IMG/VR virus record: IMGVR_UViG_3300032898_000155
Location: 1-22,335 of that record
DNA length: 22,335 bases
Source of the DNA: a virus
Direction: 5' to 3' (one strand)
Positions 1 through 22,335 of the stretch are shown in pieces. The notes below the pieces were generated by a model. It was given only the letters and a program-made list of their open reading frames with translations, was not told where the DNA came from and made no database searches. Positions within the stretch are counted from its first letter, which is position 1. Each line of letters opens with the position of its first letter. Position numbers and translations under genes: made by a program.

Positions 1-75
1 AAAACACTTCTTATTGCGAGTATGATAATCGTATTGCTGTCCGCTATTATCGGGGCGATACTAACAAGGAGATAA
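1..75 (+). CDS. C-terminal end of a small membrane protein (partial)
   Basis: The reading frame is open from the first base and stops with TAA at 73-75. The 24 visible residues are a hydrophobic helix (SMIIVLLSAIIGAI) followed by a short polar end (LTRR), so this is probably the last transmembrane segment of a membrane protein. The next gene starts 1 base after the stop, and its Shine-Dalgarno site (AAGGAG, 66-71) lies inside this frame, so the two are co-transcribed. Position before a lysis cassette makes a holin-like role possible, but too little is visible to assign a family. Confidence 0.55.
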   Translation, partial: KTLLIASMIIVLLSAIIGAILTRR

Positions 76-76
76 C

Positions 77-439
77 ATGAACCATCCGCAAGTTATCCAT
101 CCCCAAGAGTTATTGAAAAAAGAGAAGACTTTCAATGATAGGCTGGCTATATTTCTAGGAAACTCATTAGGATCAATGGGTTTTTTTTATGTATGCGTGC
201 TTCTTGATCTTGCCGAGCTCCCTTCAGTTATCAAGGCTCATTCCGTTTTGGTATGGGTAACATATATAGCCCAGACAGTTATCCAGCTTATCGCGTTGCC
301 GATCATCTCCACCCAGCAGAATATCCAGCAGGCTCAGGCAAACGCCAAAGCCGATACCGATCACAAAACATTAACCTATCTTGCCGTTATCCAGGACGAG
401 CAGTTAAAGATATTAAAGGAAATACGGGAGAAACAATGA
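77..439 (+). CDS. Membrane protein of the lysis region, DUF1003-like
   Basis: A 120-residue protein with a polar N-terminus, two hydrophobic segments (about residues 25-47 and 57-78) and a charged C-terminal helix. The stretch after the second segment (LPIISTQQNIQQAQ, then ADTDHKTL) resembles the DUF1003 family, where a membrane segment is followed by a conserved asparagine/glutamine-rich stretch; I recall this rather than having searched it. The start is supported by AAGGAG 5 nt upstream. The stop overlaps the next ATG (ATGA, 436-439), so the two are translationally coupled. Its place upstream of the endolysin suggests a holin or other lysis role, which is inference. Confidence 0.75.
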   Translation: MNHPQVIHPQELLKKEKTFNDRLAIFLGNSLGSMGFFYVCVLLDLAELPSVIKAHSVLVWVTYIAQTVIQLIALPIISTQQNIQQAQANAKADTDHKTLTYLAVIQDEQLKILKEIREKQ

Positions 440-600
440 TTAAAGACAGTATGGTTTTCGCGGTCGGTTTGGCATTCATGGTCTGCTGGCTGCTCATCGC
501 GGTTTTCGCAGTTCCTTTGAACAAGTCCATCCTTGCCACTGCCATAATCTTCCTTATTCTTGGGCTTGTAGATTACACGCTTAACGGGCATACAAGGTAG
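436..600 (+). CDS. Small two-helix membrane protein, holin candidate
   Basis: A 54-residue protein, almost wholly two hydrophobic helices (about residues 6-27 and 31-46) joined by a short turn (PLNKS), with a charged C-terminal tail. The start ATG overlaps the previous stop as ATGA. The endolysin begins 3 bases after the stop. Size, two membrane spans and position directly before a GH25 endolysin match class II holins. No specific family signature is visible, so holin is inferred from context. Confidence 0.7.
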   Translation: MIKDSMVFAVGLAFMVCWLLIAVFAVPLNKSILATAIIFLILGLVDYTLNGHTR

Positions 601-602
601 TC

Positions 603-1448
603 ATGTCCAGTTGGCTTGTCGGCTGTGATGTCAGTGAATATCAGGAGACTATTACCTGGTCCGAAATATCTCCCGGCGGTTACTTCAGCCTGGTTAAGAT
701 ATCTGAAGGTACCAGCTACGTTGATCGCATGGCTGCCCAGAATGTACCGGGAGCCCGTTCCATCGCCGATCCCAATGGCTGGATAAACTTCTGGTATCAT
801 TTCGCCGACGGGTACGATCCTGTCGCCGAAGCCCAGCATTTCTTAGCGGTACTCAGCCAGTTCGGCGGGCTGCAGACATGGGAAGGATTGATGTACGACT
901 TCGAGAAAAACGGTATCGCCGATCCCGGAACGTATACCAACACTTTCGAGGAATATGTTTTTAACCAGACAGGTGTACGTCCTTTGCTGTATTCCAACCG
1001 TTACCTCATGTCGCTTATCTATCAGGCGAATCCCAATGCCGGCAAGTTTCTGGCTGATCCTGACGATCCTCCGAGCACCAATGCCCAGTACCTCGGCAAG
1101 ACCGTCCCTTACGAATATGTTATGCAGCAGTACGGTACCGGCAGCATGCCCGGCGTTCCCGTAGCCTGCGACATAGATTATTTCTTCGGGACGCTCAGCG
1201 AGCTCCGGGCCTATACCAAACAACCGACGCCCGTAGCTGTTCCCCAATCCACTTCCACGACCACAACGACAAGCACATCGACTACGACCGAAACGTCCAC
1301 TACAACGCAGTCTACGAGCTCTACGACGTCATCCACGACCACAACGCTCCCTCCACCGGTTATCGGGCCAACGATGCCCTCTTATCCATCCATATGGGAA
1401 AAGGTCTGGGATTTTATCCTGAAAGTGCTGTACCGCCGTGGACTCTAG
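603..1448 (+). CDS. GH25 endolysin (N-acetylmuramidase) with Thr/Ser linker
   Basis: A 281-residue lysozyme-like protein. The GH25 barrel covers about residues 1-205 and shows the family's acidic residues: D9 in CDVSEYQ, D99 and E101 in MYDFE, and D190/D192 in ACDIDYF. The KISEG stretch (32-36) is also typical. GH25 enzymes cut the beta-1,4 bond between MurNAc and GlcNAc in peptidoglycan. Residues about 216-248 are an almost pure Thr/Ser linker, followed by a proline-rich piece and a C-terminal helix (about 262-281) with alternating hydrophobic and basic residues. There is no recognisable cell-wall-binding repeat and no signal peptide, so export probably depends on a neighbouring holin. AAGG lies 5 nt before the ATG. 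Confidence 0.93.
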   Translation: MSSWLVGCDVSEYQETITWSEISPGGYFSLVKISEGTSYVDRMAAQNVPGARSIADPNGWINFWYHFADGYDPVAEAQHFLAVLSQFGGLQTWEGLMYDFEKNGIADPGTYTNTFEEYVFNQTGVRPLLYSNRYLMSLIYQANPNAGKFLADPDDPPSTNAQYLGKTVPYEYVMQQYGTGSMPGVPVACDIDYFFGTLSELRAYTKQPTPVAVPQSTSTTTTTSTSTTTETSTTTQSTSSTTSSTTTTLPPPVIGPTMPSYPSIWEKVWDFILKVLYRRGL

Positions 1449-1608
1449 CAAGACCCAGCGGTCATTCATCTATGCGGTACGGGTAGGACTTATCGCCATG
1501 CTTGCCCAGATGGCTGCCAGTCCCCTGCCTTTTTCTCGGCAATCGGTTATCAGCGGAATCATATTCGGCATAGTGGCAATCCTGAACTTTACGAGCGCGG
1601 AAAAATAG
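1438..1608 (+). CDS. Small membrane protein overlapping the endolysin end, holin candidate
   Basis: A 56-residue frame starting with GTG at 1438, 11 bases inside the end of the endolysin gene, and ending TAG at 1606-1608. It has a polar start (MDSSKTQRSF), then two hydrophobic segments (about 11-28 and 37-53) and a short charged end. Internal ATG codons at 1498 and later are alternatives but would cut into the first segment. Its position between the lysin and a terminator, and the two helices, suggest a second holin or spanin-like accessory. No family is recognised. The overlap favours translational coupling to the lysin. Confidence 0.6.
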   Translation: MDSSKTQRSFIYAVRVGLIAMLAQMAASPLPFSRQSVISGIIFGIVAILNFTSAEK

Positions 1609-1612
1609 TAAT

Positions 1613-1638
1613 AAAAAAGACTCCTGATATCAGGAGTC
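1613..1638 (-). terminator. Rho-independent terminator of the leftward operon
   Basis: Positions 1619-1638 form a perfect 20-base palindrome (10-bp stem). On the minus strand it is followed by six T residues (plus-strand A run 1613-1618), a classical terminator for the leftward genes ending at 1659. On the plus strand only TCTTCC follows, so it is at best weak for the lysis cassette. It lies between convergent transcripts. Confidence 0.85.
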
Positions 1639-1658
1639 TCTTCCGTATTCGCTGTTAT

Positions 1659-1907
1659 CTAGGAAGCCGATGGAGGAGTAACGGTATACCCCTTTGATTC
1701 CAAGGCCTGCAGCAAAGCATCAAGCACTTCTTTTTCGAGGTTCGGTGCGTTTACGGCCGCGTTCAGCTTGGTCTCGAGCTCTTCCAGTTTGGCTTTTGCT
1801 TCTCCGTAGGCAGTCTTTACTTCTTCTAACATGGTACCCTTCCCATCTTTTACGATTATCTTAATTACTCTCTTATTTAATGTTGCTGCTTTTGAAACGT
1901 CAACCAT
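1659..1907 (-). CDS. Small helical protein of unknown function
   Basis: An 82-residue protein, last gene of the leftward operon. Residues about 27-53 (LEEVKTAYGEAKAKLEELETK region) form a heptad-like charged helix, probably a coiled coil. The end (KGYTVTPPSAS) is flexible. The start at 1907 lies 3 bases after the stop of a small upstream frame. An internal ATG (residue 26, at 1832) has a GGAAGGG purine run before it and is an alternative start that would give just the coiled-coil part. No family recognised. Confidence 0.65.
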   Translation of the reverse strand: MVDVSKAATLNKRVIKIIVKDGKGTMLEEVKTAYGEAKAKLEELETKLNAAVNAPNLEKEVLDALLQALESKGYTVTPPSAS

Positions 1908-1910
1908 CTT

Positions 1911-1991
1911 TCAGCTCTTTGTCAGTGAGGAATATTTCTTTTTCGGATACTCGAACTTTATGTCTTCATAGAAAAGCCGATATCGTATCAC
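1911..1991 (-). CDS. Possible 26-residue microprotein
   Basis: A short frame between two leftward genes. GTG at 1991 is preceded by AAGGAG with 7 nt spacing and the frame ends TGA, 3 bases before the ATG of the next gene. The product is basic and aromatic (MIRYRLFYEDIKFEYPKKK, then YSSLTKS). The strong ribosome site and the tight spacing on both sides support translation. It could instead be a leader that only couples ribosomes to the downstream gene. Confidence 0.42.
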   Translation of the reverse strand: MIRYRLFYEDIKFEYPKKKYSSLTKS

Positions 1992-2005
1992 TAAAAGCTC
2001 CTTAC

Positions 2006-2626
2006 CTATACATCCTCCGGCGGTTCCGGAAGCGGTTCGTCTTCCGGTTTCGTAGTTCCATCCCACCCGTTCGGATGCTTACTATAATCTTTTTCCGCGT
2101 TATGCTGATCCAGGAACTCCTTCCTTCCTTCCTTAGATTGAAGATGGTAATCAGCAAGGGTCATAATATGGCTGACGCCCTCCCCGCGCTGTACCTCATT
2201 CATAAGATCGATATCCCTACACGCTACCACGGCACCCGGTTTCAGTTCCGAGTTCGCCCGGGCAGGCACGATCTCATACTTGGTCTGCAGTTCTTCGCCT
2301 TCCCGGGTAACAAAAATATCGTATTGGGTAATATCTCCGTACTGAGGATTGGTAATAAGTTTCTTGAGTTTATCGTAGGTAGATCCCGATACATCGGACC
2401 ATACCTGCGCCTTCTTTGCATCATGGTTCCAGATGACATATGCGAACCGGTTGGAGATATTTATTTCCCCGGTCTTTTTATTGGTATACGACCGTTGGTA
2501 GATTAAAGCATTGGAGCTGTTGCTGAAGATACGGATCTGGGCCGTATCGCCATCCTTCAGCTTAAAGTACTTGCCTTGTGGTGTTTCGACGCTGTTGTAT
2601 ATATCTGCTTCGCTATATTCTGCCAT
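2006..2626 (-). CDS. Putative single-stranded DNA-binding protein
   Basis: A 206-residue protein. The early segment YFKLKDGDTAQIRIFSNS has the layout seen at the start of several phage ssDNA-binding proteins (a ligand-free strand, then LKDGD, then a beta strand). The middle is rich in aromatic and basic residues, and the C-terminus is acidic and proline-rich (PEDEPLPEPPEDV), as in SSB tails that recruit replication partners. I infer an SSB-like role from these traits; no OB-fold was confirmed. GGGAAAAG precedes the ATG. It has its own promoter at 2653-2681, which contains an operator-like palindrome. Confidence 0.5.
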   Translation of the reverse strand: MAEYSEADIYNSVETPQGKYFKLKDGDTAQIRIFSNSSNALIYQRSYTNKKTGEINISNRFAYVIWNHDAKKAQVWSDVSGSTYDKLKKLITNPQYGDITQYDIFVTREGEELQTKYEIVPARANSELKPGAVVACRDIDLMNEVQRGEGVSHIMTLADYHLQSKEGRKEFLDQHNAEKDYSKHPNGWDGTTKPEDEPLPEPPEDV

Positions 2627-2817
2627 TGTCTTTTCCCTTTTCTATAGGCCTTACTATACAGTACATTAGTGTACGTGTATAGACGGTATGTATAATGGTT
2701 CATTCTTTTAATCTCCATAAGATACAGAGCCAGTATAAAAAGCATCCATCCCTGACTCCAAAGACTTCTCGCGAAGTACAGCGTGTCGGATAGTGTTTGT
2801 GTTAGGGAGGGAGCCAC
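2557..2817 (-). CDS. Possible small membrane protein (GTG start), overlaps neighbours
   Basis: An 86-residue frame starting GTG at 2817 with AAAGGA 7 nt upstream. It has a hydrophobic segment (GWMLFILALYLME, residues about 23-36) and a long basic C-terminal part. It overlaps the Cys-rich frame upstream by 110 bases and the start of the SSB-like gene by 70 bases, so its C-terminal third may be fortuitous. The good ribosome site and membrane segment are the only support. It competes with the 2708-2923 frame for the same DNA; at least part of one of them is probably not coding. Confidence 0.33.
   Translation of the reverse strand: MAPSLTQTLSDTLYFARSLWSQGWMLFILALYLMEIKRMNHYTYRLYTYTNVLYSKAYRKGKRQWQNIAKQIYTTASKHHKASTLS
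2653..2681 (-). promoter_or_regulatory. Promoter of the SSB-like gene with a palindrome in its spacer
   Basis: On the minus strand TATACA (2681-2676), a 17-bp spacer and TATAGT (2658-2653) make a plausible sigma70 promoter 27 bases before the SSB-like ATG. The spacer holds GTACACTAATGTAC (2661-2674), an imperfect palindrome with 12 of 14 matching positions. Almost the same sequence, perfectly palindromic, occurs at 8801-8814 in another promoter, which suggests a shared repressor. Confidence 0.55.
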
Positions 2818-2923
2818 GGATATCCTTTCTTATTCTATTACAATGACAATAGCTATATTGATGCGGCATGCAATATCCATACTCGCAATTGTTTCTATTA
2901 GGACATTGTGCTTTGCACTGCAT
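2708..2923 (-). CDS. Small Cys/His-rich protein
   Basis: A 71-residue frame whose ATG at 2923 has an ideal GGGGAG site with 6 nt spacing. The first 28 residues contain six cysteines (MQCKAQCPNRNNCEYGYC, then YCHC) plus a histidine, typical of a small metal-binding or disulphide protein. The rest is less protein-like and overlaps the GTG frame at 2817. The start lies inside the end of the previous gene (2898-3149), as in other tightly packed genes here. Function unknown. Confidence 0.5.
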   Translation of the reverse strand: MQCKAQCPNRNNCEYGYCMPHQYSYCHCNRIRKDIRGSLPNTNTIRHAVLREKSLESGMDAFYTGSVSYGD

Positions 2924-3149
2924 GTCTGTCTCCCCGTATAGTCGCATACAACTTTTCTATTTGTCCAGTATTTCCGTATTCAAAAGCTATTTTGTCCCCG
3001 CAATCACAAATCCGCAGCAGCATTGCCCGGTCCCCGGGCGTGCCCGTGTATTTTGGGTTATCTATACGGGTAAGTCTCATCAGGCCTATCTTACGATACC
3101 GGTGGACATGCGGTTTGATCATGCTAGGAAGTCGATGAACTATTACCAT
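2898..3149 (-). CDS. Small basic protein with a CxC motif
   Basis: An 83-residue protein with a basic first half (RYRKIGLMRLTRIDN) and a CDCGDKIAFEYG segment that looks like half of a zinc ribbon, followed by IEKLYATIRGD. The annotated start overlaps the preceding gene end by 26 bases; an ATG at 3122, 1 base after that gene's stop, is an alternative. Neither has a clear Shine-Dalgarno site, so translation probably relies on coupling. Unknown function; a nucleic-acid-binding role is possible from its charge. Confidence 0.55.
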   Translation of the reverse strand: MVIVHRLPSMIKPHVHRYRKIGLMRLTRIDNPKYTGTPGDRAMLLRICDCGDKIAFEYGNTGQIEKLYATIRGDRHAVQSTMS

Positions 3150-3450
3150 TAAATGTGCCGGTAGTCTGTGATGTAGACGTATTTGAGGTATTTACGGGCG
3201 TTATGGAAGCGGGGATGGTAGCTGATGCACCTTGCGTATTAGAACCGCTCGTAGCACTTCCTGATGTGCCAGAAGCGCCTTTTGAGGTGGTAGACGATCC
3301 TGTCTTTGAAGTATTCGATCCTTGGTTCGTACAAACGTTGCTATACGTATGGCACTTGTGATGGTAATACGATGCACAGGCATAGGTTATGCCTCCGAAC
3401 ATTCCCAGTCCGATTATGGTTGCTGTTACTTGATATAGTAGTTTACGCAT
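3124..3450 (-). CDS. Membrane-anchored Ser/Thr-rich low-complexity protein
   Basis: A 108-residue protein. Residues about 5-27 form a hydrophobic signal or anchor segment (ATIIGLGMFGGITYAC), followed by a short His/Cys part (YYHHKCHTYSNVC) and about 65 residues nearly all Ser, Thr, Gly, Asn and Ala. The cysteine after TYA does not form a standard lipobox. The composition suggests an extended extracellular or periplasmic stalk. AAGGAG lies 6 nt before the ATG. The strong low complexity makes family assignment impossible by eye. A superinfection-exclusion or surface role is conceivable but unsupported. Confidence 0.65.
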   Translation of the reverse strand: MRKLLYQVTATIIGLGMFGGITYACASYYHHKCHTYSNVCTNQGSNTSKTGSSTTSKGASGTSGSATSGSNTQGASATIPASITPVNTSNTSTSQTTGTFNGNSSSTS

Positions 3451-3473
3451 TGTTGCTCCTTATTGATTATATA

Positions 3474-3860
3474 TTAGCCTTTTTTCGGTTCTTTGGTATT
3501 TTGACCCTCTTCCTCCACCACCTCAAAGCTCACCCGTATCTTTACGTCGTTAGTGGTCGTCAGGATGAGGCTCTCTACATCAGCCTTTACAAGCTCCAAC
3601 AACCCGTTTGCCAGTTCTTTGATATTAGGGCTAGGCGTGGGTAGGATCTTAATTATTGTAACTTCATATTGATCGGTTACGTCATGGAGAGGGTGTGAGC
3701 CGTCTTCGTTCTCATCATCGTGATCGTCATCATAAACAATATAGAGCCTTGAGAACTCGCCTTTACTGTTGAGGCGTAAGTAAAACTGCTCGTTGGCAAC
3801 ATCCCCGCGCTTGTCGAACTTGCTTAGTGGCTTGATTGTGACTTTATATTTATTCGTCAT
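3474..3860 (-). CDS. Conserved-looking phage protein of unknown function
   Basis: A 128-residue acidic protein. It has a basic N-terminal beta-like segment, an Asp-rich loop (VYDDDHDDENEDGSH, about residues 42-56) and a C-terminal part with alternating strand-like pieces (IRVSFEVVEEEGQ). The Asp-rich loop could bind a divalent metal. GGAGGG stands 8 nt before the ATG, which begins 3 bases after the stop of the upstream gene. No family is recognised. Confidence 0.65.
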   Translation of the reverse strand: MTNKYKVTIKPLSKFDKRGDVANEQFYLRLNSKGEFSRLYIVYDDDHDDENEDGSHPLHDVTDQYEVTIIKILPTPSPNIKELANGLLELVKADVESLILTTTNDVKIRVSFEVVEEEGQNTKEPKKG

Positions 3861-3862
3861 GG

Positions 3863-4261
3863 TTACTTCCCTCCATCCCGCGTTAGTTTGTTTTGGCTGG
3901 CTAGCAGCCGACTTAACATATCCAGATACTTACGATGCCGTCCCCAAACTTGTTTGCTTGTTTCTTCTCCATCAGCTATCTCGTATAAATCGCCAGTAAC
4001 CTTATACAGCAAATCCCTCTCCCTCCGCTGGCACCACCGTTCGATGGCTTGCTTAAGCTTTTCTGTATTGTAATTGCCTGAGTCGCCATATTGATCGCTT
4101 CTAACTTCTAGCAGTAACTTATCTATCTCTCCATCTGCTATACTATGAGCATCAACTATGGTTGAGTGCTGCGACACACCTGAAACAGTCCTACGGGGCT
4201 GTTTTTGGTTGACATCGCTTTGGTTGATGTCAACGTCATTGGGGATTTTGGTGTCATTCAT
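3863..4261 (-). CDS. Helical protein of unknown function
   Basis: A 132-residue protein with a polar, probably disordered N-terminus (about 1-40) and a helical basic C-terminal part (LKQAIERWCQRRERDLLYK, then RHRKYLDMLSRLLASQNK). No catalytic motif is visible. Its ATG overlaps the stop of the 20-residue frame upstream (ATGA), so it belongs to a chain of coupled genes. GGGGAT precedes the start. Confidence 0.62.
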   Translation of the reverse strand: MNDTKIPNDVDINQSDVNQKQPRRTVSGVSQHSTIVDAHSIADGEIDKLLLEVRSDQYGDSGNYNTEKLKQAIERWCQRRERDLLYKVTGDLYEIADGEETSKQVWGRHRKYLDMLSRLLASQNKLTRDGGK

Positions 4262-4320
4262 GACATCCCCAGCATCTTTCTATAAATTAATTCTTGGCAA
4301 TGCAGACAGTTTGGATTCAT
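4258..4320 (-). CDS. 20-residue microprotein with a CxxC pair
   Basis: The product MNPNCLHCQELIYRKMLGMS has one CLHC motif that could form half of a zinc site, perhaps in a dimer. The ribosome site GGGGAG lies 5 nt before the ATG. The start overlaps the stop of the preceding small gene and the stop overlaps the next start, both in the ATGA form. Such back-to-back coupling on both sides and an ideal ribosome site argue for real translation despite the tiny size. Confidence 0.5.
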   Translation of the reverse strand: MNPNCLHCQELIYRKMLGMS

Positions 4321-4459
4321 GATTTCTCCCCTCTTATGCTAGATGGCTGGTGGGACTTCTTAGGTCTTTGCTGTTCTAGCTGTACTACGAGTCGTTTTAA
4401 ATCCATACAGAGATCACTTAAATCTCGTCGTGTTTTATTGGTCAATATCCATCCCTTGC

Positions 4460-4463
<4 letters not shown>
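4317..4463 (-). CDS. 48-residue basic microprotein
   Basis: GTG start at 4463 overlapping the stop of the upstream gene (GTGA), with GAGG 6 nt upstream inside that gene. The product has a basic helical core (TRRDLSDLCMDLKRLVVQLE) and a basic flexible C-terminus. It ends TGA at 4317, sharing bases with the next ATG. A short coiled-coil-like helix is the only visible structure. No family recognised. Confidence 0.58.
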
Positions 4464-6034
<1,571 letters not shown>

Positions 6035-6036
6035 AG

Positions 6037-6189
6037 TTATTCCCCTATATAAAATAGAAACGCTATTACGTAAGATGCTAGCCCAACAAAGAAGAGTACC
6101 GCTGTAATCGTGGCTTCCGGCTTTGTAGCAACCAACGCTACGAAAGCTGCCGTACACATCAGACCTAGAACTAAAAATATCCTGGACAT
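6037..6189 (-). CDS. Small two-helix membrane protein
   Basis: A 50-residue protein with two hydrophobic segments (about residues 3-21 and 27-47) split by a short polar turn (ATKPEA). The ATG at 6189 has GGAAAGGA 7 nt upstream. It ends TAA 2 bases before the next ATG, whose own ribosome site is inside this gene. It lies in a different frame from an open frame that runs through the same DNA. Function unknown; small membrane proteins among early phage genes are often host-takeover or exclusion factors, which is only inference here. Confidence 0.65.
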   Translation of the reverse strand: MSRIFLVLGLMCTAAFVALVATKPEATITAVLFFVGLASYVIAFLFYIGE

Positions 6190-6318
6190 AGTTATTTTCC
6201 TTTCCTATACTGGCTGACTGACCACTTACAGTGCACTTAGCCTTGATTATCTTTCGGGTTGAAGGCACCAGTCTCAAAATGTTTTTTGCTTCTTTTAACG
6301 GCCGTTCAGCTGTCAAGA
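6190..6318 (-). other. Leader-like segment with a perfect Shine-Dalgarno and open frame
   Basis: Downstream of the 6319-6669 gene the minus strand reads AAGGAGGTGATC, an exact match to the 16S anti-Shine-Dalgarno sequence, followed after 5 nt by TTG. From there a frame is open with protein-like sequence for about 40 codons (TAERPLKEAKNILRLVPSTR and on) but has no stop before it merges with the frame of the 5180-6034 gene, passing out of frame through the membrane gene. It may be a real N-terminal extension, a decayed gene or a leader. Confidence 0.35.
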
Positions 6319-6669
6319 TCACCTCCTTTCCTCACGAGTTAAAATACCTTGCTTGAAGAGTTCAATGGCGAGCTTGCAGAGGGCGTCTTCGGGGATGTCG
6401 GCTTGGAAATCTAGCTGTGAAACTTTATAGCCGCATAACCACAAATTACGCAAATGATTGGGCCGTAGCTGAATTGGAAAGTCTCTAACTTCTAGTGGCA
6501 GCTTTTGCAACAAGTAGCCGAGCTCATAAAGTGGGCAATCCTTAAAGCCACCCTCTTCGGCTGCCTGGATCTCATAGTCGTCGTATCCATCTGATAAGTG
6601 ATGCTCGGTGCCATCCCATCCGCTCAGTTCATACAGCTCTCGGCACAGTCCTAAATTTGCAGTATTCAT
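6319..6669 (-). CDS. Conserved phage protein of unknown function
   Basis: A 116-residue acidic protein. The pattern LCRELYELSGW near the start, LYELGYLLQKLP in the middle and PEDALCKLAIELFKQGILTRE at the end resembles a widespread small phage protein of unknown function that I recall without a name. Its ATG overlaps the stop of the 43-residue gene upstream (ATGA). No catalytic residues stand out. Confidence 0.75.
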   Translation of the reverse strand: MNTANLGLCRELYELSGWDGTEHHLSDGYDDYEIQAAEEGGFKDCPLYELGYLLQKLPLEVRDFPIQLRPNHLRNLWLCGYKVSQLDFQADIPEDALCKLAIELFKQGILTREERR

Positions 6670-6797
6670 CTTTCCCCTTTCCTAGCTCTTTCTTGTAGTT
6701 CATCTGCTAATATCCTTTTGCACCAGGCTTTGACTAACTCAGGATTAAGATCGTATAAACTCTGCAACACACTTAGTAGTTTAGTATTAGTGTCCAT
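6666..6797 (-). CDS. 43-residue helical microprotein
   Basis: Starts with ATG at 6797, 6 nt after GGGGAAGG. A second in-frame ATG at 6803 overlaps the stop of the upstream gene but lies too close to the ribosome site. The product begins MDTNTKLLSVLQSLYDLNPE and continues as a basic helix (ARKGER end). The stop overlaps the next ATG. It fits the coupled gene chain of this operon. Unknown function. Confidence 0.62.
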   Translation of the reverse strand: MDTNTKLLSVLQSLYDLNPELVKAWCKRILADELQERARKGER

Positions 6798-6799
6798 GC

Positions 6800-7333
6800 T
6801 CATCCTTCCCCCTTCTCACTCTTACGGAGGGTAGCGCGTAACTCTGCCAAACGGCTAGGTATAGTCTTTTGGTAGCCTTCATCCGGCTCATACCATGCAC
6901 CTATTTCGTCACCTACTTCACAGACAGTTACATGCTCCAGCTCATCTATCCTCGCTTCCAGTACTTCCGCCTCATGACTTGCAGCACTTGCAGGTGGATT
7001 TGTGCGGAGGGCTGTTAAGCGTAGCTTCTCATACCCTGCTGCGGCCTCTGGGTTGAACTGTTTTATGAAAATTACGGCTAGCTCAAGTTCTTCTTTTCTA
7101 GCTGCTTGTACTTCCGCTGTAATACGGGAGCGTTGGTTTAAGAGCAAGTCAACAAGTGCATCTATCGTCTTATCACTCGGTGCAAGCTCATACGTTTCCC
7201 AAGGAAAGAATGACTCAACCCACTTACTGCCTGATTTATCTTTAGTCCGCATCTGTATACGGAGCATGTTTTTAGTAGGTTTTAGGATTTCTAAGACCTT
7301 CTCTCGCATCTCTGCTGCTTCAGTGGGGGTCAT
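6800..7333 (-). CDS. Helical protein of unknown function
   Basis: A 177-residue acidic protein. Residues about 60-110 and 118-135 are helical and charged (QAARKEELELAVIFIKQF, then EVLEARIDELEHV), suggesting a coiled coil. The segment between them is Ala/Pro/Ser-rich. The ATG overlaps the stop of the upstream gene (ATGA). No family recognised. Confidence 0.65.
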   Translation of the reverse strand: MTPTEAAEMREKVLEILKPTKNMLRIQMRTKDKSGSKWVESFFPWETYELAPSDKTIDALVDLLLNQRSRITAEVQAARKEELELAVIFIKQFNPEAAAGYEKLRLTALRTNPPASAASHEAEVLEARIDELEHVTVCEVGDEIGAWYEPDEGYQKTIPSRLAELRATLRKSEKGEG

Positions 7334-7644
7334 GATTCTAATAACTTCTTTCTAATAGCTGCTTCTTTTCGGATAAGCTTATCGTTTTTGGCAGAAACAG
7401 TTTTGCAGTGTTCACAGGTACAGTTGTAATTATGGAGGTCACAGGAATGATCATAACCGAATGGCATCCCATCCGGGTTTATACCGGCCTCAATTTGTTT
7501 CTTCCTCCATTCAAGCTCACGGATATACGTTAACTGTTTTAGATGTTCAGTATTATTAGGTTCCCAAATAAACTTGAGAAAAGCATATACTCCGAAAAAT
7601 ACGATTACCAGCCAAACCAGTAAAAAGAATAAATGTGCACTCAT
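7330..7644 (-). CDS. Membrane-anchored protein with a Cys/His cluster
   Basis: A 104-residue protein with one N-terminal membrane segment (about residues 4-26, FFLLVWLVIVFFGVYAFL) and a soluble charged part. Residues 66-80 hold a metal-site-like cluster, HSCDLHNYNCTCEHC (C68, C75, C77, C80 plus H66, H71, H79). A C-terminal helix is rich in Lys and Arg. The start overlaps the stop of the HNH gene. Possibly a zinc-binding domain held at the inner face of the membrane; function unknown. Confidence 0.68.
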   Translation of the reverse strand: MSAHLFFLLVWLVIVFFGVYAFLKFIWEPNNTEHLKQLTYIRELEWRKKQIEAGINPDGMPFGYDHSCDLHNYNCTCEHCKTVSAKNDKLIRKEAAIRKKLLES

Positions 7645-8042
7645 ATCTGTACCACTCCTATCTTTATTAAATACTCATTGAGATCAAGCGATCCCTTTTC
7701 CTTGTTGTGATGAGCGCATATAGGCCGCAGGTTAGTAAGGTCAGTACGCAGCTCAGGATGGCGGGCCCGGCTTTTGACATGGTCCAGCATTACATTTGTT
7801 TCAGTAAATACGGAAGCATGTTCAGGATCAACAATCCAGCAGATGTAACAAATATAATATTCATGCTTACCCAAAGGATGTTCCTTAATCCATTCAGCTC
7901 TTGTCTCTGACCATAATGCAGCCTGTTTCCCGGGCTTTAAGTATCCGGACCGTCTTTTCATGCCACTCCGAGCTCTACGCGGGCAGGAGAAGGCCGTATG
8001 ACGGTCAGAGCCGCATTGTTTGCAGGGACGGGATTTAATCAT
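7641..8042 (-). CDS. HNH endonuclease with N-terminal zinc knuckle
   Basis: A 133-residue protein. The N-terminus has C7-x2-C10-x4-H15-x4-C20, the spacing of a retroviral-type zinc knuckle, followed by a basic linker. The HNH fold follows: structural pair C65/C68 (YICYIC), catalytic D87-H88 (LDHVKS), N104, and C109/H111-H112-N113 (PICAHHNKEKG). HNH nucleases cut DNA with one metal ion. It is the first gene of the leftward operon, 41 bases downstream of the -10 box at 8083-8088. A free-standing homing role is possible, but the knuckle suggests a nucleic-acid-targeted function. Confidence 0.85.
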   Translation of the reverse strand: MIKSRPCKQCGSDRHTAFSCPRRARSGMKRRSGYLKPGKQAALWSETRAEWIKEHPLGKHEYYICYICWIVDPEHASVFTETNVMLDHVKSRARHPELRTDLTNLRPICAHHNKEKGSLDLNEYLIKIGVVQI

Positions 8043-8082
8043 GCAGCTTATTCCATAATTCTTTAATTAGTTTCATATCACA

Positions 8083-8125
8083 ATACTACTTGCATACCTA
8101 CGTACAGTCAAGTATAGTTATGTAC
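8083..8125. promoter_or_regulatory. Overlapping divergent promoters with GTACA/TGTAC operator
   Basis: Leftward: TTGACT (8111-8106), 17 bp, TAGTAT (8088-8083), driving the long early operon. Rightward: TTGCAT (8090-8095), 17 bp, TATAGT (8113-8118), with the Phd-like ATG 7 nt later. The two promoters overlap face to face. An interrupted dyad, GTACA (8102-8106) and TGTAC (8121-8125), brackets the rightward -10, and TGTACA (8121-8126) runs into the start codon. YefM-type antitoxins are known to bind TGTACA cores. Confidence 0.6.
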
Positions 8126-8266
8126 ATGAAAGTTATTGGTCCGACGGAGTTTAGAAAGAGGATAAGAGAGTATCTTGACCTGGTTATACAGGGAGAGGAG
8201 GTGATCATAGAACGTGCCGGCGTGCGCTTCAAAGTCGCCATGATACTGCCAAGGAAAAAACTATGA
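8126..8266 (+). CDS. Phd/YefM-like small regulator (antitoxin-like)
   Basis: A 46-residue protein. MKVIGPTEFRKRIREYLDLV followed by GEEVIIERAGVRFKVAMI has the Phd/YefM N-terminal layout: a short strand, a helix ending in the dimer core, then GE-x-V-x-I-x-R-x-G with a final strand. Members dimerise and bind operator DNA through this domain. The C-terminal toxin-neutralising tail of normal antitoxins is nearly absent (only PRKKL), so it may be purely a repressor. There is no Shine-Dalgarno site; the predicted transcript begins at or next to the ATG, so it is probably leaderless. The stop overlaps the next ATG. Confidence 0.72.
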   Translation: MKVIGPTEFRKRIREYLDLVIQGEEVIIERAGVRFKVAMILPRKKL

Positions 8267-8508
8267 AGGCGTTCGCTGAAGGGTTCTTCAACAGTCAGAA
8301 GAACAGGACTGTCAGGTCCGTAACTGCCATAGGTCCGCGTATAATCCCAAAGAGTATGGCTTATCCGGAATCACTTATTATTTTCGATAACCCCTACGAC
8401 TGCATGAGCTGCGAGCAATTGAAAAGCCTCTGTTATCTGCATGCGAAGATGAAAGAAAAGGGTATCCCCCCGATAAAATACCGGCCGTGGGACGTGTGGG
8501 CATCATGA
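8263..8508 (+). CDS. Partner gene of the Phd-like regulator, unknown function
   Basis: An 81-residue protein coupled by ATGA to the Phd-like gene, the position where a toxin would sit in a toxin-antitoxin pair. The N-terminus is basic (FFNSQKNRTVRSVTAIGPR); the middle has NPYDCMSCEQLKSLCYLHAK, with three cysteines and a histidine (a CxxC, then C and H) that might bind zinc. No Doc, RelE/YoeB or PIN motif is visible. It could be a new partner type, a zinc protein or unrelated. Confidence 0.65.
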   Translation: MKAFAEGFFNSQKNRTVRSVTAIGPRIIPKSMAYPESLIIFDNPYDCMSCEQLKSLCYLHAKMKEKGIPPIKYRPWDVWAS

Positions 8509-8574
8509 CTAAAATAACAGATATAGTAGGCGACTATCCCATCTAACCAAGTAGTCATATCGTAACCATACCAT

Positions 8575-8610
8575 AAAAAGAAGGCGGCTCAGGAATATAT
8601 CCTGGCCGCC
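8575..8610 (-). terminator. Terminator downstream of the leftward tRNA-like gene
   Basis: GGCGGC (8583-8588) pairs with GCCGCC (8605-8610), with an inner AGGA/TCCT stem. On the minus strand the hairpin is followed by TTCTTTTT. It lies just past the 3' end of the tRNA-like gene at 8617. Confidence 0.78.
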
Positions 8611-8616
8611 TATCTC

Positions 8617-8691
8617 TGGGGTGTACAGAGGGATTCAAACCCTCGTCTCTAACGTTCTGGGTTATCGTGCTGATCACTGCACCATGCACAC
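8617..8691 (-). tRNA. tRNA with atypical anticodon loop (reads AGA, C33)
   Basis: All arms of a type I tRNA are present on the minus strand: acceptor 8691-8685 with 8627-8621 (7 bp, one G-U), D stem GTGC/GCAC (8682-8679/8670-8667), anticodon stem 8665-8661/8653-8649 with one A-G mismatch at its base, T arm GAGGG/CCCTC with loop TTTGAAT, and an encoded CCA (8619-8617). The loop reads CCAGAAC, which puts AGA (nominally Ser) at 34-36 but C instead of U at 33. The D arm resembles Gln/Glu tRNAs. It has its own promoter and terminator. Identity is unsure; it may be degenerate or have a non-translational role. Confidence 0.7.
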
Positions 8692-8704
8692 CATGATTAT
8701 TACT

Positions 8705-8730
8705 ATAGCATAAGAGAGAGCTCGAAAGCT
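8705..8730. other. UUCG-type hairpin upstream of the leftward tRNA
   Basis: Between the leftward promoter and the tRNA the DNA holds an 11-bp perfect inverted repeat (AAGAGAGAGCT and its complement) around a 4-base loop, TTCG on the minus strand and CGAA on the plus. No T run follows on either strand, so it is more likely a processing or stability element of the tRNA precursor than a terminator. Confidence 0.6.
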
Positions 8731-8762
8731 CTCTCTTCCCCAGAACGCTGTTAACACTTGTT

Positions 8763-8791
8763 AGTGTAGTCACCATTGTTAAATGTGTCAA
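8763..8791 (-). promoter_or_regulatory. Promoter of the leftward tRNA-like gene
   Basis: TTGACA (8791-8786, perfect -35), 17-bp spacer, TACACT (8768-8763, 4 of 6). It points to the tRNA-like gene, about 65 bases downstream, through the hairpin at 8705-8730. Its -35 box lies 9 bp from the palindrome at 8801-8814, back to back with the rightward promoter. Confidence 0.62.
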
Positions 8792-8800
8792 ATCAAAAAC

Positions 8801-8831
8801 GTACATTAATGTACTTATTGCATGGTATAAT
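8801..8831 (+). promoter_or_regulatory. Extended -10 promoter with perfect GTACATTAATGTAC operator
   Basis: TGG-TATAAT (8823-8831) is a consensus extended -10 box. The perfect 14-bp palindrome GTACATTAATGTAC (8801-8814) covers the -35 position, so a bound protein would block RNA polymerase. The expected start point is G8838, which is exactly where a structured RNA begins. The same palindrome, with two changes, is in the SSB-like promoter at 2661-2674. Confidence 0.7.
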
Positions 8832-8837
8832 ACTCCT

Positions 8838-8967
8838 GTCTACATTTTTCATAAGCACGCAGGAGCTTTTTTAATTCCTAACAACAAATGGGCAGCCATT
8901 GTACTAGTTAGGAATTTCTCCTGCTTGAAAGGTGTAGACAGCCGCAATGGCTGTCCATTTTTTTATT
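8838..8967 (+). ncRNA. Structured leader or small RNA with competing terminator and pseudoknot
   Basis: Three perfect nested helices: 8838-8844/8933-8939 (7 bp), 8859-8865/8918-8924 (7 bp) and 8873-8882/8907-8916 (10 bp). The apical loop segment 8891-8902 can pair with 8944-8955 (12 bp, two G-U) as a pseudoknot. The 8944-8955 segment is also the loop and 3' arm of a terminator, 8937-8943/8949-8955, followed by CATTTTTTT. The terminator further shares 8937-8939 with the outermost helix, so the two folds exclude each other. The G-U pairs would be mismatches on the other strand, supporting plus-strand RNA. It may control the membrane protein at 8984 or act as a free RNA of about 130 nt. No known class was recognised. 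Confidence 0.75.
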
Positions 8968-8983
8968 AAACAGGGGAAAATGC

Positions 8984-9256
8984 ATGTTCGTAGATCCAGA
9001 AGGTAGCTCTAATGTAGCCCTTAATACGGAGCCTACTCAATATAAGTATGTCGCTATAGTCATAGGGCTAGCGATCATACTAATTGGACTTGGATATTGG
9101 TTTGTGTATCGTCCATATATGATTCGTCGAAAGTGCGCCGCTGTCGCTACGAATGTTGCTGACTACGGACATTCTTCCGAAATTGTTTCTCAATGGTTTG
9201 GTGAGAGTTATCAAGGAGATTATCAACTCTGTCTCAACTCCAGAGGGCTAGAGTGA
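8984..9256 (+). CDS. Small single-span membrane protein behind a structured leader
   Basis: A 90-residue protein with a polar N-terminus, one membrane helix (about residues 22-42, YVAIVIGLAIILIGLGYWFV), a basic stop-transfer stretch (RPYMIRRK) and a soluble tail with two cysteines. AGGGG lies 8 nt before the ATG, downstream of the leader's terminator, so expression would need readthrough. An earlier ATG at 8980 gives only a 9-codon frame. No family recognised; it may be an exclusion or membrane-sensing protein, which is speculation. Confidence 0.68.
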   Translation: MFVDPEGSSNVALNTEPTQYKYVAIVIGLAIILIGLGYWFVYRPYMIRRKCAAVATNVADYGHSSEIVSQWFGESYQGDYQLCLNSRGLE

Positions 9257-9295
9257 TACTACCGCAAGCTTTCCGAATATGTTTCAGTGGTAGGT

Positions 9296-9385
9296 GGAGG
9301 AGTGGCTGAGTGGTTGAAAGCAACGACCTCTTAAGTCGTAGAACTGCGCAAGTTCCGTGGGTTCGAATCCCATCTCTCTCCGCCA
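9296..9385 (+). tRNA. Serine-type (type II) tRNA with lysine anticodon CUU
   Basis: The D arm (GCTGAGTGGTTGAAAGC), 5-bp long variable arm (9341-9345/9351-9355), T arm with TTCGAAT, G73 (9382) and encoded CCA (9383-9385) are those of bacterial tRNA-Ser. The anticodon stem ACGAC/GTCGT is perfect, and the loop CTCTTAA (9328-9334) reads CUU, the loop of tRNA-Lys(CUU). SerRS recognises the long arm and G73 rather than the anticodon, so this tRNA should be serylated. The acceptor GGAGGAG pairs with CTC-T-CTCC only with a bulged T9377. It could mis-insert Ser at AAG codons or act as a decoy for tRNA-Lys nucleases; it may also be decaying. Confidence 0.8.
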
Positions 9386-9395
9386 GTTAAATAAA

Positions 9396-9425
9396 GAATC
9401 CCCCATCACCATATGGGAGGGGGAT
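9396..9425. other. GC-rich hairpin after the tRNA
   Basis: AATCCCCC (9398-9405) is complementary to GGGGGATT (9419-9426), with a loop containing ATCACCATATGG. No clear T run follows on the plus strand; on the minus strand it is followed by CTTTATTT. The loop is similar to that of the terminator at 10632-10660 in the opposite orientation. The 3' arm overlaps the acceptor strand of the tRNA-like element at 9416. Confidence 0.55.
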
Positions 9426-9521
9426 TTAGTGGCCATCGGCCGTAGAACTGCGCAACTTTAGTGTAGCAGGATGATTTTGCCATGTCTACGTATCATAGGA
9501 GGCCAGCCCCCTCCTCCGCCA
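9416..9521 (+). pseudogene. Degenerate tRNA-like copy with intact acceptor and CCA
   Basis: GGAGGGG (9416-9422) pairs with CTCCTCC (9511-9517), one G-U, followed by G and CCA (9518-9521), the same end as the tRNA-Ser upstream. Inside, TAGTGGC is followed by CGTAGAACTGCGCAA (9440-9454), identical for 15 nt to the variable-arm region of that tRNA. The D and anticodon arms are missing and the T arm is replaced by about 55 unrelated bases. This looks like a partial duplicate of the tRNA with deletion and insertion. The kept acceptor may mean it is still processed. Confidence 0.55.
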
Positions 9522-9527
9522 GTATTA

Positions 9528-9560
9528 AAATAGAACCCCTTGGAACATGAGGTTCTATTT
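9528..9560 (+). terminator. Probable bidirectional terminator after the tRNA region
   Basis: AAATAGAACC (9528-9537) and GGTTCTATTT (9551-9560) form a perfect 10-bp stem with a 13-nt loop. A/T-rich ends on both sides make it symmetrical, but the T run is short (ATTT). It would end the rightward tRNA transcript and also serve the leftward transposase gene. Confidence 0.5.
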
Positions 9561-9588
9561 GCTCTTGCTAAGATTCAATTTAACTGTA

Positions 9589-10613
9589 TCAGGTTGTGAG
9601 AGTAGTTTCAAGACGCCCACGTATCACTGAACTGCTATACTACCTATATGGGAAAACGACTATTCAGAGAACTGATCAGGAAAGCCTCAAGGCCTTTTCC
9701 AGAAGAACAGGACCCACAGCTACACCCCGGTAGTTATAACGGAACACGAACTCGTCAATATAAGACTGCAAATACTTCGGTGAAACAGCGTGGTACGTCC
9801 CGTCCAAAGACCGCTTCAACTGGGACCAAAACCCCTCGATAGTATTGGTATGGGCTACTCCTCGTACATACTCCAGTTTCGAGTGATTCACGGTTGTGTG
9901 CGAATAGCCCTGCTTCGGTAGTGACTTATATGCTCTCCATTCGTCAGTATAGACATGGCTGTTCTTCAGCACGTCCATGCTTATCTCCTTGAGCAGTACA
10001 CGGGCACCTGAACTCTGTACGTGCTTGGCTTTCACCATCCCGCCACGCTCCACGGTGCCGAATACAATGCTCTTGTTATCGAACTTCTGTTTCATCTTAC
10101 GACGGCCACCGATATACGTTTCATCGCTCTCTACTTCACCACTAAGCTGGAATGAGCCTTGGCCCATCAACGAGCGCACCAACCGGCACATACGCCACGC
10201 AGTCTTGTAAGTGACACCCAACTCACGCTCGATAGTCTTGGCGGCCACGCCGTTTTTGTGTACGGAGAACTGGTATATGACGTAGAACCAATCATGCAAC
10301 GGCGTGCTGGACTTACGGAAAATCGTACCAGCCAGCGGAAAGAGTTGGTAGCTGCACCACTCGCAAGCATAGCACTGCCGTCCTTTTACCCTGTAGAACT
10401 TAGCCTTGACCACCCCGCAGCTCGGGCAGCATTTCATGCGTCCGAAACGGTCTTGAAACACGGCTTCCAAACAAGCGTCGTCGTTCGGGAACTCTGCTTC
10501 AAACTGTTTCTTGGGGTATCTCATACCGAACATTCTAGCAAATATATACTTGTTAGTCAAGGAATTACTTAAGAGGTTAGATGTGTCCGTTTTAGACATA
10601 ACTGGTAACCTGA
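9589..10613. mobile_element. IS1595-family-like element (about 1025 bp), boundaries tentative
   Basis: The transposase gene is flanked by imperfect inverted ends. TCAGGTT at 9589-9595 matches AACCTGA at 10607-10613, and further in, 9603-9622 matches the complement of about 10580-10599 at 12 of 20 positions, including an A-x-ACG core. The right repeat overlaps the transposase start codon. An 8-bp target duplication was not found at these edges, so the insertion may be old, the edges may be a few bases off, or the gene may be a domesticated transposase. Confidence 0.55.
9676..10599 (-). CDS. IS1595/ISXO2-like transposase
   Basis: A 307-residue protein. An N-terminal zinc ribbon has C58/C61 (CCPSC) and C79/C82 (CEWC), followed by the family signature QLFPLAGTIFRKSSTPL. 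A helix-turn-helix-like part (KTIERELGVTYKTAWRMCR) comes next. The DDE-type core shows D159 (EVESDETYIGG), D219 (VYTDEWRAY) and NTIEGFWSQLKR with E255. Length is normal for the family and the frame is intact. The ATG lies within the putative right terminal repeat and has no Shine-Dalgarno site. Confidence 0.92.
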   Translation of the reverse strand: MSKTDTSNLLSNSLTNKYIFARMFGMRYPKKQFEAEFPNDDACLEAVFQDRFGRMKCCPSCGVVKAKFYRVKGRQCYACEWCSYQLFPLAGTIFRKSSTPLHDWFYVIYQFSVHKNGVAAKTIERELGVTYKTAWRMCRLVRSLMGQGSFQLSGEVESDETYIGGRRKMKQKFDNKSIVFGTVERGGMVKAKHVQSSGARVLLKEISMDVLKNSHVYTDEWRAYKSLPKQGYSHTTVNHSKLEYVRGVAHTNTIEGFWSQLKRSLDGTYHAVSPKYLQSYIDEFVFRYNYRGVAVGPVLLEKALRLS

Positions 10614-10631
10614 ATTAGAATAATAAGGAAG

Positions 10632-10667
10632 ATAGGCCCCTTATGGTGATAGGGGCTTATTTCTTTT
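10632..10667 (+). terminator. Rho-independent terminator, rightward
   Basis: A 10-bp stem (10632-10641/10651-10660), loop of 9, followed by TTCTTTT. On the plus strand it is a good terminator, yet no rightward gene ends nearby: the transposase is on the other strand. It may be the original terminator of the rightward tRNA transcript, cut off by the insertion. Confidence 0.65.
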
Positions 10668-10672
10668 CCAGA

Positions 10673-10719
10673 CAAGTGAGCTACCCTAATGCTCTGGTGT
10701 AAGTACTAGGACTCACTTG
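10673..10719. other. 8-bp stem with 31-nt loop followed by CCA
   Basis: CAAGTGAG (10673-10680) pairs perfectly with CTCACTTG (10712-10719). On the plus strand CCA follows directly, giving an acceptor-like end, but only 31 nt lie between the arms, so it is not a tRNA. No promoter or T run is seen. Confidence 0.4.
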
Positions 10720-10734
10720 CCAAGGACTGCGGCT

Positions 10735-10826
10735 AATAAAAATGGCCGCACAGATTGTTAATCTATACGGCCGAAACATTCAGACCTGACTTCGTAGTAA
10801 GACGAGTTTACGTCATCAACTAAGCT
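10735..10826 (-). ncRNA. Candidate small RNA (about 92 nt), leftward
   Basis: A consensus-like extended -10, TGG-TATACT (10841-10833), predicts a start at A10826. The RNA has a small GACG/CGTC hairpin and ends in a strong terminator: 10772-10760 pairs with 10756-10744 over 13 bp, loop AAC, followed by ATTTTTATT. Two of the 13 pairs are G-U on the minus strand and would be A-C mismatches on the plus strand, so the RNA is read leftward. The region has no frame of note. No clear -35 box is seen. Confidence 0.55.
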
Positions 10827-10848
10827 GTTTTCAGTATACCAAAATGAG

Positions 10849-11034
10849 CTATTCAGCTGCTACTTGCTTCGTAGGGATAGTCGCCATATGCGCAAAGAGG
10901 CAAACAATGGTTATCAAATCCCATGGTCGCTGCCGGAAAGTTATGTATGCAGCTTCCAACAATTGGTTGGTAGTAATCAACCGCTGTACGAGCCTTCTAA
11001 GCCCCGCAAATTCAAAAGATGATACATCTACCAT
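10849..11034 (-). CDS. Possible small membrane-associated protein (weak)
   Basis: A 61-residue frame on the same strand as its neighbours, with a hydrophobic stretch (DLITIVCLFAHMATI). It lacks a Shine-Dalgarno site, and the terminator at 11043-11066 separates it from the genes upstream, so it would need its own promoter. A 66-residue plus-strand frame covers the same DNA and looks equally protein-like. At most one is real. Confidence 0.3.
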   Translation of the reverse strand: MVDVSSFEFAGLRRLVQRLITTNQLLEAAYITFRQRPWDLITIVCLFAHMATIPTKQVAAE

Positions 11035-11042
11035 CTACAAAT

Positions 11043-11066
11043 AAAAAAGAGCCCGGAAGGGCTCTT
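11043..11066 (-). terminator. Terminator of the second leftward gene set
   Basis: AAGAGCCC (11047-11054) and GGGCTCTT (11059-11066) form a perfect 8-bp stem with loop GGAA (TTCC on the minus strand), followed on the minus strand by a T run (complement of 11043-11048). It lies just after the stop of the gene at 11089. Confidence 0.85.
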
Positions 11067-11088
11067 AATCAACCACACGGCATAAAGC

Positions 11089-11283
11089 TCACAACCCGAA
11101 GAACCGTATAACCCGTTCAGCGGTTGGCAATACCATCACGACAGTCAGCGTGAGCGCATATACCGATGTAAGCCATAACCGTACCTGCTGGCGCTTTACG
11201 ATACTCCATAACGCTTCCATCGTGGGCATATCTTCTATAGCCAAAGGACGTTCCATAATCCGGGCCGTTTTTGTTACTGACAT
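11089..11283 (-). CDS. Small single-span membrane protein
   Basis: A 64-residue protein with a polar N-terminal half (MSVTKTARIMERPLAIEDM) and a C-terminal membrane segment (about residues 36-54, LWLTSVYALTLTVVMVLPT), ending RVIRFFGL. AAGGAG lies 8 nt before the ATG. Last gene of a four-gene leftward set, ending in a strong terminator. It could be a C-tail-anchored protein. No family recognised. Confidence 0.68.
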   Translation of the reverse strand: MSVTKTARIMERPLAIEDMPTMEALWSIVKRQQVRLWLTSVYALTLTVVMVLPTAERVIRFFGL

Positions 11284-11339
11284 TGTTTTTACTCCTTATT
11301 TGTTTATGTATATACATACCCTCCAAGCTAGCAGTAACG

Positions 11340-11531
11340 CTAGCTCATTTCTATCACTGCCTTACCCCTGAAAAGCTGTATGAAGCGTCCCAGGTAGTAA
11401 TCAGCCATACTGATCTCAACGGTCATATTACCCGCATTAGTATCGGCAATGGCGTAATAGTGTCCGTCACGTTTGTGTAAGAAGTAGTACGAAGTACTGA
11501 CCAGTTCATACCATTTACGTGTTAACGACAT
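11340..11531 (-). CDS. Small phage protein of unknown function
   Basis: A 63-residue protein rich in tyrosine (WYELVSTSYYFLHKRDGHYY, then ADYYLGRFIQLFRGKA), with alternating strand and helix character. AAGGAG with 7 nt spacing precedes the ATG. After its stop a 7-bp hairpin (AGCTAGC/GCTAGCT, about 11326-11345) without a T run separates it from the next gene, perhaps a processing or partial termination site. Confidence 0.68.
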   Translation of the reverse strand: MSLTRKWYELVSTSYYFLHKRDGHYYAIADTNAGNMTVEISMADYYLGRFIQLFRGKAVIEMS

Positions 11532-11612
11532 CTGTTTCTCCTTGTTATTACTACCTTGGAGGGTGTGAATTCTTATGCGCTCGTTGCCAGCCAGCGGTAT
11601 TAATTTAGTTAT

Positions 11613-11777
11613 CTATAGTGTAACTAACGCTGTCTTGATCTTATTGATTAGACGTAATTTAAAGGCTCCTTCAGAGGTTTTAGCACCATCTATGTAACTG
11701 AGTACCGTATTATCGTATAACGCGTCTATGATGACATCCGCTTGGCTTCTAGTGAGTTCCAGAGTGATTCGCTTCAT
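11613..11777 (-). CDS. 54-residue basic helical protein
   Basis: The start ATG at 11777 overlaps the stop of the upstream gene (ATGA), and GGAGATAC precedes it. The product starts MKRITLELTRSQADVIIDAL and ends with a basic helix (KLRLINKIKTALVTL). The N-terminal strand followed by helices gives a ribbon-helix-helix-like impression, but this is weak. It ends TAG at 11613. Confidence 0.65.
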   Translation of the reverse strand: MKRITLELTRSQADVIIDALYDNTVLSYIDGAKTSEGAFKLRLINKIKTALVTL

Positions 11778-11956
11778 AGTTGTATCTCCGGAACCTGTAC
11801 GTTTATCTTGTAACCAATAGCTTTGACGTTCTCTAGTACTGCGCGTGTAAGCGTTCGTGTACCGGCGATCCGTGCGAACAGCTTTGCTTTATCGCAGACC
11901 GGGTAAATAACCTCTGATCCGTAATTCTTGGTTACGCGTACTGTAATCTCATTCAT
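11774..11956 (-). CDS. Small conserved-type phage protein of unknown function
   Basis: A 60-residue protein: NEITVRVTKNYGSEVIYPVC, then LFARIAGTRTLTRAVLENVK and a final strand (GYKINVQV). This strand-loop-helix layout, with NYG and YPV near the start and a TLT segment before the helix, resembles small proteins common in enteric and other phages, which lack a known role. GAGGATC precedes the ATG. First gene of the second leftward set. Confidence 0.72.
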   Translation of the reverse strand: MNEITVRVTKNYGSEVIYPVCDKAKLFARIAGTRTLTRAVLENVKAIGYKINVQVPEIQL

Positions 11957-12016
11957 ATGATCCTCGATTTCTCGCTGACCGACAATGAACGCATAAGCTG
12001 AATTGTTAATCCCTAG

Positions 12017-12105
12017 AGAGCCGCTACATTGACGTGTAACTGAGGCTACTATTATTGGTAGCGGCTCTAAGGTGCCAGTAAGGTAAAGGTGGAGTTTACC
12101 TTACT
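12017..12105. other. Two perfect hairpins between operons
   Basis: AGAGCCGCTAC (12017-12027) pairs with GTAGCGGCTCT (12058-12068), 11 bp with a 30-nt loop. AGTAAGGTAAA (12077-12087) pairs with TTTACCTTACT (12095-12105), 11 bp with loop GGTGGAG. All pairs are Watson-Crick, so the strand cannot be told. They sit where the leader of the leftward genes or an origin would be. No T run follows. Confidence 0.7.
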
Positions 12106-12319
12106 ATGGTATAGAGTATAACGTATAATGTATAGTATAGTCAAGTACTATTTATACATTATAATGTATAATGGTGTGTATAACTTATACTATACTCTAT
12201 ACATACTATCTATACCGTATAGTTATACTAGACTGTATAATGTACTGTATACCATATAACTGTCATGTATAAAGTCTAACGTATTGTATAATGTATACAT
12301 GATATATATAATGTAGAGT
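12106..12319. promoter_or_regulatory. TATA-rich divergent control region with six TATAATG copies
   Basis: About 210 bases made largely of TATA, GTATA and TATAC words. TATAATG occurs at 12124, 12160, 12167, 12236, 12287 and 12307; four of these continue as TATAATGTA with another two close variants. TTGTAT (12284-12289), 17 bp and TATAAT (12307-12312) form a promoter whose start falls at the ATG at 12320. The segment separates leftward and rightward genes. Its low melting energy, repeats and adjacent hairpins suit a replication origin as well as clustered promoters. Confidence 0.6.
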
Positions 12320-12919
12320 ATGCCACAAATAACTACATACATACGCAAAGACGACATGAGCCTATGGCTCGCATTACCAAACAAATCAGAAGCCATACAT
12401 ACCATGCTGCATAGCCTAAAAGGTCTTGAACCATCCATAACAGATGAAATCAACGCGCAGCAGTTCAATAAGGACGAAGAGTTGCATAATGAACATCTGG
12501 AAGTTCATAAGGCACTACACACAAAGATAGATACCCAAGACGAAATAGACCCTGAATTACCTCCAATACAAGAAAAAGCGGTAGATAGGTTTGAAACCGG
12601 AGAAATCAAAGGCAACAAAGCAATGAAGGACTTCCTGAAGAAGCCTACCATGACTACCGTAAAAGACGTCCATAAAGAACGGTTGGAACAGGTAACCGAG
12701 GTATTTGGTAAAGGTACCGAGGATGTTACCAAAGACGTGCTAGGAGATACGGCACCTGATCCCGATACCGTCGTGCAAAGCAGGAAAGGCGAAAAGAAGT
12801 GCTGCGAAGGTGAAGCCAAAGGCAAGTATTGCCAACACTGGCAATGGGATATGGAGAGAGGTGACAGATATACTAATCAATACTCTGGAAGAATCTCTTA
12901 CGTCCCATTCGCGGGATAG
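12320..12919 (+). CDS. Ribbon-helix-helix-like DNA-binding protein with Cys cluster
   Basis: A 199-residue protein. Residues 1-33 (MPQITTYIRKDDMSLWLALP and on) have the strand, KDD turn and two-helix layout of plasmid-type ribbon-helix-helix regulators. The middle (40-150) is charged and probably extended or coiled. Residues 158-178 contain C161, C162, C171 and H173 before WQWD, a likely zinc site. It is the first rightward gene after the TATA-rich region and has no Shine-Dalgarno site; the ATG lies 7 nt after TATAAT, so it is probably leaderless and may regulate its own region. A replication or mobilisation accessory role is possible. Confidence 0.68.
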   Translation: MPQITTYIRKDDMSLWLALPNKSEAIHTMLHSLKGLEPSITDEINAQQFNKDEELHNEHLEVHKALHTKIDTQDEIDPELPPIQEKAVDRFETGEIKGNKAMKDFLKKPTMTTVKDVHKERLEQVTEVFGKGTEDVTKDVLGDTAPDPDTVVQSRKGEKKCCEGEAKGKYCQHWQWDMERGDRYTNQYSGRISYVPFAG

Positions 12920-13115
12920 TATACAATCAGGAATAGGCAACGCCACATAGTTTGCCTGGGAACTCGCAACACCCTGAGCAGTTGCGGCCATTTTGATATA
13001 TACTAAAGACGTAGCAAGAGACCCTAAAGAATCACCACAAATGTAATGTTTCAATTGGTTAGGAATACTACAGAGGTGATTTTTTAGTTGCAGCTAAAAG
13101 ATATATACTATTCAC
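12920..13115 (+). promoter_or_regulatory. Intergenic region before the terminase small subunit
   Basis: It contains a 6-bp hairpin (CGCAAC/GTTGCG, about 12965-12986) and GATATATACTA twice (12995-13005 and 13100-13110). The second copy places TATACT (13104-13109) 6 nt before the terminase ATG, giving a likely leaderless start. No good -35 box is visible. Confidence 0.45.
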
Positions 13116-13676
13116 ATGCCCAAGAAGACACGCAAAGCAACATATAATAAACAGTTTACTGTACGGGAAGCTAAGTTTATCGAGGGCATCAAGCAAGGAT
13201 TAAGCCAAACCAAAGCCGCGCAGTACGCAGGCTATAACAAATCCTCAGCTCCCAAGTTCGGTATGTTACTGATGCGTAGGCCACATATACGTAAGGCACT
13301 GGGCATCATGTTGGATCAGGTCGGTGTTACATTCTCTAAGATCGCTCAAGTAGTCGTGGAGGGTTTAGAGGCAGAGAAAACGGTATATATCGGGCGTGGT
13401 GAGAATATGAAGCAAATAACCGTTACAGATCACGGTACGCGCTTGAAAGCTGCTGCTCTCGCTTTGAAACTATTGGATTACGAAGCCGAGCTCAAAGATA
13501 TATTCAGCACCGAAGGCAGAACTTTGCCTGAAACCAAGCCAGTTAAGAATAATAATGATGAACCACTTCCGATTAACATTAAGCGTAACAAGCTTGTCAA
13601 TGTTGATGAAGCCGAGCTCATAAAGATAGCATTTCCGGTAGAAGCTCAGGAGCTTGTCGGCGATCCAGTGCCTTAG
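13116..13676 (+). CDS. Terminase small subunit
   Basis: A 186-residue protein. The N-terminal part (FTVREAKFIEGIKQGLSQTK, then AAQYAGYN, then PHIRKAL) is the helix-turn-helix domain of phage small terminases that bind the packaging site. A later helical part (about 115-145, THGTRLKAAALALKLLDYE) probably mediates ring assembly, and the C-terminus is polar. The small subunit recognises viral DNA and controls the large subunit, encoded 2 kb further on. There is no ribosome site; TATACT is 6 nt before the ATG. Unusually, 870 bases without a clear gene separate it from the next gene. Confidence 0.82.
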   Translation: MPKKTRKATYNKQFTVREAKFIEGIKQGLSQTKAAQYAGYNKSSAPKFGMLLMRRPHIRKALGIMLDQVGVTFSKIAQVVVEGLEAEKTVYIGRGENMKQITVTDHGTRLKAAALALKLLDYEAELKDIFSTEGRTLPETKPVKNNNDEPLPINIKRNKLVNVDEAELIKIAFPVEAQELVGDPVP

Positions 13677-14171
13677 ATTCTCGAACAGGTTTTTGTTTTC
13701 CGTCCATCCAGTTTTGCACTTTTACGAATATACGTATTCTGACGCACGTACAGCCATTCTAAGACGTTTAAATCCAAAAGATGAGTATATATACGTCTCG
13801 TTTCAAAACGTAACGTCGTACAATAGACATTTTACGTCCTTATTATGACATGTCGTATCTGTTAATAACGTACGTTTGTCAAACCATATATACATACACT
13901 ACATATAGCGTTTGCAATGGCAAGCAAATCGCGCGACAGTGCGACCAACTTGCCCATGTCAATATTGTTATATTCCTTATTTGTGTTTACCTGTTTGAGT
14001 GTATAGCAACCGGTTTGCCACAGACTGTGTTATCTATATATTAATCAATGTAGCCCGCTATATTCCCCAGAAAAAAATTCTTCGTACCCGTAAACAAAAA
14101 AAGGGTATGTTCGTATTTTGTTCAGTATACTCTTATGTTTATCCTGAAAATACCGACCGAATTATTTTATG
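13677..14171. other. About 500 bases with no convincing gene; ACGT-rich
   Basis: Three short rightward frames exist (13654, 13850 and 13999 starts) but lack ribosome sites, promoters and family likeness, so I do not call them. ACGT occurs nine times between 13732 and 13875 (for example TACGTA, AACGTAACGT, AACGTACGT), many times the chance rate. It lies directly downstream of the small terminase gene, where a packaging or control site would be expected. Confidence 0.5.
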
Positions 14172-14344
14172 GCATGATCCCGCTCTCCTACTACTTATTT
14201 AGGCTAGGTTAGGACGGTTGTATGAACTACCCGTAGGACGTAGCAGGCATGGGACTATGTACTCTTCAGTCGTAGTCAGGTGTGGTTCCTTCTACACCAT
14301 GCTTGCTTTGTTACCCGAAAGGCAGAGTAAGAGCGGGATCATGC
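14172..14344 (+). ncRNA. Candidate structured RNA (about 173 nt) beside terminase genes
   Basis: A perfect 15-bp helix (14172-14186/14330-14344) closes the element. Inside, 14243-14250 pairs with 14299-14306 (8 bp, one G-U) and opens into a three-way junction with a 7-bp hairpin (14253-14259/14271-14277, one G-U) and a 5-bp hairpin (14279-14283/14294-14298). CCTAC (14187-14191) can pair with GTAGG (14233-14237), and CC-GAAA-GG forms a GNRA-type loop (14315-14322). Both G-U pairs would be mismatches on the other strand. No clear promoter was found. No known RNA class was recognised. Confidence 0.65.
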
Positions 14345-14446
14345 GTTTAGCCAGGTGATCCCTCGGCCTGTCTGCCTTCCCTCCATGGAGCTTTTTACTG
14401 GACTCCGGACCAGGTTCGGATAGTTATTTGTAGTAGACACAGAACC
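14345..14446. other. About 100 bases without recognisable content
   Basis: Between the two RNA candidates. It contains CTCCATGGAG (a 10-base palindrome at 14381-14390) followed by CTTTTTACT, a weak terminator-like arrangement for the plus-strand RNA upstream. No frame with a ribosome site is present. Confidence 0.35.
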
Positions 14447-14533
14447 AAAAAAGCCCAAGCGGAGCCTGGGACTAGTTTGGATGTACGACATTTCCATTGT
14501 GGCATAGTTTTCTGTGTATTTCAAGTCGTACAT
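14447..14533 (-). ncRNA. Candidate small RNA (about 85 nt), leftward
   Basis: On the minus strand a 9-bp perfect stem, 14533-14525 with 14489-14481, starts at the predicted 5' end, 4 nt after GATAAT (14543-14538). The RNA ends in a terminator: CCCAGG (14470-14465) with CTTGGG (14459-14454), then C and TTTTTT. One pair is G-U on this strand and would be A-C on the plus strand. No leftward gene exists here to need a terminator. It begins 20 bases before the HNH start, on the opposite strand. The -35 box is poor. Confidence 0.52.
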
Positions 14534-14552
14534 AGAAATTATCTTAACATGA

Positions 14553-14942
14553 ATGATCAGCAATGCTATAGTAAATCTTGGTTGTTCTATGAACGATTCT
14601 GAAATATATCTGTTCTGGCTAGGGTTTAAAGACTGGTTTATGACTCGTATGAGAAGGCGGTATTCGTATGCCCGGCTTCGTTTCGTTATTATGCATCCCG
14701 ATGGTATCTGCGCCATATGCGGAGGATATATACCCCGCAGGGAAAGGACGGTAGACCATATTATTCCTAAGTCGGTTTGTATCGAGATAGGACTTGCGGG
14801 TCTTATCTATGATCCCCGCAACTTCCAGTTGGCCCATAGTATCTGTAATAAGGTTCGTGCTACGGATATGAGTATGCTGCCTGCTTCTATTGTCAAGGAA
14901 ATACAGCGCAGAAAGAGTCTGTTACAGGATGTCCAGGCATAA
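14553..14942 (+). CDS. HNH endonuclease next to terminase genes
   Basis: A 129-residue protein with a complete HNH motif: C53/C56 (CAICGG), D68-H69 (TVDHIIPKS), N90 (PRNFQLAH) and H95/C98/N99 (HSICNKVR). Phages often carry such a nuclease beside the terminase, and in several systems it is required for packaging cleavage. The first 30 residues are less certain: no Shine-Dalgarno site is seen, and ATG codons at 14589, 14640 and 14649 are possible starts. Confidence 0.82.
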   Translation: MISNAIVNLGCSMNDSEIYLFWLGFKDWFMTRMRRRYSYARLRFVIMHPDGICAICGGYIPRRERTVDHIIPKSVCIEIGLAGLIYDPRNFQLAHSICNKVRATDMSMLPASIVKEIQRRKSLLQDVQA

Positions 14943-15060
14943 GAGAAGGCGCGTATGTGTCGTTAAAGGGTGCGGTACGGTATGGGTTACGGAGTACGAT
15001 GATACTGAGTCATGGGTCGACCGTATCATGTGTCCCCGCTGCCGTCCTAAGATAACATAA
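14929..15060 (+). CDS. 43-residue zinc-ribbon microprotein
   Basis: It starts inside the end of the HNH gene (overlap 14 bases) and stops TAA at 15058-15060. C10/C15 (CVVKGC) and C35/C38 (CPRC) are placed as in a zinc ribbon, with a short strand-rich core between them (TVWVTEYDD) and a basic N-terminus (MSRHKRRR). Only a short AGG precedes the ATG, so coupling is likely. Possibly nucleic-acid binding. Confidence 0.68.
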   Translation: MSRHKRRRVCVVKGCGTVWVTEYDDTESWVDRIMCPRCRPKIT

Positions 15061-15063
15061 GCA

Positions 15064-15099
15064 TTGACACACCCTTTTCGATTCTCTATTATTACGCTT
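15064..15099 (+). promoter_or_regulatory. Strong consensus promoter for a leaderless packaging operon
   Basis: TTGACA (15064-15069, perfect), 17 bp, TATTAT (15087-15092, 5 of 6), then 7 nt to the ATG at 15100. The transcript should start at or 1 base before the ATG. It is the best sigma70 promoter in the window and heads the TerL gene cluster. Confidence 0.78.
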
Positions 15100-15387
15100 A
15101 TGGCAGGAACGAAAGCAGGAGGCCTCAAGGCTGCCTCCACCAACAAGAGAAAGTTTGGTCCGGATTTTTATAGGATCGTAGGGGCTGAGGGCGGTAAGGC
15201 AGGGCATAGCGGCGGATTCGCTACGGATAAGGTAGGCGCTGATGGTCTTACGGGCCCGGAGCGGGCCAGCAAGTACGGAGCCATAGGGGGCTCTATCTCC
15301 CGTAAGCGGAAGAAAGGCGAAGAACATGTCACAGTGGGAGCGGGCGACCGACAAACAGCGGAATCTTATCCGTCTTCTGGAGAATGA
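15100..15387 (+). CDS. Gly-rich KGG-type protein, leaderless
   Basis: A 95-residue protein. GGLKAASTNKRKFGPDFYRI, then GAEGGKAGHSGGFATDKVG and GAIGGSISRKRKK match a small phage protein with repeated GGK/GGF turns, related in style to the KGG motif of stress proteins. Such proteins are often placed before terminase genes; their role is unknown. I start at ATG 15100 because of the promoter; a frame from 15064 would run through the promoter itself. The last 20 codons overlap the next gene and may be little constrained. Confidence 0.7.
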   Translation: MAGTKAGGLKAASTNKRKFGPDFYRIVGAEGGKAGHSGGFATDKVGADGLTGPERASKYGAIGGSISRKRKKGEEHVTVGAGDRQTAESYPSSGE

Positions 15388-15520
15388 GCTGGATCCACCG
15401 GTCCGGCTTTCTTCCACGACGCTGGCATGGATGAGTAAGCGGGAAGCTTCGGATCTTATTATCCGGATGAACAAGTATAAAGCGCTGTTGCAGAAAGATA
15501 AGCAGATAGCATTATTATGA
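15326..15520 (+). CDS. Small helical protein, DUF3072-like tail
   Basis: A 64-residue protein (MSQWERATDKQRNLIRLLEN, then MSKREASDLIIRMNKYKALL). The DKQ...LL and T/SKxEASDLI pattern is like the short DUF3072-type or SAP-like helical motif found in phage and actinobacterial proteins; this is from memory. AAAGGCGAAG precedes the ATG. It overlaps the previous gene by 62 bases in another frame and is coupled to the next by ATGA. Confidence 0.68.
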   Translation: MSQWERATDKQRNLIRLLENELDPPVRLSSTTLAWMSKREASDLIIRMNKYKALLQKDKQIALL

Positions 15521-15750
15521 AATACCAGGATCCTCATTTTGATAAGCAGCGGTATTGGACGCTCCGGGATACCGCGCATAAGGTTCAGGGATATACCAAT
15601 CTTATGAAGCATTCCAGGGAGAAGATTCGTACTGTTTACGAAGATACTTCGTTCGAACACCAGTCTATAACCAAGAAAGCGCTCCTCAAAGACACTAAAG
15701 CCCGCAGGGCCTTGTTAGGTGATATAGTGGGGATATGGATCCCGTCTTAG
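15517..15750 (+). CDS. Small basic protein upstream of TerL
   Basis: A 77-residue basic, helical protein (HFDKQRYWTLRDTAHKVQGY, then SREKIRTVYEDT and KKALLKDTKARRALLGDIVG). Its ATG overlaps the previous stop and its last 16 bases overlap the TerL gene, so it is firmly within the packaging operon. No family recognised. Confidence 0.7.
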   Translation: MKYQDPHFDKQRYWTLRDTAHKVQGYTNLMKHSREKIRTVYEDTSFEHQSITKKALLKDTKARRALLGDIVGIWIPS

Positions 15751-17276
15751 AGAAGATCGCCCAGCGTTGCCGGTGGGATTTGTTTTTTCTCTGCAAGGAG
15801 ATATTGGATTACCAGCAGATGGAACCGCATGTCCACCAGGATATGTGTACGTATGCCGAAGCGTTATATGAGGCGCATCCTGACGGGTACATGTCGCCTC
15901 CGGAAAAGGATGGCAAGGAGCTTGAGGACCAGTTCCACGTCCAGAATAAGAACCTGCTGCTGCTGATGCCCCGGGGGACGTTCAAGACGTCCGTCATTAC
16001 CGTGGGGTTTTCTTTGCAGAATTTTCTTAATGATCCCAATATACGTATCCTTTTGGATTCGGAGACCATAACCAAGACTACGGGCTTCCTGCGGGAGATC
16101 AAGGGGCATTGCGAGGGGAATCCGAAGTACCGGGAAGTGTTCAAGACGATCCATGGGATGTATCCGAACGAGGGCAAGAAGAGTGAACTGCTATGGAAAG
16201 ACAATATGCTGAATCTTGCTTGCCGTACCAAGCGGCGCAAGGAACCGAGCATCATGTGTTCGGGAGTCGATAAGTCCATTAACGGGTTTCACTTCGATCT
16301 TATTATTTCCGATGACCTGCATAGCGAGAAGAATGTTACCAATGCCGATCAGATAGAACAGGTCAAAGAGCACTGGCGGCTGAGCTTCTCGCTCCTTGAC
16401 CCGGGCAAGCCGAGTATTGTTATCGGGACCAGGTGGGACTATGACGATCTGTATCAGCATATCCTGGACAATGAGCGGGACCACTTCAATATCCTTATAA
16501 GGAGGGCTGAGGAAAAGGACGGTACGCTGCTGTTTCCCGAAGTGCTGACCAAAGAGTTCCTGGAGAGCCAAAAGCGCCGGCAGGGGGCACGGATTTATGC
16601 TGCGCAGTATCTTAATGAACCGGTTGATGACGAGACGGCCACCTTCCGGCATAAGTACTTCAAGTACGTGGATATGAAGGCGATCCAGGATCGGCCTATA
16701 AACTGGTACTTGTCCATCGATCCCAGTTACGAGGGGGAATATTCGGATTGGGCGGCGCTTGTTGTGGCTGGGATGGATTACCAGCAGGAGTTATATGTGC
16801 GGCATATTACTCGGGCTAAGATGAAGTACTCGGAGATCATTACCGAAGTGTTCCGGTTATACAATCTCTTTATGCCTAAGATGGTTATCTTAGAGACGGT
16901 CGGGCAGCAGAAGAGTATTAAGTATGAACTGGATAACCAGATGCGGGCCCGGAGCGCGTGGCTGCCGATGAAAGAGCTGAGCGGTATTCGCAAGAACAAG
17001 GAGGAGCGGATCAGGGGATTGGCGCCGTATTATGAGTTCGGGCATGTCTGGCATGTGAAAGGGTGTCCGAACATAGATATGCTGGAATCCGAGCTGGTGC
17101 GTTTCCCCCGCTCCAAGTATGATGATGTCTGCGATAGCTTCGCCAATATCCTGGAATTCGCCCAGGCTCCCAGCCCGCTGACCAAGGTCAGCCAACGACG
17201 TGACCGCTATGCCGATGATCTCCCGCAGCAGCGCAGGAGTTTGTATAAGCCGACGAGTTCGATTACGGGATACTGA
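15735..17276 (+). CDS. Terminase large subunit (ATPase and nuclease)
   Basis: A 513-residue DNA-packaging motor. The ATPase part has Walker A PRGTFKT (79-85), Walker B DLIISDD (188-194) and coupling motif GTRW (231-234). The RNase H-like nuclease has D329 (LSIDPS), D338, E387 (VILETVG) and D463/D464/D467 (YDDVCD). Walker A has Phe where many have Gly, a variant common in one TerL branch. TerL translocates DNA into the prohead and cuts concatemers, docking on the portal encoded 700 bases later. The ATG overlaps the preceding gene; AGGTGAT lies 10 nt upstream. Confidence 0.95.
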   Translation: MDPVLEKIAQRCRWDLFFLCKEILDYQQMEPHVHQDMCTYAEALYEAHPDGYMSPPEKDGKELEDQFHVQNKNLLLLMPRGTFKTSVITVGFSLQNFLNDPNIRILLDSETITKTTGFLREIKGHCEGNPKYREVFKTIHGMYPNEGKKSELLWKDNMLNLACRTKRRKEPSIMCSGVDKSINGFHFDLIISDDLHSEKNVTNADQIEQVKEHWRLSFSLLDPGKPSIVIGTRWDYDDLYQHILDNERDHFNILIRRAEEKDGTLLFPEVLTKEFLESQKRRQGARIYAAQYLNEPVDDETATFRHKYFKYVDMKAIQDRPINWYLSIDPSYEGEYSDWAALVVAGMDYQQELYVRHITRAKMKYSEIITEVFRLYNLFMPKMVILETVGQQKSIKYELDNQMRARSAWLPMKELSGIRKNKEERIRGLAPYYEFGHVWHVKGCPNIDMLESELVRFPRSKYDDVCDSFANILEFAQAPSPLTKVSQRRDRYADDLPQQRRSLYKPTSSITGY

Positions 17277-17336
17277 TATATACTGATCTCAGTACTTTAA
17301 CATTCACGGCCAAGTTCAGTTTAGAAAGGTTTAGTT

Positions 17337-17723
17337 ATGAAAGAAGAGAATAAAGATAGATCTCTACAACAGGAGACTGAGGATTTAATCGGCTGCAATG
17401 ATCCGATCATAGCCAATGCTCCTGACTCTGCTAGCCCTAAGTTAAAGCTAGCAGTCAAGCTTAGTGAAATGAGTAATGCGAATAACCAACATCTTGTTGG
17501 TGTACTCTGTACGCTCATTGAAGCGTCCGCGATTAATGAGAATCAATTGAAGGCGCTCAAAGACCTGGTACGCCGCGAGCTCTATAATAGCGCCCGAGAC
17601 AGGGTAGAGCTTATACACTCTATCGTTAATCGAGCGAAAGTCGAGAGTTTCCGGCAGCATCCTACCCTAGAAGAACAATCGCTGCAACCTCACATGGATA
17701 CCTACGTTTTTGACGGTGAATAA
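17337..17723 (+). CDS. Unknown protein between TerL and portal
   Basis: A 128-residue acidic, helical protein (KLKLAVKLSEMSNANNQHLV, then NQLKALKDLVRRELYNSARD). GAAAGG precedes the ATG. It is more AT-rich than the head genes on either side, so it may be a later insertion (a moron-like gene). The stop is followed by a hairpin at 17725-17748. No motif recognised. Confidence 0.65.
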   Translation: MKEENKDRSLQQETEDLIGCNDPIIANAPDSASPKLKLAVKLSEMSNANNQHLVGVLCTLIEASAINENQLKALKDLVRRELYNSARDRVELIHSIVNRAKVESFRQHPTLEEQSLQPHMDTYVFDGE

Positions 17724-17760
17724 ATAATAACCACTTGGCCGTGGTTGTTATAGTATTGAT
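17722..17760 (+). promoter_or_regulatory. Hairpin and -10 box for a leaderless small gene
   Basis: AATAACCAC pairs with GTGGTTGTT (9 bp, one G-U) around loop TTGGCC, ending the preceding gene as a weak terminator. Its 3' flank holds TATAGT (17749-17754), 6 nt before the ATG at 17761. No -35 box fits. Confidence 0.5.
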
Positions 17761-17967
17761 ATGTCCAGTCCCAGGCAAACCAATAAGAAGCTGCAGGAAT
17801 TACAGGACCTTATAGACGATCTCAGCTTGGGAGAAGTATTTTTCTTTGATGTCGATGGGTATCCGGATAGTCTGACGCCGCTTGGGATGTTTGTGGTCAA
17901 GCTGGAGCATATTATCCAGCGGGATGATGAGGCGGTTAGTATAGTTACGAAGCTGCTCGGGCAGTGA
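17761..17967 (+). CDS. Small acidic protein upstream of the portal
   Basis: A 68-residue protein: a helical start (NKKLQELQDLIDDLSLG), a strand-rich middle (EVFFFDVDGYPD) and a helical end (LEHIIQRDDEAVSIVTKLLG). No Shine-Dalgarno site; a -10 box lies 6 nt before the ATG, so it may be leaderless. Function unknown. Confidence 0.65.
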   Translation: MSSPRQTNKKLQELQDLIDDLSLGEVFFFDVDGYPDSLTPLGMFVVKLEHIIQRDDEAVSIVTKLLGQ

Positions 17968-18001
17968 CACTATTCATAGAGGCTTCCAGCATCTATCTTA
18001 G

Positions 18002-20401
18002 ATGTATATGGGAACGATTCCTCAAGCCGACAATACCGGGTATACCGATCCGACGAAGATAGAGACATATGTTAATTATCCGTTGCCGACGAATAACGCG
18101 GCCAATGGGGAAGTCAGCTACAAGCCGGCCAACAAACAGGAACGAGAAGTGCGCCGGCAGTGCTATACCCGCTACTACCAGATGCGGGATAATGACTGGC
18201 GGACTGAAGCCGAGCGGGAATGGGAGATGGCGGACAAAGAGTATAACCTCTGGATGTCCGACGAAGCGTTGTCTTCGATGACTACTCAAAGCAATGGTAG
18301 TTCCAGTACGTATAACTTCAGTTATCCGACGCAGAACATAGCGGATCCGGATGAGACCCGCTCGCGTATTAAGCTGCCGGATGCGTTTGCGGCGATCCAG
18401 AGTCATATGCAGGAGACGATTAATCGCAAGTCGCGGCCGACGCTTACCGGTACCAATTCATCCGATGAGCCGATCCAGGAATTCGGGAATGACGTGTTGA
18501 ACTACAATATGAACAACACGAATTTTGACTACCAGTGGTTTATAGGGGGACTGGCGACGGCTATCCGGGGGACTGGCGTGTACCGGGACTATTACCGGCT
18601 GGAGAAGCGCTGGGTAAAAGACCTTGATGGTGCTGACGAAGACGGTAACCTGACGTTCAAAGAACGCGAGATTACCGATTTTGATGATGATTATACCGAG
18701 TGGATACCGAATGAATATGCTTATTTCGATGAGAAGGCCCGGGATATAGAGTATGCCGACGACTGGGTGTACCGCGAGATCATAAACATGCGGGATTTCC
18801 AGATCAAGTACGGCAAGAAGCGGAATTTTATTAATCAGGAGTACGTCCGGAGAGGCGGTGAGACCACTACGCGGAGTTTCTTCAAGCTGCCAAAGGACAT
18901 TACCGGCAATGACGTGGAGATTCTGCATTATGAGAACCGCATGCTGGACTGTTATTGGGTGGTTGCCAACAACGTGGTGATCCATTACGGGCCGCTGGAG
19001 ACCAAACATAAGGAATTATCCTGTGCGGTACGGCGCTATTATCGGGTTCCGGGACGGTTCTGGGGTATGGGGATACCCCGGATCATGCATATGCTGGCCG
19101 AAGAGCGCAACACGACGCGGAATATGAACATGGACCGCCAGCACGGGCAGATAAACCAGATGTTTTTGCATAACAATATGTACGATATCGACGAGAACGA
19201 CACGCTCTGGCGTCCCGGCGGAATCATTTCCGTCGATACCAACGGGTTGCCGCTTAACCAGGCTATCCAGCCCCTGGTAATCCCGGATGTCGGGCCCAGT
19301 TACTTCAAGCTGGACCAGATTAACCTCCAGGATATGGGTCGGGCGATCGGTATTGATCTTGACCGGGAGGTACAGCCCAGCGCCACGGCCACGGCTGAAG
19401 CCATCAAGCAGGAAAACTACCTTAAACGTATCGTTATGATAGCTACCCTGGACGAAATGGAGACGATTATACGCATCGGACGGCTGAAGTGGAGTAATAT
19501 ATGCTTTTTCTACCCGCTGGGCCGTATGGATGCCGTACATGAGGACCAGGAAGAGAAACAGCAGCAGGTTTTCAAGACGATCACCGTCCAGGGACGGAAA
19601 TACCAGATAAAGAATATCAACGGGACGCCTTCGTTGAATGTTGAGAACGTTACCGGGGCCAGTAGTCTCGAGATCAACAAGAAAATGGCTAAATATATGG
19701 AGCCCAGTCTTGATGTCACGGTCGATGCCACGCAGTTCACGCCGGTATCCCGGACGGTGCAGCAGACTAAAGTTACGGAGCTGTATTCTTTGTTTATAGG
19801 CAACCCGAATACCGCCGCATTGATGGATGTCGGCAAGAGTATGGCGAGAGTATTGAACGTCAACGATGAGAAACCGAGCGACTGGCTTGCCGGATTCAAC
19901 CAGGATCCGGGCACGGCTATGCTGTTGGCCGAAAAAGAGAACCAGGTGATGTTCGCGGGCCAGCCCTTGGGTCCGACGCCGGGGGCGACCGAGGAACATA
20001 CGCTTGTCCACCTGATGTTTACCAATTCCCAGCAGTACCATGCTCTCGTAGATAATCCCAATGATCCGAAAGCAGCGGTGATAAAGCAGATTTTCGCCGA
20101 GCATATTATGGGGGAGCATGAGGCTAACCCGGCCACCAATTCCGCAGCTCAGGCGATGAGCGCCAACGGGCTTGGGGGGAATGGAACGCCCGGTAACCCT
20201 CCGGGTAATCCCGCCATGCAATCGAATAACGCCCAGACACCGGCCGGGGGCTCGGCCAAGGCTACGCCTGCGGGACAGATCGGGCAGTTACCCAACCTGC
20301 CGGCCGTGGGGCTTACGCCGAACCCGCAGAACCAGCCACAGGCCCAGGCGGCGGATATCCAGGCTACGAATCTCAGCAAACCGGTAAGGACTGGTGTATA
20401 G
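18002..20401 (+). CDS. Portal protein
   Basis: A 799-residue protein, the size of large portals of podovirus-type phages. The N-terminal third has the helical, Trp/Tyr-rich layout of portal wings (FAAIQSHMQETINRKSRP), the middle a long charged section and the stem-like IGIDLDREVQPSATATAEAI. The last 110 residues are Asn/Gln/Pro/Gly-rich and disordered. Twelve copies of the portal form the DNA channel at the capsid vertex and bind TerL. There is no clear ribosome site (ATG at 18002 or 18008). Identity rests on size, composition and place between TerL and scaffold. Confidence 0.85.
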   Translation: MYMGTIPQADNTGYTDPTKIETYVNYPLPTNNAANGEVSYKPANKQEREVRRQCYTRYYQMRDNDWRTEAEREWEMADKEYNLWMSDEALSSMTTQSNGSSSTYNFSYPTQNIADPDETRSRIKLPDAFAAIQSHMQETINRKSRPTLTGTNSSDEPIQEFGNDVLNYNMNNTNFDYQWFIGGLATAIRGTGVYRDYYRLEKRWVKDLDGADEDGNLTFKEREITDFDDDYTEWIPNEYAYFDEKARDIEYADDWVYREIINMRDFQIKYGKKRNFINQEYVRRGGETTTRSFFKLPKDITGNDVEILHYENRMLDCYWVVANNVVIHYGPLETKHKELSCAVRRYYRVPGRFWGMGIPRIMHMLAEERNTTRNMNMDRQHGQINQMFLHNNMYDIDENDTLWRPGGIISVDTNGLPLNQAIQPLVIPDVGPSYFKLDQINLQDMGRAIGIDLDREVQPSATATAEAIKQENYLKRIVMIATLDEMETIIRIGRLKWSNICFFYPLGRMDAVHEDQEEKQQQVFKTITVQGRKYQIKNINGTPSLNVENVTGASSLEINKKMAKYMEPSLDVTVDATQFTPVSRTVQQTKVTELYSLFIGNPNTAALMDVGKSMARVLNVNDEKPSDWLAGFNQDPGTAMLLAEKENQVMFAGQPLGPTPGATEEHTLVHLMFTNSQQYHALVDNPNDPKAAVIKQIFAEHIMGEHEANPATNSAAQAMSANGLGGNGTPGNPPGNPAMQSNNAQTPAGGSAKATPAGQIGQLPNLPAVGLTPNPQNQPQAQAADIQATNLSKPVRTGV

Positions 20402-20426
20402 TCTTGGGGAAAGAGATACTTTACAT

Positions 20427-20696
20427 ATGAGCGTCAAGCATTCTACTCTTATGAAAGGACTTACCGCCAAAGACCGGCAAGCCCTCGCCGTTTTACATGA
20501 CTACCCTGAATACCGGGCACTGAAGAAGTGGTCGGAGCTGAAGGCGAACCAGATTACCAATCAGTTGGTGAATATTAACATGGGGGTGCCTGGAGCGACT
20601 GAACAGGTCGCGATGCTTCAGGGGCAGGTATTGGCTCATGGCAATATGCTCAAAGAAGTGGACAAGATAGCAAAGCATACCGCTGCCGATGATTGA
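20427..20696 (+). CDS. Small helical protein downstream of the portal
   Basis: An 89-residue protein: GLTAKDRQALAVLHDYPEYR, then LKKWSELKANQITNQLVNI and a long helix (EQVAMLQGQVLAHGNMLKEV). GGGGAAAGAG lies about 12 nt upstream; a GTG at 20394 that overlaps the portal end is an alternative start. Similar small proteins after portals are common and unassigned; a head completion role is possible. Confidence 0.7.
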   Translation: MSVKHSTLMKGLTAKDRQALAVLHDYPEYRALKKWSELKANQITNQLVNINMGVPGATEQVAMLQGQVLAHGNMLKEVDKIAKHTAADD

Positions 20697-20787
20697 TATA
20701 TGGCATAGTTCTGTGCCTATGCTATATACCAGCAATCGACTGGCGTTCCAGGGAAAAAATCCGGGAACGTAACCAGGGAAAAAATCC
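20697..20787 (+). repeat. 12-bp hairpin and 15-bp tandem repeat before the scaffold gene
   Basis: 20697-20708 pairs with 20717-20728 (12 bp, one G-U on the plus strand, 8-nt loop) with no T run. Then CCAGGGAAAAAATCC occurs at 20748-20762 and 20773-20787, a 25-base period; each copy holds GGGA and TCCC arms. Possibly an mRNA processing site that separates head gene expression levels, or a regulator site. Confidence 0.65.
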
Positions 20788-20811
20788 CGACGACCCAGAG
20801 GAGTTTAGAAC

Positions 20812-21666
20812 ATGGCACAAAAACTTTCCGACAAGCAGAAAGTCGCACAAATCTTAGGCGAAGTAGAGGATAAAGATCCAGCCGAAAAGCCTGAAGAGGA
20901 GGAAGACCCGAGCAAAGAGAAGGAAGTCAATACGCCAGAGGCCGAGGAACAAGAAGAAGCTGAGGAAGACCCGGAAAAACCGGCTGAATCCGAAGAAGAA
21001 TCCGAGACCGAAGCCGGTCCTTTAACAAAGCAATTCCCTAATCTTAAAGGTGAAACCCTGGAAGAGTACAATAAGTCGCTCGAAGCGGCGTATGACAACT
21101 CGTTCAAGGAAGCCTTGCGTATGGCGCAGGAGCTGAAAGACAACGCCGCCGTTGTGGCGCAGGCCAGAGATATAGTGGCGAAAGCCGCTGCAGCCCCGTC
21201 CGAAGGAGCTCCCCAGACTCCTGCTCTCAACCTGAGTACTACCGCTGACGAACCGGATTGGATGGCCAGGGCCAGAGAACTTGACCGGGAGCAGATGACG
21301 GCTTCCTTCGAACCGTTCAAACAGCGTTATCCGCAGGTGCTGGAACCGGACAACTTCAAGAAGTTCACTGCCGCCAGCGACGGGGTCAACCAGACATTGA
21401 GCGCGGCCTTGGGACGCAAGCCGAAGTGGTCTGAATTATTTGACGGAGTGGCCGGCGTACTCGGCTGGCAGCCGCTCAAAGATACCAGTAAGCGTGACAA
21501 CGCGATCAAAGAAAACGCCGCCGGCACCAGGGCCAAGGGCAGCGTTACGCCCGCGCCGGTCAAAAAGTCCAAAGTATCTGATGCTCAGGTAGATGCCTAT
21601 ATGAAGATGTTCACCTCTAAGACTAGGGAAGAAGCTATTAAAGACCTGTCCGAAGTCGTCGGATAA
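20812..21666 (+). CDS. Capsid scaffolding-like protein
   Basis: A 284-residue protein. Residues about 18-72 are almost all Glu, Asp, Lys and Pro; the rest is helical (LEEYNKSLEAAYDNSFKEAL, then AQELKDNAAVVAQARDIVA) with an Ala/Lys-rich C-terminus. An acidic disordered head with long helices, placed between portal and coat genes, is typical of scaffold proteins, which guide prohead assembly and then leave. GAGG precedes the ATG. Confidence 0.75.
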   Translation: MAQKLSDKQKVAQILGEVEDKDPAEKPEEEEDPSKEKEVNTPEAEEQEEAEEDPEKPAESEEESETEAGPLTKQFPNLKGETLEEYNKSLEAAYDNSFKEALRMAQELKDNAAVVAQARDIVAKAAAAPSEGAPQTPALNLSTTADEPDWMARARELDREQMTASFEPFKQRYPQVLEPDNFKKFTAASDGVNQTLSAALGRKPKWSELFDGVAGVLGWQPLKDTSKRDNAIKENAAGTRAKGSVTPAPVKKSKVSDAQVDAYMKMFTSKTREEAIKDLSEVVG

Positions 21667-21712
21667 TCGAATAAACTCCTTGCTTACTAAATCTTAAGCT
21701 AAGGACAGTATC

Positions 21713-22225
21713 ATGGCTCAAACAATTTCAGTGTTCCAGTACTCTGCTCCCTTTGGGCGGATGGATGGGCACACCGCTTTTGCTACCAAGGAATACCCGG
21801 TAGCCAACGGCGTGACGGTTACCAATGGGGATTTCGTGTACTTCAGCAGCGGTACGGTGACTAACGCCTCCGTTAACGGAGCGCGTCTCGTCGGTATGGC
21901 GCAGGGTACGGTAGTCGGCAACTCGAGCGGCACCAATACGGTGCTCGTGATCGTCGATCCGTTCATGCGGTATCTGATGAAGTCTACGACTTCCCTGACC
22001 ATAAGCAACAACACCAACAGCAATATCGGTCAGTACTTCGATATTACCGGAGCGACCGGCGCCCAGACGGTCAGCAACACGGGGACGACTCTCGGAGCGT
22101 TCCTGCTGCTCGACGTACCCGGTACGACCACTTTCCCGAACACCGGCCTTAACATTCCTTCGAGTACCACGGTCGGTCTCTTCGTATTAGTAAACAGCTT
22201 CGTTAACCCCTATGTCGCTTCTTAG
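21713..22225 (+). CDS. Capsid decoration or head-stabilising protein
   Basis: A 170-residue, Thr/Ser/Asn/Val-rich, beta-strand protein with no cysteines. NGVTVTNGDFVYFSSGTVTN, then RLVGMAQGTVVG, resembles small beta-rich decoration proteins that bind the outside of capsids (DUF2190-like). The gene lies directly before the probable coat gene. AAGGA lies 7 nt before the ATG. Alternative: a head fibre. Confidence 0.68.
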   Translation: MAQTISVFQYSAPFGRMDGHTAFATKEYPVANGVTVTNGDFVYFSSGTVTNASVNGARLVGMAQGTVVGNSSGTNTVLVIVDPFMRYLMKSTTSLTISNNTNSNIGQYFDITGATGAQTVSNTGTTLGAFLLLDVPGTTTFPNTGLNIPSSTTVGLFVLVNSFVNPYVAS

Positions 22226-22251
22226 GGAATAGGATAGAGAGGAAATAAGAT

Positions 22252-22335
22252 ATGAGCTCACTTCGACCAGACTGGCCGGATATCCTGGACCCGGCATATA
22301 GGAAGATTTACGGTGATGAGATCCGTCAGCTTCCG
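22252..22335 (+). CDS. Start of the probable major capsid protein (partial)
   Basis: The first 28 residues (MSSLRPDWPDILDPAYRKIY, then GDEIRQLP) run to the window edge. GAGG precedes the ATG. The order scaffold, decoration, coat and the DPxYRKIY start fit a major capsid protein, but the fold is outside the window. Confidence 0.6.
   Translation, partial: MSSLRPDWPDILDPAYRKIYGDEIRQLP

What the first reader, a model, noticed from the sequence alone, without database searches (positions are those of the whole stretch)
8838..8967. Structured phage RNA with a switchable terminator
Three perfect nested helices begin exactly at the predicted transcription start. A 12-bp pseudoknot (8891-8902 with 8944-8955) and a terminator (8937-8943/8949-8955 plus T7) compete for the same bases, and the terminator also takes three bases of the outer helix. 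This is the logic of an attenuator or riboswitch and it sits between a consensus promoter and a membrane protein gene. I recognise no known class. It could also be a free RNA of about 130 nt.
Basis: partly seen in the sequence, partly recalled or inferred. Interest (0 to 1): 0.82.

Follow-up and report, generated by a model that had tools for sequence, protein, structure and literature searches.

The report
Pseudoknot-gated leader RNA family of Saccharibacteria
The stretch is a real, previously uncatalogued RNA switch: a folded leader that sits between a promoter and a gene and can either stop transcription or let it through, and the same fold, checked by matched mutations in about 78 relatives, precedes many accessory (mostly membrane-protein) genes of the tiny epibiont bacteria Saccharibacteria; here it rides in a transposon inserted in a phage.

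Summary
P1 (8838-8851/8926-8939), P2, P3, the loop-to-3'-strand pairing (8890-8901/8945-8956, extendable to 17 bp) and the competing terminator (8937-8943/8949-8955 + U7) are all present, and the nested fold is far more stable than shuffles (z -7.8). A covariance model from this one sequence found full-length relatives in 27 of 393 Saccharibacteria-order genomes; after iteration 86 of 393, up to 8 copies per genome, none at E<0.5 in 12 unrelated genomes. In 78 aligned copies (median identity 50%) 94.5% of nested pairs and 97.5% of pseudoknot pairs are kept with abundant two-sided changes, including pseudoknot-only positions. 77/78 have a -10 box placing +1 at or next to P1, and 76/78 have an ORF start within about 90 nt downstream. 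It is therefore a cis-acting leader; no Rfam family matches. Most likely the pseudoknot takes the terminator's 3' arm and lets polymerase read through. The input (ligand, protein or RNA) is unknown. Nine leaders, eight traceable to serine recombinases, keep the pseudoknot but lack the terminator. The 'phage RNA' label is wrong: this copy is cargo of an IS1595-type transposon, with two tRNA-like genes, a membrane protein and a transposase.

The parts
8529..8554 (+). left terminal inverted repeat of the IS1595-type element (GGCGACTATCCC...CAAGTAG)
   Evidence: inverted repeat with 10860-10885, 85%; same ends in L029, L030, L031, L033 and L117
8617..8691 (-). tRNA-like gene, anticodon AGA, transcribed away from the RNA
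   Evidence: ARAGORN, Rfam RF00005 49.9 bits
8823..8831 (+). extended -10 promoter element TGGTATAAT
   Evidence: sequence; a -10 box at this spacing in 77/78 homologues at >=4/6, 73/78 at >=5/6
8838..8964 (+). leader RNA, whole
   Evidence: fold z -7.8; 78-member family with covariation
8838..8851 (+). P1 5' strand (pairs with 8926-8939)
   Evidence: 14/14 pairs with changes on both sides, 97.4% paired
8859..8865 (+). P2 5' strand (pairs with 8918-8924)
   Evidence: 84% paired, 7/7 pairs covary; replaced by a local 5' hairpin in part of the family (by eye)
8873..8882 (+). P3 5' strand (pairs with 8907-8916)
   Evidence: 94.5% paired, 10/10 pairs covary
8890..8901 (+). conserved apical-loop strand GGGCAGCCATTG of the pseudoknot
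   Evidence: 97.5% of cells paired, 0/500 shuffles; pseudoknot-only pairs 94.0%, 0/500
8945..8956 (+). 3' strand CAATGGCTGTCC: pseudoknot partner, and 3' arm (8949-8955) of the terminator
8937..8943 (+). terminator 5' arm GACAGCC; GAC also closes P1
   Evidence: pairs with 8949-8955; 93.5% paired in family
8958..8964 (+). U7 tract of the terminator
   Evidence: sequence, scan
8972..8976 (+). Shine-Dalgarno-like AGGGG
   Evidence: sequence, start-site scan
8984..9256 (+). controlled gene: 90-aa single-pass membrane protein, no family match
   Evidence: ORF; Pfam and PHROGs none
9296..9381 (+). tRNA-like gene with long variable arm and anticodon CUU
9676..10599 (-). IS1595-family (ISXO2-like) transposase
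   Evidence: PF12762 2.3e-40, PF12760 9e-8; 69-73% identical to proteins of Saccharibacteria and unnamed bacterial MAGs
10860..10885 (-). right terminal inverted repeat

Best explanation
It is the window's copy of a new family of cis-acting 5' leader RNAs of Saccharibacteria. Transcription starts at or next to the first base of P1. P3, P2 and P1 fold in that order and present an apical loop (AAAUGGGCRRCCAUUG type). When the 3' strand (CAAUGGYYGUCC) leaves the polymerase, it has two mutually exclusive partners: the terminator 5' arm GACRRCC (which peels three pairs off P1), giving an intrinsic terminator, or the apical loop, giving a pseudoknot that blocks the terminator and lets polymerase read into the gene. 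A cellular input (small molecule, protein, RNA or transcription rate) biases this choice. Shown here by comparative evidence: the helices, the pseudoknot, the terminator, the competition for the same bases, the promoter position and the ORF close downstream. Inferred: that the pseudoknot means ON, that the choice is regulated, and that it happens during transcription. This copy travels as cargo of an IS1595-type transposon and would control a 90-aa membrane protein.
For: Family found from this one sequence: 27/393 Saccharibacteria-order genomes, then 86/393; 12 unrelated genomes give nothing below E 0.5. Nested helices 94.5% paired, covariation 0.695 vs 0.174 shuffled. The pseudoknot was not part of any model, yet is 97.5% paired, 117 two-sided changes, 0/500 shuffles, and is lost on sliding by 1-3 columns. 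Pairs that exist only in the pseudoknot: 94.0% paired, 71 two-sided changes, 0/500; pair 87/193 is GC 65, CG 9, UA 1 with no mismatch. Terminator 93.5% paired. Dual constraint on GAC: P1 starts GUC in 66/69 copies with terminator, 0/9 without. -10 box: 77/78 at >=4/6, against 28% at random places; 73/78 at >=5/6, against 4%. ORF start downstream in 76/78. Pseudoknot helix computed stronger than the terminator hairpin in 78/78 (median -21.7 vs -10.7 kcal/mol).
Against: No expression data: the start site, termination, read-through and any response are not measured. The internal loops are variable, so no obvious ligand pocket. Nine leaders (eight traceable to serine recombinases) keep the pseudoknot but have no terminator arm, so the pseudoknot does something beyond antitermination, at least there. 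The linker from P1 to the 3' strand is about 5 nt, so the pseudoknot needs a sharp bend at the asymmetric internal loops; geometry was not tested. The energies are of isolated helices, without loop or tertiary terms. A4 was fitted to the nested model, so the nested pair counts lean towards it; the pseudoknot counts do not.
Confidence: 0.7

Rival explanations
1. The pseudoknot is itself the OFF element: its helix ends directly at the U tract and acts as a terminator (or blocks the ribosome), and the ordinary hairpin is a second or back-up terminator.
For: The closing pair next to the U tract is strictly kept (GC65 CG9 UA1, no mismatch); leaders before serine recombinases keep the pseudoknot without any hairpin and have the start codon 7-15 nt after the RNA. 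From general knowledge, an oligonucleotide annealed upstream of a U tract can replace a terminator hairpin.
Against: In those leaders the U tract is short (3-6 U); elsewhere a full classical hairpin with a longer U tract is kept with its own covariation, which a redundant element would not need.
Confidence: 0.15
2. It is mainly a free, terminated small RNA of about 125 nt acting in trans through its conserved loop.
For: Strong terminator, compact fold, conserved loop sequence.
Against: ORF start close downstream in 76/78; copies change loop and 3' strand together, also within one genome (G319: L163 differs from L121, L160 and L161), which points to cis pairing; nine copies lack the terminator.
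Confidence: 0.08
3. It is a true small-molecule riboswitch whose pocket lies in the apical loop and pseudoknot (A-rich flanks AAA and A-rich 3' part) rather than in the internal loops. This is a sub-case of the best explanation, with the input specified.
For: Unpaired A residues 5' of the pseudoknot strand are conserved (72/78, 66/78, 48/78 at the three A positions) and the 3' loop is A-rich; a G.U wobble at pseudoknot pair 3 is kept in 68/76; the design resembles fluoride riboswitches, where a pseudoknotted aptamer and a downstream terminator fold and rearrange together (PMC11077080).
Against: Downstream genes share no pathway; conservation is low outside paired or overlapping strands.
Confidence: 0.25
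4. It is an RNA part of the mobile element itself (a guide or bridge RNA, or a recombination site), since it occurs in IS1595-type elements and before serine recombinases.
For: The window and L117 are IS1595-type elements carrying it; 8 of 74 downstream genes are resolvases.
Against: Most copies precede other genes (membrane proteins, DUFs, a DNA methylase); genomes with the closest transposases (G003-G006) have no copy; the loop matches its own 3' strand, not variable targets.
Confidence: 0.04

Closest known systems
Fluoride (crcB) transcriptional riboswitches
   Same: A pseudoknotted 5' leader domain works with a downstream intrinsic terminator (PMC11077080); from general knowledge, the ligand-stabilised pseudoknot gives read-through.
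   Different: Different sequence and fold (no Rfam match); here three stacked helices and a 12-bp apical-loop pseudoknot that directly takes the terminator's 3' arm; no ligand known.
fhsA motif (WRC-63-1), a candidate RNA of Leptotrichia and environmental DNA
   Different: Linked to one gene (formate-tetrahydrofolate ligase), other organisms; there the pseudoknot is only a proposal, here it is supported by 117 two-sided changes.
IS1595-family (ISXO2-like) insertion sequences
   Same: The transposase domain, inverted ends and, in relatives L029 and L030, 8-bp target duplications.
   Different: The window element carries cargo (two tRNA-like genes, leader RNA, membrane protein), and its own flanks match at only 4 of 8 bases.
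T-box and leader-peptide attenuators
   Same: Terminator/antiterminator choice in a 5' leader.
   Different: No T-box match in Rfam; the AUG in the loop is not conserved (ACG, CUG, UUG or absent in homologues), so no conserved leader peptide.

Membership tests
Any RNA family in Rfam 15 | score at or above a family's gathering cut-off | tested here: not met
   window: only two tRNAs; 12 loci at permissive E up to 10: only noise over the leader RNA itself
Transcription-attenuating leader (what it works like) | own promoter, RNA at or near +1, gene close downstream | tested here: met
   -10 in 77/78, ORF start in 76/78
Transcription-attenuating leader (what it works like) | mutually exclusive terminator and anti-terminator pairings, both conserved | tested here: met
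Transcription-attenuating leader (what it works like) | regulated read-through in vivo or in vitro | not testable with these tools
   needs transcription assays or RNA-seq
Small-molecule riboswitch | conserved ligand-binding nucleotides in the aptamer | tested here: inconclusive
   internal loops variable; A-rich loop flanks conserved
Small-molecule riboswitch | binds a ligand | not testable with these tools
   needs binding assays
Fluoride riboswitch | match to the Rfam covariance model | tested here: not met
Leader-peptide attenuator | conserved uORF with start codon | tested here: not met
   loop AUG lost in L124, L125, L133, L134, L135, L136
IS1595-family transposon (host element) | ISXO2-like transposase domain | tested here: met
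   PF12762 2.3e-40
IS1595-family transposon (host element) | matching terminal inverted repeats around the transposase | tested here: met
   8529-8554/10860-10885, same ends in relatives
IS1595-family transposon (host element) | 8-bp target-site duplication | tested here: inconclusive
   ATATAGTA/ATATGCGC, 4 of 8; perfect in relatives L029 CTTTTGGC and L030 GCGCAGAA

The most novel reading that the evidence does not exclude
One pseudoknot-forming leader, answering one unknown signal, controls a dispersed accessory regulon in Saccharibacteria with two opposite read-outs: in cargo and membrane-protein genes the pseudoknot removes a terminator (ON), while in serine-recombinase genes, which lack the terminator and have the start codon right behind the pseudoknot, the same fold blocks expression (OFF), so that mobility and cargo are switched against each other.
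Probability: 0.22. Interest if true: 0.87.

Novelty: new variant of a known kind. Interest (0 to 1): 0.76.

Why it matters
I found no description of a native regulatory RNA class special to Saccharibacteria in the literature searched, and gene control in Patescibacteria is little known. This family is multi-copy, patchy, linked to mobile elements and membrane proteins, and has comparative support good enough to test at once. Its expression platform, an apical-loop pseudoknot that captures the terminator's 3' arm while the terminator's 5' arm also closes the leader, is a clean design for studying pseudoknot-controlled termination. If a ligand or protein is found, it gives a handle on what these epibionts sense, and possibly a native part for inducible expression, which the field says still needs development (PMC11665869).

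Tried and rejected
(1) Rfam: no match in the window; over the leader copies themselves only noise at E up to 10. (2) Finding relatives through the neighbouring 90-aa protein: none; by blastn in phage records: none; by DNA patterns in viral contigs: none. (3) A weak blastn match in the related phage G001 lies inside a coding region: chance. (4) Leader peptide starting at the loop AUG: start codon not conserved. (5) A small hairpin AUGG/CCAU inside the loop: appears in the fold, but its letters overlap those fixed by the pseudoknot, so not claimed. (6) A third copy of the left arm 8-14 nt downstream of the right arm, complementary to it, in about half the leaders (cis -10.3 vs trans -9.3 +- 0.24 kcal/mol): real enrichment, role unknown, absent in the window. 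(7) Defence link: PADLOC gives one methylase and weak candidate systems only; not a theme. (8) Literature: no paper found describing it; one large RNA-discovery paper that I tried to open (PMC5737381, id from memory) is not held, so prior description there cannot be excluded, although a family in Rfam 15 would have been seen.

Full report
WHAT WAS CLAIMED AND WHAT IS THERE. All are in the sequence. RNA folding gives P1 8838-8851/8926-8939, P2 8859-8865/8918-8924 and P3 8873-8882/8907-8916, -41.9 kcal/mol for 8838-8940 against -18.6 +- 3.0 in shuffles (z -7.8). The loop strand GGGCAGCCAUUG (8890-8901) pairs with CAAUGGCUGUCC (8945-8956); the complementarity extends to 17 bp (8886-8902/8944-8960), one G.U inside the core. 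The terminator GACAGCC/GGCUGUC (8937-8943/8949-8955) plus U7 uses the same 3' strand and takes GAC from the base of P1. An extended -10, TGGTATAAT, puts +1 at 8838.

WHERE IT LIES. The window is an IMG/VR virus record of 22,335 bases with terminase and head-tail genes. The RNA is not in the phage's own gene set: inverted repeats 8529-8554 and 10860-10885 enclose an IS1595-family transposase (PF12762, 2.3e-40), two tRNA-like genes, the RNA and a 90-aa membrane protein. The closest transposases (69-73%) are in a Saccharibacteria MAG (L033) and three unnamed bacterial MAGs (L029, L030, L031), with the same GGCGACTAT-type ends and, in L029 and L030, perfect 8-bp target duplications. The window's flanks share only 4 of 8 bases, so the insertion is old or rearranged. 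A second such element, L117 in genome G254, carries the same leader RNA, a 55-aa membrane protein, a transposase and a tRNA-like gene between its ends.

A FAMILY. A covariance model from this single sequence matched 27 of 393 genomes of the order of the Saccharibacteria genome G006, full length, E down to 2.7e-14. A model from 21 sequences matched 86 of 393 and 20 of 380 drawn from the phylum (12 of these also appear in the order sample, and whether the other 8 belong to the order is not told). Twelve unrelated genomes gave nothing better than E 0.56. With a better model and laxer filters, 19 of 20 re-tested order genomes in the first part of the list stayed empty and one genome (G319) had eight copies: the family is patchy and multi-copy. 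Sensitivity is limited, so 22% of genomes is a lower bound.

COVARIATION. In 78 aligned copies (A4; median pairwise identity 50%), 94.5% of nested cells are paired and 34 of 35 pairs show two-sided changes (covariation 0.695 vs 0.174 shuffled, at most 0.10 when slid). The alignment was fitted to these helices, so this leans towards them. The pseudoknot was in no model and no fit: 97.5% of cells paired, 117 two-sided changes, 0 of 500 shuffles. The critical objection is that loop and terminator arm resemble each other, so the loop could covary by accident. Five pseudoknot pairs lie outside the terminator stem; these alone are 94.0% paired with 71 two-sided changes, 0 of 500 shuffles, and the pair next to the U tract is GC 65, CG 9, UA 1 without one mismatch. 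The terminator stem is 93.5% paired. Cells count sequences, not events; related copies share some changes.

A NATURAL EXPERIMENT. Nine copies have no terminator arm. Eight of them can be followed to a start codon, and all eight lead into serine recombinases; the ninth (L150, minus copy) runs off the locus after a similar start. They keep the pseudoknot. In the 69 others P1 begins GUC in 66 and the GAC/GUC arms are kept in 67; in the nine, P1 begins with other letters in all. So the GUC of P1 is fixed only where GAC must also serve the terminator. In the eight, the start codon follows 7-15 nt after the RNA, against a median of about 30 in the rest.

CIS OR TRANS. A -10 box at the right spacing is present in 77/78 at >=4 of 6 (background 28%) and in 73/78 at >=5 of 6 (background 4%); 54 are extended -10. 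A start codon follows in 76/78, nearly all with a Shine-Dalgarno-like sequence (the start was chosen by a simple score). The genes are diverse: of 74 proteins, 8 resolvases, 4 DUF4352, 3 DUF5067, 2 bPH_2, 2 DUF2726 and a DNA methylase among others. Of 66 distinct non-recombinase proteins 47 have a hydrophobic segment of transmembrane type, against 22 of 104 other ORFs in the same loci (simple hydropathy). This is a leader in cis of accessory, mostly membrane or secreted proteins.

MECHANISM. Shown by comparison: the fold, both alternative pairings, their sharing of bases, promoter and gene positions. Inferred: the nascent 3' strand chooses between terminator arm and loop. The first bases of the 3' strand to emerge (CAAU) lie in the terminator's loop and pair only with the apical loop, so the pseudoknot has the first chance; its isolated helix is also the stronger one in 78/78. 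I read the pseudoknot as the read-through state. What tips the balance is unknown: internal loops are not conserved, but unpaired A residues beside the loop strand are, and a protein, RNA or transcription speed could act instead of a ligand. P1 (14 bp) and P2+P3 (17 bp) are of similar length in the window; a hairpin bend between them would bring the loop to the foot of P1, where the 3' strand emerges after about 5 nt. That geometry is a suggestion, not a test.

COMPARISON. No Rfam family matches. It works like fluoride riboswitches (pseudoknotted leader with a terminator platform, PMC11077080) and like the design proposed for the fhsA motif (PMC11109978), but is a member of neither. Literature searches for riboswitches or noncoding RNAs of Saccharibacteria found no description. 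It is a new RNA family of a known general kind.

VERDICT. A real and, as far as could be searched, undescribed structured RNA family with an unusually well supported pseudoknot/terminator switch. The input and the sign of regulation remain to be measured.

Noticed in passing
window 9296-9381 (+): tRNA-like gene with a serine-type body by eye (long variable arm) but anticodon CUU (lysine codon AAG): possibly a miscoding tRNA, a tRNA mimic or a decaying copy.
   Followed up: partly
window 8617-8691 (-): tRNA-like gene with short variable arm, anticodon AGA and C instead of U at position 33 by eye; odd for a serine tRNA.
   Followed up: no
L033:3264-3277/3347-3360, L030:3340-3352/3427-3439, L117:195-217/284-306, window 9337-9359/9441-9463: In four IS1595-type elements a piece of the tRNA-like gene (anticodon arm; variable-arm region in the window) is repeated 83-104 nt away. 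A recurring arrangement I cannot explain. ARAGORN and Rfam miss the tRNA-like genes of L030 and L033, which are read by eye.
   Followed up: partly
about half of the leader loci, e.g. L122, L134, L156, L163, L176, L183: A third copy of the terminator's 5' arm 8-14 nt downstream of the 3' arm, complementary to it, enclosing the U tract; role unknown.
   Followed up: partly
L177, L180, L169, L195, L185, L187: Integrative elements with a serine recombinase carry two outward-facing leader copies 1-3.5 kb apart, one before the recombinase (no terminator), one before another gene (with terminator).
   Followed up: partly
window 8801-8814: Perfect 14-bp palindrome GTACATTAATGTAC where a -35 box would lie, a possible operator; a one-mismatch copy at 2661-2674.
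   Followed up: no
L029-L033 and L117: Saccharibacteria-type IS1595 elements carry varied passenger genes of about 700 bp to 1 kb on either side of the transposase, including other small membrane proteins.
   Followed up: no
L003 and L002 (IMG/VR contigs): Related phages share the terminase (58-61%) and, in L002's record, neighbouring structural genes with the window, but the RNA was not found in L002's record.
   Followed up: partly

Follow-up and report, generated by a model that had tools for sequence, protein, structure and literature searches.

An apparently lineage-specific structured element between the terminase genes of a virus: a tentative leader RNA or a foldback insertion

The window analysed here makes up an entire virus record of 22,335 bases, from an uncultivated phage, and no longer host contig lies behind it. 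Its plus strand carries the gene of the small terminase subunit TerS (13116-13676; Terminase_2, E 9.6e-5, phrog_641), a small HNH endonuclease gene (14553-14942; PF01844, E 3.6e-6) and the gene of the large terminase subunit TerL (15735-17276; phrog_38, E 9.6e-80), whose product is 54–62% identical to that of the relatives. The 877 bases that separate TerS from HNH hold no convincing gene, and within them, between TerS and HNH/TerL, lies the non-coding element of 173 nt (14172-14344) that is the subject of this work; the HNH gene starts about 210 nt downstream of it. The HNH protein is 129 aa long, without a RuvC part. Its gene is missing at this place in the relatives, no homologue was found in the phage collection, and its profile gave only weak matches, elsewhere in the record, in 3 of 44 related records. 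Searches for homologues of HNH and of the slot ORFs opened no route to closer relatives, and the TerL profile had no match in bacterial and archaeal genomes.

Relatives were collected by TerL searches, which yielded two records, then 16 (thirteen of them at 52–62% identity) and finally 80, down to about 30% identity. Phages with a TerL about 58–62% identical have in common a non-coding region of about 450 nt after TerS, followed by small ORFs; in six of the closest relatives (G001, L012 and L016–L019) TerS is followed by this region with its common motifs. In the alignment of seven phages it occupies 13690-14131 of the window (plus strand), from TerS to the downstream slot and outside the element, and holds an operator-like GTCGTACAAT repeat, ACTACATATAGCGT, ACCAACTTGC, GTTTGAGTG, CCCAGAAAAAAATT and TATACT. 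Among the relatives it was located at L008 540-1106 (reverse), L012 1163-1640, L016 1210-1740, L017 475-920, L018 4198-4560 and L019 4819-5340, with an operator-like palindrome GTCGCACAATnnnnATTGTACGAC and the motifs ACTATATATAGCGT, ACCAACTTGC, TTGCCTAGTTGA and AAAAAAATT; across the seven phages the palindrome reads GTCGcACAAT...ATTGTaCGAC. Most relatives have a sigma-70-like promoter (TTGACA/TATAAT-type) right after the region, and their next small ORF begins within a few tens of bases of it. By sequence comparison, TATACT of the window (14126-14131, plus) stands at the position of the relatives’ −10; the promoter scan did not report it, and neither approach revealed a good −35 for it in the window. 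What follows in the slot varies from phage to phage, and the element begins 40 bases past the conserved region, where the cargo ORFs of the relatives start.

As an RNA, the conserved region showed no conserved fold and 0 compensatory pairs in the seven-phage alignment, and we therefore read it as a set of DNA signals, which may include a promoter/operator, a candidate late control region and perhaps a packaging site. Shared by seven phages, it is a more solid functional feature than the adjoining element. Between the element and HNH, an inverted repeat GTACGAC...GTCGTAC (14481-14533) is reminiscent of the operator-like motif in that region, and a leftward terminator-like hairpin (CCCAGGCTCCGCTTGGG CTTTTTT) lies at 14454-14470 on the minus strand.

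The element is closed by a helix whose 5′ arm GCATGATCCCGCTCT (14172-14186) and 3′ arm AGAGCGGGATCATGC (14330-14344) form a perfect inverted repeat, 15/15 complementary, with a probability of being paired of 0.97–0.99. Inside it, the predicted structure includes a branched inner helix (14237-14312, plus; pairing probability 0.85) with a three-way junction, the arms of which are 14253-14277 (loop CUUC) and 14279-14298 (loop UUCCUU). Overall, four branches leave the closing loop, and the three-way junction is separate and apical. On the plus strand the minimum free energy (MFE) is −73.1 kcal/mol (z = −5.3), and none of 200 dinucleotide shuffles was as good; when the whole window was shuffled 400 times, one copy acquired an inverted repeat of 15 perfect pairs within 300 nt. 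The branched hairpin on its own reached z = −5.1 (0 of 300 shuffles as good). Since the interior without the closing arms is unexceptional as a whole (z = −0.8), both short hairpins at the 5′ side are doubtful: the first (14187-14213, loop UUUAGGC) appears in the MFE structure only, is missing from the centroid and is uncertain, while the second (14214-14234, loop UGAAC) belongs to the MFE structure and is partly kept by the centroid.

In eight transcript contexts, of which the longest was 13900-14900, the closing helix kept a probability of 0.966–0.988 and the apical helix 0.85. A hairpin at 14319-14382, considered as a riboswitch-like competitor, was rejected, with a pairing probability near 0 against 0.985 for the closing helix. 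Thermodynamic modelling thus confirmed that the predicted fold of 14172-14344 is real, beyond chance, and the 15-bp closing helix, inner helix and three-way junction described in the original prediction were all recovered.

The strand is less firmly settled than that prediction had it, according to which G-U pairs fix the orientation. The helices of the element contain six G-U pairs and no A-C mismatch, and the plus strand, which is that of the flanking genes, is ahead by 10 kcal/mol; these pairs favour the plus strand rather than fix it, because the minus strand also folds well (−62.9 kcal/mol, z = −4.6). The element is non-coding: its small ORF at 14218 (46 aa) has a codon score of −0.08 against 0.26 for genes and was rejected. 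An unanchored scan of the window showed equally strong folding in several other intergenic stretches, e.g., around the tRNA-Ser at 8576 and at 12001-12200; structured spacers are therefore numerous in this phage.

The element, together with HNH, is absent at this place from all aligned relatives with a TerL about 58–62% identical. Its covariance model found no match in 80 related loci or 44 whole related records; the model was built from one sequence and run over 81 sources (the window and the 80 loci) and the 44 records, and it could therefore miss distant homologues with a changed sequence. DNA similarity to the element was not detected in the phage and plasmid collections. Gapped inverted-repeat patterns gave two chance matches, both inside coding sequence, in IMG/VR and the genomes, and no second copy with the same ends was present in IMG/VR or in 84,980 genomes. 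Searches of Rfam, both at the gathering score and at lax thresholds (E up to 10 on 14000-14560), returned nothing beyond chance-level resemblances to families of animal microRNAs and lncRNAs, all far short of the cut-offs. A resemblance of GGCAUGAUCCC to an HDV-like motif, judged by eye, was dismissed on topology, which does not fit. Since no carrier was found among the related loci and records searched, the element looks like an insertion specific to this lineage, as far as the collections show.

We tentatively suggest that 14172-14344 is a lineage-specific structured insertion which may act in cis, as RNA, in the HNH–TerL leader. This is the likeliest of the functional readings, and a functionless foldback comes close behind it. 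The element opens a variable cargo slot that lies between TerL and the conserved, putative control region after TerS, and rightward transcription would presumably cross it ahead of HNH–TerL. The transcript would then fold into a closed, branched structure within the leader of the TerL-side transcript, and the folded structure might serve, in cis, as a stable 5′ leader or as a barrier to processing. As a result, the expression of HNH–TerL would be set relative to that of TerS. Transcription, strand and cis role are all presumed here.

The cis leader agrees with a strong fold that has exact ends and proved robust in every context tried, with the G-U pairs and the energy difference favouring the strand of the flanking genes and with the lack of a coding signal. 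In addition, the element takes the position of the post-promoter small ORF of the relatives, in a slot with variable contents. However, no homologue was found and hence no covariation, the clear −35 of the equivalent promoter was lost or never present in the window, the minus strand is nearly as significantly folded, and no strong rightward terminator ends a discrete RNA. Phage late operons have structured leader RNAs, such as the lambda 6S leader and put of HK022, which are similar in that a structured RNA starts the late transcript beside a control region; the window differs from them in having no recognised antiterminator gene, no strong downstream terminator and no known sequence likeness. 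A regulatory RNA, which the original prediction had also offered, is the best remaining functional option, and what speaks for it is position and fold, because no homologue was found to show covariation. If the element is a functional RNA, it is a new lineage-specific phage RNA beside the packaging genes.

It is also quite possible that the element is a non-autonomous MITE-like foldback insertion with 15-bp terminal inverted repeats, the RNA fold being a by-product with no role for the phage. The perfect repeat (15/15) exactly bounds the folded unit, its place is lineage-specific, and the G+C content shifts from 36% before the element to 50% inside. Foldback or MITE-type non-autonomous elements, ERIC/NEMIS-like in size, resemble it as short non-coding intergenic units which have perfect terminal inverted repeats and fold on both strands, whereas the element of the window is single copy and has neither a target duplication nor a matching autonomous element. 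Only 3–4-nt coincidences inside or near the palindrome were seen instead of a clear target-site duplication, and the ends are unlike the inverted repeats around the IS1595 transposase of the window. Moreover, six G-U pairs with no A-C mismatch lean to selection on RNA. The relatives without the element are too diverged to place an exact empty site. Since neither a target duplication nor a second copy was found, mobility of the element is plausible rather than demonstrated. If it is a foldback insertion, it illustrates that units of this type can be mistaken for structured RNA genes when a single genome is scanned.

The foldback explanation gains from an inverted-repeat scan of about 0.77 Mb of relatives, which revealed two other non-coding units with 15-bp ends (L051 1491-1724 and L076 611-830) and a third (L038 3156-3366) that possibly holds a small ORF. 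The L051 unit is 234 nt long, has three long hairpin arms and corresponds to a clean gap in its neighbour L044 (2087-2091), where the flanks match at 96% and 83%; therefore, precise gain or loss of such units occurs in this phage group. Like the element of the window, it is non-coding and unique, with 15-bp inverted-repeat ends and a multi-branched fold, and its single-copy status in IMG/VR speaks likewise against a mobile family. The two units share no sequence similarity and occupy different genomic places, and insertion is shown for L051 by the empty site in L044, while for the window it is only inferred. A possible 48-codon frame was read by eye on the minus strand of the L038 unit, so that this unit, 211 nt long and located some 3 kb upstream of TerL, may be a small gene with repeats on either side. 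An inverted-repeat unit in L036/L035 was rejected as an analogue, as it spans an apparent short minus-strand reading frame.

It is possible, though less likely, that the element is a discrete small RNA gene carried as cargo and acting in trans on host or phage targets. The element has a closed, end-to-end fold and the typical size of a small RNA, and a related phage has an apparent stand-alone RNA unit just before TerL (L060 5544-5700). However, the window scan found no promoter of the element’s own directly upstream and no T-run terminator directly after 14344, and the L060 unit has no homology to the element. In this unit, which lies upstream of TerL at a distance of less than 500 nt and has a z of about −6.7, a TTGACA-17-TATTAT promoter is followed by a hairpin and a terminator-like hairpin. 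In another phage (L063 3550-3780), a long and very stable hairpin, with a z of about −5.5, comes after a TTGACA box some 1 kb ahead of TerL.

A broader reading, which we regard as unlikely, is that this phage group repeatedly acquires unrelated structured RNAs closed by inverted repeats, and that the one in the window is a new functional RNA of the terminase operon, possibly regulating or assisting packaging. Its proposed members would be 14172-14344 of the window, the L051 unit and perhaps that of L038, with L060 as an analogous stand-alone RNA.

The original prediction also allowed for an intron remnant beside the HNH gene, and a remnant of a group I intron, a HEARO/OMEGA RNA or a retron msr-msd is very unlikely. 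The HNH gene does lie about 210 nt downstream, and the closing helix, hairpins and long branched hairpin superficially recall an a1-msr-msd-a2 arrangement. However, searches with the group I and HEARO models of Rfam, the check named in that prediction, gave no match, nor did group II, even at lax thresholds; no gene is interrupted by the element, and the HNH protein has no RuvC part. A reverse transcriptase was absent from the window and from five related records searched; the retron was rejected on the absence of PF00078 (RVT_1) from the record, which is incomplete, with controls positive in 4 of 14 genomes.

The weakest candidate, hardly credible on the present evidence, is a packaging RNA working like the phi29 pRNA, i.e., as a ring on the portal bound by the ATPase. 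In the phi29 family, pRNAs are recognised by a three-way junction, pairing of the right and left loops, a conserved G and a bulge related to CCA, and their genomes by an ATPase and a channel protein of the phi29 type (PMC12670572). The complementarity between the right- and left-hand loops of that family covers 3 nt or more and has a GG/CC core (PMC12670572). The likeness noted in the original prediction consists of a length of about 170 nt, the end-to-end closing helix, the three-way junction and the place among packaging genes; in addition, loops UUUAGGC (14198-14204) and UUCCUU (14286-14291) could form a 3-nt AGG/CCU contact, a match which we estimate to be about chance among 15 unpaired segments and whose first loop lies outside the centroid.

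The phi29 pRNA model (RF00044) matched neither at the gathering score nor at E up to 10 on 14000-14560, and the element has no clear right/left loop pair. Its layout is different, as the closing helix does not end in the three-way junction. No phi29-type ATPase and channel protein were found in this record, which is only a 22-kb fragment; unlike the phi29 motor with its gp16-type ATPase, the window has a conventional TerL (phrog_38) and a TerS, and relatives with a similar motor (TerL 58–62% and portal 64–75% identical) have no such RNA at this place. A pRNA-like role of the element is therefore unlikely, and whether it is a functional RNA or a foldback insertion, a fold from one genome is insufficient for a pRNA claim.

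Other parts of the window deserve mention. At 8529-10885, 26-nt inverted repeats (GGCGACTATCCC..., 85%) surround 2.36 kb of DNA that carries tRNA-Ser and tRNA-Lys as well as an IS1595-type transposase and a small ORF of membrane-protein-like character; this unit looks like a tRNA-carrying transposon in a phage, with no clear target duplication at its borders. On the minus strand of 8540-8780, the predicted fold pairs the interior of tRNA-Ser with 11 nt that lie upstream of this tRNA; with a strong hairpin in addition, z falls to −7.8, the minimum for the window. Upstream of an ORF at 8984, the plus strand of 8820-8965 combines a TATAAT-like box with a long folded leader and a terminator hairpin (8937-8955, with CATTTTTTTA after it), and is possibly an attenuated leader or a small RNA. 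At 11960-12320, the ORF at 12320 is preceded by a GC-rich hairpin and then by TATAATGTATA-like inverted units, which form an AT-rich array, and similar ACAATGTATA repeats occur upstream of the small ORFs of L012 and L019.
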